Positions 1-50,097 of a DNA stretch of 50,097 nucleotides are shown here, piece after piece; position 1 is the stretch's first letter, and every line of letters starts with the position of its first letter. The position numbers and the translations under genes are program-made. Location: IMG/VR virus record IMGVR_UViG_3300030393_000004, positions 1-50,097 of that record. One strand, given 5' to 3'. Below the pieces are notes generated by a model, which saw nothing but the letters and a program-made list of their open reading frames with translations, did not search any database and had not been told where the DNA came from. The DNA is from a virus.

Positions 1-12
1 GCAGATTTGAAC
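1..12. repeat. 12-bp terminal direct repeat, left copy (candidate cos end)
   Basis: GCAGATTTGAAC is found at both extreme ends of the window. Lambda-type terminases cut 12-base 5-prime overhangs, and end repair of such ends during library preparation leaves the overhang sequence on both ends. The repeat is shorter than usual assembly k-mers, which argues against a simple circular-assembly overlap. The small and large terminase genes start about 1 kb inside the other end, as in lambda. Confidence 0.55.
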
Positions 13-57
13 GGCCTGCATTATGTGAGATTAATCACAGTACCTTTTATTTTTCAA

Positions 58-771
58 TCACTTACGCATCATCCTATCTATCTGGTACTGCATACGCTTC
101 ATATAAAACGTAGGCGCTGACTCATACGCTCGTGCTGTCGCTGGTGCTAGCCATGGCTTAGGTCTTGTGATCACAGCTCTGTGTTCTGTCTTGTATATGC
201 GGTCCAACTGGTATCGTTTCTTGTTGCCACGCACCTTGAATATGTTTGTCTCACCATTACGCTCTAACTCAATGAAACGTTTCTTAGTTTTGATAGCCTC
301 TTGAATAAGTGCCGCATTACGTTCACGTCTTGGCAGTTCTTTCATGCGCTTACTAGGCGATTTAAGCATATTCCTGCGATTAGGCTTGCGTACTGGCTTG
401 CGTCTAATGGTCTTACCTTGAGCCCCACCCTTGCGCTCCCCTGATGCCACTGGTGTTGGTATAGCCACTGCCCCTGTATATCTATCGGGTTGCGATACAA
501 ACCCTTCCTCTTGCTTAGCCATATACCCCAACGTCGATCCATACTCAGCAAACGGCTTTCCACGCTTAGCCCTATCCACTGGATTATTACGTGCTGACAA
601 AGTCCAATGGTTTCTTACCGTAAAATCACGCTCTATTTGCGCCCGTGCTTGCGTACGCGCTTCGAAAGCTAAATCATTGAGTGTTTGCTCGCTTGCTATT
701 TTAAAGCCCGTCTTATTGGCTCTCAGGAGCTTTAATTCAAGCTGCTTAAGTTCTCTTGTGTCTATGTCCAT
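58..771 (-). CDS. Hypothetical basic protein, possible minor virion protein
   Basis: 237 aa, very rich in Arg and Lys, with a central basic stretch (residues about 115-150). Not recognised with certainty. The layout (helical start with Ala/Arg-rich residues, then a basic middle and a C-terminal line resembling WLAPATARAYE) recalls minor tail protein Z / virion morphogenesis families, but the match is by eye only. It lies at the end of the recombination operon and next to the presumed cos end. Its ATG directly follows the T-tract of a terminator hairpin (772-799) and its only upstream purine run lies in the hairpin stem, so expression is probably low or conditional. No alternative Met occurs before about residue 84. 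Confidence 0.5.
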   Translation of the reverse strand: MDIDTRELKQLELKLLRANKTGFKIASEQTLNDLAFEARTQARAQIERDFTVRNHWTLSARNNPVDRAKRGKPFAEYGSTLGYMAKQEEGFVSQPDRYTGAVAIPTPVASGERKGGAQGKTIRRKPVRKPNRRNMLKSPSKRMKELPRRERNAALIQEAIKTKKRFIELERNGETNIFKVRGNKKRYQLDRIYKTEHRAVITRPKPWLAPATARAYESAPTFYMKRMQYQIDRMMRK

Positions 772-799
772 AAAAAAGCCCCATCGTAGTGATAGGGCT
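772..799 (-). terminator. Rho-independent terminator after the bet gene
   Basis: On the minus strand a 9-bp stem (AGCCCTATC / GATGGGGCT, one G-U pair) with loop ACTAC is followed by six T. It closes the recombination operon. The next gene's ATG begins immediately after the T-tract. Confidence 0.8.
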
Positions 800-821
800 A
801 GTTTAGCATTTACGCGACAGG

Positions 822-1694
822 CTAGAACTCCTCGTCGTCTTCACCGAAGTCAATGTCAGGGTCATTTGCTTCTGACATGTTGATTTGGTTGTCTAGGTCT
901 TTCTCGCTAACCTCCTCAAACTCTGCCTCTTCGACATCACTGTATGAGTTGATGCGGTCTTTGTGATGCTGTTTCATTTTAGATAGCTGAACTTTGTTGT
1001 TATCCCACAAGCCACTTGCTTCTAGTTTTTGACGGATATCACCACACACCTTATCAAGCGTTGATAGGTCGCCACACTCATCTAGATCAGCGCTAATGCT
1101 CTCAATATCAAACGCTGGTTTTTCTGGCGTAATATCTCGCGCCTGCGCTGGCTCGCTTTCTTTGATGCGGTCTGCTTCGTCGGGATCAACAATCTCGCTA
1201 ATACCAAAGGCCATGCGCGCCGCTTGAATGTAGGCTTTGTGACGTAACATGCGGCTAGGCCATTTATTCCAAACATCTGCACCATTGCCAGTCTTGCGAC
1301 ACTCAGCCAGATATTCAGTCACTGTTACTGGTCGAGTGCGGTTGGTTAGGTACATTCGGCAAGTGATGGCCGTTAGCTTGCCGTTTGCATCCATGTGATC
1401 ATCAAACTCAACACCATCAAACGTAGGCTGGCGGTTAACCATCTTGTACCAGCCGTCGATCATCACTGTAACTTGCAGTTTGCCACCAGATACGAAAGCG
1501 GCCATTTCTTTCACAAGCGGGTTTAGGTCGTACTTAGCCGCCACACCTGTCACGATAGCAAGCTCTGCATTGGTAGCTACTGAGCCATGTTGATTCTTGG
1601 CACTTACGATCATTCCGCTCAGTACTTCTTTGATTTCTTCTTGGCTTGCGCCTGTGTTTTGTGCCACTAGGGCTAGGGAGTTATTCGTGCTCAT
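822..1694 (-). CDS. bet: Bet-type single-strand annealing recombinase
   Basis: 290 aa, close in pattern to lambda Bet: YDLNPLVKEMAAF, VTVMIDGWYKMVN, FDGVEF, CRMYL, and the conserved WPSRMLRHKAYIQAARMAFG followed by DPDEADRI. Bet anneals complementary single strands coated by SSB and works with a 5-3 exonuclease, here the RecE-like gene at 2792. The C-terminus (about residues 270-290) is strongly acidic and contains DIDFGEDDEEF, resembling the acidic tip of SSB proteins. The start is preceded by AACAGGA, the usual ribosome binding site of this genome. Confidence 0.93.
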   Translation of the reverse strand: MSTNNSLALVAQNTGASQEEIKEVLSGMIVSAKNQHGSVATNAELAIVTGVAAKYDLNPLVKEMAAFVSGGKLQVTVMIDGWYKMVNRQPTFDGVEFDDHMDANGKLTAITCRMYLTNRTRPVTVTEYLAECRKTGNGADVWNKWPSRMLRHKAYIQAARMAFGISEIVDPDEADRIKESEPAQARDITPEKPAFDIESISADLDECGDLSTLDKVCGDIRQKLEASGLWDNNKVQLSKMKQHHKDRINSYSDVEEAEFEEVSEKDLDNQINMSEANDPDIDFGEDDEEF

Positions 1695-1742
1695 GGTTTT
1701 GATTCCTGTTTTTATGCCCCACGGAATGCAGGGCGTATTGGT

Positions 1743-1928
1743 TTATTGTTCAGTTGTGATTGAAATGGTATGTGGTCCAATATTGATATTCTCTATACCG
1801 ACATCGTCCATCATGATGGCAGTTGTCATTGCAAAGCCTCCGATTATTGTTTCTACGTTTAAATGATCAAAACCTTCGACCTGCTGCGCTAGCTCCATCA
1901 ACTTCTGTGAAAATTCTTGGTGATTCAT
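1743..1928 (-). CDS. Hypothetical small protein
   Basis: 61 aa, acidic, with no recognised domain; it reads as an N-terminal helix followed by beta-prone segments. Preceded by AAACAGGA and in line with the recombination operon, between bet and a homing endonuclease gene. Function unknown. Confidence 0.6.
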   Translation of the reverse strand: MNHQEFSQKLMELAQQVEGFDHLNVETIIGGFAMTTAIMMDDVGIENINIGPHTISITTEQ

Positions 1929-1991
1929 AATTATGTCCTGTTTAATTATCTAATAATCTTGCTCAAATCGAGCTCTTCAATGTCTAGTCCG

Positions 1992-2747
1992 CTATCTAGC
2001 CGACTCAATAATTTTAACCACGTTTGGATAGATTCTGGTGTCGATCTCATCCATTTCGATCTTTCTTTCCAGCGCTAATCCAAGTTTATATTTCTTCCAT
2101 GCTTGGTGTGCCGTTTCTGGGCTTTCATAAAGCCCAAGCTGCTTACGCTTAGCGTTTTCATTGCAATAAGCTTCAAACTTATTTTTCTGCTTCGAGAAGC
2201 TAACGCCTATAGGGTAGTCGCCCCTATCAGCGCCTCTTGCAACAGTAAATAAATTAAGCCATTGAGGAACAAGAGCGCAAGTTTCAGGTGAGTAGTGTTT
2301 GTTCCCATGAATTATTAAGTCCTTGTCCAGTTGATACTTTTCACCTTTATTGTTTTCATAAAACCATTTGGCAAACACCTGATAACTAAGCCAAGACTCA
2401 TCAACTGTGCACTTAATGTAAGTTGGTTGTCTTGACTTGTAATCATCACTAAAGCATCTGAAAAGCATGTTCGTCCAAGCTCTGTATGCCGGATCTCTTT
2501 TCCCGCTCTTCGTGGCAAAGAATTTACCTTCTCCAATAAAACCAACACCACAAACAACTGGTTTTTTCTTGTCCTTGACGCTTCCCTTCCTTATATTTCC
2601 AGCGCTAGCTGTTGTTTCGTATCCAGTTTTATCAAATTTTACTTTTATTTCGTATGAGTCAATAACATCTAAAACAGTAAGCATTCCAGATGAATTGGTT
2701 TCATGCTTAGAGCCTATTTTTATGTCGTTTGGTAATGGTAGTGGCAT
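1992..2747 (-). CDS. HNH/AP2-type homing endonuclease
   Basis: 251 aa. An N-terminal beta module (residues about 10-58: G-x-LTV, F-x-x-TGY, IRKGSVKD) is followed by a core with RAWTNMLFRC, the tryptophan motif ESWLSYQVFAKWF, and QLDKDLIIHGNKHYSPETC, typical of phage free-standing endonucleases; the C-terminus (about 180-230) looks like an AP2 DNA-binding domain. It sits inside the recombination operon between the exonuclease and bet, and has its own promoter at 2778-2806. A paralogue lies at 49099-49935. Inferred role: cutting and invading related phage genomes. Confidence 0.75.
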   Translation of the reverse strand: MPLPLPNDIKIGSKHETNSSGMLTVLDVIDSYEIKVKFDKTGYETTASAGNIRKGSVKDKKKPVVCGVGFIGEGKFFATKSGKRDPAYRAWTNMLFRCFSDDYKSRQPTYIKCTVDESWLSYQVFAKWFYENNKGEKYQLDKDLIIHGNKHYSPETCALVPQWLNLFTVARGADRGDYPIGVSFSKQKNKFEAYCNENAKRKQLGLYESPETAHQAWKKYKLGLALERKIEMDEIDTRIYPNVVKIIESAR

Positions 2748-2777
2748 TATATTTACCTGCTTTGCACGTTTATCTGC

Positions 2778-2806
2778 ATTATACTTAAATACTACCTTCT
2801 AAGCAA
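2778..2806 (-). promoter_or_regulatory. Candidate sigma-70 promoter for the endonuclease gene
   Basis: Minus strand -35 TTGCTT (2801-2806), 17-nt spacer, -10 TATAAT (2778-2783). It overlaps the 3-prime end of the exonuclease gene and would drive the downstream homing endonuclease independently of the operon. Confidence 0.6.
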
Positions 2807-3589
2807 GTACTCAGGAATAAAAAGCTTTTCAACATCAAGGCCGCAACCAAATTCTGAATACTCCCTAACCAGCTCAAGATCAGCAAGGTAATCACTCCTG
2901 CCAACATCAACTACACGATCAGGAAGCTCCCACACTCTGACAGGGTGGCGACCTATTGCTCTTTTCTCTCCAACGACAATGAAAATAAATCTAGGCTTAT
3001 GGCCTGAATATTGCTCATAGATATCAGAATAATAGGCTTGCTGGACGTTGTATCTAAATCCCATAACAGACTTTGCAAATTCGTCTATCGAGGCGCATTT
3101 CTTCACATCAACCAATATATGTTGATTAAACACCTCAGGGTCAACAATCCGGTCTGGTCGGCACTTAACGCGCATGCTGTTGATTTCACCAAATATTGAT
3201 GCCTCGCTAATGCCTTTAGATGTTAGCAGCATGTTGGCGACAGGGTGTGCCAGTACGCTGTCGCGCATTGCGATAACAGTGTCGGCGGTCACTGCATCAA
3301 GTATTATTTTGTCACCAACATTGCGAGTAAACGCATCTGCGCTTTCCTTGCCTGACTTGCTGGTGCCAAACTCTGGCATTTTCACATACTCACGCTTGAA
3401 CGCATCAGGCTCAAGCAACGCGCAGTGAATATGCGTACCAAGATCAACCGACTCGCTACCCGGTGCAGGATTGTTTTTATTCCACTCAAGCAAGGCGACA
3501 GAGTCATGTGCTAGGTCTAGCTCACTTTTTGAGATGCCTTTTTGTGCGCGGTACTCATCGTTTGTTAGTGCTGTTGTTAGGTTAGCCAT
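2792..3589 (-). CDS. RecE/exonuclease VIII-like PD-(D/E)XK nuclease
   Basis: 265 aa from the ATG at 3589; a GTG at 3604 could add five residues. ISKSELDLAHDS at the N-terminus, GTHIHCALLEPDAF, then MRVKCRPDRIV and HILVDVKKC form the order seen in the RecE/DUF3799 nuclease family: the D of RPDRI and the D-x-K of DVKK are the metal-site residues, and the QQAYYSDIY helix follows. The enzyme degrades the 5-prime strand to load Bet. It is the exonuclease partner of the bet gene two genes downstream. Confidence 0.85.
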   Translation of the reverse strand: MANLTTALTNDEYRAQKGISKSELDLAHDSVALLEWNKNNPAPGSESVDLGTHIHCALLEPDAFKREYVKMPEFGTSKSGKESADAFTRNVGDKIILDAVTADTVIAMRDSVLAHPVANMLLTSKGISEASIFGEINSMRVKCRPDRIVDPEVFNQHILVDVKKCASIDEFAKSVMGFRYNVQQAYYSDIYEQYSGHKPRFIFIVVGEKRAIGRHPVRVWELPDRVVDVGRSDYLADLELVREYSEFGCGLDVEKLFIPEYLLRR

Positions 3590-3627
3590 GGTTATTACGG
3601 CCACCTAAGCAGCCGCCCCGTAGTTGG

Positions 3628-4830
3628 TTAGTAATAAATACGAATATCAGGAAGTTCACCTTTAGCAATCGCGGTGATCACCTTCTTGCCATCCTCTTCA
3701 CTGATACCCATAGCCAGCAATACAGCCAAGTTGCGACGGTTCACCGTTGTGCGGTGCTTTTTGTTGGCTTCGCGCTCTTTCGCTAGTCGTTCAGTTTCTT
3801 TCTGCTCGTCTTCGATGGCTTTACGCTCTGCTGCTGCTGCCTCATCGGCTTGGCGTTGTGCGGCTGCTTCTGCGTCTTTTTTGGCTTGTGCCTCGCGGTC
3901 AATGCGTTGCTGTTCGGCTTTGGCTTCGTCTTCCGTCACTTTCTGAATGGTTACATCCAACTGAGCAACAACACGCGCTTTAACTTGCTCTGCTTCTTGC
4001 TGTAGTGGGTGCCAAGATCCATCAATCACGACTGCTTCAATTTTGGCTTTTTGAGTTACGTAGTAGCTAACAGGGAATACATTGCCGTTGTTATCCACCC
4101 AATCATAATTAAGCTCTGCATTGATTCGGTTCTGTGCTGCATTTAGCGCGTTAGCTGCTGCCTTGGCTTGCTCCTGTTTGCGCGCCTCTTCGGCTGCTTG
4201 GCGTGCTTTCTCTTCATCTTCACGCGCTTTGGCTTCGTCTTGCAGTCTTTTGAGCTCTGCCGCCTGCGCTTCTGTCGCTTCCACTCGCTCAAGTGTTACG
4301 CGGGCTGTGGTCAGTGCATTTTCTTGTGCGACTTTGAACTTCTTTTTGAGTTCAGGCCATACGCTGTTTAGATCGAATGATTCCGCGTATTCAATAAATC
4401 CCTTTAATTCATCAGATGTGACGCCAGGAATTGCACAAGTAACCGGTATTTGATTCAATTCTTCTAGCCAAGCGTTTTGTTCTGCTTGCGCCTCTTCCAG
4501 CGGCTTCAGGATATCCGCACGCAGCTTAGTGAACTTTTCTTTGTTCTCTTTCGCGATCGCTTCAATCAACTTCGGCTGCTTCTTGATATCGCGAAGGTAG
4601 TCACGCATCGGTGAATCGACTTCTGAGAGCTTTTTATTGATTTCAGCACCTAGCGCCTTAATTCGCTTTCTTCCCTCCTCAGAATCGATTTGAGGCACCT
4701 CTGCGTTGATTTCTGCGCTGTATGTGTCGAAGTTATTCTCAAGGAACGACTTAACTGTGTCGATACCACCAGATTTAAACTCTGTGATGATGAATGTTTC
4801 TGTAGTGCCTGTGTTATTTTCTGTTGTCAT
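3628..4830 (-). CDS. DUF1351-like coiled-coil protein of the recombination operon
   Basis: 400 aa. The first 140 residues (with MRDYLRDIKKQPKLIEAI) match the DUF1351 style found next to phage recombinases. Residues about 175-225 and 300-355 are low-complexity Ala/Glu/Lys/Arg coiled coil. The C-terminus (NRRNLAVLLAMGISEEDGKKVITAIAKGELPDIRI) is a compact domain common in phage recombination-operon proteins. Exact role unknown; the gene order DUF1351-exonuclease-annealase suggests an accessory factor. Start preceded by AACAGGA. Confidence 0.75.
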   Translation of the reverse strand: MTTENNTGTTETFIITEFKSGGIDTVKSFLENNFDTYSAEINAEVPQIDSEEGRKRIKALGAEINKKLSEVDSPMRDYLRDIKKQPKLIEAIAKENKEKFTKLRADILKPLEEAQAEQNAWLEELNQIPVTCAIPGVTSDELKGFIEYAESFDLNSVWPELKKKFKVAQENALTTARVTLERVEATEAQAAELKRLQDEAKAREDEEKARQAAEEARKQEQAKAAANALNAAQNRINAELNYDWVDNNGNVFPVSYYVTQKAKIEAVVIDGSWHPLQQEAEQVKARVVAQLDVTIQKVTEDEAKAEQQRIDREAQAKKDAEAAAQRQADEAAAAERKAIEDEQKETERLAKEREANKKHRTTVNRRNLAVLLAMGISEEDGKKVITAIAKGELPDIRIYY

Positions 4831-4834
4831 GGTG

Positions 4835-5158
4835 TTAGTCCTGTTTGGTTGTTAGATCTTCAAGCCTTTCTAGAGCTTTATTAATGTCGGCTGTCATCCT
4901 GAAAGTTGTACGGGTTTGAGGTGCCTTGTTTTTGCATATCGGCTCTATGAAATTAAAATCCCATAACCATTCAAAAACCCATTCCGACGGATTGTAAATT
5001 ACTTTCTTGAGTTCAATTCTATTCTTGTTTCTGTGAGTGAATGTTTTTATTCCCTCGCAAGTTCTACTTCCTTCATCAAATCTGAGTAAAATATCCTTAG
5101 CCAGTTCGACTCCTTCTTTAGTGCTCATTATCTTATTTTTGATGCTCTGATTCGACAT
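4835..5158 (-). CDS. Hypothetical protein
   Basis: 107 aa from the ATG at 5158, overlapping the upstream gene by 26 nt. Basic N-terminus and an aromatic central stretch (SEWVFEWLWDFNFIEP); C-terminal helix. No family recognised. The compact overlap puts it in the recombination operon. An in-frame ATG upstream at 5218 lies wholly within the preceding gene and has a weaker ribosome site. Confidence 0.55.
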   Translation of the reverse strand: MSNQSIKNKIMSTKEGVELAKDILLRFDEGSRTCEGIKTFTHRNKNRIELKKVIYNPSEWVFEWLWDFNFIEPICKNKAPQTRTTFRMTADINKALERLEDLTTKQD

Positions 5159-5579
5159 AGTTGTTCGCCTTTTCAGTATCAAGTTTGATTTGATTTGAAT
5201 TTCTAACTGCAATCCCATCGGTAACTAGTGAAGATACAACTTCGTTTGCCACGTTAGCGCCACGTTGATTGCACATTGCACGAAGGGTTTGAAAGTACTT
5301 GCGATGCTTGATTACATTGAAAATCTGAGAAGTATAAACAAGCTCATAATCTCCTTCGTCTGCACATCTCAAGTCACGGCTTAATCGAATGTAAGTCTTG
5401 ATAAATGCAACCTTCGATTTAACCAAGAACTCTCGCTCAATCTCTTCGTGGTCTCTTACCAGCAAAACGCTTCTTATGATCTCCGCAAGCTCCTTGCCGT
5501 TCTTAGGGACTTCTAGACGACCATCCTCTGCCATTGAAATCATTTCGATTTGCTTCTTGTTGATGTTATTCGTGTACAT
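5133..5579 (-). CDS. Hypothetical protein, first gene of the recombination operon
   Basis: 148 aa, mostly helical; not recognised. Strong ribosome site GGAG five bases before the ATG, and the promoter at 5606-5634 lies just upstream, so this is the operon's leading gene. The early position suggests a regulatory or replication-linked role, but nothing in the sequence proves one. Confidence 0.65.
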   Translation of the reverse strand: MYTNNINKKQIEMISMAEDGRLEVPKNGKELAEIIRSVLLVRDHEEIEREFLVKSKVAFIKTYIRLSRDLRCADEGDYELVYTSQIFNVIKHRKYFQTLRAMCNQRGANVANEVVSSLVTDGIAVRNSNQIKLDTEKANNYVESEHQK

Positions 5580-6064
5580 ATGAACTCCTTCAGGTCAGTG
5601 AGAATAGATTAGCAGTATTTATCAGGAAAAACAACCATTATATTGAAAATAATTACATCGACACTTCCCCGCACGGTTTTTGTAATTTGTCGTAAAGTTA
5701 TACTTTTTTATCACCCCATAATACAAAAACTCCATCACCCCTAAGTTCTTGTTTCTTCTACTTTTTACTATAGTAAGTAAATAGATCATTTATTATTTAT
5801 AGTAAAAATAAAAGAAAGGGATAATATTTTTAGTAGGAAATAGACTCTTTTTTATAGCTAAGCGATTCTATAAGGAAATAGGGGCAGGAGCGTTAAAAAA
5901 CCACAAAAAAACATAAACTCTTTAAAAACAATGACTTGCGGTTTTTGTTGTGTTTTGTACTTTCAATATCAAAAAGTGATAAAAAGCACATTAATATCAA
6001 TTGCTCACCTTTTTGCTGCTTGTTTATGTAAATGCTGTACGTGCGATTTATTTGTGAACTTGCA
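5580..6064. other. AT-rich intergenic region, possible origin
   Basis: About 530 bases without a gene, very AT-rich, lying between the recombination operon and the primase gene. It holds the minus-strand promoter at 5606-5634, short A/T tracts and a small inverted repeat AAAGT-tat-ACTTT near 5694. Position beside the primase and the composition make it a candidate replication origin, but I see no clear iterons, so the origin call is weak. Confidence 0.3.
5606..5634 (-). promoter_or_regulatory. Candidate promoter of the recombination operon
   Basis: Minus strand -35 TTGTTT (5629-5634), 17-nt spacer, -10 TAATCT (5606-5611), followed by the leader of the gene starting at 5579. Confidence 0.5.
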
Positions 6065-6091
6065 CAAAAAAGCCCTCAAATAGAGGGCTAT
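6064..6091 (-). terminator. Terminator of the primase operon
   Basis: GCCCTC / GAGGGC stem with a short AT loop followed on the minus strand by six T, just after the primase stop codon. Confidence 0.8.
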
Positions 6092-6113
6092 GTTATCGAT
6101 TGGAGGTGCCGAT

Positions 6114-8882
6114 TTAAGGCCACTTTCGTTTAACCTGCTTGTCGTTCTCAGGGTTGCGAATGACGCGACCCTCACCCATTAGCACAGCTAGCGCGTTCTC
6201 CATTGCGTCTTGACCATGCTCAAGCAGCTCTTTTGATATCTCCTGGTAATACTTCTGGCGCTTAAGGTAGTTCTTAAGCTCAGACTTATAACGCCATCCG
6301 TCGCGCTCATCCTTCTTGGACACAGACAGTCTCTTGATGATGGCCTCTTTAATGCCTTCAAGCTTATCTTCCACCGTGGCACCGTCTACCGCTTCGTTAA
6401 CGCGTAAGTTACTGCTTAAGTGATCGACAGAAGCAAGCGCAAGTTTAATGGCGTACATCACGTACTCCTCTTCAATAACCAACTCACCGTTAACTAGGTT
6501 ATCCATCGCCAAGATAGAAGCAACAGACATCACACGTTCAGGCAAACGCGCATAGATAGCGCCTAATCGGTTGTGATTGATGTAGTGATACTGATCGTAA
6601 TGGCATGACACGTCATACATCAGTTTGTACGCTTCTGGCGTCGCGGTCATTTTGTATTCGTGCCCGTTAAACTCAGCATCGATTTTCTTCTGGCTTGTGT
6701 CGCTAGCCATCTGAGCTATGGCACCAATGCGCGCCTTTAGTTTCTGCAGCTCGATTTCGGTTTGTCTTTCGTCGTGTGACTTCTTGCCCCACAAATCAAA
6801 GTTGCGGTGCGTTCTCTCTGAGCCGCAGTCGAAGATGAAACCACGACCCAAGAAGCCAGACTCAATCGCGTCCTCATCAATGATAGCTGCAAGTTTTTTA
6901 GGTGTAGACAAGGCGATCAGGTTTAAGCATGGATCTTTAATTCCGCTTTCCAGACCTTCCATCATGCCTTGAAGTTTGTTGATCTCAACTTGGATTTTCT
7001 CAAGCTCTGCTTCTGCCTTTTCAATCTTTGGTTTTTCAATCTCTGGGTGATAACCAAGTTTGATATCCTCTTTTGCTAGTACCTGCTTTTCAAGTCGGCT
7101 AATACGGTGCATCATTTGCCCTTGGAATTCATCAAGGTGCAAGCGTGAGATTGGCATTAGTGAAGTAGTAGCCAACTCCATTAGTGTGGCTGGAATGTTC
7201 GCGCTGTGCTTCTCTTGCTTTGAATTTGCCGCCAATAATGAATGTGCCTCATCTTTGATATAGAAACAGCGGCCATTATCGTAAACGGCAGAGCGTATAA
7301 CGTCCTTGTCAGAACGGATATCGCCATACACTTTGATACCACTTGAGGCTAGGATTTCCTTGATAACCTTCTGCGGCCACTCTTTACCACCAGCTGACAA
7401 GCCAAGAATAATGGTGATCATACTTGTCTTGGTTCCCATGAACCCACTTATACCAGCGCCAGCCATAGCTAGGCACTGCAAAGCCATTGCAGCATAAGCG
7501 CCGCCTTCCAACTCTCGGTGCGCGCCTTTCTTCATGAAGTCGACAATATCACCCGCAATTGCTGGTGGCGTATCTAGGTCGATGTGATCTAGATTGATGT
7601 CATTCGGCAAGTCTTCGACTGTCTTTGGTCGGTTTGGGTTTTTAATTGCTGGCTGTGGCGCCGGCGCTGCATTTAACCACGAACCAAACGCGGGTGGTGG
7701 TGCTGGCTCAGTTATAGGTGCTACAAAAGCCGCCTTGAACTGTTCTTCTTTCGCTTGTGGTGTTGAATCCACAACAACAGGCTTAACCACTGGCGCTTTA
7801 ATGTTCCCTAACTCTTTCTTAACCATATCGCGAAGCGTGGCTTTTAATGCATCCATACCATGCGCCTGTCGGTAGTCGTCCCAATCGCCATTTGTTTCAA
7901 TATCCATATCAGGAATAACCACACCCGCACCATAAGCTGCAGCTGCTTCGTTTGCGTAGTATTCACCCGGTCGTCGGTTGTGGTTTTCGTCTAACTTATC
8001 ATGATCACCAAAAATGATAACGCTCGAATCTGGGTGGTCGCCTTTGGCCTGTTTAACCGCTGCAGCTAGGTTGCCCGTGTTAAACGAAACATAGGTCTTC
8101 CACTTGGTTGCTTGGTTGATTGTCACGCCAGTTGCGAACCCTTCAGCAATAGCAATATTCTTTGTGGCACCGTCAATAACATGGTGAACGCCTTGCATGT
8201 CTCCACCAAACAACGGGCGCTTTTTGCCGTCTTCGGTGATCTTCTGTACGTTAACGAGTTCGCCGGACTTATAAACTGGCACCAGTAAAAGCTCACCAGG
8301 CTGCGTGATACCTTCGCGGCTCATCATTGGCTCTCCATTCACCAACCATTCACCAGAAAGCCCCTTGCTATCCATGTAGGCATGGCTTGCGCGTATCGCC
8401 GCGTCAACCATAAGCTTTGCGCCTTTCTTCGCTTGCTCGATGTTCGCTGCGCGTACTTCGTCATGGTTCACGGTATGGATGCGTTTTGGCGCAATGCTTC
8501 GGTGTAGATCGTCACCAACTAGCTCTTTTGCTGTTGCCATGGTTGTCTTGCCTAGATACATGGACAGCAGCTTTAAACCGCCGCCGCTTTGCTCTGGACA
8601 CTGCGAGCAATACCATGTGCCTAAGCCGTTTTTGTCGTCAAAGCGAAATCGGTCTTTACCACCGCAAACAGGGCAAGCGCCGTGCTTTTTATTGCTTGGC
8701 AGTTTTACGCTGTAGTTTTCAAGAACCGTTCGCCATTGACCTTGGAATTGAACCAAAGCTTTGTCGATCGGCGTGTCGCCATTGCTTTGGTATTGAAACT
8801 GGACGTTGCACCCGCAGTCTATCGGATCTGCTAGGCTTTTTCGTGTTGTGTGTCCACATGACAGTATTAGTGGGAATTTCAT
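6114..8882 (-). CDS. P4-type primase with Toprim and DUF3987 helicase-like domain
   Basis: 922 aa from the ATG at 8882 (a longer frame exists from a TTG at 8930, but AAGG lies correctly before 8882). Zinc ribbon with C70, C73, C92 and C95 (CPVCGGKDRFRF, CSQC); Toprim region with IAIAEGFATGVT and VIIFGDHDK around residues 240-300; a Pro/Ala-rich linker; then a DUF3987-like ATPase region with a P-loop variant GLSAGGKE (Glu in place of Ser/Thr) and FYIKDEAHS as Walker B. It synthesises primers and probably unwinds DNA at the phage origin. Co-directional with the Cro-like gene upstream. Confidence 0.9.
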   Translation of the reverse strand: MKFPLILSCGHTTRKSLADPIDCGCNVQFQYQSNGDTPIDKALVQFQGQWRTVLENYSVKLPSNKKHGACPVCGGKDRFRFDDKNGLGTWYCSQCPEQSGGGLKLLSMYLGKTTMATAKELVGDDLHRSIAPKRIHTVNHDEVRAANIEQAKKGAKLMVDAAIRASHAYMDSKGLSGEWLVNGEPMMSREGITQPGELLLVPVYKSGELVNVQKITEDGKKRPLFGGDMQGVHHVIDGATKNIAIAEGFATGVTINQATKWKTYVSFNTGNLAAAVKQAKGDHPDSSVIIFGDHDKLDENHNRRPGEYYANEAAAAYGAGVVIPDMDIETNGDWDDYRQAHGMDALKATLRDMVKKELGNIKAPVVKPVVVDSTPQAKEEQFKAAFVAPITEPAPPPAFGSWLNAAPAPQPAIKNPNRPKTVEDLPNDINLDHIDLDTPPAIAGDIVDFMKKGAHRELEGGAYAAMALQCLAMAGAGISGFMGTKTSMITIILGLSAGGKEWPQKVIKEILASSGIKVYGDIRSDKDVIRSAVYDNGRCFYIKDEAHSLLAANSKQEKHSANIPATLMELATTSLMPISRLHLDEFQGQMMHRISRLEKQVLAKEDIKLGYHPEIEKPKIEKAEAELEKIQVEINKLQGMMEGLESGIKDPCLNLIALSTPKKLAAIIDEDAIESGFLGRGFIFDCGSERTHRNFDLWGKKSHDERQTEIELQKLKARIGAIAQMASDTSQKKIDAEFNGHEYKMTATPEAYKLMYDVSCHYDQYHYINHNRLGAIYARLPERVMSVASILAMDNLVNGELVIEEEYVMYAIKLALASVDHLSSNLRVNEAVDGATVEDKLEGIKEAIIKRLSVSKKDERDGWRYKSELKNYLKRQKYYQEISKELLEHGQDAMENALAVLMGEGRVIRNPENDKQVKRKWP

Positions 8883-8917
8883 TATTGTATGCCTTGTGCC
8901 TGTTGTTTTGGTAGTTG

Positions 8918-9118
8918 TTACTCGCCCCAAGCGATAAACGCTGAAACCTTAACGTTGAATAACTTAGCTAGCTTTTCGATATCTGAAAATTTTGGCTCTG
9001 CTTTATTGTTCATCCAGTAACTTACTGTCTGCGGCGTCTTATCTACGCACTTGATAACGTCTTGAGTCGACAGCTCAGCAGTGGCTAGACCTACTCGAAT
9101 TGATTTTGCAATGTTCAT
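8918..9118 (-). CDS. Cro-like helix-turn-helix regulator
   Basis: 66 aa from the ATG at 9118 with AGGT seven bases upstream. ELSTQDVIKCVDKTPQTVSYWMNNKAEPKFSDIEKLAKLFNV is a standard XRE/Cro HTH. It is the first gene left of a divergent promoter pair and probably represses one or both of them by binding the palindrome at 9203-9221. No partner CI-size repressor is present. Confidence 0.8.
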   Translation of the reverse strand: MNIAKSIRVGLATAELSTQDVIKCVDKTPQTVSYWMNNKAEPKFSDIEKLAKLFNVKVSAFIAWGE

Positions 9119-9168
9119 ATATAGTACCTTATGTGTGCGCACCATCGCGCATTGGCTAATTTTCGTTA

Positions 9169-9197
9169 AACTTAAACTAACTGATGATTAAAGTCAA
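9169..9197 (-). promoter_or_regulatory. Leftward early promoter
   Basis: Minus strand -35 TTGACT (9192-9197), 17-nt spacer, -10 TAAGTT (9169-9174), reading into the Cro-like and primase genes. Confidence 0.6.
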
Positions 9198-9202
9198 TCT
9201 TT

Positions 9203-9221
9203 AACTTTTTAAACAAAAGTT
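9203..9221. promoter_or_regulatory. Operator-like palindrome between divergent promoters
   Basis: AACTTTT-taaac-AAAAGTT, perfect 7-bp arms with a 5-base centre, placed between the two -35 boxes. A natural binding site for the dimeric Cro-like protein. Confidence 0.5.
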
Positions 9222-9222
9222 G

Positions 9223-9252
9223 TTGACTTAGGTTTTTGGGTGGGCTTATACT
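9223..9252 (+). promoter_or_regulatory. Rightward early promoter
   Basis: -35 TTGACT (9223-9228), 18-nt spacer, -10 TATACT (9247-9252), reading into the SSB-like gene at 9307 and the long plus-strand early operon. Confidence 0.7.
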
Positions 9253-9306
9253 TCATCACATCAACGGCACAGAGCCGAAACAAACAATCAAAACGGAGTA
9301 ACACCA

Positions 9307-9927
9307 ATGAGCAATATGTTTCTAAACCCGCTATCTCAAGACGATCTAGGCTACGAAGGCTTTTTTGACGGTCAGAACAAAACTATCCCTGACAACACTG
9401 AACTTGAATTTGTAGTGACTGACGGTTTCGTTGGTATCGAAGAAGGCAAGAGCCAACAGGTGTGCATGATTAATATTGCAATCACAACGCCAGGCGAGTT
9501 CTACGGCCAGAAATACCGTTACAACGCAAAGATCTACGACATGGACGCAAACAAGCGCGACCTAGCAATGCGCAATTTGGGTGTACTTGATGCTCAATCA
9601 GGCTTCCCAATGACTAATGGCCAACTACCGCTTACTACTGAAAACGTAAAAGACCATTGGGTGCAGAAAGCAAATGCTCGCGTTAAGTTTGGTTTGCTGA
9701 TTTCTACTGAAAACATGGACGGCTCTCCAATTGTCGACCAGTTCGGTGAGCCATCATCTAACCACATTAACTTCGTTCGAGGCTTCGCTTATGACCGTGC
9801 GAGGATGGTGCAGCAAGGGCAACAGCAGCAAAGCGAGCCAGCGCAACAGGCACAGCAACAGCAGCAAGCAACACAAAATGAAGATATTGCCGCAGGTCAC
9901 GCTGGCGACGACGACATCGATTTTTAA
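9307..9927 (+). CDS. DUF669-type single-strand DNA binding protein
   Basis: 206 aa. The N-terminal 150 residues look like the DUF669/phage SSB family (short FDG motif, VVTDGFVGIEEGKSQQVCMINI beta strands, YRYNAKIYD). A Gln/Ala-rich linker (about 165-190) leads to an acidic tip ending GDDDIDF, the same design as bacterial SSB tails (DDDIPF) that dock partner proteins. First gene of the rightward operon, ribosome site GGAG. It should coat single strands for replication and Bet annealing. Confidence 0.8.
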   Translation: MSNMFLNPLSQDDLGYEGFFDGQNKTIPDNTELEFVVTDGFVGIEEGKSQQVCMINIAITTPGEFYGQKYRYNAKIYDMDANKRDLAMRNLGVLDAQSGFPMTNGQLPLTTENVKDHWVQKANARVKFGLLISTENMDGSPIVDQFGEPSSNHINFVRGFAYDRARMVQQGQQQQSEPAQQAQQQQQATQNEDIAAGHAGDDDIDF

Positions 9928-9951
9928 TCTTTAGGCAAACCAATTAACAAT

Positions 9952-9979
9952 GCCGCTTTCGAGCGGCTTTAAATTAAGC
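9952..9979 (+). terminator. Hairpin terminator after the SSB-like gene
   Basis: GCCGCT-TTCG-AGCGGC (9952-9967) with a UUCG tetraloop, then a T-poor AT tract. Probably partial termination that reduces transcription of the downstream genes. Confidence 0.55.
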
Positions 9980-9981
9980 TT

Positions 9982-10022
9982 TTACTTTTGATTGTTCTGT
10001 GCGACAATATCATAAAAAGTAA
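9982..10022 (+). promoter_or_regulatory. Leader inverted repeat before an HNH gene
   Basis: TTACTTTT (9982-9989) pairs with AAAAGTAA (10015-10022), with inner ATTGT/ACAAT arms. The 3-prime arm runs into the AAGGG ribosome site of the endonuclease gene, so folding may limit its translation. Confidence 0.35.
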
Positions 10023-10032
10023 GGGCTCTAAC

Positions 10033-10854
10033 ATGAATTACAGAAAGCTGCACAACTCAATCATAAACAATGCAATAACAAGATCTAAAGTGAAGGATCA
10101 ATATAAAGAAAATCACCATATAATTCCAAAGTCGATGGGAGGGACTGACAAAAAAGAAAATATAGTCCAATTAACAGCAAGAGAGCACTTCATTGTTCAT
10201 TGGCTGCTAAAGAAAATCCATCAAAACAAGTCTATGACCTATGCATTTTTCTCAATGACAAAGCTTGGAAATGAAAGCCAGCAGAGATACACAAGCCATA
10301 GCTTTAAATACGCAAGGGAATCTATGTCGAAAATGATGTCCGAACGAGTTGGCGATAAACACCCAATGCATGGCATTACTGGTGATGACAACCCAAACAC
10401 AGGATCAAAGCGAACAGAGGAATCCAAAAAGAAAATGTCAATAGCTATGACTGACAACAGAGTCGGCTCAAAAAACCACAAATCGAAGCCTGTTAAGAAT
10501 TTAGATACTGGTGATGTTTTTGAGTCAGTAAGGCAAGCTCAGTTAAAAACTACAGGTAACGTTTCTTACGCAATAAGAAGTGGCGGCACTGCTGGTGGTC
10601 ATAGGTATTCATACGTTAATGATGGAGAGCAATTATCAGAAAAACTAAGGCTTAAAGGATACATGAAGGGTGATAGTCATATTAATTCAGTGTCAATAAG
10701 AAACATAACAACAGGTGAAGAGTTCAGCACAATTAAAGCTGCTGGAGAATCAATTAGCAAAACAGGAACAGCGATAAGTTGGTCTATCAGAAACAACAAA
10801 GAGATAGGCGGCTTTAAGTTCGAAAGGATCAACAATGAAAAAAATGAAGCCTAG
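10033..10854 (+). CDS. HNH homing endonuclease with NUMOD modules
   Basis: 273 aa from the ATG at 10033 (AAGGG upstream). HNH core near residues 25-55: NHHIIPKSMGGTD, then KENIVQL and AREHFIVHWLL. It is followed by NUMOD3-like segments (GDKHPMHG, GDDNPNTG, EESKKKMS) and two NUMOD1-like repeats (PVKNLDTGDVFES and SIRNITTGEEFST). It is wedged between the SSB-like and helicase genes and overlaps the latter by 20 nt. Likely a mobile free-standing endonuclease. Confidence 0.88.
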   Translation: MNYRKLHNSIINNAITRSKVKDQYKENHHIIPKSMGGTDKKENIVQLTAREHFIVHWLLKKIHQNKSMTYAFFSMTKLGNESQQRYTSHSFKYARESMSKMMSERVGDKHPMHGITGDDNPNTGSKRTEESKKKMSIAMTDNRVGSKNHKSKPVKNLDTGDVFESVRQAQLKTTGNVSYAIRSGGTAGGHRYSYVNDGEQLSEKLRLKGYMKGDSHINSVSIRNITTGEEFSTIKAAGESISKTGTAISWSIRNNKEIGGFKFERINNEKNEA

Positions 10855-12823
10855 ACCGTATCAGCAAGATGCAATAGACGCGGTGATTATGCATGTTAAA
10901 AAAAGGCTATCACCATGCCTAATAGAATGCGCCACTGGTAGTGGTAAATCACTAATAGTTGCAGAGCTTGCGGAGTTTTTCTCAAAGGTAGCACCAACCA
11001 AGCGCGTTCTTTGCATTGCTCCTTCAAAGGAGCTTGTTGAACAAAATTTTGAGCGTTACACGGTAGATTATGGAAATCCAGCATCAATCTACTGTGCCAG
11101 TGCTGGTAAGAAGTGCCTGCGATCTCAGGTTATCTTTGCATCACCGCAAAGCGCTTTGAAGTCGATTGATAAAATCGCGCACATGGGTATCAGTGCAATT
11201 ATTATTGATGAGGCTCACGGAATTACGCCAAGTTTATTGAAGATAATTGACGGGGTTCTCAATTATGAAATAGCAGGACGTAAAGCCAATGAGAAGTGCC
11301 GAATTGTCGGAATGACCGCTACACCCTACCGAATGAACACTGGCTACATCTACGCGATTGACGCAACAGAAGAAGAAGAGATCCACCACGACGAAACCAA
11401 AGCGGTTGATCCGTTCTTTTCAAAGTTGCTTTATCGAATCACAGCGGGTGAATTGGTTGAAGAGGGTTTCTTGACTAAGCCAGAGATTGGCGACAGTGAA
11501 GACAACTACGACACAAGCGGCCTAGAACTTAACCGAATGGGTAAGTTTGACGACAAACAAGTCGCTGAGGTTTTTCAGAAATCCACCAAGACAGAAAAGA
11601 TAGTTAATGAGATCGCACAACGCTCACAAGATAAGATGGGCGTTATGATCTTTGCTTCAACAATTAGCCACGCTGAAGAGATTGCAGGGCTATTGCCTCA
11701 AGGTCAATCTGAGGTGGTAACAGGCAAAACAAAAAGAAAAGATCGAGAAGCAATTATAAATAATTTCAAGGCAAAGCAATTCAAATTCTTGGTTAATGTT
11801 TCAGTTTTAACCACAGGATTTGACTGTAGTCACGTCGATCTTGTTGCTGTTCTTAGGGCCACAGAATCAGCAATGCTATTCCAACAGATTATTGGTCGAG
11901 GCCTTCGCTTAGATGAAAATAAGCCGTTTGTTTCAATTCTTGACTACGCAGAAAACATCGAGCGCCACGAACTTCAAGAGGATATCTTCACACCACAAAT
12001 CAAAGCCAAGCCAAAGCCAGGTGAGGGCGTAGAAATCGAAGTTACTTGCCCTGCTTGTGGTGCGCACTCAGTTAAGAAAAAGCGCAACGAAATGACCTAC
12101 GCAGGTTTGGCGCATGATGCTTTCGGTAACTTCTTGATTAGTGGCACTGAGAAGGCGATTGCTTGGGAGGATGGCGAGCCCGTATTGTGGGAAGGTGAAA
12201 CGCTTACGATGCAAGTGCTTGATCCAACCACTATGGATGAATTTGGTGATTGCGGATTTAAAGAAATACCGGTGCCAGCGCATTACTCGCGACGATGCAG
12301 CAATCCAGAGGCGTATGTTTTGAGTGGCAAGCCTATTCGATGCGAACACCGTTACAGCGCTAAGGTTTGCCCTGACTGCCATGCTGACAATGACATTGCA
12401 GCGCGCCATTGCGTTGAATGTAAAGTGCGACTAGTTGACCCAAACGAGAAACTAACTGAAAAGGCAGGTCAAGCTGGAATTATTGCCATGGGTGAAACGC
12501 GAACAGTGCACTGCTTAAGCGCCAAGTACGAGCCTTATGTTGGCGGTGGTGGTAAGCACTCAATAAAAGCCACCTACAACACGGAAATAGGCGCAATCGT
12601 TGCTTGGCATACTTCACGTCAACACTGGATCTTCAACCGACTAGCGGAAGCTAATGGCATTGTGCGCAGTCAGATTGATGATGCGATCGACGCTCAATAT
12701 TCACAGTGTGCGTTTTGGACGGTGGCACCGCATCAGATCAAAGTTAAGAAAAGCGAAGGCCAAAACGGCTACGCTAAATTTGAAGTTAAACAAGTTGAGT
12801 TTTTAGAGGAGCAGGTGGGATGA
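10835..12823 (+). CDS. SF2 DEAH-box DNA helicase with C-terminal zinc fingers
   Basis: 662 aa. Motif I ATGSGKS (33-39), motif II DEAH (125-128), motif III GMTATPYR, motif VI QQIIGRGLRLD. After the helicase core come CPACGAHS and CPDC-x9-CVEC zinc-binding pairs, then a C-terminal domain of about 150 residues. Family role: ATP-driven unwinding or branch migration in phage replication and recombination, like UvsW/RecG-type or restriction-type SF2 helicases. Ribosome site AAGGA before the ATG. Confidence 0.88.
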   Translation: MKKMKPRPYQQDAIDAVIMHVKKRLSPCLIECATGSGKSLIVAELAEFFSKVAPTKRVLCIAPSKELVEQNFERYTVDYGNPASIYCASAGKKCLRSQVIFASPQSALKSIDKIAHMGISAIIIDEAHGITPSLLKIIDGVLNYEIAGRKANEKCRIVGMTATPYRMNTGYIYAIDATEEEEIHHDETKAVDPFFSKLLYRITAGELVEEGFLTKPEIGDSEDNYDTSGLELNRMGKFDDKQVAEVFQKSTKTEKIVNEIAQRSQDKMGVMIFASTISHAEEIAGLLPQGQSEVVTGKTKRKDREAIINNFKAKQFKFLVNVSVLTTGFDCSHVDLVAVLRATESAMLFQQIIGRGLRLDENKPFVSILDYAENIERHELQEDIFTPQIKAKPKPGEGVEIEVTCPACGAHSVKKKRNEMTYAGLAHDAFGNFLISGTEKAIAWEDGEPVLWEGETLTMQVLDPTTMDEFGDCGFKEIPVPAHYSRRCSNPEAYVLSGKPIRCEHRYSAKVCPDCHADNDIAARHCVECKVRLVDPNEKLTEKAGQAGIIAMGETRTVHCLSAKYEPYVGGGGKHSIKATYNTEIGAIVAWHTSRQHWIFNRLAEANGIVRSQIDDAIDAQYSQCAFWTVAPHQIKVKKSEGQNGYAKFEVKQVEFLEEQVG

Positions 12824-13011
12824 AATACTTACTAATAATGCAATTAATTATTGTCGGTTCCCAAAAAGGTGGTGGCTCACTGGACACTGTTATTTTAGAT
12901 AGCCATGAGCAGTGTGAAAAAGTGAAAGCCGTCTTTATGTACAACATGAAGGACGATCGGCCATATGGAAGAATTTTCCGAAAAGCTGAATGCGTGGAGC
13001 TCTCACAATGA
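12820..13011 (+). CDS. Hypothetical small protein
   Basis: 63 aa, overlapping the helicase stop by 4 nt (ATGA) and the next gene by 4 nt. Hydrophobic N-terminus (LLIMQLIIVGSQ) that could be a weak membrane or signal segment; the rest is soluble. Function unknown. Confidence 0.6.
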   Translation: MKYLLIMQLIIVGSQKGGGSLDTVILDSHEQCEKVKAVFMYNMKDDRPYGRIFRKAECVELSQ

Positions 13012-13136
13012 ACCTAACAGAAGATCAAATTAACGACTTAATTGAAAAGTGGCATGAAGACAAAGAAACCACGCTTGATCTTCATGAGTACCTTGGCATG
13101 ACGTGGGAAGAATACACAAAGTGGGTGCAATCATGA
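13008..13136 (+). CDS. Hypothetical 42-aa protein
   Basis: Small acidic protein beginning MNLTEDQINDLIEKWHE and ending MTWEEYTKWVQS; ATGA overlaps with the genes on both sides. The sequence resembles short phage adaptor-like helical proteins; function unknown. Confidence 0.6.
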   Translation: MNLTEDQINDLIEKWHEDKETTLDLHEYLGMTWEEYTKWVQS

Positions 13137-13555
13137 ACCTAGCCCAAATCACCAAACACAAGATCCCCATTTACGGGGATTTGGACTTTCGCGGCAAGTG
13201 CCCAAGCGAAGCAAGCGAACAAGTTAGCTTTTTGTGCCTTTTGCGCAAAGAATTTCCACATCTTGCAGAAGTAACAGCGCACATCCGAAACGAAGGGCAA
13301 AGAACGAAACTTCAAGCTTTTAGACAAAAGCAAGAGGGCTTAAAAAAAGGCGCGAGTGATTTATTTATACCATGCAATCCGCCAATTCTAATTGAACTAA
13401 AAAAGCAGGATCACACAGCATCACACACCACAACCGATCAAGTGAAGTATCTTTTCAGAGCTCGAAAGCTCGGCGCGTTTGGTTGCTACGCTTTAGGCGC
13501 TGCGGGCGCAATGGAGGCGGTCAGGGCATGGCATACAAAGTACGGCAAAAAATAG
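13133..13555 (+). CDS. VRR-NUC family nuclease
   Basis: 140 aa. SEASEQVSFLCLLRKEFP, then LKKGASDLFIP, IELKKQDHTASHTTTDQVKYL and GAFGCYALGAAGAMEAV give the VRR-NUC (restriction-like) fold: E near residue 30, D of SDLF, and E-x-K of IELKK are the catalytic residues. Likely a structure-specific or Holliday-junction resolving nuclease in phage replication. The ATG at 13133 overlaps the preceding stop. Confidence 0.85.
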   Translation: MNLAQITKHKIPIYGDLDFRGKCPSEASEQVSFLCLLRKEFPHLAEVTAHIRNEGQRTKLQAFRQKQEGLKKGASDLFIPCNPPILIELKKQDHTASHTTTDQVKYLFRARKLGAFGCYALGAAGAMEAVRAWHTKYGKK

Positions 13556-13806
13556 GCCAATTACCAGAACACCACTACAAAGCGGATCGAGAGTGGATAA
13601 ATAAAATGATGGGTTATTTGCAGTTTGACCCAGTTGACGACAGCAAAAACGAACGCGGCAAGGTGTGCCTAGCTTACAGTAAAGCTTTTCATGATGCTGT
13701 CAGCCTTGAGCCAGTCACACATAAGAAAACCAATGCAGGACGCTTCGAGGCTAATACCAGGTTGAGAAAGTTTATAGAGAAGCGGTTTCGTGTTTTTAAT
13801 CAATAG
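13528..13806 (+). CDS. Hypothetical protein
   Basis: 92 aa from the ATG at 13528 inside the end of the nuclease gene, with a GGAGG/AGGG ribosome site. Basic, mainly helical. No family recognised; last gene before a terminator, a position often used for replication accessory genes. Confidence 0.6.
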   Translation: MAYKVRQKIGQLPEHHYKADREWINKMMGYLQFDPVDDSKNERGKVCLAYSKAFHDAVSLEPVTHKKTNAGRFEANTRLRKFIEKRFRVFNQ

Positions 13807-13815
13807 CCCACAACT

Positions 13816-13838
13816 AGCCCCACACCGGGGCTTTTTCT
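13816..13838 (+). terminator. Rho-independent terminator
   Basis: AGCCCC-acacc-GGGGCT followed by a T-tract, closing the first part of the rightward operon. Confidence 0.85.
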
Positions 13839-13878
13839 TGTCTGTCACATAAAAAGTAATAAATATTAAAGAAAAGTA

Positions 13879-13907
13879 TTCACATTTATTTAGTTTGTGT
13901 GTATATT
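13879..13907 (+). promoter_or_regulatory. Promoter of the second rightward operon
   Basis: -35 TTCACA (13879-13884), 17-nt spacer, -10 TATATT (13902-13907), directly after the terminator at 13816 and before the gene at 13940. Confidence 0.6.
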
Positions 13908-13939
13908 GGGTTTATTGAAGTTAAACAGGAATAACAACC

Positions 13940-14116
13940 ATGCAAATAACCATACCCATTAAAGTAAACAGCACCTCTCACAAGTGGCTAACGGAGGGAG
14001 TAAAACGTTTCGGCTCAGATTACAGGCATGTGTGGAAAGGTAGTTACTACAAAATCGTGGACTGGAAGCCATCGGTACGCGGAGAGTTTAGTTTAGTTTT
14101 GGAGAGTGTATTGTGA
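13940..14116 (+). CDS. Hypothetical 58-aa protein
   Basis: Begins MQITIPIKVNSTSHKWL; basic, beta-prone. TTAAACAGGA ribosome leader before the ATG. Its TGA overlaps the next gene's GTG (GTGA). Not recognised. Confidence 0.6.
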   Translation: MQITIPIKVNSTSHKWLTEGVKRFGSDYRHVWKGSYYKIVDWKPSVRGEFSLVLESVL

Positions 14117-14334
14117 GGATAATCGATGCTGCTAAAAAGCTATTTTTTAAAGAAGAGTCTAAAAAGATATTTGGACATAAAGCCCACGGTGAGAGTTGTT
14201 ATGTTTGCGGGAAGCCAATGCACACAGAGCATGGTGTGACAATGGTAGGTAGTGGCGAGAAAATGCATTCTGATTGCTGGCCTGATTTCTTTACGAAGAG
14301 AGTTGAGAAAATAGCTGAGGAGAACAAACAATGA
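14113..14334 (+). CDS. Small zinc-finger-like protein
   Basis: 73 aa with a GTG start in a GTGA overlap. CYVCGKPMHTEHGVTMV followed by MHSDCW gives a CxxC...H..C pattern, likely a treble-clef or LIM-like zinc site. Function unknown. Confidence 0.6.
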   Translation: MRIIDAAKKLFFKEESKKIFGHKAHGESCYVCGKPMHTEHGVTMVGSGEKMHSDCWPDFFTKRVEKIAEENKQ

Positions 14335-14720
14335 AACCCTCAACCATAGCCAAAAACCTTGGCGCAAAGACAGCAAGCGCCGTAGCAGCATCATACGGCA
14401 TGTTACCGCAGCAGTTGCACGAGATATGCCGTAAAGACGCTAAACGCTTTGAGCGCATGGTCAGGACGCACGTACTTAGTGTTGAGCTTAACGTTTCGTG
14501 CCAGCATCTTGAGTTCTTGATGAAGCAAGTCGCTAGCAACATGGAAGGCAATAACGCGGCAGATTATTTCTTGAATGATCCAGAAGCCAAGAAAGAGTTA
14601 ACACGCGCTTACGTGGTGGATTTTCGTGTGCGCATGAAGGATATGTGCCAAAAGATTCTTGATAGCGAAATGGTGCAAGAGTCGGTTGGTGATTTGGTTG
14701 GTGAGAAGTTGGGTAAATAG
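14331..14720 (+). CDS. Hypothetical protein
   Basis: 129 aa, helical. The N-terminal 35 residues (AKTASAVAASYGMLPQQLHEI) could form a helix-turn-helix. ATGA overlap with the preceding gene. No family recognised. Confidence 0.6.
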   Translation: MKPSTIAKNLGAKTASAVAASYGMLPQQLHEICRKDAKRFERMVRTHVLSVELNVSCQHLEFLMKQVASNMEGNNAADYFLNDPEAKKELTRAYVVDFRVRMKDMCQKILDSEMVQESVGDLVGEKLGK

Positions 14721-14729
14721 GACGGGAAA

Positions 14730-15308
14730 ATGAAAGTAGATATTTACGACACAGGCAAAAAGTACGATGTTATTTATGCCGATCCACCATGGCAATTTAA
14801 CAATAAGAAAACTGGCGGCTCCATGAAGTCTGGCAGCGAGCATCAATACAAGTCTGTCATGTCAATTGACGACTTAAAGGAGATGCCAATACCAGAAATT
14901 TCCAGTGACAATTGCTTGCTTGTCATGTGGTGGGTTGGCTCAATGCCACAAGAAGCTATCGACTTGGTTAACTCTTGGGGATTCACCATCAAGAACATGA
15001 ACGGCTTTGTGTGGAATAAGATCACCCAAAACAACAAGCCATACTTTGGCATGGGTTTTTATACCAGAGCTGGTAGTGAGTCATGTGTGATTGCCACTAA
15101 AGGCAAGTTCAAGCCAGTTAGCCGATCTGTTCGAGCTGTGTTCTGTGCTGAGTCTCAAATTCAATTTGAAGCAAAGGTAACAAAGCACTCAGAAAAACCG
15201 CACCAAGTAAGAGATCTAATCGTCGACTTGGCTGGCGATGTGCCACGCATTGAGCTTTTCGCGCGCAAGACTGCGGACGGTTGGGATTGTTTTGGGAATG
15301 AGGTGTAG
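14730..15308 (+). CDS. MT-A70 family DNA adenine methyltransferase
   Basis: 192 aa. VIYADPPWQF (DPPW at 18-21) is the catalytic motif IV; CLLVMWWVGSMPQEAIDLVNSWGF and FGMGFYTRAGSESCVIATKGK follow the MT-A70 order, and KPHQVRDLI plus RIELFARK the S-adenosylmethionine site. It should N6-methylate adenine in DNA. No cognate nuclease is adjacent, so it is an orphan phage methylase, probably protecting phage DNA or changing host methylation patterns. Confidence 0.92.
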   Translation: MKVDIYDTGKKYDVIYADPPWQFNNKKTGGSMKSGSEHQYKSVMSIDDLKEMPIPEISSDNCLLVMWWVGSMPQEAIDLVNSWGFTIKNMNGFVWNKITQNNKPYFGMGFYTRAGSESCVIATKGKFKPVSRSVRAVFCAESQIQFEAKVTKHSEKPHQVRDLIVDLAGDVPRIELFARKTADGWDCFGNEV

Positions 15309-15818
15309 ATGATGTCCCACTACGAATGCAAAGAGTGTCAAAAACCTTATCAATATTGTGAATGTAAACAGGAAAGTAAAATGAACGAATTAAAACGCAC
15401 GAAAGAATGGTTTGAGCAAGCGATTCCAGAGCCGACAATTGAGCAGGCTTGCATACAGATTGGCTGCCACTATGAAGAAGTAGCGGAGATGGCTGAGGCT
15501 ATGACTGATGATGAGCTTTCAGTTCAAATAGAGCATGTTTCAGATAGCTACAAAAACCTATCTCCAATATTTATGGATAGCGTAAGAAACCTAAGTGAAA
15601 GTGAAGAGGTTGAGCTACTCGACTCTCTAACTGACCAAATCGTCACAGCTATCGGTGTGTGCCACATGATGGGATTTGATATCGAAGGCGCACTTACAGA
15701 GGTCAACCGCTCTAACTTCTCTAAATTCGAAGATGGAAAACCGGTCTTTGATGCTAACGGCAAGATAACCAAAGGCAAGCACTACACACCACCAGAGTTG
15801 GGTGATTTTATTAAGTAA
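15309..15818 (+). CDS. MazG-like all-alpha NTP pyrophosphohydrolase
   Basis: 169 aa. CHYEEVAEMAEAM is the E-x-x-E type metal site, and LLDSLTDQIVTAIGVCHMMGFDIEGALTEVNRSNFSKFEDGKPVFD closes the helical fold as in phage MazG/PRA-PH proteins. Hydrolyses (d)NTPs to monophosphates, adjusting nucleotide pools or alarmones. A short Cys-rich prefix (CKECQKPYQYCEC) precedes the domain; an internal ATG at 15381 with AGGA would omit it. Followed by a strong terminator. Confidence 0.8.
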   Translation: MMSHYECKECQKPYQYCECKQESKMNELKRTKEWFEQAIPEPTIEQACIQIGCHYEEVAEMAEAMTDDELSVQIEHVSDSYKNLSPIFMDSVRNLSESEEVELLDSLTDQIVTAIGVCHMMGFDIEGALTEVNRSNFSKFEDGKPVFDANGKITKGKHYTPPELGDFIK

Positions 15819-15825
15819 TTTTGAC

Positions 15826-15850
15826 AGGGCAATTAATTTTGCCCTTTTTT
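15826..15850 (+). terminator. Rho-independent terminator
   Basis: AGGGCAA-ttaatt-TTGCCCT followed by six T, after the MazG-like gene. Confidence 0.9.
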
Positions 15851-15918
15851 ACATTAATTGTTTACAATGAAATTAAATTAAATTACTATAAATCCAAGTT
15901 AACGAATTGGAGAGATTC

Positions 15919-16065
15919 TTGAAGAAAGAAAACAAGCGTAACGCAGGCCGAAAGCCTAACGGTTACGATTCAAAACAAATCAGCGTACCGGTTGCACTAA
16001 TACCGGAGCTTAAGAAACGAATTGAAGAATGGAAGCTTAACAATGAAAATTGCAAGGAAGCTTGA
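15919..16065 (+). CDS. Small ribbon-helix-helix-like protein
   Basis: 48 aa with a TTG start and a clear GGAGAG ribosome site. NAGRKPNGYDSKQISVPVALIPELKKRIEEW resembles short phage DNA-binding proteins of the RHH/Arc style (basic RKP start, a beta strand, then a helix). It overlaps the HNH gene by 23 nt. The second helix appears short, so it may have been trimmed when the HNH gene arrived. Confidence 0.55.
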   Translation: MKKENKRNAGRKPNGYDSKQISVPVALIPELKKRIEEWKLNNENCKEA

Positions 16066-16462
16066 AGTATTTTTCCAAATAGCAAGAGACAAAGGCAACG
16101 AATATGTAAAATCAACTTCCAGAAGAGATTTGTGCGTAGAACTAATTGAGTCAGGAATACCAATAAGAAAAAGGAAAGGTAGAGATCTTCTTATACGAAA
16201 CCCACTTGCGTCAATGATCAAAGGGTGTAACACATACGAAGTTGAGCTCGGTTATTCAGTGTGCGATTTCAGGGAAAGTATTGAAAGTAAATTCAAGGAT
16301 GGTATGAGTTGGGGTAATCATGGAGATTGGCACTTAGACCACATAATCCCAATAGCGCACTTTATGAAAGATAAGATTTACGACCCTAAAATAATTAACG
16401 CACTGGAAAATCTTCAACCGTTGTGGGCTGATGAAAACTTAAAGAAGTCTGCAAAAGCATAA
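16043..16462 (+). CDS. HNH endonuclease
   Basis: 139 aa from the ATG at 16043 (GGAAG upstream). The core is WHLDHIIPIAHFM followed by NALENLQPLWADENLKKS, the classic HNH pattern of phage intergenic endonucleases; the N-terminal 85 residues are basic and probably bind DNA. Likely a free-standing mobile endonuclease unrelated in type to the two AP2/NUMOD paralogues. Confidence 0.85.
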   Translation: MKIARKLEVFFQIARDKGNEYVKSTSRRDLCVELIESGIPIRKRKGRDLLIRNPLASMIKGCNTYEVELGYSVCDFRESIESKFKDGMSWGNHGDWHLDHIIPIAHFMKDKIYDPKIINALENLQPLWADENLKKSAKA

Positions 16463-16476
16463 AAGGAAAAGAAACA

Positions 16477-16605
16477 ATGAAACTAACCACCATCCTAATC
16501 CTAACCGCGCTTGCATTTGGTCATGCGCATTACATGGCTTACGCAGAAGATAAATGCGCAGAGCTTGGCAATACACCTCAACAGTGCGCTTTGTTGGCTC
16601 AGTAG
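16477..16605 (+). CDS. Hypothetical secreted 42-aa protein
   Basis: Signal-peptide-like N-terminus (KLTTILILTALAFGHA) followed by a short mature part with two Cys (DKCAELGNTPQQC) that could form a disulfide. AAAGGA ribosome site. Function unknown; small periplasmic phage proteins often affect the envelope or exclusion. Confidence 0.55.
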   Translation: MKLTTILILTALAFGHAHYMAYAEDKCAELGNTPQQCALLAQ

Positions 16606-16628
16606 AATTTAGAACAGGACAAACAAAA

Positions 16629-17006
16629 ATGGCTAATACAAAAACAGGTTTACTTTACTCAGAGTTAACAGGTCACGTTTACTGGGGAACTATGAATGCA
16701 GATACTGGAATAGCTCGCGGAAACAAGAAAGATGTAACAAGTGATTTTATCGGAATCATGCTTCAGAAGTTCCCGCCAAACTTTAAGCAAAACATTGTTT
16801 GCAACGGAAAGTTTGAGGCTGAAATTATTGTCCTTGGCGAAGACAACAAAAACCGTGCTCGATTTGCGGTTGCAAAAGAGATGGAAGATATGCTTGCTGA
16901 AATTCTCCACAACATGGAAGTTGGCAATAGCGATCACACTGAAATAAACGATGCAATGATACCTAGAATTAGCTCGCTACTAGCCAAAGCGCGAGGTGAA
17001 GCATGA
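16629..17006 (+). CDS. Hypothetical protein
   Basis: 125 aa from the ATG at 16629 (ACAGGA upstream); a longer frame from 16554 overlaps the preceding gene and has no ribosome site. Beta-rich N-terminal half, helical C-terminus. Resembles short phage proteins of the DNA-replication region but no family is clear. Confidence 0.6.
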   Translation: MANTKTGLLYSELTGHVYWGTMNADTGIARGNKKDVTSDFIGIMLQKFPPNFKQNIVCNGKFEAEIIVLGEDNKNRARFAVAKEMEDMLAEILHNMEVGNSDHTEINDAMIPRISSLLAKARGEA

Positions 17007-17293
17007 ACACACCACAAGAAAGACGTGAAGCAGCCAAATGCATAGCAAAGATGCGCCCAGAACCAACACGCAAGCGCTTGCCACGCAATTCGCGCGCATT
17101 GGAGATTGACCATATGCGTGATGCACAAGCGCTCGTCAAGTTAGAAAATGGTGAAGAAATTGAAGTTCCAAGCTATAAGCTATCAGAGACAAATAAGATC
17201 AACTATAGCCAACAATCGATTTATGGCGCACGTACTGGCAAACAAAATTCACCTTGGCAGCAAGGTTGTTACTTAAATAAGACGAGTGTTTAG
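17003..17293 (+). CDS. Hypothetical basic protein
   Basis: 96 aa, strongly basic first half (MRPEPTRKRLPRNSR), no recognised domain. ATGA overlap with the preceding gene. Confidence 0.55.
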   Translation: MNTPQERREAAKCIAKMRPEPTRKRLPRNSRALEIDHMRDAQALVKLENGEEIEVPSYKLSETNKINYSQQSIYGARTGKQNSPWQQGCYLNKTSV

Positions 17294-17295
17294 TT

Positions 17296-17652
17296 ATGGA
17301 AATGAAATTCAGAGGTATCGATATAAAAACTGGTGAAATGGTTTTTGGTGGCGGCATTGATTCACAGCGAGATACGCCAATTATCATTAACCATGGTGAG
17401 CGCTATTTTGTTGATGCAAAGACTGTGGGTATGTTTACTGGAATGAAAGACATTGACGACAATGAACTTTATCAAGGTGACATTGTTGAAGTTGATGGTG
17501 ACATTGAAGTTATTAGATTTGATGGAGGGGCTTTTTGTGTTGATGTGCGCGGGTGTGATTACGACTTCACAGCAATCGGATGGGCGCAGTCGAACAATGC
17601 AATATCAAAGCTAGGCAACATTCACCAAAACCATGAGCTACTGGAGCAATAA
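17296..17652 (+). CDS. YopX-family protein
   Basis: 118 aa. MKFRGIDIKTGEMV at the start, VGMFTGMKDIDDNELYQGDIVE in the middle and LGNIHQNHELL at the end match the YopX (DUF1653/PF09643-type) layout of small beta-rich phage proteins. Molecular role in phages is not established. Confidence 0.8.
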   Translation: MEMKFRGIDIKTGEMVFGGGIDSQRDTPIIINHGERYFVDAKTVGMFTGMKDIDDNELYQGDIVEVDGDIEVIRFDGGAFCVDVRGCDYDFTAIGWAQSNNAISKLGNIHQNHELLEQ

Positions 17653-17653
17653 A

Positions 17654-18136
17654 ATGAAAGCATCACAACTAAAAAAATGGCCTAGCAACATTCAACCGCA
17701 CGAATGGCCGAAGGGTACACTTGACCATATGGACGCAGATTTATTCACTGACTGTGTTTTTCCATTGCGTAAAAAGTCAGGCATCCCAATAACACCAAGC
17801 TCTCTATATGGCGCTCACGTTCGTCATGATAATGGAGGAAGCCGTCACAGCACTAAAGAAGAAACGCGCCTTGCAGATGCCACAGATTTGCACGTATCGA
17901 GCATTAGTCGAATGGTTGCGCTAATGAACTATGCAGAATCGATCCCAGCAATTGGCGGTATTGGCATTTACTTCGACACAAACACACCGTTAGTTCATAT
18001 CGACAAGCGTCCAAATAGATTGGTTTGGCTTTGTTGTCAAGAATGGAATAAGACCACTGAAAAGTGGGAGCGCGTTTATCTGTATCGTGAAAACGATCCT
18101 ATTAAGTTCTACCAAAAACTAGGGGAGTTACTTTAA
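17654..18136 (+). CDS. Putative M15-type peptidase endolysin
   Basis: 160 aa from the ATG at 17654 with GGAG eight bases upstream. GGSRHSTKEETRLADATDLH and LVHIDKRP supply the H...D...H arrangement of M15 D-Ala-D-Ala carboxypeptidase/L-Ala-D-Glu peptidases, with GGIGIYFDTNTP between. It would cut the cross-linking peptide of peptidoglycan. No signal peptide. The holin gene follows with a 1-nt stop/start overlap, supporting the lysis role. Confidence 0.65.
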   Translation: MKASQLKKWPSNIQPHEWPKGTLDHMDADLFTDCVFPLRKKSGIPITPSSLYGAHVRHDNGGSRHSTKEETRLADATDLHVSSISRMVALMNYAESIPAIGGIGIYFDTNTPLVHIDKRPNRLVWLCCQEWNKTTEKWERVYLYRENDPIKFYQKLGELL

Positions 18137-18636
18137 TGGAATGGCTAAAAAAAATAGCCGGTTACGCGCCTGACATTGTTGGTGCAATTGTATCTGGTGG
18201 CGCAACGCTGCCAGCTACGGCACTTCGCATTATCAGCAAAGAGTTAACCGGTGTTGAAACGGACAATATTGATTTGGTTGAAAAGGCAGTAAACAACGCA
18301 ACGCCAGATCAACTATTGAAATTGAAGCAGGCTAACTTTGACTTTATTGTTCGAAAGATGCAGTTACAAAATGAAGAGTTAGCCAATCAACGAGCCGACA
18401 CGCAAGACGCACGTAAAGAGCATAAAGGCCACTGGATGACTTGGTTGTTACCTTTGCTTATGTTTTTGCTGTTTAGCGCCATGGCTTACTGGTTGATCAA
18501 GTACGCGATACCAGCGGAGAACAAAGACATACTTGTATTCATGGCTGGCCAAGTATCTGGATTTATGGCGGCAGGTGTTACGTATTGGTTAGGGTCTAGC
18601 CGTGGCAGTGCTGAGAAGCAGGTTAAATTTAAGTAA
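18136..18636 (+). CDS. 3-TM holin family protein
   Basis: 166 aa. N-terminal amphipathic region with IVGAIVSGGATLPATALRII, then two clear membrane helices (WLLPLLMFLLFSAMAYWLI and ILVFMAGQVSGFMAAGVTYWL), ending in the diagnostic YWLGSSRGSAEK of the GTA/3-TM holin group. It permeabilises the inner membrane to release the endolysin encoded directly upstream. Confidence 0.8.
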   Translation: MEWLKKIAGYAPDIVGAIVSGGATLPATALRIISKELTGVETDNIDLVEKAVNNATPDQLLKLKQANFDFIVRKMQLQNEELANQRADTQDARKEHKGHWMTWLLPLLMFLLFSAMAYWLIKYAIPAENKDILVFMAGQVSGFMAAGVTYWLGSSRGSAEKQVKFK

Positions 18637-18641
18637 CACAT

Positions 18642-18671
18642 ACAAAAAAAGCCCCTAGGCAAAGGGGCTTT
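18642..18671. terminator. Hairpin terminator, stronger on the minus strand
   Basis: AGCCCC-taggcaaa-GGGGCT. The T-tract is seven bases on the minus strand but only three on the plus strand, so on the plus strand it may only partly stop transcription from the holin gene. Confidence 0.6.
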
Positions 18672-18736
18672 ACAACTACAGGTCAAAACTACCAATTAAC
18701 AACAGGTTCGAACATTTTAAACAGGAAGGTTATACA

Positions 18737-19363
18737 ATGAAAAGCTTACTAACCGTGGTAATAGTAACGTGCTTAGCGACTGGGTGCAACTCAGAGCAAA
18801 GCGCACCAGCACAACAAAAGATAGTAACAGCGCCAGATACAAAACCGCAAGTCGATCCGCCGGTATTGATGCCAGAGTCAGAAGCACCAGAATCGCCAGT
18901 AGTGGAAGTGCCATCAATTCCACTAGACCCATCAGAACCAATCGCCCCACCAATAATAGAGCCAGAACCCGTGGCAACACTACCCATATTCATCGATGAA
19001 GGCATAACAACTCACGCTCAGAAACCATACAGCGGCACAGTCACGCGTGGTGGTGATGCTTATCTGCGATACAACCAAGACGCGCAATACTTCAATGACT
19101 TTGAGTTACCAGAGTGGAATGTCACATATCGATATGAGCCGTTTTTGGAAGTGTTGATTACCGATGGTGGTGAAACACTTTGCGCTAGATATTCGTGGAA
19201 GTTGAAAGGCTTTGGTTATGCACGACCCGTGTGTTTATGGTCAGATACTCGCGCAGCTGTGCCGCTTGAAGACATGAAAGCCGCATACTACGGATATTCA
19301 GTCGTGGAAACTCGCGTTTGGTTGAGTGGTTTTGTTGAGTTTGGGGTTGGTGTTTCTATGTAG
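18737..19363 (+). CDS. Phage lipoprotein with proline-rich linker
   Basis: 208 aa. Signal sequence MKSLLTVVIVTCLATGC with a lipobox-like LATGC (Cys 17). Residues about 20-85 are Pro/Glu/Val-rich, an extended periplasmic linker; residues 100-208 form a globular domain with GETLCARYSWK and ARPVCLW (two Cys, possible disulfide). It follows the endolysin and holin, so it could act in outer-membrane disruption or superinfection exclusion; it is much longer than typical o-spanins. Start preceded by TTAAACAGGA. Confidence 0.65.
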   Translation: MKSLLTVVIVTCLATGCNSEQSAPAQQKIVTAPDTKPQVDPPVLMPESEAPESPVVEVPSIPLDPSEPIAPPIIEPEPVATLPIFIDEGITTHAQKPYSGTVTRGGDAYLRYNQDAQYFNDFELPEWNVTYRYEPFLEVLITDGGETLCARYSWKLKGFGYARPVCLWSDTRAAVPLEDMKAAYYGYSVVETRVWLSGFVEFGVGVSM

Positions 19364-19375
19364 CGGAATGAATAA

Positions 19376-19395
19376 AGCCCCATTACGGGGCTTTT
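19376..19395. terminator. Bidirectional terminator between converging operons
   Basis: AGCCCC-attac-GGGGCT, T-rich on the plus side and AAT-flanked on the minus side, between the lipoprotein gene and the tail fibre gene that converge here. Confidence 0.75.
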
Positions 19396-19397
19396 GT

Positions 19398-21590
19398 TTA
19401 ATTTAACTCATACCAACCATTAGGGTAGTGAGCGATCACCTGTATGTCTATGTTGTTAGGGTCAACCGATCCAGACGCGTTAGTCCACCGATACTGGAAT
19501 GACGCTGCGCTATTTGGAGAACCACCAGATAGAGATATTACAGACGCCGAAGATCCGTCAAATATAGGTGACACACCCTGGCTTACTCCCCCCAGCCTAA
19601 CTTCCATCCATGTTGGCTTTGATCCGTTGTACGGGAAGTTTATGGCTGAGTTTGGTACAGCTTGAAGAATATTAAACGTCCTTATCTTCGGTGCGTCAAC
19701 AAGCATAAGCTGAGATGATGTAATACTGTTTACATCACCCTGCACATCAACATAAGTACCATCTACAGTCAAATTATCAAGCGTATAGCGACCTGACAAT
19801 TGCATACATATGTTTGACGAGTTCATTACATTAGCCTGAGAGCCAGTCAGCAACTTAAGTGCTCCGTCAGGCTCTGTGCCTCTTTTTACTATGTTTGCAA
19901 TCTGCACCGTTGATTTAAAACTTAAAACTAGCGGCAGAGTTGAGCCTGAAGGTATTTTAATATCCTGCATGTAAAGCCCATCAACATCAGCGGCACAGTT
20001 TGATAAGTTTAATCCGTTCTGAGTTATCTCGGATAACTCCCAGTGCCAATTGTCAATATTTAGATTGAATACTGAGTTTGCAACAATCAAACTCTTCATC
20101 TTACCTTGTCCTGACTCATATGTTCTAATGTTTACCTCACCTATGGAGTTAAGAACGAGTGCGGCATCAGCCTCCGTTGTCTTGCTGCTGAAACCGCCAC
20201 AGTTAGTAATATTTATTGTAGTACCACCACCAGAAAGATCGTTCCTGTCACCATCAACTCTAATCTGAGCTAGGTTATAATTATCGCACCTACAATGCTC
20301 GTAACTCTGCCAGAATGAAACTTGATCTGAATGTATCCCGTAAGTCCCTCCCGTAGTGTGAATATGAGAGAGTTTAGCGTTGTGGTTCTCGTCAGTTAGA
20401 AATATCGCAGGTGCTGTTTGTGCTTGTAAATCATTTTCAAACCGGGCCCAAAACCCCTTCATATGAAAGAAGTCCATACCTGCCGTAAAAGATAACACTG
20501 ATTTTGAATTATCGGACTGCTCGAATACGCACGCCCTCTCAGGTCTATCGCTTGATATTGGTGCGGAGAGGCTTGGAGTTTCCGACATATTGCAAACGTC
20601 TTTATGATTTGGATTGATAAACGTTTTGTTTGTTACAGCTATAGCGCTAGCTGCCTCAAGTCTCAGGTGATTATCTGCATTTTCATTCTTAATGCCTACA
20701 TCAACCGTGCCAACCCCTTTACTCGCATCAACAACCAAAACTGCCGTATTACCGCCGCCTGCATCAATAACGCCGTATCCGTCAGAAATCCCGCCATGAA
20801 CAACCTTAAATCTAGCGCATCCTCTTTCTTCGACCTCAAATACAGAATTAACCGGAAGTAACTGTTTTAATGCGTCTTCAACTAATGCTATTGTTGATAC
20901 CTTATCAGGTTCAGAGACAAGATGCCCCGTCGCCACACTCCCCTGCTCAAACTTCACAGATCCAAGCGGAGTCAACACAGCGCTAACATCCTCAAGCGCA
21001 TCAGTTGTTACAGTAATGCGATACTCATCACCAACCAGAGAAAAAGAAACACCACGTGAGCGAGGCTTGCCGTCGAAGTCGGCCACAGATGCAGTGAGTT
21101 GATCGGAAGTCAAGCGCTCAATACCGCCTGCATTCGGCACAGCAAAATACAAATCACCACCAGACCAAGACACGCGACCATCAATGTAAGTTAAGTTGGT
21201 GATGCCCGTAGTTTCATTGGCAAAAACACCAGAGAATATTTGATAACCAGGCGGGTAACTTGCTGGTGTCGCGCTAGGCAGCGGCTGAGAGTCGTCAGGC
21301 GTTTGAATTAGAAAGTTATGGTTTGATAGCAGGTTTGCGCCATTACCAAGCGAGGCCTTGTAAGCCTTGAATAATTGAGAATCGTCAGGAGTGTCAGGTA
21401 GGCCGTTGTACTTGAAACCGGCGTCATTCATGATCGCCTCATCACGAGCAAGTAACTCGTTACGGTCAATGGCTTTTAACGGAGAGCCGTTATTCGTTGT
21501 TGATGGGTTATTGTCGCGGAATTTACCGCCTTGATAATCCGGATCGACATCGACTGCGCCCGGATACTTTTCGCTAGGTGAGTAAGCCAT
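19398..21590 (-). CDS. Tail fibre / tailspike protein
   Basis: 730 aa, the last gene of the late tail operon. The N-terminal about 80 residues (KYPGAVDVDPDYQGGKFRDNNP, RNELLARDEAIMNDAGF) look like an adaptor that anchors to the baseplate. The middle and C-terminal parts are rich in short beta repeats (NITNCGGF, LNLSNCAADVDGLYMQ), suggesting a right-handed beta-helix spike with a jelly-roll-like tip. Role: host receptor binding, possibly polysaccharide cleavage; catalytic residues are not identifiable by eye. Confidence 0.75.
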   Translation of the reverse strand: MAYSPSEKYPGAVDVDPDYQGGKFRDNNPSTTNNGSPLKAIDRNELLARDEAIMNDAGFKYNGLPDTPDDSQLFKAYKASLGNGANLLSNHNFLIQTPDDSQPLPSATPASYPPGYQIFSGVFANETTGITNLTYIDGRVSWSGGDLYFAVPNAGGIERLTSDQLTASVADFDGKPRSRGVSFSLVGDEYRITVTTDALEDVSAVLTPLGSVKFEQGSVATGHLVSEPDKVSTIALVEDALKQLLPVNSVFEVEERGCARFKVVHGGISDGYGVIDAGGGNTAVLVVDASKGVGTVDVGIKNENADNHLRLEAASAIAVTNKTFINPNHKDVCNMSETPSLSAPISSDRPERACVFEQSDNSKSVLSFTAGMDFFHMKGFWARFENDLQAQTAPAIFLTDENHNAKLSHIHTTGGTYGIHSDQVSFWQSYEHCRCDNYNLAQIRVDGDRNDLSGGGTTINITNCGGFSSKTTEADAALVLNSIGEVNIRTYESGQGKMKSLIVANSVFNLNIDNWHWELSEITQNGLNLSNCAADVDGLYMQDIKIPSGSTLPLVLSFKSTVQIANIVKRGTEPDGALKLLTGSQANVMNSSNICMQLSGRYTLDNLTVDGTYVDVQGDVNSITSSQLMLVDAPKIRTFNILQAVPNSAINFPYNGSKPTWMEVRLGGVSQGVSPIFDGSSASVISLSGGSPNSAASFQYRWTNASGSVDPNNIDIQVIAHYPNGWYELN

Positions 21591-21637
21591 TGCTATTCCT
21601 CGTTAGGCCAAGGAATAGCGTTAGCCGTGCGGTGTGG

Positions 21638-21982
21638 CTATTCCGTTGGTTTATCTTCACTAAGTGATATTAAATCACGCGTATTCACATAGTATACATC
21701 AAGCTTGCCTAGAGCGAAAAACTCGACTTTAGCGGTTACGCCGATATCAAACGCGGTTACGTCTTTATCTTGTGGAATAGTGGTGCATGAGTTGTTCACC
21801 TCTGCCAGTTGAACTTCGAGAACTGGCTCGTTAATCAACATGCGTTCGGCATAGTTTAGGGTGGTGAGTGTTTTACATGCGACTGATTTGGCGGCTAGTT
21901 GCATGTTTGGTGCGGCTTGTGCGGATGCAGACAATATGGATGCGATCAATGCTAAGGGTGCGGCTAGTTTGTATTTATCCAT
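21638..21982 (-). CDS. Exported small protein
   Basis: 114 aa with a good signal peptide (KLAAPLALIASILSASAQA, cleavage near residue 23) and a periplasmic domain holding two Cys (VACKTL and NSCTTI). Ribosome leader AACAGGA. It directly follows the membrane/coiled-coil gene at 21995, so the two may act as a pair, for example in lysis, but there is no lipobox. Confidence 0.6.
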   Translation of the reverse strand: MDKYKLAAPLALIASILSASAQAAPNMQLAAKSVACKTLTTLNYAERMLINEPVLEVQLAEVNNSCTTIPQDKDVTAFDIGVTAKVEFFALGKLDVYYVNTRDLISLSEDKPTE

Positions 21983-21994
21983 AACTTTGTCCTG

Positions 21995-22369
21995 TTAGTT
22001 AGAAATCTTGGTGTTTATCTCTTTGACATCAACCTCAATCGCCCCAATGCGGGTTGAATTGACGGCTGTATCTTTTCGCATGAAAGCGATTTCCGCGAGT
22101 ATTTCCTTTGATATTTGCCTTTGCTCTTTCTGCCCATCAATAACAATGGCTTGAAACGCGTCTATACGCGCCTCTGCTGAACTTAATCGAGCCTCATAAC
22201 CAGATGCCCTATCAACCAAAGGTTTTCTGTCTCGTAGTGTCTGCGTGTTGGCATTAACTTGTGTTTGTACGCTTCCTGCTGCGTAATTGGCTGTCCCATA
22301 GCCAACAAAGCCCGCTACAAATAGCGATGAGCCCACAGTGACAAGGAATGATTGTAATGAAGATGGCAT
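21995..22369 (-). CDS. Membrane-anchored coiled-coil protein (possible i-spanin)
   Basis: 124 aa. One N-terminal membrane helix (LVTVGSSLFVAGFVGYGTANYAA), then about 90 residues of helical coiled coil (RASGYEARLSSAEARIDAF, EIAFMRKDTAVNSTRIGAIEVDVKEI). This is the layout of inner-membrane spanins and of phage hemolysin-XhlA-like proteins. Placed beside three other exported or membrane genes. Confidence 0.55.
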   Translation of the reverse strand: MPSSLQSFLVTVGSSLFVAGFVGYGTANYAAGSVQTQVNANTQTLRDRKPLVDRASGYEARLSSAEARIDAFQAIVIDGQKEQRQISKEILAEIAFMRKDTAVNSTRIGAIEVDVKEINTKISN

Positions 22370-22378
22370 AGCTATAAA

Positions 22379-22420
22379 GCCCTGATTAATTTAGTTAGTT
22401 TCAGTATATCAAATCAGGGC
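22379..22420 (-). repeat. Inverted repeat in the membrane-protein cluster
   Basis: GCCCTGATT (22379-22387) and AATCAGGGC (22412-22420), 9-bp perfect arms separated by 24 nt. On the minus strand the 3-prime arm is followed by only three T, so it may be a weak terminator or leader hairpin for the gene at 22369. Confidence 0.45.
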
Positions 22421-22431
22421 GGTTGTTGTTG

Positions 22432-22530
22432 CTATGTCAGAGCTAAGTAAATACCAATTGCATATTTGCAGGCTAAGCAGGCAAACAGCGTGTATGCGGC
22501 ATAGGTTAGTGTGGTTTTTATTATTTCCAC
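22432..22530 (-). CDS. Single-span membrane microprotein
   Basis: 32 aa with a GTG start and GGAGA upstream; the sequence is almost one membrane helix (TYAAYTLFACLACKYAIGIYL). Overlaps the preceding microprotein by 10 nt. Holin- or pinholin-like size, but function unproven. Confidence 0.5.
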   Translation of the reverse strand: MEIIKTTLTYAAYTLFACLACKYAIGIYLALT

Positions 22531-22619
22531 CTCATTATCTCCAAGTAAAGATCTACCCATATCGCAAAAGTAATTGCTGCGGGTATGGCTAGGGCTATGC
22601 GTTGTTGGTTAGTTGTCAT
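22521..22619 (-). CDS. Single-span membrane microprotein
   Basis: 32 aa; RIALAIPAAITFAIWVDLYLEI is a membrane helix. Starts inside the upstream zinc-finger gene and overlaps the next microprotein, so the three are translationally linked. Confidence 0.5.
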   Translation of the reverse strand: MTTNQQRIALAIPAAITFAIWVDLYLEIMRWK

Positions 22620-22782
22620 TATCAAAAACATCGTCGTCTTGTGTTTTTCTGCACCAAGTAAAGCTACATCGACTTCCGTTACTCTTGAATCCGTGACAGT
22701 GACCGCGTGGATTTACCCACTTAACGCAATCTGTTGTGCCAAACATCTCGCTACCGCACTCTGGACATTTAAACTCACTCAT
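22609..22782 (-). CDS. Small zinc-finger protein
   Basis: 57 aa. KCPECGSEMF, TTDCVKW, GHCHGF and SRCSFTWC give several Cys/His pairs for one or two zinc sites; acidic tail DDDVFDNDN. Its ATG overlaps the TGA of the preceding gene. Confidence 0.6.
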   Translation of the reverse strand: MSEFKCPECGSEMFGTTDCVKWVNPRGHCHGFKSNGSRCSFTWCRKTQDDDVFDNDN

Positions 22783-23069
22783 CACTCACCCTCGCTTAGG
22801 CGCTTATTCTCTTCATTCAAATCGTGGATTGTTTTAGTTTGCGCTTTAACCAATTCTCTAAATGCATCCAATGATTCGCGTTGCTGCTTGTTTTCTTCGA
22901 TTAGTCGGTCGTGGTTTAACACTGCATGCTCAATAGCTGAATCTTGATCGCCATCTGACTCGTATTTACTACCGTATGAGTACCAAGTTACATCTTGAAC
23001 TTCGAAGCTCTTATTATGGTCAACTTGAAATGCTTCTGGAAACATCTCACTCATCTTAATGTTACTCAT
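22782..23069 (-). CDS. Hypothetical coiled-coil protein
   Basis: 95 aa from the ATG at 23069. The C-terminal half is a coiled coil (HDRLIEENKQQRESLDAFRE, KTIHDLNEENKRLSE). Linked by overlapping stop/start codons to genes on both sides. Function unknown. Confidence 0.55.
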   Translation of the reverse strand: MSNIKMSEMFPEAFQVDHNKSFEVQDVTWYSYGSKYESDGDQDSAIEHAVLNHDRLIEENKQQRESLDAFRELVKAQTKTIHDLNEENKRLSEGE

Positions 23070-23260
23070 CAAGCGCCCACCTTCATATAAGCCGTTACTA
23101 GCTCGTTTAATACATCGTCATGCGTAATCTTACGCGCCTTGTCACCGTTAGCGATAAGGTTGGCATGGTTGATCTTCTTAACCAGATATTCGAATCGGTC
23201 TTTGGTTGATTCTTTCACGCCAATCATCACGCGCTTCTCTTGTTTCTTATCGATAGCCAT
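23069..23260 (-). CDS. Small basic DNA-binding-like protein
   Basis: 63 aa from the ATG at 23260 with AAGGA upstream. MAIDKKQEKRVMIGVKESTKDRFEYL resembles the start of ribbon-helix-helix proteins, followed by a longer helix with KITHDDVLNELVTAYM, typical of CopG-like regulators. First gene of this leftward cluster, so it may autoregulate. Confidence 0.6.
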   Translation of the reverse strand: MAIDKKQEKRVMIGVKESTKDRFEYLVKKINHANLIANGDKARKITHDDVLNELVTAYMKVGA

Positions 23261-23332
23261 TTTGAGTCCTTGTTTTGGTTTGTGTTTATACACTAACACT
23301 ACATTGCAATGAGTACAAATAAATATATTTAA

Positions 23333-23361
23333 TTGACATCGACCAAAAACAAGCCAATAAT
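23333..23361 (+). promoter_or_regulatory. Promoter of the plus-strand cassette
   Basis: -35 TTGACA (consensus, 23333-23338), 17-nt spacer, -10 AATAAT (23356-23361), reading into the four-gene cassette 23391-24118. Confidence 0.65.
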
Positions 23362-23390
23362 GAATCATCAAAACGAAACAGGACGTACAA

Positions 23391-23564
23391 ATGAAAAACC
23401 ACCAAATGTGCGAAATCGTCACGCTACGGCGTAAAAACAAAACGCAAGCGGAAAGAGTAGATGAACTTGAGCGAATGCTCGTAAGGGCCGCAAACAAACT
23501 CGAATCCTACGACGGTACGGAGTTTTTTGTAGCTAAGATTAATATGTTTTTGGAGAATAAGTGA
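23391..23564 (+). CDS. Hypothetical 57-aa protein
   Basis: Begins MKNHQMCEIVTLRRKNKTQ; heptad-like middle (ERVDELERMLVRAANKLESY). ACAGGA ribosome site. First gene of the inverted accessory cassette. Confidence 0.55.
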   Translation: MKNHQMCEIVTLRRKNKTQAERVDELERMLVRAANKLESYDGTEFFVAKINMFLENK

Positions 23565-23755
23565 TGTTTATAGACTTCAGGGGTCAAACGGTTATTGGTG
23601 CTGACATTCAATTGACCAATGGTTGCGTAATAGCGAATGCTAGACTTATTGATTGCATGATAGATGATGTTGAAAATTCACCTTTTGATAAGCCACCTCT
23701 TCACAATTGCATTCTTGAAAATTGCACAAGAAGGAGTGATTACGATGATAAATAA
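23564..23755 (+). CDS. Hypothetical 63-aa protein
   Basis: Starts at the ATG overlapping the previous stop; GGAG upstream. The repeated pattern of ADIQLTNGCVIANARLIDCMI and NCILENC resembles short pentapeptide-like beta turns. Function unknown. Confidence 0.5.
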   Translation: MFIDFRGQTVIGADIQLTNGCVIANARLIDCMIDDVENSPFDKPPLHNCILENCTRRSDYDDK

Positions 23756-23879
23756 ACTAATAGGCGCAATCTGCACAACAACAGGCGTGTTAGTCATGTT
23801 TCTTGTGTGGTGTTTAATGTTCGGCTTGGTGATGTTTGCACCGGGTTTGGTTTTGTTGGTTGGGGAGTGGTTGAAGTGA
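23745..23879 (+). CDS. Small membrane protein
   Basis: 44 aa with an AAGGAG ribosome site. Two closely spaced hydrophobic stretches (AICTTTGVLVMFLVWCLMFG and LVMFAPGLVLLVGEWL), probably a hairpin of two membrane helices, like small class holins. Role unknown. Confidence 0.55.
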   Translation: MINKLIGAICTTTGVLVMFLVWCLMFGLVMFAPGLVLLVGEWLK

Positions 23880-24118
23880 TGGCTGATATTGTATCTTTGT
23901 GCCTAGGTGCTTTTGTTGTATGTTGGACTTATATCGCATTCTCTCTTGGTAGATATAAAACAGAACTATCAAGTTGGCATGAGACTAGAAGACTGGCGTG
24001 TGATAAAACCTGCATGTGCGGAAGTCCGATTGACTCTCACGGATGGTGGGATAACCATGGGCCAGTATCTCAACTAGATTGGCACGATAGCAACTTCGAT
24101 AAGCCAGTGTTTAAATAA
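23879..24118 (+). CDS. Membrane-anchored small Cys-rich protein
   Basis: 79 aa from the ATG at 23879, overlapping the previous stop. N-terminal membrane helix (IVSLCLGAFVVCWTYIAFSLG), then a basic stretch and a CMCGSPIDSHGWWDNHG motif that may bind a metal. Function unknown. Confidence 0.5.
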   Translation: MADIVSLCLGAFVVCWTYIAFSLGRYKTELSSWHETRRLACDKTCMCGSPIDSHGWWDNHGPVSQLDWHDSNFDKPVFK

Positions 24119-24122
24119 AAAC

Positions 24123-24152
24123 AACCCCCTCTACCGCAGAGGGGGTTTTTGT
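24123..24152. terminator. Bidirectional terminator
   Basis: AACCCCCTCT-accgc-AGAGGGGGTT, 10-bp stem with T runs on both strands, between the plus-strand cassette and the minus-strand tail gene at 24152. Confidence 0.85.
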
Positions 24153-24688
24153 TAACCCGCAGGCGCAATTTTAACTGCAAACATAATTAAGTCAGTTAGA
24201 ATCAAATCACCAGCCGTGTTAGATGATAGTTGCAGGCTAATCTTTTCATTAGCACCGATATTACCAAACACCACAGTTGAGAAACCAATAGCCGGTGATG
24301 AACCACCAAACGAAACACCTACAGGGTAGAATTTAATCCCACCCGTAAACTCTTGACCAGAATCACTAGCAATCTTTATCCCGATAAACGTATCAAGAAA
24401 CGCAGGGTCATCAGCAACAACAGTTCCACTAAAGTCAATTCGATAGTCATGAGGCGTTGCGTCTGCGTGCTCAATCGTAGCTAGTCCAGCAACGCCAGAA
24501 ATGAAATCGTTATCATAACCAGCAACAGGTGCCGCAAGGTCTGTGGTTAACGCAGCGGTTACAAACGCATTAGGATCTGAAGTGACCGCCGTGACTGCTA
24601 AGTCATTATTTGTAACTAGGATATTTGAAGGAGCGCCAGCAAACGGAGTGCTACCTCCTCCGCCCACACCTTTTTGTCCAAATGGCAT
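24152..24688 (-). CDS. Putative virion accessory protein
   Basis: 178 aa. A Gly-rich start (GVGGGGSTPF) followed by a beta-sandwich-like domain with alternating hydrophobic strands (FIGIKIASDSG, EKISLQLSSN, LILTDLIMFAVKI). Located between the baseplate gp48-like gene and the tail fibre, so likely a tail fibre accessory or a needle/cap protein. Family not recognised. Confidence 0.55.
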   Translation of the reverse strand: MPFGQKGVGGGGSTPFAGAPSNILVTNNDLAVTAVTSDPNAFVTAALTTDLAAPVAGYDNDFISGVAGLATIEHADATPHDYRIDFSGTVVADDPAFLDTFIGIKIASDSGQEFTGGIKFYPVGVSFGGSSPAIGFSTVVFGNIGANEKISLQLSSNTAGDLILTDLIMFAVKIAPAG

Positions 24689-24696
24689 AAATCCCC

Positions 24697-24993
24697 CTAA
24701 GCCGACGGCGTTACAGAAAGAAGCTGATCGCCTTTAGCCGACACAGCCCAAATCGTTGTTGCGTCAAAGTACGCTTCTGATTCACCTGATTTCAGGTATA
24801 GACTTGCAGGGTTTGACTTAAATCGGTTGGTTGTCCCTGCAAGAACAGGTTTTGTCGCCGCCTCAACCAAAATGATAGTGCTATCACTAGAACCACTAGC
24901 GCTACCTTGATGCAGCACAGAACCGCTCGCACCTGCATCAGCCAGTTCGATGAAATCATCATCTGGCACTGTAAATTGTATTGCATCTGCCAT
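24697..24993 (-). CDS. Putative small virion protein
   Basis: 98 aa, beta-rich and Ser/Ala-rich (SGSVLHQGSASGSSDSTIIL), ending in WAVSAKGDQLLSVT. The composition is typical of minor structural proteins. Sits between the gp48-like gene and 24152 in the late operon. Confidence 0.55.
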   Translation of the reverse strand: MADAIQFTVPDDDFIELADAGASGSVLHQGSASGSSDSTIILVEAATKPVLAGTTNRFKSNPASLYLKSGESEAYFDATTIWAVSAKGDQLLSVTPSA

Positions 24994-25020
24994 TGTTAGG
25001 CTCCTTATGTGCGTCTTGTG

Positions 25021-25788
25021 TTAAACGTACTCAACAATCACACCGACCCATTTGTCGGCAGGAAATATTGACAAAATTAACTCTTCAAACTCTGCTTTTC
25101 TTTCTAGCGGGACCGTTGCTTGATTCGGCATGGTTTCACCGGCCACATACACAAACCCACGCCACTTAACTGGATCGGCAGGTATTGGATAGAAATCACC
25201 GCTTTCCGTCTTTCTAAGCGATCCCATAAAGGAATCTTCACCATTCATAAAGGCGTCTTCGCTACCCATAGATAGAGGCGCATAACTCGTCACTGAGGTG
25301 CGATTGACTAGCGGGTAATATGGATCGACCAAGATGTTGTTAGGATTCCACGGTACTGGATACTCAACAATCTGAGCACCCATACGTGCATTTTCACCAC
25401 CCATGAAAGCATCATCACCACCCATGGTTAGATCAAGTATTTGCTCGTCTGGCATCCACCAATCGTGTACGTAAACATCGAAACCATAGCCGCGTAGTAT
25501 CGACTGCAAGTAACCAGGACTTTGACCGCCTGTCATTTTCCATGTTGCTTCAAGTCGGTCGCGGCGTTGCTGTTCGGTTAAGCCAGAAGATGGTAAATAA
25601 AACTGCTCCTCCCATCTAACCAAGTTGTCGGTCACTTGCGGATCGAGCTGCTTGTAGGTGGTATCAAACAAATCACGGTAATACTGCGGATAGCTCAGGC
25701 CCTGATAAAACAGGCGCATAGTCTTAGTGATGATTAGACTGAATGCGCGTGATTGTGGTAGGGCTATTTTCCATAGGTTTATTGGCAT
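25021..25788 (-). CDS. Mu gp48-like baseplate protein (DUF2313)
   Basis: 255 aa. LDPQVTDNLVRWEEQFYLPSSG, QRRDRLEATWKMTGGQSPGYL and the YGFDVYVHDWW strand are the DUF2313/gp48 signature; AGETMPNQA and LERKAEFEELILSIFPA end the domain. Between about 121 and 190 two copies of an MGxxDAFMxGExxxMG motif form an insertion. It links the gp47 wedge to the fibre in Mu-like baseplates. ATG overlaps the upstream mini-HTH gene. Confidence 0.88.
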   Translation of the reverse strand: MPINLWKIALPQSRAFSLIITKTMRLFYQGLSYPQYYRDLFDTTYKQLDPQVTDNLVRWEEQFYLPSSGLTEQQRRDRLEATWKMTGGQSPGYLQSILRGYGFDVYVHDWWMPDEQILDLTMGGDDAFMGGENARMGAQIVEYPVPWNPNNILVDPYYPLVNRTSVTSYAPLSMGSEDAFMNGEDSFMGSLRKTESGDFYPIPADPVKWRGFVYVAGETMPNQATVPLERKAEFEELILSIFPADKWVGVIVEYV

Positions 25789-25943
25789 TGCTCACCCTCA
25801 ACCAAGTTTTTTAAGCGGTAAATCAAATTGCGCTTAACGCCAAGCTGACTAGCAATCTCGCAAGGTCGCAACCCCAAACCAAGAAGTCGCTTAGTCTCGG
25901 CTAGTATTCTATTTCGTTTCGCTTCGGCTATTGTCATACTCAT
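25779..25943 (-). CDS. 54-aa helix-turn-helix microprotein inside the baseplate operon
   Basis: Too short for most gene finders. MSMTIAEAKRNRILAETKRL leads into LLGLGLRPCEIASQLGV and NLIYRLKNLV, a compact homeodomain-like/resolvase-type HTH with the typical EIASQLGV turn. It lies between the gp47- and gp48-like genes and overlaps the latter by 10 nt. DNA-binding is inferred from the motif; a regulator or a remnant of a recombinase is possible. Confidence 0.55.
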   Translation of the reverse strand: MSMTIAEAKRNRILAETKRLLGLGLRPCEIASQLGVKRNLIYRLKNLVEGEQCQ

Positions 25944-25952
25944 ATTGTTACC

Positions 25953-27146
25953 CTACACAAAAGAAATTGAGACCATCTTGGCCTTTTCACCAGTGCCAAG
26001 TTGATAACTAGGATCGACTGGTGCGCCACTTTGGAAAAGGTAAATACTTGCGCTGATAAACGAGCCGTTGTTTGCACGTACAATATCGTTGATCACACCT
26101 TCAACCGCAATCTTAGAGATTGAGTCTTTACGCGGTGGCACTGACAAGCCAGTGATGAACGGTTCAGCATCTAAGAAGAAATCCGTTAGGCCATCTTCTA
26201 TTTGCTCTTGCACTTGCGCAGGGTTGTTCACGATAAGGCCAGCGACCGCAACGGTAAAGCCCGTTCGCGTAATTGGGTAAACATTCACGAACACACCTGC
26301 AGGTCGTCTTGATGCTTTGCCGTTTTGGTCAAACTCAATGGAGTCTTTTACTTCTTGCAACTGTGTAGGTGTTGGGATTCCATCAGGGTTGCCACTGCTC
26401 GCTGGTGTCGCCTCTGCGTAAACATCCACCTCCATCGGTGCGCCAGTGTATGGGTACACGTTAGAAATGCCGTCCACTTCTTCTCCCCAGATTTGGTAGT
26501 CAATATACGCACCACCTTGCTTGCGACGACGAAACGCTTTTTGCACTCGCTTACGGTAAGACTCTGCGGTTTCTGGCTCTGCACCTGTGACAAGTTGGCC
26601 TGTAACGGTTGCGACTTTACCGACCTGCGCTAACGGGTTAACAAAAGATAATTCAGCACCATTTGCTAAGTTACCGTTTGCACCAACACCGTTATTAAAA
26701 GTTGGATCGTCAGCGGCTTTAACGTTTATCTCAATTGGATTGGTCGTTAAGATATAGGCTTGTGTGGTGATGTACGTAAAACCATTCTGTGAGGATTGCA
26801 ATTGCGTACCAGCATCAAGCGTATCGCCTATTTGCTCAACTACAACGCTAATGGTGTGCTCCGCGCGTTGCCCTGCTTTTCTGCCATCTAAGCCAATAAG
26901 ATTACCCCAAAAGTTTAGCGGGTTCACGGTCACGCCAAGGACTTTAATGTCTTCACTCGAACACGTAGACACGAACCACTGCTTCAGCATGAATGTGGAA
27001 TAGTGCTCAAGCATTACGTAAATAGACGCGGTCGCCTTGGAGTGTGCGCGCATAAACGACTTAGCCAGCAATGGGATCTTCTGGTTTAGCGTCGATTCAA
27101 GTTGCGCGATTATGCTGTCGGAAATTTCTTTGATTGTTCTAGCCAT
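25953..27146 (-). CDS. Mu gp47-like baseplate J protein
   Basis: 397 aa from the ATG at 27146, which overlaps the stop of the gp46-like gene (GGGGA ribosome site). AGTQLQSSQNGFTYITTQ, ETAESYRKRVQKAFRRRKQGG, WGEEVDGISNVYPYTGAPMEVD and VNVYPITRTGFTVAVAGL match the baseplate J/gp47 family. It forms the wedge around the baseplate hub. Confidence 0.92.
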   Translation of the reverse strand: MARTIKEISDSIIAQLESTLNQKIPLLAKSFMRAHSKATASIYVMLEHYSTFMLKQWFVSTCSSEDIKVLGVTVNPLNFWGNLIGLDGRKAGQRAEHTISVVVEQIGDTLDAGTQLQSSQNGFTYITTQAYILTTNPIEINVKAADDPTFNNGVGANGNLANGAELSFVNPLAQVGKVATVTGQLVTGAEPETAESYRKRVQKAFRRRKQGGAYIDYQIWGEEVDGISNVYPYTGAPMEVDVYAEATPASSGNPDGIPTPTQLQEVKDSIEFDQNGKASRRPAGVFVNVYPITRTGFTVAVAGLIVNNPAQVQEQIEDGLTDFFLDAEPFITGLSVPPRKDSISKIAVEGVINDIVRANNGSFISASIYLFQSGAPVDPSYQLGTGEKAKMVSISFV

Positions 27147-27546
27147 TGGTTCCCCACTCAACCGGAAGCGTGATATTAGTTGAGCTAGAGTCCTGCTCAA
27201 TCGTTATGCTAATGATAACACGGTTTAAGCCATCTGAAGAAACAGAGGTGTCGATGCTGTTAGCATTACCATTGGTCACAAGCCACTTCAGATCAGCATT
27301 TACCGCTTGCACAAGTAACTGGTAGTTTTTGGAGGATTGAGGTTTGTTTTGTATGATCGCTTCTGTCTGCGAGGACAGTTTTTCGTCATTGGTTTCTGCC
27401 GCTTCGTTTAGGTAGGTATCAACAGGCGAAAACAGCGATAAATACACCGCTGTTTCGAGTCCCTGCGTCATTTGTACGATGCCATCAGTGATTGACATAT
27501 CACTGTCATTAAGCGTCTGAAATAGTAGTACGTCGCCTTCTTGCAT
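27139..27546 (-). CDS. Mu gp46-like baseplate protein
   Basis: 135 aa. GLETAVYLSLFSPVDTYL (the gp46 substrate-like AVYLSLFT line), a helical segment with KNYQLLVQAVNADLKWLV, and RVIISITIEQ identify the GP46 family. Together with gp47 it assembles the baseplate wedge. Confidence 0.88.
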   Translation of the reverse strand: MQEGDVLLFQTLNDSDMSITDGIVQMTQGLETAVYLSLFSPVDTYLNEAAETNDEKLSSQTEAIIQNKPQSSKNYQLLVQAVNADLKWLVTNGNANSIDTSVSSDGLNRVIISITIEQDSSSTNITLPVEWGTNG

Positions 27547-27601
27547 TGCGCGCCCTTAGTGTTTGAGGTTTTGGTAAGTATACACTAAGGGGTTTGGGTA
27601 T

Positions 27602-27626
27602 GAAAAAGCCCCTGCGGTGAGGGGCT
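27602..27626 (-). terminator. Terminator after a small accessory gene
   Basis: AGCCCCT-gcggtg-AGGGGCT with a five-base T-tract on the minus strand, between the gene at 27636 and the gp46-like gene. It would separate accessory from tail transcription. Confidence 0.75.
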
Positions 27627-27635
27627 GGTTGGTGG

Positions 27636-27788
27636 TTAGTTGCTTACTGTGAATTCTCCATCACTATCTACGTTGACATCAATATATTCGGTATCACTTG
27701 GCATGTGTATATCTATCCAGCACACCTCAGACTCATCGTTCACACCATTTGCTTCTACATGCTTTTTAAATTGCGCCCAAGTTACCAT
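27636..27788 (-). CDS. Hypothetical 50-aa acidic protein
   Basis: Starts at the ATG overlapping the stop of the upstream gene. MVTWAQFKKHVEANGVNDESEVCWIDIH followed by an acidic beta region (VDSDGEFTV). Function unknown. Confidence 0.55.
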   Translation of the reverse strand: MVTWAQFKKHVEANGVNDESEVCWIDIHMPSDTEYIDVNVDSDGEFTVSN

Positions 27789-28426
27789 CACTTCACCCCC
27801 TTGCGGTAGTTGGTTTTGTCTACGATCTTGATGTATATATCTTTTAGTGGGCCAAAGTTGCAAAAACTATCAAACGTAGTTTTTTTATCAAGTGCATGAC
27901 AATACAAATCATAAGCCGCCTCAAGTCGCTCACGGTCTTCGCGTTGTTGTGGGGTTTCGGGTTTGCGGAATACTCGGTTGCGCTGCTCCATAGTGTCGAT
28001 AACAACTTCCATTCCTTTGTAAGTTTCTTTTGACAGCATTTCACCAACAACCACATACTTGCTAGAGTATTTACATAGCAACTCAACATCATGGTTAGGG
28101 TCTACTGTGTAGATGGCCCCAACAGGCGGCAAGCCTTCGCCGTTCCATTCAATCTCACCACTAAGCGCGCTCATTGCTTCTTGGTGTTCACTTTGCGTTT
28201 CAACTTTGTCGATGTTCATTTGGTTTTCCAAATCAGATAGCAAAAATACACTTGGCTGAAAAATATCTCTAAATACATTAATGAACACTTCATCAAGTGA
28301 TGAGATTACCGTTTCGTTTTTGTAGTATTGAGTTTTACCTTCAATGCACGAGAAGTGAGTCGCCTCTTTTGGTGCGCCTTCGATAATTTCTTTGGCTTTA
28401 TTGTTGCTAATATCTGTTAATTTCAT
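27788..28426 (-). CDS. Hypothetical accessory protein
   Basis: 212 aa. The middle (IEWNGEGLPPVGAIYTVDPN, KYVVVGEML) resembles a short beta domain seen in many phage accessory proteins; the C-terminus (PQQREDRERLEAAYDLYCHAL) is helical. AACAGGA ribosome leader. Inserted between tail genes gp45 and gp46; no function can be assigned. Confidence 0.6.
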   Translation of the reverse strand: MKLTDISNNKAKEIIEGAPKEATHFSCIEGKTQYYKNETVISSLDEVFINVFRDIFQPSVFLLSDLENQMNIDKVETQSEHQEAMSALSGEIEWNGEGLPPVGAIYTVDPNHDVELLCKYSSKYVVVGEMLSKETYKGMEVVIDTMEQRNRVFRKPETPQQREDRERLEAAYDLYCHALDKKTTFDSFCNFGPLKDIYIKIVDKTNYRKGVK

Positions 28427-28508
28427 CTTTCATTGTCCTGTTTATTAACCTACAAACACAATAACCGACCTAATGATTAAAATCAAGTCAGTTATTGCAT
28501 TATTTTTA

Positions 28509-29165
28509 TTAAGGTTGCGAACCACTATTACCAGTAATTGGTCTAGATTCAGCATCCTGATAACTACCAGCCGCGTGGACGTGGTCTTTCTGCTCTTTAC
28601 CTGCAACAGTAAGTGACGATGAGCCATTAAGCACTGGAGCGCCAACACTCACAGGTGAGGTTGCCGAGCCGTCAGGGTTAATGATAAAGCCATTCAGGTT
28701 AAACGCTTGCCCCGTCTGCGTCATTGCCCCACTAGAATCAACCGTCTTGGTGTAAGCGCCGTTTGTCTCACTCCAGCTACCATCAGCGTTAACCGATTTC
28801 GAATAAGCACCATTAGTCTCAACCCATGAGCCGTCTGGATTGATAGTCTTGCTGTAACTGTCATTGGCAATAATGATAGTGCCGTCTTTCTTCAGATAAA
28901 CGTGGTTAACTGGATTGCCGTTAGCGTCACGTGCGTATGTACGCTTTTCCCCTGGCTCTGCAATCTTGTTGTCGTAATCAAACGCACCCAGGTAAACATC
29001 CACACCATTCTGACTAGTGCGATCGCTCCATCCATCATCTTGTGGTAGCGGTCGAGAATCATCACCTAATGGTTGCAAGTGCTCCATTTCGTTAATGTCG
29101 GTTGCATCAATGACGGCTTTTATTCTGCTGCCAATATTACTAAGCGCTCTGGTTATTCTTCCCAC
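28509..29165 (-). CDS. Mu gp45 / P2 V-like baseplate spike protein
   Basis: 218 aa with a GTG start and an AAAGGAGG ribosome site. Begins with an OB-like region (SRPLPQDDGWSDRT, PGEKRTYARDANGNPVNHVYL), then three tandem repeats of about 17 residues with YSK-N-DGSW-ETNGA pattern (about 103-155), consistent with a triangular beta-helix needle. The C-terminus contains DHVHAAGSYQDAESRPITGN, whose HxH can bind iron at the spike tip as in P2 V. It pierces the outer membrane. Confidence 0.88.
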   Translation of the reverse strand: MGRITRALSNIGSRIKAVIDATDINEMEHLQPLGDDSRPLPQDDGWSDRTSQNGVDVYLGAFDYDNKIAEPGEKRTYARDANGNPVNHVYLKKDGTIIIANDSYSKTINPDGSWVETNGAYSKSVNADGSWSETNGAYTKTVDSSGAMTQTGQAFNLNGFIINPDGSATSPVSVGAPVLNGSSSLTVAGKEQKDHVHAAGSYQDAESRPITGNSGSQP

Positions 29166-29292
29166 TTGCAGCCTCCTTTTGCTTGGCTCGTTGATTTCGC
29201 TTGCGGCATTTATCAGAGCCGCATGTTTGCGCGTTCGACTGCATTCGCATTGGTGGTGCGTCGCAGTATGGGCATTTAAAGATTTTAGGCAT
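29140..29292 (-). CDS. 50-aa zinc-ribbon microprotein
   Basis: FKCPYCDAPPMRMQSNAQTC followed by GSDKCRKRNQRAKQKE: CxxC and CxxxxC pairs and a basic tail. It overlaps both the gene upstream (ATG/TAA) and the gp45-like gene by 26 nt. The zinc ribbon could bind nucleic acid; role unknown. Confidence 0.6.
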   Translation of the reverse strand: MPKIFKCPYCDAPPMRMQSNAQTCGSDKCRKRNQRAKQKEAASGKNNQSA

Positions 29293-29471
29293 TAGTCTTC
29301 CCACTCTATATTTAAGATTTCTCCGCTATCGACGCATTGTAGTGTTGCTTTGCATATATCAATAACTGGTCCGCAACCCATATCGCTAAATGCAGTAATT
29401 GTGAAATCAATAACTATGAACCTGTCACCTCGAATGGAAATTTCTTTTCCTATATCTGATTTTTTGATCAT
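29292..29471 (-). CDS. Hypothetical 59-aa protein
   Basis: Begins MIKKSDIGKEISIRGDRFIV; beta-rich with Cys at MGCGPV, DICKA and LQCVD. It lies directly downstream of the PAPS-reductase-like gene and touches the zinc-ribbon gene, so the three probably form one accessory unit. Confidence 0.55.
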   Translation of the reverse strand: MIKKSDIGKEISIRGDRFIVIDFTITAFSDMGCGPVIDICKATLQCVDSGEILNIEWED

Positions 29472-29474
29472 AAT

Positions 29475-30794
29475 CTACTCACACAGCCCGTACTTAGAGC
29501 TACAGACATCTTGAGTCAATGCCTCAGTAACAAGGTCGTAAACCTTTCCACCGCGCCCTGTCTTAGACCATTCAACAGCATCGTAAACGCTTCCTCCAAT
29601 AATATTTCCTCTAGGGCCAAGCATTGATGTGCCTTGGTAAGCTTCAACGTCAAGGGTTTGTATTCTGTTTAGCTTCTTCTCATACCCAAATCTAAACTTA
29701 CTAGACCCTGATATTATTGGATAAGATTCTGGAGCTTGTGTTGTTTCGTTTACTCCAGTGTAAATTCCAATCTGGTTTTTCATGCTTTTAAACTGGCGTC
29801 GATTCACATGCCCAACAACCATCCAGTGGATCCAGCGGGACATCAGTGCAACTTGCTTCTCCCATCGATGAACTCGTTCGATCTCATCAGGGAACCTCGC
29901 AGCCGTCTCGGCAAGCTCCTCCTTATTTACAAGTATGCAAGGCATGCACCCAACCCTCCCCATACCTTGACTGTATAGCGGATTAGGCTTAACACCAAAG
30001 TGCTTATAAATTGCAAAAACCTCTTGGGCGCTCCATTTATGGATTGGAAGGAAGTTAAACAAGTCTCCAGTATCAGACATGTTATCAATGGAAAACCTAT
30101 CGTAAGCAGCTCGCTTTTCAGATTCATCACCCCGAACCCCAGACCAGACAACAACCTCACCGTTATCAAGGGCCGGGTCGTAAACCTCATTAAATGCTAG
30201 ATTTATCTTTAATTCTTCAGTGCAAAATCTATTTCGCCCTAATGGAAATCCACCATGTAAAATGCACATATCAAGAAATGGGTTGCCAGATTTTTTGAAC
30301 ACAGATTTCATTGCATCAAACGCACAGTCAAAACTTCCGTGGTACAAGTGAGCAGAACGCTCTCGCCACAACTCCGCAAATTTGGTGTCAGTCCTTTTTA
30401 GTGATGGCATCACTGTTCCTCGGTACGATCCAGCTCTTACCATTTGCTTCTTGGACCAATCTTTCTCAAGTCGTTTAAATCTTTTGTCGAACGTCTCTTG
30501 AGAATACTCAGCCCTAAGTATTTTTACTGGATCTCCTCCGCGCTGCTCGTGGAGAGTCTTTAGGTGGTTAATCGTGTACGGGTGCTCATTTCCAGTGTCG
30601 CAAGCGACTGACTTGTAGTTTCCTTCAAGTATCTCCATGGCTAATAGATCGGTAGCTCCAGAGTCTTTGCCGCCACTGTTTGCGACAAAAACCTGATGAT
30701 CTTTCTCAATGCCATGGACTTCTATCTTTTCTTGGTATGTTCTTTTTACTTCGGATATCAGCTGCCCGATATCGCTTATGTTTAGATAACTCAT
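29475..30794 (-). CDS. PAPS reductase / DndC-like PP-loop ATPase
   Basis: 439 aa from the ATG at 30794 (AGG eight bases upstream). PP-loop SGGKDSG at about 40-46; ACDTGNEHPYTINHL; NRFCTEELK (C191), WSGVRGDESEKRAAY, and GCMPCI (C283, C286) match PAPS-reductase/DndC-type proteins, where a Cys trio can hold an Fe-S cluster. Such enzymes adenylate a substrate for sulfur chemistry. It is longer than most phage homologues (about 250-300 aa) and lies between tail genes; possible roles include DNA phosphorothioate-like modification or anti-defence, which are inferred. Confidence 0.82.
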   Translation of the reverse strand: MSYLNISDIGQLISEVKRTYQEKIEVHGIEKDHQVFVANSGGKDSGATDLLAMEILEGNYKSVACDTGNEHPYTINHLKTLHEQRGGDPVKILRAEYSQETFDKRFKRLEKDWSKKQMVRAGSYRGTVMPSLKRTDTKFAELWRERSAHLYHGSFDCAFDAMKSVFKKSGNPFLDMCILHGGFPLGRNRFCTEELKINLAFNEVYDPALDNGEVVVWSGVRGDESEKRAAYDRFSIDNMSDTGDLFNFLPIHKWSAQEVFAIYKHFGVKPNPLYSQGMGRVGCMPCILVNKEELAETAARFPDEIERVHRWEKQVALMSRWIHWMVVGHVNRRQFKSMKNQIGIYTGVNETTQAPESYPIISGSSKFRFGYEKKLNRIQTLDVEAYQGTSMLGPRGNIIGGSVYDAVEWSKTGRGGKVYDLVTEALTQDVCSSKYGLCE

Positions 30795-30854
30795 ATTCAT
30801 CGCCTGTTCGTTAATGTCTACACAGTGTCACTCAATAACTGGACGCTGTCAACA

Positions 30855-32066
30855 TTATTCTTCCCACGGTAACATCTCCACTTCTTTCCCGCTGTAAGCC
30901 TCTGGCAATGTCAATTCCAACTCGCACACTCTAGAGCTTGGTGTAAGTGACATTGTCACGCCTCGCACAAACATCTTAGTGTCACGGTAAATCATCGCGT
31001 TAGGCGCTTCAATATTCACAAAGGTATTCACAGCGTAAAGCGCATTGTTTGGATCGCGTAATGTAGCCAGTTGGCACGTATAACTGATTGAGTTGGCTAA
31101 ACCGCGAGCTCTTCGGCTCTCTGCCACTGTCTTTTCGTCACCGTTAAACGAATCGGTCGCCATGTAGTTATCCACGCGTAGCGCGTTCGTAAGCTTACGA
31201 TTCTTAGCCGTGTAACTGGTTGGATTCTGTCTAATGATAACTGGCAAAATCGCCGTGTAATCGCTGTAGTAGCTTTGCTCACTGAAAGATGGAGTAACAG
31301 ACAGCAAAGGCGGTTGATTGTCTTTCAGGTACGCCACGCTTTCAGATTCGGTGGCTCTCGTGAGTAACAAGTTACCCTCAAGGTTGTTGGTCAACACGAT
31401 GTCACGCTGCTTGGCTAGCTCAGTGAGGTATGGGGCGATCCGCTTCTCTGGCTTAATGGTTGCTACGCTAAACGATGCGCCCATATCAGCATTGACCACC
31501 ACATCAAATGGGAAAGTCTCAGTTACTGACTTGGCGATTTTATCAAGCTTAAACCCGCGAACCTCAACCGGATAAGCCGAAATAGGAACGCAAGTATCAT
31601 TGATCACCGCGCATCGAGAATAAGCCGATAGCGTTACGGTTCTACTTTGCGCTGTCACGTTAGGGTTAACGCCCATTTGAGTTCCGCTAAACACCAACTC
31701 TTCACCAATAAACACCTCAATGTCTTGGTAGCTAAAAGGCTTAAACAATTGTCTAAACTGCGTATTCTCTGGCTCAAATGGCGCGATAATGTCGCACGTA
31801 TCAAACGAGTCAAAACGCTGGCTCACTAATATTTCAAGAAAGTTTTTAAACTCAAGCCCACCAATCAAAAGTGTCACTTCATCAAGTGTCGGGTTGATCT
31901 TACTTTTAGCTGGTGTCTTTGGGATAAATAACTGCGTGCCTTCGTCAAGCGTTGCACCCGCTGACGGGTTAGCCTTTCGTATGGTTGGCGTGTTTTCTTC
32001 TGTGCCATATTCCTTGCGGCTTATGTCTTCGAATGTTTCGCCGGATTTTGCGGTGTAGGTTGTCAT
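30855..32066 (-). CDS. Mu gp44 / gpD-like baseplate hub with LysM domain
   Basis: 403 aa. An N-terminal LysM-like segment (AKSGETFEDISRKEYGTEEN, ending LFIPKTP, about 3-50) is fused to a late-control-D/gp44-type hub: FDTCDIIAPFEPEN, IEVFIGEELVFSGTQM, VRGFKLDKIAKSVTETFPF, and NSISYTCQLATLRDPNNALYAVNTFVNI. The hub holds the spike and the LysM part may bind peptidoglycan or other tail proteins. Confidence 0.85.
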   Translation of the reverse strand: MTTYTAKSGETFEDISRKEYGTEENTPTIRKANPSAGATLDEGTQLFIPKTPAKSKINPTLDEVTLLIGGLEFKNFLEILVSQRFDSFDTCDIIAPFEPENTQFRQLFKPFSYQDIEVFIGEELVFSGTQMGVNPNVTAQSRTVTLSAYSRCAVINDTCVPISAYPVEVRGFKLDKIAKSVTETFPFDVVVNADMGASFSVATIKPEKRIAPYLTELAKQRDIVLTNNLEGNLLLTRATESESVAYLKDNQPPLLSVTPSFSEQSYYSDYTAILPVIIRQNPTSYTAKNRKLTNALRVDNYMATDSFNGDEKTVAESRRARGLANSISYTCQLATLRDPNNALYAVNTFVNIEAPNAMIYRDTKMFVRGVTMSLTPSSRVCELELTLPEAYSGKEVEMLPWEE

Positions 32067-32067
32067 A

Positions 32068-33318
32068 TTAGCTCACCAAGAAGCGCATTAGCTTCCCTTT
32101 TTCTAGCGTGAAAATATCACTATTATCCAACCCATTCAGCAAGATAACCTTCTCAACCGTATCGCTATCACTGGTGCCAAAATACTGGTAGGCAAAATCG
32201 AGAACTAACATATCTCGATCAATAACGACGTTACGTATGCGCTGCAAAGTAGCAGCATTATTGACAACATCAGCGACAGTTGTTGTGATTTGTTCAAGTA
32301 GCGCTTCATATCCTTCCCCCTCATCCTCAATACCTACTGACGTGTAATTACGTTCTTTCCATTCCACATAATTGAAAAAAGAGTTTTGCACCGACTCAGC
32401 CGCGCTTAGTGCCTCTTCACGCGTTTCAAAGTCCGTTGCTGTGATGCTATCAGCAATGGCGGATACGTTAGACGCAGCAAACAGGTCTTGAGTCTGCACG
32501 GAGTTTTGACCAACGTTGTTGTATGTCGGCGTTGTGGTCGTGTTATCTGGTGAAATAATGCTATCAAGCAGATCGCCATAAGCATCAAGCTTGTCACCGA
32601 TTAAAGCGGCTGTATTGGTTGCCGTCTTAACTAGCTGCGTACATTGAAAAGCCAGTGTTAGCGGCGTACCAATCAGCGTATCAATGCCGTTAGTGATTGA
32701 GTTGGACACGTCATTGAGAAAACGCTCTGCATCGGCCACACCCTCAACTAGCGGTGTTAATGCCTCTTTATACTCACCAACAAAATCATTAATCTCACCA
32801 ATCAGCGATTGCTCTTCTGCGACTGAGTCCAGATTGATCCCACCTGCAAACTCACCCGCTTTGGTTTCGTCAAAGTTTTCACTAGCCGCTTCACTCGCTT
32901 CTTTGCGGTTCGTCTGTGCGCTTGGATACAGGTCGGTAATGGTTTCAATGAAGGTGATGGTGAATGCTGACTGGTTGGCACCAGATTTTAGTCTGTCGAC
33001 TTGCTCAATGCTGTCGGTCGCATTAACCGTTAATAACCCATAAAGCGGGTGCTGAAGCTGACCTGCGCCTTGCTCAGATAAACCCTCAAAGAAGTCATTT
33101 GCTTGAATGTCGTGGTCTTCACCTGAGAAATACACAACCATTGGATAAGCTTTTGCACCAACAAAGTTATCCTGTACGTAAACATCGTCACTTGAGACAA
33201 ACTCAAATACCGTTGTTTTCTTTTTTAGTGTGCGCTTAACATCCTCGTAAGCCAGCGTAAATTCTGCGCCGCTTGGTGAGGTGTAGGTGCATGTTTGTAG
33301 GCGGTCTTGCCATGCCAT
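32068..33318 (-). CDS. Mu N-like DNA circularisation / tail protein
   Basis: 416 aa. WQDRLQTCTYTSPSGAEF, KKKTTVFEFVSSDDVYVQD and YPMVVYFSGEDHDIQANDFFEGL followed by GQLQHPLYGLLTV are the DNA_circ_N/gp43 signature. The protein connects the tape measure to the hub. ATG context GGGCTAACCGATGGC is shared with the gene upstream. Confidence 0.9.
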   Translation of the reverse strand: MAWQDRLQTCTYTSPSGAEFTLAYEDVKRTLKKKTTVFEFVSSDDVYVQDNFVGAKAYPMVVYFSGEDHDIQANDFFEGLSEQGAGQLQHPLYGLLTVNATDSIEQVDRLKSGANQSAFTITFIETITDLYPSAQTNRKEASEAASENFDETKAGEFAGGINLDSVAEEQSLIGEINDFVGEYKEALTPLVEGVADAERFLNDVSNSITNGIDTLIGTPLTLAFQCTQLVKTATNTAALIGDKLDAYGDLLDSIISPDNTTTTPTYNNVGQNSVQTQDLFAASNVSAIADSITATDFETREEALSAAESVQNSFFNYVEWKERNYTSVGIEDEGEGYEALLEQITTTVADVVNNAATLQRIRNVVIDRDMLVLDFAYQYFGTSDSDTVEKVILLNGLDNSDIFTLEKGKLMRFLVS

Positions 33319-33330
33319 CGGTTAGCCCTC
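33313..33330. repeat. 18-bp direct repeat, first copy
   Basis: GCCATCGGTTAGCCCTCA on the plus strand, containing (minus) the start codon of the N-like gene and the stop codon of the gene before it. The second copy is at 33493-33510. Confidence 0.6.
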
Positions 33331-33498
33331 ATCACTATGTGTGTCACTAGGGATTTTACCCGCGTAAACAGTGATGTCGTCTGGGATGTCATCAAAGTTT
33401 AATTTCTTTTTGCTGTTTTGATTGGGAAGTTGAAACTTGCCAGCGTCAAACGCTGCAATCATTGCCTTTAGTCTTTGCGTGGTTATTGAATCAGCCAT
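33322..33498 (-). CDS. Hypothetical 58-aa protein upstream of the N-like gene
   Basis: MADSITTQRLKAMIAAFDAG, then KFQLPNQNSKKKLNFDDIPD. The 18-base sequence around its start is repeated at the start of the N-like gene (33313-33330 and 33493-33510), so a duplication of the start region is likely. Function unknown; probably translated with the tail operon. Confidence 0.55.
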   Translation of the reverse strand: MADSITTQRLKAMIAAFDAGKFQLPNQNSKKKLNFDDIPDDITVYAGKIPSDTHSDEG

Positions 33499-33510
33499 CG
33501 GTTAGCCCTC
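33493..33510. repeat. 18-bp direct repeat, second copy
   Basis: Same sequence as 33313-33330, here spanning the start codon of the 58-aa gene. Suggests the small gene arose or inserted by recombination between these copies. Confidence 0.6.
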
Positions 33511-33544
33511 AGTGTTGTTTTGGTTATTGTAGCATGAAGGGGAT

Positions 33545-33566
33545 AGCCCTCGCGGGGAGGGCTTTT
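33545..33566 (+). terminator. Hairpin, plus-strand terminator-like
   Basis: AGCCCTC-gcggg-GAGGGCT with TTTT after it on the plus strand and no T-tract on the minus strand. It may limit antisense transcription into the accessory genes. Confidence 0.45.
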
Positions 33567-33569
33567 GTG

Positions 33570-33845
33570 TTATCTTGCGTGCATAAACCATTCGCACTGA
33601 GTTATTTCCTTTATGTTGTTCTCTATGCAAAACAATCTAATTTCATCATCATTGTGATAAAAACGCTTTGTCATATGAAGTCTTGAGTAGTAAGGGCAGG
33701 TCAAGATGTTACTTATCGATACTCTGGTTCTTTTTGGTTTAAGTAGAAATATCGACGACTTCATTACTACGTCAAAACTAACAACCTTGCATCTGTCGTC
33801 ACAGCTAACCGTGATATTGTCAATTGATAGCACTTTTAAACCCAT
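33570..33845 (-). CDS. Hypothetical 91-aa protein
   Basis: ATG at 33845 (GAGGGG upstream); a GTG at 33857 is also possible. Several Cys (CDDRCK, TCPYY, FCIEN, QCEW) and a basic middle. Not recognised; part of the accessory block between the Rha-nuclease gene and the N-like gene. Confidence 0.5.
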   Translation of the reverse strand: MGLKVLSIDNITVSCDDRCKVVSFDVVMKSSIFLLKPKRTRVSISNILTCPYYSRLHMTKRFYHNDDEIRLFCIENNIKEITQCEWFMHAR

Positions 33846-33847
33846 AC

Positions 33848-33931
33848 CTAAAACCACCCCTCTCTAATCGCCACATAAATCACAACACCCCAAAGCGTTG
33901 CGCTGAGTAATAATGTTTGTTTAGTTGGCAT
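33848..33931 (-). CDS. 27-aa membrane microprotein
   Basis: Excellent AAAGGAGG ribosome site; LLLSATLWGVVIYVAI is one short membrane helix. It overlaps the preceding gene's end by 11 nt. Plausible tiny membrane effector; unproven. Confidence 0.4.
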   Translation of the reverse strand: MPTKQTLLLSATLWGVVIYVAIREGWF

Positions 33932-34094
33932 TGATAGCCTCCTTTAAACCCAATGCGCGAGCGGCTGCCCCGCAGATCATTACTGCAAATACAATGTAAA
34001 CACCTGTAAGAAAGTAAGAGCTTTCAGCGATGAATGGAAGTGGCAAGAATGCTAAGAATGCCGCTAGTGCAAATTTAAATAGTTTAGTTTTCAC
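33921..34094 (-). CDS. Small two-helix membrane protein
   Basis: 57 aa with a GTG start and GGAGA upstream, overlapping the Rha-nuclease gene end by 11 nt. Two hydrophobic segments (FALAAFLAFLPLPFIA and TGVYIVFAVMICGAAA). Size and topology resemble class II holins; role unproven. Confidence 0.5.
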   Translation of the reverse strand: MKTKLFKFALAAFLAFLPLPFIAESSYFLTGVYIVFAVMICGAAARALGLKEAINAN

Positions 34095-34821
34095 TGTGCT
34101 TCTCCAATCTTGCGAATGTTACTGTTTCTGCGTAAGAGCGATCTTGATTATGAGTGTCAGTAGCTCCAATAAGGATAGCTCCGCGCTTATAGTTGTTGCT
34201 TTCAGCTATGACAGTTGCCTCTGCTGCATTCATACTATTAAGCGCAAGATAGGACATTATTAGAGACAATCCATAAATCTCAGAGCCTTTGCTGATCCGT
34301 ATTAAGTTTGGTGTTGCACCATCCCTGTCAGATATATGGTTAAAGATATCGCTCCATCTATCTTCGTCTTTTTTTGCGTGAGACTTACTAAAGTGCTGCT
34401 CTTCGTCATACTCGACAAATAAGCCCAAACCCTCAAGGTAAAAATCAACCCTATACCCACACACTGGAAATTGCCTAACTACATTAATGTGAGGCAAGAA
34501 CTCACAAAGCATCTTATAAAATATATCTTCGCTCCTAGTCCTCTTACTCCCAACCACTACGACATCAGAACCAAAGCTGTCCAGTATTATGGCTTTTTTC
34601 ACCCCAGATAAGGATCTGAATTCGGACAGCAGACTAAATCCGTCAAGATTCATCGTATATTGCTTGTAGACTCTACCCCTTGCGTTCTTGAACTCACCCA
34701 TCTCAAACAAATGGCTGTATTCCATATCTGATAATAATAGCCTTTTTACCTGGCGCATAATATCCTTGTGCTGGATATTGTAAATATCACTAATTTCTCT
34801 CGTGCTAATCTCAACTCTCAT
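34084..34821 (-). CDS. Rha-like regulator fused to a putative endonuclease domain
   Basis: 245 aa. Residues about 1-90 (TREISDIYNIQHKDIMRQVK, YKQYTMNLDGFSLL) match the phage Rha/pRha DNA-binding pattern. Residues about 96-195 look like a PD-(D/E)XK or Vsr-like nuclease: RVDFYLEGLGLFVEYDEEQHF (D126, E137, D139, H143) then KKDEDRWSDIFNHI. The gene sits alone behind a terminator with its own promoter and palindrome. A homing-type or regulatory nuclease is likely; the fusion is unusual. Confidence 0.65.
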   Translation of the reverse strand: MRVEISTREISDIYNIQHKDIMRQVKRLLLSDMEYSHLFEMGEFKNARGRVYKQYTMNLDGFSLLSEFRSLSGVKKAIILDSFGSDVVVVGSKRTRSEDIFYKMLCEFLPHINVVRQFPVCGYRVDFYLEGLGLFVEYDEEQHFSKSHAKKDEDRWSDIFNHISDRDGATPNLIRISKGSEIYGLSLIMSYLALNSMNAAEATVIAESNNYKRGAILIGATDTHNQDRSYAETVTFARLEKHSEN

Positions 34822-34846
34822 TTTACGACCCGTTGGTTTACCAGTG

Positions 34847-34871
34847 AATTAATATTAGCTCAATATTAATT
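34847..34871. promoter_or_regulatory. 10-bp-arm palindrome over a promoter (operator)
   Basis: AATTAATATT-agctc-AATATTAATT, perfect arms, covering the -10 box and part of the spacer of the promoter at 34852-34880. A likely autoregulatory operator for the Rha-like product. Confidence 0.6.
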
Positions 34872-34880
34872 TCCGATCAA
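34852..34880 (-). promoter_or_regulatory. Promoter of the Rha-nuclease gene
   Basis: Minus strand -35 TTGATC (34875-34880), 17-nt spacer, -10 TAATAT (34852-34857). Confidence 0.6.
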
Positions 34881-34888
34881 GAGAAAAT

Positions 34889-34909
34889 AAAAAAGAGGCC
34901 GAAGCCCCT
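34889..34909 (-). terminator. Terminator after the tape measure gene
   Basis: AGGGGC-TTCG-GCCTCT (one G-U pair, UUCG tetraloop) followed by six T on the minus strand. It stops late transcription before the Rha-nuclease block, so the remaining tail genes need read-through or the downstream promoter. Confidence 0.75.
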
Positions 34910-34952
34910 TTATTTTAATTTTGGTTTGACTCAGCCAGTGGCTGTGTGAAAT

Positions 34953-36515
34953 TTAATTACCAGTGTTAATCAGATTAATGCGTGGTGATTGCATCGGACT
35001 TGATACCGTTGCGCCATTCTGACCAGTCACGTTAATATCAAACGTTTCTCTATTCTCGTTAATAGATCGGCTTATTCGCTCTTGTGGTGTGACCACGTTG
35101 TTTGTGTCTATGGTCATTGAGCGACTTACTTCTGTGTCGGTATCGTCACCAAAGCCAAAGAAGTCTTTAGCTGCATTAACTTTCCCCATCACTGCGCCAA
35201 CTGTTGATTGATACATATCAGCAATGCCGCCGAACAGGTTGCTAAAGTAATTGGTAACACCATCCCACTGAGATTTTACAAATTCCATTGGCGACCAATC
35301 AAACATTGATTTAACCATCTGTACGCCAATATTGAAAGTCGTGGTTATGTCGCCCCATAGCGAACTAAACCAATCGCTTATTGACCCCCAGTTGTCGTAT
35401 ATGTATTTAACTGCGAAACCTAACCCAACAATGGCAGCGGTAATACCTGCGATTACCCAAACGATCGGGTTGGCTGCCATTACTAAGTTGAATACTGTCA
35501 CTAATCCAATCACAACTTTAAGAGCTACTGATAAACCAGTAAAAGACGCTACTGCTATTCCTATCCACTTAGCATATGTGATAAACTTCTCGAAATTAGC
35601 GCCAAGGTTGAGAATAAAAGTAGAAGCCTGATCCGCATGTTCTGAAAAACTTCCAATCTTATCTGCTAGGACTTCAAAGAAATCATCAAGACCAATCTGG
35701 ATCACCTCTTTATTAGCAACTAAGAAGTCGTTAAATTTTCCAATCAGTGGTGATAAGTGCAATCCAATTAGGCCGCTTATCTCTTTTCCGATGCTTCCAA
35801 ATATTGTTTCTGTTTTGCTCAGCTCGTTAACGTATTTAGATGCACCCTCTCTTCCTTTCTCAGTAAAGAAGTTCAGCTTTCTGTATTCATCAATGACACC
35901 ACCAAGACCTTTTTCTTGCTCTCGTAAAAGACCTACGATTTTATTACCTTCCGATCCAAATAAAATATCTGCGGCCGCACTAGCCTCAGTGGCTGACTCC
36001 ATAGCTAGCAAAGTTTCAGTTATCTTTTTAAACTGGTCTTCTGGAGATAGTTTTTTGATGTCATTGAATTGAAGCCCCATGATCCCAAGGCTTTCAGTAA
36101 CCTTTGTGATCTCTTCTAGCCCAGCACTCTCCCCGAAGGCATTCCGCATCTCCTCCGCGAGATCGAGAACATTCTCAGCTCCAAGCCCTGTACCTTTTAA
36201 GGCATGAGTGATCGACTCAACTGTTTCTGCTGATAACTCTTGCGCCTTGATTAGCTTTTGGGTTTCTACGGTTTGTTTGTTGATCGCTGTTGAGCCAGCT
36301 AGCGCGGCGGTTGTGATAACGCCTAGGCCGATAACTGCTTTTTTACCTGCGTCAAACAATGAGGATGTGACTCGCTCGGTAGCTGCATCGACTTTTCTAA
36401 GTCCTGCCTCTGCCGATTCGGTCATTTTGCTTATAGACGCACTCATTTTTCTAACAGGGCGGGTCATGCGATCCACGCCCTTAAAAACGGTACTTATGGT
36501 ATATTTCGAGGCCAT
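34953..36515 (-). CDS. Tail tape measure protein
   Basis: 520 aa. FKGVDRMTRPVRKMSASISKM start, LKGTGLGAENVLDLAEEMRNAFGES and the ADILFGSEG-type segment are the Mu gp42-like tape measure pattern. Membrane-like helices at about 310-370 (ASFTGLSVALKVVIGLVTVF, IVWVIAGITAAIVGLGFAV) may insert on ejection. It sets tail length; the short length predicts a short contractile tail. Confidence 0.92.
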   Translation of the reverse strand: MASKYTISTVFKGVDRMTRPVRKMSASISKMTESAEAGLRKVDAATERVTSSLFDAGKKAVIGLGVITTAALAGSTAINKQTVETQKLIKAQELSAETVESITHALKGTGLGAENVLDLAEEMRNAFGESAGLEEITKVTESLGIMGLQFNDIKKLSPEDQFKKITETLLAMESATEASAAADILFGSEGNKIVGLLREQEKGLGGVIDEYRKLNFFTEKGREGASKYVNELSKTETIFGSIGKEISGLIGLHLSPLIGKFNDFLVANKEVIQIGLDDFFEVLADKIGSFSEHADQASTFILNLGANFEKFITYAKWIGIAVASFTGLSVALKVVIGLVTVFNLVMAANPIVWVIAGITAAIVGLGFAVKYIYDNWGSISDWFSSLWGDITTTFNIGVQMVKSMFDWSPMEFVKSQWDGVTNYFSNLFGGIADMYQSTVGAVMGKVNAAKDFFGFGDDTDTEVSRSMTIDTNNVVTPQERISRSINENRETFDINVTGQNGATVSSPMQSPRINLINTGN

Positions 36516-36757
36516 TACTTATTCCTTTCTTTCTGAAATTGCATCAGTTCAGGCACAAGTAAATCGTAGTAGAAACGCAGCTCTTGAATGGTTATTTCTG
36601 TTGGCCTTGGCGCGTTTGCAAAGTCTCTAGCTACTTGTGCATACATAGTAGTGTATATGTTAGCACGAGTGTTGGGATCTATGCGTTTACCAAAGTGCAA
36701 GCGATTAGGGAGTCGCTGCAACTCCCCACCGCTTACGACTCGAACCGTTGTTAAGCC
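36515..36757 (-). CDS. Frameshift extension of the tail assembly chaperone
   Basis: 80 codons in the -1 frame relative to the gp41-like gene, open from the slip site with no stop: GLTTVRVVSGGELQRLPNR, then RANIYTTMYAQVARDFANAP and IQELRFYYDLLVPELM. It has no good independent start (only a TTG at 36721), so it is best read as the T part of a G/GT-type fusion (137 + 80 residues, about 217 aa) that wraps the tape measure during tail assembly. Confidence 0.75.
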   Translation of the reverse strand, partial: GLTTVRVVSGGELQRLPNRLHFGKRIDPNTRANIYTTMYAQVARDFANAPRPTEITIQELRFYYDLLVPELMQFQKERNK

Positions 36758-37167
36758 AAAAAAAGCAGCGCGAACTCTTTAAGGATTTTTAAGTCAGAGT
36801 TAGGCAGTCGGTTGATCTGAACGTATGGAACGCCAACCATGCCAGCAATAAACATCATGAGCTTTTTCATGTCTTGGTTTTTGCCGCCTTTATCCATCAT
36901 TTCCCAAGCCGTGCCACCTGGCTCTGTAATGGTGATGGTTTTCTCATCGTCGCTGATTGGCTTTTTAAGCGTTAGAACGTACGAATCACCATCAACGATA
37001 GCGCGACCAGTCATGATTGGCTTAGCAAGCGTGCGAAGCTTGTCTTTGAAGTCTTTCGCGTCATCTTCAAGCATTGAATCAACATCGGTGTCGATGTCCA
37101 TTGCATCTAGAAGGGTGATTAGTTCAGCCTCTGCGGCCTCTTGTGGGATAGAGATTTTTTTAGTCAT
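36751..37167 (-). CDS. Tail assembly chaperone, Mu gp41-like
   Basis: 138 aa from the ATG at 37167 (AGGA upstream). RTLAKPIMTGRAIVDGDSYVLTLKKPI and PGGTAWEMMDKGG, MFIAGMVGVPYVQINRLPNSDLKILKEFALLF match the gp41/tail chaperone family. The slippery heptamer T_TTT_TTG lies at its very end (36757-36763), two codons before the stop, giving the fused product. Confidence 0.85.
   Translation of the reverse strand: MTKKISIPQEAAEAELITLLDAMDIDTDVDSMLEDDAKDFKDKLRTLAKPIMTGRAIVDGDSYVLTLKKPISDDEKTITITEPGGTAWEMMDKGGKNQDMKKLMMFIAGMVGVPYVQINRLPNSDLKILKEFALLFLA
36757..36763 (-). other. Programmed -1 frameshift slippery site
   Basis: Minus strand T_TTT_TTG within CTT TTT TTG GCT TAA. It follows the X_XXY_YYZ rule in the zero frame and is in phase with the open -1 frame downstream; the zero-frame stop follows after one more codon. 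Confidence 0.75.
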
Positions 37168-37172
37168 TGGAA

Positions 37173-37367
37173 TTAGTCCTGTGGTGAAATTAGTTTTGAA
37201 AGTTCTTTTGCGATGTCTTGAGTTGCAGTTCGAACTGGACATTTAGTTGCAGCTCCAGCCACACGCGGTGCGCCATTCAAAGCTTCAAGAGCGTTGGACA
37301 TCGCATAAATTAATTCGATTTTTTCTTGGTGCGGTACGTTTTGTTTTTTGCATTCTTTATTACACAT
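37173..37367 (-). CDS. Hypothetical 64-aa protein
   Basis: ATG at 37367 with AGGA upstream. MCNKECKKQNVPHQEKIELIY, then a helix (MSNALEALNGA) and ATKCPVRTATQDIAKELSKLI. Lies before the tail chaperone, at the start of a tail transcript driven by the promoter at 37437. Function unknown. Confidence 0.55.
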   Translation of the reverse strand: MCNKECKKQNVPHQEKIELIYAMSNALEALNGAPRVAGAATKCPVRTATQDIAKELSKLISPQD

Positions 37368-37386
37368 AATATTTAGTCCTGTTAAG

Positions 37387-37430
37387 GCTCCCCACCACAA
37401 TGGCTAAAGGTACAGGACAGACCGGGGAGC
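37387..37430 (-). other. Leader inverted repeat
   Basis: GCTCCCC (37387-37393) and GGGGAGC (37424-37430), 7-bp perfect arms with a 30-nt loop, at the 5-prime end of the transcript starting near 37430. May be an attenuator or an mRNA stability hairpin. Confidence 0.4.
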
Positions 37431-37436
37431 ACGTTA

Positions 37437-37465
37437 AGTATAACCACTTCAAAATAATTAAACAA
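37437..37465 (-). promoter_or_regulatory. Leftward tail-operon promoter
   Basis: Minus strand -35 TTGTTT (37460-37465), 17-nt spacer, -10 TATACT (37437-37442). Confidence 0.6.
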
Positions 37466-37470
37466 ATGAC

Positions 37471-37499
37471 TTGATTTTAACCGATTCAGTGGCTAAGAT
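37471..37499 (+). promoter_or_regulatory. Promoter of the plus-strand regulator cassette
   Basis: -35 TTGATT (37471-37476), 17-nt spacer, -10 TAAGAT (37494-37499). Back to back with the leftward tail promoter, so binding at one can affect the other. Confidence 0.6.
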
Positions 37500-37527
37500 T
37501 AATTCAACTTAAACAGGAAGGAATATT

Positions 37528-37743
37528 ATGAAATTTACCGACACACCCACAACCACGCTTGATGAGTTGCTTGAGTTTACGCATGGCAATAAATCACATG
37601 CGGCCACTAAGATTGGCATTACTCGCACAACCCTGCGTAATTACATCGCTAAGAAAGACAAGGTTTTACTGGTGAAAATTGATGGCAAGCTAGTGCCATT
37701 TGTTGCTGACCGCCGTCAAGGTGCGCATAAGAAGGCTAGTTGA
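37528..37743 (+). CDS. NinH/Fis-like helix-turn-helix protein
   Basis: 71 aa. LDELLEFTHGNKSHAATKIG then ITRTTLRNYIAKKDK is an HTH like lambda NinH, followed by KVLLVKIDGKLVPFV. Ribosome leader TTAAACAGGAAGGA. It leads a four-to-five-gene plus-strand cassette inside the tail operon and lies right beside the leftward tail promoter; a regulatory role at that promoter is plausible. Confidence 0.6.
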   Translation: MKFTDTPTTTLDELLEFTHGNKSHAATKIGITRTTLRNYIAKKDKVLLVKIDGKLVPFVADRRQGAHKKAS

Positions 37744-37745
37744 CC

Positions 37746-37931
37746 ATGCAATCACCAAACTACTCAAGGAACGCGCACAAGGCAGCGCAAGCAGAAAGGC
37801 AACACGACTACCCTATGGCTGTTGTGTTTTGGCAAAAGGCAGCAAAGAGCGAATGCAGCGACAAACAACGTCATTGGGCTGAGTGTCGCTGTCAGCACTG
37901 TAATAGATTTGTAGGGGATTGGGATGTTTAA
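37746..37931 (+). CDS. ANR-family small regulator
   Basis: 61 aa. NYSRNAHKAAQAERQHDYP, then MAVVFWQKAAK, then RHWAECRCQHC is the ANR pattern (AraC negative regulator family: A..AA..ER.GDY..A...W.KA......WAE.R...C). Known members (Aar of enteroaggregative E. coli) bind AraC-type activators and suppress them. A phage copy may rewire host virulence or stress regulation. Confidence 0.65.
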   Translation: MQSPNYSRNAHKAAQAERQHDYPMAVVFWQKAAKSECSDKQRHWAECRCQHCNRFVGDWDV

Positions 37932-38088
37932 TCAAGCAAGCAACTACGACAAATGGATCAACCAAAACAAAGAACGACTAATCGACGCGTGGGAAGTTGG
38001 TTTTCTAGGTGAAACGCCAATCACTGCCGACACCTATGAAGACTTTGTTCTGGCTCAATGGGAATCCAAATGCCAAGACCAAAAATAA
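37924..38088 (+). CDS. Hypothetical 54-aa protein
   Basis: Begins MFNQASNYDKWINQNKERL, acidic, helical. It overlaps the ANR gene by 8 nt and the next gene by 19 nt. Function unknown. Confidence 0.5.
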   Translation: MFNQASNYDKWINQNKERLIDAWEVGFLGETPITADTYEDFVLAQWESKCQDQK

Positions 38089-38264
38089 ACAAGTGTCGCG
38101 ATTGCTGGACACCTTCAGAAACCGACTATCTTGGTTTGTGTGAAGCGTGTGCCGGCGATCCTATTATCGTTAACGAGAAAATCAGAGCCGCGCAAGTCAC
38201 TAAAGAAATTAGAGATGGGTTGCCGGGGTTTTATAGAGAACTTAAACAGGAAGGGAAGAAGTGA
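38070..38264 (+). CDS. Small zinc-finger-like protein
   Basis: 64 aa. CRDCWTPSETDYLGLCEAC supplies two CxxC pairs for a zinc ribbon; the C-terminus is helical (GFYRELKQEGKK). Start chosen at 38070 with GGGA upstream; 38058 is possible. Function unknown. Confidence 0.55.
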   Translation: MPRPKINKCRDCWTPSETDYLGLCEACAGDPIIVNEKIRAAQVTKEIRDGLPGFYRELKQEGKK

Positions 38265-38452
38265 GAGGTTCAGATATCTACGAAGGCAGCGAAGTTATGA
38301 TAATGACTGGTAAGCTAACATCATTCTACGGCCATGTTATTTCAATAAAACACTACCAATCCAAGCCAGACAAAGCATGGGTTGAAACTCTAGATGAGAA
38401 AAATGAAAGAACATTCAGGTGGTATAACTTATCAAATCTGCTAAAAACATAA
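38261..38452 (+). CDS. KOW-like small protein
   Basis: 63 aa with a GTG start in a GTGA overlap and AGGAAGGGAAG upstream. GSEVMIMTGKLTSFYGHVIS followed by KAWVETLDEKNER and WYNLSNL fits a short KOW/SH3-like beta barrel. Function unknown. Confidence 0.5.
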   Translation: MRGSDIYEGSEVMIMTGKLTSFYGHVISIKHYQSKPDKAWVETLDEKNERTFRWYNLSNLLKT

Positions 38453-38458
38453 ACAAAA

Positions 38459-38480
38459 AAACCCCTCAATCGAGGGGTTT
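38459..38480. terminator. Bidirectional terminator
   Basis: AAACCCCTC-aatc-GAGGGGTTT, 9-bp stem, T-rich on both strands, where the regulator cassette meets the tail tube gene. Confidence 0.8.
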
Positions 38481-38491
38481 ATCATTCCTAC

Positions 38492-38869
38492 TTATTGCTT
38501 TTGGAACCGGCCGGGGCCTTCCAATGTCAACGGCGCAGTACCATTCATCGAGCTCACTTCAATATCGCCCGTGATGTTACCTTGACCCGCTCGCACTGTA
38601 CCATCTGAATAAACCGCTTTCATTGGCACGAATCGACCACCATCTGCAATATTCTGCAAGAACTCTTGATCGTCATTGTCGTCATCAATAGCAAAGTTGA
38701 TGCCTGAAAACTTCCAGCCTGTAACCGTTTGAATCAAGCGACCACTAATGCCGTCACCGTTCGCACTAAACTCGTTACTCTTACCGCCTAGCATGGTGTT
38801 ACCGTCTGCATCAGCTGCGCATTTAAAGCTGCGGCCATTCACCGCAAATTCTACTAATGAACCTGGCAT
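38492..38869 (-). CDS. Tail tube protein
   Basis: 125 aa. GRSFKCAADADGNTMLGGKSNEFSAN, GISGRLIQTVTGWKFSGINFAIDDDNDDQEFLQNIADGG and ITGDIEVSSMNGTAPLTLEGPG match the Mu M/gp40 tail tube family. Forms the inner tube. Confidence 0.92.
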   Translation of the reverse strand: MPGSLVEFAVNGRSFKCAADADGNTMLGGKSNEFSANGDGISGRLIQTVTGWKFSGINFAIDDDNDDQEFLQNIADGGRFVPMKAVYSDGTVRAGQGNITGDIEVSSMNGTAPLTLEGPGRFQKQ

Positions 38870-38870
38870 A

Positions 38871-40331
38871 TTATGCGCCTCCTAAGTAAAAGCCGAATGT
38901 TAGATCAGCTGAATGAATGTCCCAGTTACCGGAAAGTTTTGGAGGATAAGCAGTGTTCACTCGATTCGGGTTAGAACCGTCAATCGATGCAAATGTGTTT
39001 TTCTTCGTAAATTCAGGATCGGAGATAATAGCTGCATTTGCTAAGTTATCCGTCATTACAGCAAGTGCCGCTACTGCGTCACTAGGCTTGCGTGCGTTCG
39101 GGTTAGTGCTTACTTGGAAATCAGGAATAAGTGGCGCTTTCTTCCATTCGGGTTGGTCAAAAATCAAATCCATATTGTATATGATATTTTGCAACTTAAC
39201 GATGTAAATAATCTTGCCGTACTCTGGATCTGGCTTGCCATCTGGGTGATAGAAAGTCAGTGAGTTATCAAGCTTAATCACACCATCTTCGATTTGCGTT
39301 GAAGATACGCCAGCCTTCCAAGCTAAATCACGCTCGTCGTAGTTCCATTGCTCGCCATCTTTGCCGTTAACCACAGTATCAAGGGTCATGCCACGGTATT
39401 CAGTTGCTGGATCTTCGTTTGCTTGCTTAGCGATTCGAGCTGCTGCGCGAGCTGCAATAATCCAAGGTGCTGAAGGTGAGCCAGGGCAAGGGATAACTGC
39501 GTTGGTGCGGTCTGTCTTGCGTCCGTCTGTGTACGTCTTCAAAACCGTTTCGTCAGTCTCGTTAGTGCCGTACAAAGCAAATAAAGGCTTACGTACTAAC
39601 TGGCCCCAACGACCTTCGTTAAACGTGCTCAGTGCGTCATGCGCTGCCGTGCCAAGTTGGTTAACAATGATGGTTTCCCATACGTTACCTACCTGAGCTG
39701 TTGCACCGTCGATTGAAGGATCAACCAAACCGCCCGTCATTTCCGTTGTCGCGAACGTTACACCTTGAGGTGTGCCAAGCACTTCAACAACCAAGTCGTT
39801 GCCCGTCGTGCCTTTATGCTTCGCTGTGATTGTGACTTTGGTTGTTTCGTCAGTCGCGATAACTGGCATATCAAGATTGCCGTTGATTGCCGTAACAATC
39901 TTTGGAATGATGTCTGCTGGTACTTCATCTTTCAGCGCGGTAAACGCATTAGAAGTTACACCACCGACACGCACGAAGTATTGTGCCGCTACGGTTTGCG
40001 TACCAGTTGGAGTAATATCAGCCGCAGCTTGAACGCCACTCGCTTCATTTGGTAGCGGGTAAACAGTTACGCCAGCACCAAGAGCACCGTCACCACTGTC
40101 TGGAAAAATCTGTTTAGCGATCAAGTGAGCTGGAGAACCAAAGCCCATTGTTTCAGCCACATCTAAGCTTGATGTGATCTCAAACTTGTCCGTTGAGTAT
40201 GTCGCCGCTTCACTACCCTGTGCGAAAATAGCAATTCGCTGCTGCAAAAGGTAAACCGCGCCGACGTTGAAGTTTTTGTATTGCGTATCAATGCCGACAG
40301 CACTTGCTCGCAATGAATTTGGTAATGTCAT
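38871..40331 (-). CDS. Tail sheath protein
   Basis: 486 aa. FNVGAVYLLQQRIAIFAQG, KIVTAINGNLDMPVIAT, the long beta domain, and the C-terminal region with ERDLAWKAGVSSTQIEDGVIKLDNSLTFYHPDGKPDPEYGKI, then IYIVKLQNIIYNMDLIFDQPEW, match Mu L/gp39 sheath. Contracts during DNA injection. Confirms a contractile tail. Confidence 0.93.
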   Translation of the reverse strand: MTLPNSLRASAVGIDTQYKNFNVGAVYLLQQRIAIFAQGSEAATYSTDKFEITSSLDVAETMGFGSPAHLIAKQIFPDSGDGALGAGVTVYPLPNEASGVQAAADITPTGTQTVAAQYFVRVGGVTSNAFTALKDEVPADIIPKIVTAINGNLDMPVIATDETTKVTITAKHKGTTGNDLVVEVLGTPQGVTFATTEMTGGLVDPSIDGATAQVGNVWETIIVNQLGTAAHDALSTFNEGRWGQLVRKPLFALYGTNETDETVLKTYTDGRKTDRTNAVIPCPGSPSAPWIIAARAAARIAKQANEDPATEYRGMTLDTVVNGKDGEQWNYDERDLAWKAGVSSTQIEDGVIKLDNSLTFYHPDGKPDPEYGKIIYIVKLQNIIYNMDLIFDQPEWKKAPLIPDFQVSTNPNARKPSDAVAALAVMTDNLANAAIISDPEFTKKNTFASIDGSNPNRVNTAYPPKLSGNWDIHSADLTFGFYLGGA

Positions 40332-40345
40332 TTGTTACCTCGTTA

Positions 40346-41014
40346 TTATGTGTAATCGTATTCGCACGTTGTGTAAATCTCACCGCTATCACCGCGCTCA
40401 ACGTCAATCACTATCCCTTCTAGCTCCACACCCTCGTTAATAACTGGTGTGTCGATCACGTTGCACTGCAAAGAAATTCGCTTTACAACGACTGGGCCCA
40501 ATTGACGCGAATCAAAGTCCGGCTCGAAATACTGCTCACCTGTAATATTAACAGAATTTACCAACTTGCGATCGAGCTGCAAATTATTGTTGATGTCGGC
40601 TTTCAGTATCTTGTTAACTAGGTTGGCAACGCGTCGACAATCTTGTGAAGCGTCTAAATCTGCAGGTCTGTGTCCGTCGACGGTTTGTTCTGCGCGGCCA
40701 ATGCCGAAACAGTCAATATTCAGAGTCAATAGCTTTTGCTGCTTGCCGTGGTTTGCACTTACGCCCATCTGCTTAGAATCATCAGATTCCTTAATGCTAA
40801 TGACGGGAGTTGTGTTGTCTTTCATGTTGTCGAACGGGTTGAACCTATCCGCAAAGACACGCAACTTGTACAATTCTGGATCTTTACCACCGGCCAATGC
40901 GAGCGCTTGCTGATTGGCTGACTCATTAATGAGTATTTCGCCAACCTTATCAATCACAATCTGAATTGTGTTTTCACTAAGGTCAATTAATCCCGGTATT
41001 ACATCAGTAGCCAT
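40346..41014 (-). CDS. Putative tail terminator / head-tail connector
   Basis: 222 aa. Between the FII-like connector and the sheath, the usual place of the tail terminator (lambda U / Mu gp37-38 region). Segments such as KQQKLLTLNIDCFGIG, ASQDCRRVANLVNKIL and LGPVVVKRISLQCNV form an alpha/beta layout compatible with that role, but no exact family was recognised. Confidence 0.6.
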   Translation of the reverse strand: MATDVIPGLIDLSENTIQIVIDKVGEILINESANQQALALAGGKDPELYKLRVFADRFNPFDNMKDNTTPVISIKESDDSKQMGVSANHGKQQKLLTLNIDCFGIGRAEQTVDGHRPADLDASQDCRRVANLVNKILKADINNNLQLDRKLVNSVNITGEQYFEPDFDSRQLGPVVVKRISLQCNVIDTPVINEGVELEGIVIDVERGDSGEIYTTCEYDYT

Positions 41015-41387
41015 AAGAACCTAGATCACAAAGTATATTGCCGTTAGCCTCATCAGGCGCAGCGCGGGTGATTTTGTAAGTTACTACAACACCATCGATA
41101 TTCGTCTCGCGAACTGTCCACGGTCGTTGTAGCTCGTCAGATACGCCTTCAGGCAATGTAATACCAAGCGCATTAAGATCTAAACGGTTAATGGAAGCTG
41201 TAGCAAGATAACCAGACACCGGTTGCCCCGTATCTGGATCAACTAAGTTGTGAATAACAGTGAGAATAGACTTCAGCGAATACTCAACTTGCGCAGGGTC
41301 AATTAAGACTATGTCCGTACTAAACCCGAACTTTTCCGAGTTCATGATCCGCTGTGCGTCTTTTTGCATTCGCTGAAGTAAACTCAT
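41004..41387 (-). CDS. Head-tail joining protein, FII-like
   Basis: 127 aa. LQRMQKDAQRIMNSEKFGFSTDIVLIDPAQ start and VRETNIDGVVVTYKITRAAPDEANGNILCDL at the end resemble FII-type joining proteins, which cap the portal-W complex. It lies just after the FI-like gene in lambda order. Confidence 0.6.
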   Translation of the reverse strand: MSLLQRMQKDAQRIMNSEKFGFSTDIVLIDPAQVEYSLKSILTVIHNLVDPDTGQPVSGYLATASINRLDLNALGITLPEGVSDELQRPWTVRETNIDGVVVTYKITRAAPDEANGNILCDLGSYGY

Positions 41388-41731
41388 TATTTTTTCACCA
41401 CCAAGCCGCGCTCTAGCATTGAGTCGAGAAGTGTTTTGTTTGCTTTAAACTCAGGCCATTCAACATCAACCACATCGCCACCGGTTTTAATGCCAGCGCG
41501 GAAGCCGATTGATTGGCCATTTGCTACAGCGTAACCTTTGACAACAGGCACATCCTGCTCACCATCAAGCGCAGCAATAGCACCCTCGATAAGTTCGATT
41601 GCACCACTGCGATCTTTTCCTGACTTCTCAGCCTTAAGCAATGAATCTAAAAACGACTTAGAAAAAGAGCCCTTCGCGAGCTCAGTTTCTAGTTCGTCAA
41701 GATTCAGTTTTACTAAATCTTGAGTTTTCAT
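41387..41731 (-). CDS. FI-like DNA packaging protein
   Basis: 114 aa from the ATG at 41731 (AAGG upstream). MKTQDLVKLNLDELETELAK is helical and the C-terminus LLDSMLERGLVVKK resembles the ERGL end of lambda FI, which brings terminase to proheads. Position right after the capsid gene supports it. The match is modest. Confidence 0.55.
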   Translation of the reverse strand: MKTQDLVKLNLDELETELAKGSFSKSFLDSLLKAEKSGKDRSGAIELIEGAIAALDGEQDVPVVKGYAVANGQSIGFRAGIKTGGDVVDVEWPEFKANKTLLDSMLERGLVVKK

Positions 41732-41732
41732 T

Positions 41733-42812
41733 TTAGAATGCCTTACCACAACCGTAACGGTCGATAGATGTTGGGATGATCAGCGGCTTAGATGCGATTT
41801 CACCAGTAATTGTCTTACCATTTAGAGATAGGTAAGCATTAAGGTTAAAATCAAGACCAACAGAAGATGCTGAGATTCGACCACCAAGGAAAGACAATGC
41901 GCGACCTTCTGGCGGGGCAATCACTGGGATAGCGCCAAATGTAGCATCAAGACGAAGACCTTCAGCAAGGATAAGAACAGATGAATCCTTTAGGAATCGC
42001 TCATTCGCTGATGCGCCAACATCTTTGTATTCGCCACGGTAAGTGTAAATATCAAGACGGTAGCCAGTCGCTGTAAGCGTACCCATGTAAGTCGCGCCGC
42101 TTGGTACATCGCGGGGTTCAATGTTGATGATCTTAACATGTTGAGTGTCAGTGTATTTGATAAACTCTGCACACTGCAGCATGTTGTCGTACGCACCATC
42201 GCCAAGCCATAGTTGAGTCGGTTTAGATTGACCATCAGTATTGATAACGTCACAAAGAGATTTTACGTTAGCAATCGGAGTTGCGTTAGCGTGATCAGTC
42301 CATGCCGTTGCAAATGTCGGGAAGTGAGTCGGCTTACCTTTAAAGTCAATCGTGTAAGCATCTTCGCCTTCTTCGTCCTTCAGGGTAACTGTAGCAGTTT
42401 GAAGGACTTGAGAAGCCATAAGCTCAAGAGTTCGACGCTGACGCTTACCACCGTAACGCATATGCTTCATGAACAGGTTCATTGCACTAGCGCGGAAAAC
42501 AGGATCGGTGTAGTCGATTTCACCAAATTGACGTTTAGTCAGTTCGTGAGCGTTAATTGAAAACTCTTCACTCATTACAACTGCTGAGAATTCTTTGTTT
42601 GTGAACTCGTCTAGAGAAAACTTAGTGTTGCCGTCTTTAACGCTGCGAACAACTGGTGCAACTTCTTCACCTTCACGCCAAATGTCGTGCTGGAATGTTT
42701 CAGCCGTGTAGTAGTTCTCTCGCGGAGCCTGAGCCATGCCAGAGAAAACTCCAGCCACTGGAGCTTCCTGAACGTATTCGCGACCCATATGGGTAGTATA
42801 TTTACCAGCCAT
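41733..42812 (-). CDS. Major capsid protein E
   Basis: 359 aa. FNVEF-type start replaced here by YYTAETFQHDIWREGEEVAPVV; then SVKDGNTKFSLDEFTNKEFSAVVMSEEF, LMKHMRYGGKRQRRTLELMASQVLQT and WLGDGAYDNMLQCAEFIKYTDTQHVKIINIEPRDVP. This is the lambda gpE family, an HK97-fold shell subunit. Confidence 0.92.
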   Translation of the reverse strand: MAGKYTTHMGREYVQEAPVAGVFSGMAQAPRENYYTAETFQHDIWREGEEVAPVVRSVKDGNTKFSLDEFTNKEFSAVVMSEEFSINAHELTKRQFGEIDYTDPVFRASAMNLFMKHMRYGGKRQRRTLELMASQVLQTATVTLKDEEGEDAYTIDFKGKPTHFPTFATAWTDHANATPIANVKSLCDVINTDGQSKPTQLWLGDGAYDNMLQCAEFIKYTDTQHVKIINIEPRDVPSGATYMGTLTATGYRLDIYTYRGEYKDVGASANERFLKDSSVLILAEGLRLDATFGAIPVIAPPEGRALSFLGGRISASSVGLDFNLNAYLSLNGKTITGEIASKPLIIPTSIDRYGCGKAF

Positions 42813-42820
42813 GTTAGCTC

Positions 42821-43219
42821 CTATTGGTTATCTAATACTGAAAAATCAGTAGTGTTTTTAACTGAGATTGAATTGTCTTTAAGGCTAGACACTTCACGGT
42901 AATCAACTGTGCCACCAGCTTTGATAATAAGCTTGTCTTGACGAACAATGCCGAACATCATTACGCGAACGTTTTTAGTGCCAGCGGTTACGTCTGCTGC
43001 TGTTACTACAGTGTCAGACAATAGAACGTAGCGAGCAACTTCAAGGCCAGTTGAGTCACCGCGAGTGTAGAAACCACCTGCGCCCGTTGCTGTAACTTCA
43101 GCAAGAATCAAGCCTTCTTTTAGCGTTTCAGCTGCAGTCACTGCAAGCGTTAGAGTTTCAGCGTTTTCTAGATTAAGCGTTACGCCACCTAGATCTTGAT
43201 TGGTTACTTTCATGCTCAT
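42821..43219 (-). CDS. Head decoration protein D
   Basis: 132 aa. LTLAVTAAETLKEGLILAEV, SDTVVTAADVTAGTKNVRVM and GIVRQDKLIIKAGGTVDYREV match the HDPD/gpD family that stabilises the expanded shell. Gene lies between the protease and the capsid gene as in lambda. Confidence 0.9.
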   Translation of the reverse strand: MSMKVTNQDLGGVTLNLENAETLTLAVTAAETLKEGLILAEVTATGAGGFYTRGDSTGLEVARYVLLSDTVVTAADVTAGTKNVRVMMFGIVRQDKLIIKAGGTVDYREVSSLKDNSISVKNTTDFSVLDNQ

Positions 43220-43587
43220 TAGTAAAACTCCTGCTCTGAACCATTACCACTCATAGCAGCAATCGTTTTATTGAAAAGCTCATCTTCTGCGCTTTCAGCG
43301 GATGCTTCAGGCTTTTTGATGCCATCAGTATCAACATTGTCAGCTGCTAGTGCGCTTAGAGAGTTGTTTTTCATTTGAGCTGCCATGAACTTAGCGTTGA
43401 TTGACGCTGAATGCTCTGTGCCGTCTTTAATGCAAGCTATTGCAAGTTCGCCAGCGCCAGACGCTTCACCAAGTTCAGCAAACGCACTTACACGCTCTTG
43501 CTCTTGAGTTTTACCCGCTTGAATGCCTTCGTTTTTAATTTCAGCATATAGCTCAGGGTGCTTTGCTTGTAGTTCTGCTTTATTCAT
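43219..43587 (-). CDS. Nested scaffolding protein (Nu3-like)
   Basis: 122 aa translated in frame from an internal ATG at 43587 in the protease gene; the preceding GTGAGGAAATC is a strong ribosome site. MNKAELQAKHPELYAEIKNEG, then helical, acidic residues with AESAEDELFNKTIAAMSGNG. Same design as lambda C/Nu3 and P2 O: the C-terminal part of the protease acts alone as scaffold for the capsid. Confidence 0.8.
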   Translation of the reverse strand: MNKAELQAKHPELYAEIKNEGIQAGKTQEQERVSAFAELGEASGAGELAIACIKDGTEHSASINAKFMAAQMKNNSLSALAADNVDTDGIKKPEASAESAEDELFNKTIAAMSGNGSEQEFY

Positions 43588-44406
43588 GATTTCCTCACTG
43601 TTAGCAGTTAGTTGGTGCTCAGTTTCGCCCTGAGCGGTTAAATTTGTTTGCGTTCCTGCCAATGCAGAGCCGCTTTGTGATGCGATTGCGTCAATCATAC
43701 CAGATTTTAAAGCGTTGCGCGCAGTGGTTACAGAGCCTTGTCCGTAGTTCGCTTTGATGTCGTCAGTGTTGGTGCCGCGACCCGCTGCGATTGCTTCAAT
43801 AAACAGATCTTCATAAGCATCTAGTTCGGCGCGGATTTGTGCCACACCTTCTTCTGTCGATGCGTCTGGGCGCTTGTTTGGTGCGTTAGTTGAGGTAATG
43901 CTTTTAACGTTTTCGTCAATATAAGCTTCAACCACAATACCAATTGAACCAATACCCTCACCCTCTGAAGCGGTTACGATACTGTCACACTGTGAAGCGA
44001 TAGCATAAGCCGCACTACAGCACATGCCAGACACTTCGCACGTCATTGGTGTTTTCATTGACTCCATTTGAGCAATTAAGTCAAACAAACCAGACACTTG
44101 ACCGCCGCCAGAGTTCATCTTGATTCGAATGTCGGTGATTTCTGGATCAAGTTCAGCCATTTGCATCGCTGCCATGATATCAGTGTAAGCAGTGCCACCC
44201 ATTAACCAAGTCATGAACCCGTACGAGTGCGTTAACACACCTGCAATTGCAATGGTCGCTACATTACCACTCACCGAAAGGATTCGGCTGTTAGATTGGC
44301 CATCTTGAGCAATGCCAGCTTCGTATTTAGTTCGCATGTCGGCAGAGATTGCATTCATATCGAATGATCGCACCTGCCTAATTACATCGTTACTCGCTAG
44401 ATACAT
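43219..44406 (-). CDS. S49 prohead protease C
   Basis: 395 aa. RILSVSGNVATIAIAGVLTH, IRIKMNSGGGQVSGL and VSGMCCSAAYAIASQCDSIV contain the nucleophile Ser131; EGEGIGSIGIVVEA follows and a Lys near 178 (APNKRPD) is the likely general base, as in the S49/ClpP-like phage proteases. The last 122 residues double as scaffold. Matures the prohead. Confidence 0.92.
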   Translation of the reverse strand: MYLASNDVIRQVRSFDMNAISADMRTKYEAGIAQDGQSNSRILSVSGNVATIAIAGVLTHSYGFMTWLMGGTAYTDIMAAMQMAELDPEITDIRIKMNSGGGQVSGLFDLIAQMESMKTPMTCEVSGMCCSAAYAIASQCDSIVTASEGEGIGSIGIVVEAYIDENVKSITSTNAPNKRPDASTEEGVAQIRAELDAYEDLFIEAIAAGRGTNTDDIKANYGQGSVTTARNALKSGMIDAIASQSGSALAGTQTNLTAQGETEHQLTANSEEIMNKAELQAKHPELYAEIKNEGIQAGKTQEQERVSAFAELGEASGAGELAIACIKDGTEHSASINAKFMAAQMKNNSLSALAADNVDTDGIKKPEASAESAEDELFNKTIAAMSGNGSEQEFY

Positions 44407-44408
44407 TA

Positions 44409-46025
44409 TTATGCATCCTCTTCGTTATTATTCTGCTCTGTATTACTAGAACCAGACTCGTTATTTTCAATTATACTCGGTTGACGCTTTTCTGCAAAAT
44501 CACCCAATGCTTCCATAACTTGCGCTTTCTTAGCGTTTTCGTGTATGAGCTGCATCATGATTAGGTTGTTCTTGCGACCGAACAGCGCTTTAGATGCCAT
44601 TTCATGTGTCGCTAGTCCTGCATCAATTGCATCTGTCCAGCCTTTCACCTCTTTCACAAAGTCAGCGTTAAGCTTAACAGAGCCAGACCAATCGGATTGT
44701 GTCCACGCGCCAACCAAAGCGTATTGGTTTGGATCGTCCCATGCTTCAACCATGCCCGGCGCTTTAATGTTGCCTTTCACCGCTTCCACATACAGCCACT
44801 CTTTGTAAAGCGGCTGGTCGTTGGTCACGGTTGTTGCTGCGCGCTCTGAATCCAAGAACATATTGAACTCAGCCGTTGCTTGTTTGGATGCTGCGTAGTT
44901 AGAACCAAAAGACATCTTCAAGATTTCTGGCGGCATACCTTTAGACCATGCCACTGAGTTTATGATCGCTGCTTCAAAGTCACCAAAAGATAAATCGGTA
45001 CCATCGCTACCCATCATCTTGATTTTGTGGCCTGCTGGCATGTCGTCAATAAACACACCTGGATTAAAGTTCTTTAGGTTAAGCTTGTAACTGCCGTCAT
45101 TGCTCGAAATGTTAGCCGAACGACTTGCCGCGCTTGCTAATGGTTTGGCCCCAATGGTGTCTGCGTCTTTTTCTACAGCCAACGCCAAGAATGAAGTTGC
45201 TAAAGCCTTGCGTTGTACGCTGTCACGGTAGCGATCAATCTCTCGTAGTGATTGAAGCACGTTGCCGATCAGTGGCATACCACGAGCTTGGCCCATAATG
45301 CGCTTACCAGGACGGTATAAATTAGCCACACGGCGACCAGAACGAGCGCCAACACGCGGATAACGAACGTATTCCCCATCTTCTTTCAATACGTGGTAGG
45401 CAATTTCACGGCCTTGCGCGTCAAATTCAACACCATGCTCTAGATAATGACCATCAGCAACGCCGCCGTCACCATCTAAAGGTGATTGAATGCAATTGGA
45501 GCTAATTAACTGGATCTTAGGTAGATTCGTCTTTTTATCGAAGTGATGCACCACCAGTACGTCACCCTCGACCAAAGCCTGCAATTCACGCTGTGTTTGG
45601 AGCTGTGAGAGTGTCTTTTCGCCGTAATAATCCACTAATTGCGGGTTATTGCAGTACATGGTGAAACGAGCTTCTACGTCATCCGTCCACTTGTTTAGGG
45701 TTTCTTGCTCAACACCTAAAATGCTAGCGACTGGTTTAGCTTCAAGCGTTAAGCCAGTGTTGATGATGTTGGTGATGAAGCGGTTGATCAGACCTTCGGC
45801 GTAGATGTTCTCGTTATAAAGTTGGATAGAGCGATTACGCAATGACCAGTAGTCGATCAACTGTAATTGAGTTGCGCCGAATCCGCCGACGAACTTGTCG
45901 CCTGAAAGGGTCGCGTACTCAAAAGGTGGTGAGTAATTACCTGCCGCAGCAGAGGGTAATTGGTCTACGCCGATCACTGGTGTTTTTGGCGCGCTTGCGA
46001 ATAGGTTTTTTAGTTTATCGAACAT
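44409..46025 (-). CDS. Portal protein B
   Basis: 538 aa. FATLSGDKF..., LRNRSIQLYNENIYAEGLINRFITNIINTG, IQLISSNCIQSPLDGDGGVADGHY and RPGKRIMGQARGMPLIGNVLQSLREIDRYRDS match the lambda portal family. C-terminal region (NGSV..., SNTEQNNNEEDA) is acidic. Forms the dodecameric DNA entry channel. Confidence 0.93.
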   Translation of the reverse strand: MFDKLKNLFASAPKTPVIGVDQLPSAAAGNYSPPFEYATLSGDKFVGGFGATQLQLIDYWSLRNRSIQLYNENIYAEGLINRFITNIINTGLTLEAKPVASILGVEQETLNKWTDDVEARFTMYCNNPQLVDYYGEKTLSQLQTQRELQALVEGDVLVVHHFDKKTNLPKIQLISSNCIQSPLDGDGGVADGHYLEHGVEFDAQGREIAYHVLKEDGEYVRYPRVGARSGRRVANLYRPGKRIMGQARGMPLIGNVLQSLREIDRYRDSVQRKALATSFLALAVEKDADTIGAKPLASAASRSANISSNDGSYKLNLKNFNPGVFIDDMPAGHKIKMMGSDGTDLSFGDFEAAIINSVAWSKGMPPEILKMSFGSNYAASKQATAEFNMFLDSERAATTVTNDQPLYKEWLYVEAVKGNIKAPGMVEAWDDPNQYALVGAWTQSDWSGSVKLNADFVKEVKGWTDAIDAGLATHEMASKALFGRKNNLIMMQLIHENAKKAQVMEALGDFAEKRQPSIIENNESGSSNTEQNNNEEDA

Positions 46026-46034
46026 TGTTTATAC

Positions 46035-46292
46035 CTACCATGCAGGTCCTGCGTTAAATGAACCACTATCCAAGCCGCAGCGTTGGCGTAAAGTGTCTCG
46101 GCGTGCCAATAGACTATCAATGTATGCTTGAAGGTCTTTCAAGTTAGCTTTAGTAACTGTTTGTACCGTCTGCCCTGAGTTGAACGTGTAGCTTTCAATA
46201 GCATCGGTGCTCAATTCCAAACTAGCCGTCATAGCCGCTGTTATATTGACTTCAATGTCGCTAATCAATCCACATAAAAATGAATCGCTCAT
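46035..46292 (-). CDS. Head-tail joining protein W-like
   Basis: 85 aa from the ATG at 46292 (GGAG upstream). LKDLQAYIDSLLARRDTLRQ is the gpW-like helical end and the N-terminal half is helical with a TFNSGQTVQTVT strand. It lies between terminase and portal genes as in lambda. In lambda W is 68 aa and seals the portal after packaging. Confidence 0.65.
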   Translation of the reverse strand: MSDSFLCGLISDIEVNITAAMTASLELSTDAIESYTFNSGQTVQTVTKANLKDLQAYIDSLLARRDTLRQRCGLDSGSFNAGPAW

Positions 46293-46313
46293 AAATATTT
46301 TGCTCCAGATGTT

Positions 46314-46349
46314 AAAAAAGGTGCGATTAACTAAGTTTATCACACCTTT
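46314..46349 (-). terminator. Terminator between terL and the W-like gene
   Basis: AAAGGTGTGAT / ATCGCACCTTT stem (one mismatch) with an 11-nt loop followed by a six-T tract on the minus strand. It may tune the ratio of terminase to head proteins. Confidence 0.65.
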
Positions 46350-46359
46350 GTTGGGTTGG

Positions 46360-48318
46360 TTATTGTTCGTAGAATACCGGTAAGCCGTTGTTGCCTGTTT
46401 TGCAGTATTCGAAAAATTCAATCCAATTCACAATGTCACGGCCTGATTGTCGAATCATGATATCCCAAGCGAGAATGTCGAGTGTAGCGTTATTGTACAC
46501 AAGCAAATCCCAGTTCTCGTTGTCGCCTTTGCGATCCCATTTAAAACCTTGAATAGCACCTGTTGCTGGATCTTTAACTGGAACTTTAGTTTCAGCTTTA
46601 AATTCCATCATTTGCTCACGCGTCATGTCGATCGGGAAGTTAATGCAGTATTCGTGCTGCATTTCTGGCTCTGACCACTTACGATTGAGTGATGAGTACC
46701 ATCTATCCTTGTACATATTTGTGTTCAAATTCGCCACTGGTACACCCAGTTTTGTCTCTGTCATCTTGAACTCAGAGAATGTAGACCCCTTTTGCGCACC
46801 AGGTAAACCCTTAATTGGGATCACTCCGTCAGTGTCGTAACAAAATTCTAGTACTTCATGTTGAGCGTAACCAGAATCTATTGCTGTTAGTTGGATTCTG
46901 TATTTCTTGCCATCGTCTGCAATATAGACCTTGTTGTAGATCATATCCTTCAACGTTGTCCACGGTTCAGACTGTAGGTTGTGGCAATCGCCATAAAGCC
47001 TAAATGAATCAACCAAGAAAGAACGGTTTCTATCAGCCCATCCGTACACAGCAACAGCTAGGTTATTTTTATGCACATCGACTGCGCAAGTCAGTACTAA
47101 GATCTCACTGCCACAATGTTTGATTGCGAAGTTATTAGGAACTTCACCAAGTCGGTAGGCTGTGCGCCTGTGTGAAGCAACGCCGCTGTATTTAAGTCTG
47201 TCTGTCAGTACTTCAAACGGTTCGCCAAGGACATTGTTGTAAAAGGTTCTAAGCTTGTCGTTATCTCTTGATTCGTTCTTTACAACGTCCCAACACTCAA
47301 ACCAGTCTCTTACACATGCCTCAAAGCTCTTCATGCCAACTGGTGAATATAGTGCGTTAATGAAATAGCTTCGTCTTGTTTTGTCTTCACACTCTGCAGT
47401 TGCTCGCCACTCACCAGCGTTAAGCATTTTTGTTTTGTCTGCGTTCTTGTGTGATTCGCCACAGTACTTGCAAATGTATCGAACAGAATCAATATCAAGT
47501 CGGCCATTGTCGTGCTCGAAAACAAGGCCATAAACTTCGCCAGTTTCTTTATTGGTCTTGTTCCACTCTAGTGTCTGCATCATTTCGCATTTCTTGCATG
47601 GAACGAAGTACTTACGTTGATCGCCAAGCTTGTAGTTGTCATCAATAATTGAGTTGCCCTTTTCCAAAGGCGTAGACAACATGCACACTTTTTTAGATTG
47701 GGTATAACCTGCGGTACGGTCGATAGCTAGTTTTACTGGAGAACCGTCACGGCCTACCGATTTTTTATAACCATCAACCTCATCCAAGAATAAGTACTGA
47801 ATAGAGAATGAACGCAGCTTACCCGGCGAGTTACTACCAAAGAAAAGGCCATAACCACCACCGAACCATGATAAGCGGTCTTTTGTCTTACCTGTTTTGC
47901 GCCCATTAGTTTCTGCGTCGTTCGCTTGAATCAGGTGATCAAGGTTTGAATGCTGAAGCATGGGACCAATATTCTGTTCTAGTCTCAGCTTGGCCACGGT
48001 ATCGTCAACCGTCAAGATCATAGCTGGCGCATTCTTCACGTGGGCTATACAGTACAGCAGGCCGGATTCGACCAAAGCCACGGTTGCTCCTACTTGTGCA
48101 CTTTTTTTAACGGCTATCGTTCTGATTGGAGAAGACAAGGAAAGGCAGTCAACAACCTCACGCCAGAACGGAGTAACATCAAACGAGTAATAGCCGGGCA
48201 TTGGCGACACACTGGCGGGTAAATACCGTGTCGATTCTGTGAACTCGGATACAGATAAAACGTTGTGCGTATCCTTTAGGGCGCTGAACTGATCAATTAG
48301 CCATTCGCTATCATTCAT
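46360..48318 (-). CDS. Terminase large subunit (GpA-like)
   Basis: 652 aa. ARYLPASVSPMPGYYSFD..., the ATPase P-loop variant KKSAQVGATVALVE, Walker B QYLFLDEVDGY, the metal-dependent nuclease part with CAVDVHKNNLAVAVYGW and TAIDSGY, and C-terminal VYNNATLDILAWDIMIRQ match the GpA family (lambda/P21-type). It cuts cos and drives packaging. Adjacent to the small subunit with a 1-nt overlap. Confidence 0.93.
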   Translation of the reverse strand: MNDSEWLIDQFSALKDTHNVLSVSEFTESTRYLPASVSPMPGYYSFDVTPFWREVVDCLSLSSPIRTIAVKKSAQVGATVALVESGLLYCIAHVKNAPAMILTVDDTVAKLRLEQNIGPMLQHSNLDHLIQANDAETNGRKTGKTKDRLSWFGGGYGLFFGSNSPGKLRSFSIQYLFLDEVDGYKKSVGRDGSPVKLAIDRTAGYTQSKKVCMLSTPLEKGNSIIDDNYKLGDQRKYFVPCKKCEMMQTLEWNKTNKETGEVYGLVFEHDNGRLDIDSVRYICKYCGESHKNADKTKMLNAGEWRATAECEDKTRRSYFINALYSPVGMKSFEACVRDWFECWDVVKNESRDNDKLRTFYNNVLGEPFEVLTDRLKYSGVASHRRTAYRLGEVPNNFAIKHCGSEILVLTCAVDVHKNNLAVAVYGWADRNRSFLVDSFRLYGDCHNLQSEPWTTLKDMIYNKVYIADDGKKYRIQLTAIDSGYAQHEVLEFCYDTDGVIPIKGLPGAQKGSTFSEFKMTETKLGVPVANLNTNMYKDRWYSSLNRKWSEPEMQHEYCINFPIDMTREQMMEFKAETKVPVKDPATGAIQGFKWDRKGDNENWDLLVYNNATLDILAWDIMIRQSGRDIVNWIEFFEYCKTGNNGLPVFYEQ

Positions 48319-49028
48319 TATTCCGCTCCAATATTTCTAACAATTTGCGCTTTGGCGTTTTGAATAGGCTTGCTGATCTCACCACGCACTGTCTTTGTTG
48401 CTTCTTCTATGGTATCGCCAGATTCGCAATGCGCGTAGATCTTTGTTGCAATCGTAACGGCAGAGTCAACCAGTAGCCTTGAATTCATTTCCTCAAGAAA
48501 ACCAAACACACTTTTTTTCATTGCCTCGCGCTTTACTACTTCACCGGTCTTTTCTTCAACCTTGATTTCGCGCTCGACAATTTCAACTTGAGTTTTTTTG
48601 GCTTGTAACCATCCACGGTAAGATTCATCTGATCCGAAATATGCCACCAACTCATTTAGAGTTAAATTACCATGGTCTGAGATATCGACTTGCTCAACGG
48701 TTTTGTTTTGAGTGGCGGTTATTTTTGGTCTTGGCTTTTCGCTTTGAGTTCCAGTTCCGGAGCTTCGTCTAGACTTAGCGAGTTTACTTTCACTCTGAGA
48801 TACTGGTGTGGTTGCCAAATGGCTAGTTCGTTCTTCTGCTGGTTTTAATTGATTTGAAATATCAGCGCCTTTGCTTTGCATGAACGCATGCATAACAGGA
48901 TGATTGATATCAATCTTGGTGCCGATCTTAGCTTCTTGGCAATGCTCTTTTACATATCGAGTGATATATTGTCTCGACACTCCGCATGCTGCGCTTATTT
49001 TTGATGCTGGATATAGTCGTTGTTCCAT
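48318..49028 (-). CDS. Terminase small subunit
   Basis: 236 aa from the ATG at 49028 (AGG upstream); an ATG at 49055 lies inside an inverted repeat and lacks a ribosome site. Nu1-style N-terminal winged helix-turn-helix (YPASKISAACGVSRQYITRY), a Ser/Lys-rich linker with about 30 basic residues, then a helical C-terminal domain (GEVVKREAMKKSVFGFLEEM) that binds the large subunit. It recognises the packaging site, probably the repeats just upstream. Confidence 0.8.
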   Translation of the reverse strand: MEQRLYPASKISAACGVSRQYITRYVKEHCQEAKIGTKIDINHPVMHAFMQSKGADISNQLKPAEERTSHLATTPVSQSESKLAKSRRSSGTGTQSEKPRPKITATQNKTVEQVDISDHGNLTLNELVAYFGSDESYRGWLQAKKTQVEIVEREIKVEEKTGEVVKREAMKKSVFGFLEEMNSRLLVDSAVTIATKIYAHCESGDTIEEATKTVRGEISKPIQNAKAQIVRNIGAE

Positions 49029-49036
49029 AGAAAAGA

Positions 49037-49071
49037 CCTGAGTGTTATTTCCCATAATGTTAACACTCAGG
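49037..49071. repeat. 11-bp inverted repeat before terminase small subunit
   Basis: CCTGAGTGTTA (49037-49047) and TAACACTCAGG (49061-49071), perfect arms, 13-nt centre. It could be an operator, an mRNA hairpin in the terminase leader, or a terminase recognition element. Confidence 0.6.
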
Positions 49072-49103
49072 GTTTACGTTTACAAAATCAGTTTACGTTT
49101 ACA
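49072..49103. repeat. Tandem GTTTAC direct repeats (candidate terminase-binding sites)
   Basis: Two copies of GTTTACGTTTACA (49072-49084 and 49091-49103), period 19 bases, each made of two GTTTAC hexamers. A further GTTTACG sits near the end at 50043-50049. Spaced short repeats beside the small terminase gene resemble lambda cosB R-sites. Confidence 0.55.
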
Positions 49104-49935
49104 CTTTTGTCCACCCTTTGTATGTTTTGATTTTTCCTGTTTTAAGTTGGTGAAAGCTAGTTGTATTTAGGTTGCTGTCCCTGCAGAATTGCGTCAAATT
49201 CTCAATGGTAACAACTGTCCCTGACGGGTTCCTAAATGTATGAGTTTTTGAGAAAGCTGCAACTGAGTTTTCGTTGTGGGTTACAAGAAGGCATGTATCT
49301 GGGCCATAAACTTTATTACCTTTAACTTTGATGTCTTTGTCTAACTCGTAACTCACCCCATCGTCTGGGTAATTATCAACAAACCATCCTGCGAAATTCT
49401 GGAAATTATGCCATTTTGGATCGACAGTGCAACCTGCATAGGTTGGTCTTACATTCAGGCTATTTTTGCTGTAACAACGCCTTAGCATGTCAGACCACTT
49501 AGTGTGCGCAAGTTGGATTAATTCTGAGTCGCAGGTGTTATATTCTCCGACACCATAAAAGCCAACCCCTTGAACTCTGGGGAAAAATGGATCTTTAATC
49601 TTTCCAGATTCTATTTCTTTTTTAGCTCTAACGGTTGTGTATCCAGTTAGGATAAATCTAACCTCAATACTTCTTGCATCGTTGTATTTAACAATCTCAA
49701 GATCACCGTTGAATTTAGTGCTATACACAGTGCCAGATTTGTATCCAGTAGGTATTAACAGCTTGTCTGTTACGTATCCTCTTCGAATGTCATGAGAGGT
49801 TGATGTGGCAATGAAACCAGTGGCTTCAAATTCAACATCAACACACTTGCTATTATGGTATTTAATGACAGTCAGAACTCCGCACTTTGTAGTTGAGTGC
49901 TTTGTACCTGTGATCATGTCTTGTGGAATTTTCAT
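49099..49935 (-). CDS. HNH/NUMOD homing endonuclease beside cos
   Basis: 278 aa. Two N-terminal copies of the beta module (about 8-55 and 63-115) that the paralogue at 1992 has once (TGF/TGY, IRRGYVTD, IESGKIKD). Core: VQGVGFYGVGEYNTC, HTKWSDMLRRCY, CTVDPKWHNFQNFAGWF, YELDKDIKVKGNKVYGPDTC; the C-terminus (RNPSGTVVTIENLTQFC, FHQLKTGKIKTYKGWTK) is a NUMOD-type DNA-binding tail. It is the first gene from the right end, between cos and terminase. Confidence 0.8.
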   Translation of the reverse strand: MKIPQDMITGTKHSTTKCGVLTVIKYHNSKCVDVEFEATGFIATSTSHDIRRGYVTDKLLIPTGYKSGTVYSTKFNGDLEIVKYNDARSIEVRFILTGYTTVRAKKEIESGKIKDPFFPRVQGVGFYGVGEYNTCDSELIQLAHTKWSDMLRRCYSKNSLNVRPTYAGCTVDPKWHNFQNFAGWFVDNYPDDGVSYELDKDIKVKGNKVYGPDTCLLVTHNENSVAAFSKTHTFRNPSGTVVTIENLTQFCRDSNLNTTSFHQLKTGKIKTYKGWTKV

Positions 49936-49940
49936 AAGAA

Positions 49941-49962
49941 CCTCTTCTAGATTTAAAAGAGG
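49941..49962 (-). promoter_or_regulatory. Hairpin covering the ribosome site of the cos-side endonuclease
   Basis: CCTCTT / AAGAGG arms (10-nt loop) on the leader; on the minus strand the 3-prime arm holds AAGAGG, the ribosome binding site eight bases before the ATG. T4 homing endonuclease genes use similar hairpins to hide their ribosome sites. Confidence 0.5.
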
Positions 49963-50022
49963 CTAGGCTCGCGACCTTTCGGCTAACTCGGTTACTTTCG
50001 CGCTTTGTGCCTTGCTGGATTT

Positions 50023-50057
50023 ATATACTAACACCCATGTTAGTTTACGGCAATAAG
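50023..50057 (-). promoter_or_regulatory. Candidate promoter for the first right-end transcript
   Basis: Minus strand TTGCCG (-35), 17-nt spacer, TAGTAT (-10) followed by TATAAA. It overlaps the palindrome ACTAACA-ccca-TGTTAGT (50027-50044). Placed so that transcription starts just inside the presumed cos end. Confidence 0.4.
50027..50044. repeat. 7-bp-arm palindrome near the right end
   Basis: ACTAACA-ccca-TGTTAGT, next to a GTTTACG hexamer; could be an operator of the right-end promoter or part of the packaging site. Confidence 0.4.
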
Positions 50058-50085
50058 AATTCCCACTTTGTGAAATTTGCTCGCG

Positions 50086-50097
50086 GCAGATTTGAAC
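50086..50097. repeat. 12-bp terminal direct repeat, right copy (candidate cos end)
   Basis: GCAGATTTGAAC, identical to bases 1-12. See the left copy. Confidence 0.55.

Follow-up and report, generated by a model that had tools for sequence, protein, structure and literature searches.

What is the role of a gene resembling those for phosphoadenosine phosphosulfate (PAPS) reductases in the middle of a phage tail operon, and do its small neighbours belong to it? The window, herein the whole stretch of DNA analysed, is one whole virus record (G000; 50,097 bases) of a marine Vibrio phage, which encodes terminase, portal, tail sheath and Mu-like baseplate genes together with its own primase and helicase. 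The genes in question lie on the minus strand in the tail operon, with a baseplate hub gene on one side and a gene for a 218-aa spike-like protein on the other. A first-pass annotation had described an enzyme gene followed by two tiny genes with overlaps, and three minus-strand ORFs were indeed found (29475-30794/30800, 29292-29471 and 29140-29292). The 59-aa gene overlaps the zinc-ribbon gene by 1 nt as described, whereas the enzyme gene and the 59-aa gene are separated by a gap of 3 nt; the zinc-ribbon gene overlaps the next tail gene by 26 nt. The features of the locus, in the order of transcription, are as follows.

30855..32066, minus strand: left flank, baseplate hub gene, 403 aa (phrog_177 baseplate hub, E 3.6e-82)
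30855-30867, minus strand: repeat copy 1, GTGGGAAGAATAA, the last 13 nt of the hub gene (from the sequence)
30795..30854, minus strand: cassette leader, TGTTGACAgcGTCCAGTTATTGAGTGACACT...AACAGG, with the Shine-Dalgarno-like AACAGG at its end (missing at empty sites)
29475..30794, minus strand: variable cargo, PP-loop enzyme of PF01507/phrog_424, 439 aa (SGGKDS; C191/C283/C286; C431/C438)
29292..29471, minus strand: 59-aa gene, PP-loop companion (four homologues, in other Vibrio phages)
29292..29304, minus strand: near copy of the repeat (12/13), GTGGGAAGACTAA, at the end of the 59-aa gene (from the sequence)
29140..29292, minus strand: zinc-ribbon ORF, constant, 50 aa, the 3' end of the cassette (Cys7, Cys10, Cys24, Cys29)
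29153..29165, minus strand: repeat copy 2, GTGGGAAGAATAA, the first 13 nt of the next tail gene (from the sequence)
28509..29165, minus strand: right flank, conserved tail (spike-like) gene, 218 aa (shared with sister phages)

Other parts of the window also carry variable or inserted genes. A second variable region (27788-28426, minus strand) lies between the spike and wedge genes, and its gene differs strongly among sisters both in length (161-303 aa) and in sequence; a gene with a Rha-like N-terminus and a weak match to DUF559 (nuclease-like) forms an insertion in the tail region, on the upstream side of the hub genes (34084-34821, minus strand); and a homing-endonuclease-like gene (phrog_655; 9988-10854, plus strand) stands immediately before, and overlaps, the helicase gene.

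The enzyme may start at the first ATG (30800), giving 441 aa, or at the second (30794), giving 439 aa. The ATG at 30794 is better spaced to the AACAGG of the leader than that at 30800, and the five cysteines are C191, C283, C286, C431 and C438 when counted from 30794, or C193, C285, C288, C433 and C440 from 30800. The PP-loop and the cysteine trio C191/C283/C286 noted in the first-pass annotation are both present, the numbering being right if 30794 is the start, but 439 aa, there called larger than usual, is a normal size for this family (profile length 460; relatives mostly 414-485 aa). Profile searches gave matches to PF01507 (E 1.3e-21; 77.8 bits against a cut-off of 22.5) and phrog_424 (E 4.5e-55), and none of the NCBIfam cut-offs was passed, the CysH and APS reductase profiles all scoring below theirs (PRK02090, 56 against 154 bits; TIGR02055, 41 against 235; TIGR02057, 25 against 254). 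The name DndC-like is apt at the superfamily level, with weak partial PADLOC matches to SspD (E 1.5e-15), BrxP (E 1.3e-15) and DndC (E 2.6e-10), but the enzyme fails the DndC model TIGR03183 (38.6 against 290.4 bits), and no match to a cysteine desulfurase (PF00266) or DndD (TIGR03185) was detected in the whole record, which rules out a self-contained Dnd system.

After alignment with 63 relatives (residues counted from the first ATG at 30800), S42, G44, K45, D46, S47, C193, C285, C288 and C433 turned out to be invariant; C440 is kept in 61 of the 63, and the sole variation of the SGGKDS loop is G43A, in 19 of the 63. The enzyme ends with C-[SQ]-S-x-Y-[GA]-[LV]-C-[ED]; this conserved C-terminal cysteine pair and the bounding 13-bp repeats were absent from the first-pass annotation. 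A chance ORF was ruled out by the invariant residues, together with the codon bias of the zinc-ribbon gene described below. In solved structures the loop position is occupied by SSSFGI in PAPS reductases and SGAEDV in the APS reductase, whereas GMP synthase, QueC and LarE agree with the loop region of the phage enzyme; the CxxC is missing from the PAPS-type reductases in the alignment, and the phage enzyme has three cluster-type cysteines. Because the loop resembles that of GMP synthase, QueC and LarE and not that of the reductases, the phrog_424 family combines the loop of an ATP pyrophosphatase with a GCxxC half like that of APS reductase. An AlphaFold model built with 15 sequences reached a pLDDT of only 54, and we therefore used the rerun with 63 sequences (mean pLDDT 82, core above 90), in which the C-terminal segment of about 110 residues including the cysteine pair is poorly modelled. 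The closest solved folds to this model are APS/PAPS reductases, then the 4Fe-4S tRNA thiolases TtuA and NcsA, and GMP synthetase. Hundreds of relatives were found in IMG/VR, of which 567 were confirmed, and thus the enzyme family is common.

The position of the gene was examined by comparison with sister phages, which have the hub, spike, wedge and J genes in common. At five empty sites (L023, L025, L026, L028 and L029) the hub and spike genes overlap directly over the 13 nt of GTGGGAAGAATAA, while at filled sites, in the window and at twelve other loci, GTGGGAAGAATAA is present twice, at the end of the hub gene and at the start of the spike gene, and the two copies enclose the leader, a variable cargo and the constant zinc ribbon. 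The comparison of 13 filled with five empty sites, in which the filled phages are related to each other and the counts are not fully independent, indicates that genes were inserted between two genes adjoining in relatives. These 13 nt belong to both hub and spike, so that an insert leaving the two genes intact necessarily duplicates the 13-mer, and the repeat alone is therefore no proof of transposition; the empty site would be regained by recombination between the two copies. The near copy (12/13) with which the 59-aa gene ends is possibly a third recombination point, or a coincidence arising from the conserved WED tail that it encodes. The leader of about 50 nt, TGTTGACAatGTCCAGTtATTGAGTGACACT...AACAGG, is conserved and, among sister phages, was found only at this slot; a search for it in IMG/VR gave no match. 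It includes TTGACA, yet no site passed the sigma-70 consensus scan, leaving a sigma-70 promoter unsupported, and no terminator was found at the 3' end of the cassette.

In all 13 protein-filled loci inspected, the cargo belongs to a nucleic-acid-modifying enzyme family. C5 methylases occupy the slot in L030 and L036 (as annotated) and L027 (by its GGSPCQ motif), a phrog_757 DNA methylase in L022 and L035, and a phrog_954 DNA methylase in L034; a TGT/DpdA-like phrog_887 protein, presumably functioning as a TGT, was tested in L019 and has a syntenic annotated homologue in L031-L033. The remaining three loci, the window, L018 and L020, carry PP-loop proteins with no significant mutual similarity at full length. 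One clade of the hub tree (support 100/99) contains eight phages with six cargo types, and therefore the cargo turns over faster than its neighbour genes, changing between phages whose hub genes are about 90% identical; the hub gene of the window is 90% identical in DNA to that of 1.246.O. The slot thus offers a natural swap experiment, in which close relatives carry different modification enzymes at one site and sister isolates are directly comparable for DNA chemistry and host range.

Not every insert in these tail operons is of this kind. At the same hub/spike junction, one sister phage carries a non-coding insert of about 540 nt (L024:7213-7770). It is predicted to form a strong RNA structure (z -5.4), includes a hairpin resembling a terminator, and gave no match in Rfam. 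Vibrio phage MAG7 has a copy of 93% identity at another junction (DNA-circularisation/hub), and fragments occur in other Vibrio and E. coli phages, mostly in stretches without annotated genes, making the insert a candidate mobile structured RNA. Two further tail-operon junctions of sister phages hold a C5 methylase (PF00145; L031:1039-1689) and an N6/N4 methylase (PF01555) plus a calcineurin-type phosphoesterase (L030:988-1653 and 7416-8063). Given the non-coding insert in one slot and the phosphoesterase at a neighbouring junction, these junctions do not serve DNA modification exclusively.

The zinc-ribbon ORF is constant in filled slots (86-96% identity among those aligned) and is under purifying selection, with 23 synonymous against 9 non-synonymous variant codons and 27 of 36 changes at codon position 3. 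It is missing at all five empty sites, ruling out a fixed backbone gene, and it also follows methylases and the TGT homologue, ruling out a specific partner of the PP-loop enzyme. A 75% identical copy in phage K249 follows a PP-loop gene outside any tail operon, and remote relatives overlap HNH_3 genes (L044:4001-4637, L045:2039-2690) and a GIY-YIG (T5orf172/MUG113) gene (L020:601-1672), all inserted among structural genes. The zinc ribbon is best seen as a small DNA-binding-like part travelling with inserted genes, not as a PP-loop-specific enzyme subunit.

The 59-aa gene behaves differently. Among 50,697 phage records searched, only four homologues were found, all in other Vibrio phages, and no match to the family was obtained in IMG/VR or GTDB genomes. 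All four stand upstream of a PP-loop gene, adjacent to it in 1.105.O, 1.023.O and 13VT501A and one gene off in 1.178.O. In phages of some 75-90 genes each, chance is very unlikely to have produced all four placements. The companion PP-loop genes form three subfamilies (L039/L041, 84% identical; L038; L040), that of the window being a fourth, and the gene order is reversed in the window, where the 59-aa gene lies downstream. By this recurrent neighbourhood, the 59-aa gene is a genuine PP-loop companion.

As neighbours of enzyme relatives in other phages, both small genes are absent, and the zinc ribbon accompanies any cargo, even HNH and GIY-YIG genes; the proposal that the three genes form one co-occurring unit was thus not borne out. 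DNA methylases were direct neighbours of the enzyme in 9 of 76 dereplicated cases (D12, 4; C5, 3; Dam, 1; MT-A70, 1), against at least 2 of 76 among control genes 2-5 places away, as counted from 25 of 54 families listed (Fisher p about 0.03), an enrichment that is suggestive only. The window itself contains an MT-A70-type methyltransferase gene with a DPPW motif (14730-15308, plus strand), well away from the cassette, and with it the phage may have two routes of DNA modification. A pair of the IbrA/IbrB type (PAPS-like plus ParB) was ruled out, as no ParB-like gene adjoins the enzyme among the ORFs and profile matches of the window; a ParB HTH was matched once among the 76 neighbours of enzyme relatives.

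Taken together, and on comparative evidence throughout, we consider it about an even chance (roughly 0.5) that the locus is an exchangeable nucleic-acid-modification cassette, whose cargo here is a stand-alone PP-loop, probably sulfur-transferring, DNA-modifying enzyme. Three observations favour an enzyme of this kind, modifying nucleic acid and probably transferring sulfur: DNA methylases and a base transglycosylase take its place at this site in sister phages, its ATP-pyrophosphatase loop is intact, and five of its cysteines are conserved. As to the earlier proposal of phage-DNA modification, the 13 protein-filled slots argue indirectly for its nucleic-acid part. The substrate of the enzyme would be nucleic acid, with the phage's own DNA as the preferred candidate, modified late in infection and ahead of packaging. 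With the SGGKDS loop it may use ATP to adenylate a base or a backbone oxygen; the C-terminal cysteine pair might take up sulfur from a host cysteine desulfurase, and sulfur would be delivered via a [4Fe-4S] cluster presumably held, as in related families, by C191, C283 and C286. Since the genome has neither desulfurase nor DndD, the sulfur would have to be host-derived. The 59-aa protein would serve as a PP-loop-specific accessory, and the zinc ribbon as the constant cassette part, possibly DNA-binding, that could also supply homology for cargo exchange. The putative benefit would be escape of modified phage DNA from recognition by host nucleases.

TGT- and PP-loop-type enzymes can have tRNA as well as DNA as substrates, and the enzyme might instead modify or thiolate host or phage tRNA, as do TtuA, TtcA and NcsA, for instance for escape from anticodon nucleases or tuning of translation. 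The 4Fe-4S tRNA thiolases are the closest solved folds after the reductases, and the family of the TGT-like sister cargo takes its name from a tRNA enzyme; most alternatives in the slot are, however, DNA methylases, the window is without a tRNA gene, and the late tail-operon position would better suit DNA packaging, so that we regard a tRNA substrate as unlikely. A selfish or defence cassette, hitch-hiking or guarding the infected cell against other phages with the phage's own DNA unaffected, would account for the HNH and GIY-YIG genes accompanying zinc-ribbon relatives and for the non-coding element at the same site, and phages are known to carry defence-gene hotspots flanked by conserved genes (PMC9122126). 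This appears distinctly improbable, the protein cargo of the slot consisting of modification enzymes throughout, nucleases and toxins being absent, and the leader and zinc ribbon being conserved, the latter under purifying selection.

Two further explanations take the enzyme's named relatives at their word. A solitary DndC/SspD-type protein, which would make phosphorothioate DNA by using IscS and further partners borrowed from the host, would agree with the PADLOC matches and with the three cluster cysteines plus Cys dyad described for DndC (PMC10853773), to which the three cysteines and the pair of the phage enzyme may correspond, but we judge it very doubtful from the score far under the DndC cut-off and from the lack of DndD and desulfurase in the genome, DndD and DndE being described as the core of Dnd systems (PMC10853773). 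Hardly to be expected is a true assimilatory PAPS/APS reductase, i.e. a cysH auxiliary metabolic gene: it would explain the PF01507 match and the best structural matches, and the conserved C-terminal cysteines could mimic the catalytic tail of CysH, but the loop, the sub-threshold CysH score, the three cluster-type cysteines and a slot in common with DNA methylases all speak against it. Viral 'PAPS reductase/cysH' genes have repeatedly been reported as auxiliary sulfur-metabolism genes. If the family modifies nucleic acid, the ecological inferences on sulfur metabolism drawn from them will have to be revised, and phage DNA chemistry of a new class can be put to the test. A wider reading, in which stand-alone phage PP-loop DNA (thio)modification enzymes with a dedicated 59-aa partner form a plug-in cassette swapping with methylases and transglycosylases, and many viral 'cysH' genes fall in the same class, is tentative, and we hold it as possible rather than probable.

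Among known systems, the enzyme belongs to the same family as the phrog_424 'phosphoadenosine phosphosulfate reductase' proteins of phi458 and of 186-like, P2-like and lambdoid phages (44-62% identity for the nearer members, about 33-35% for the more distant), with SGGKDS/SAGKDS, three cysteines and a C-terminal CxSxYxxC tail in common. The genes of these relatives are found close to those for replication or recombination, in some cases next to a DNA methylase gene, whereas the window enzyme is in a tail-gene slot with a leader, a 59-aa companion and a zinc ribbon. To CysH and APS reductase it is linked by PF01507, by the best solved-structure match and by the APS-reductase-like GCxxC half, but it differs in the intact ATP-pyrophosphatase loop, the three conserved cluster-type cysteines and the CSSxYGLCE tail; a plain CysH role seems unlikely because true PAPS/APS reductases have SSSFGI or SGAEDV at the loop. 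With TtuA and NcsA it shares the PP-loop fold and, by analogy, a three-cysteine [4Fe-4S] cluster and ATP-dependent thiolation, but the structural match is weak (TM about 0.3-0.4) and no family match was obtained at the sequence level.

The likeness to DndC, SspD and BrxP consists in a PP-loop ATP pyrophosphatase with cluster cysteines. DndC is described with a three-cysteine 4Fe-4S centre and a Cys dyad thought to receive sulfur (PMC10853773), and BrxP is reportedly without the dyad (PMC12839542). The three cysteines and the pair conserved in the phage family are possible counterparts of these, with cluster binding putative, but the pair is at the extreme C-terminus. Phage TGT homologues (DpdA), which the cargo of four sister loci resembles, put deazaguanines into phage DNA, with protection from restriction (PMC6884629). 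As in morons and the accessory-gene hotspots of phages such as P2/P4, variable cargo is set between two conserved phage genes (PMC9122126), but the slot of the window is built on a 13-nt gene overlap duplicated as a flanking repeat, has a constant leader and zinc-ribbon end, and is restricted in its protein cargo to nucleic-acid modification.
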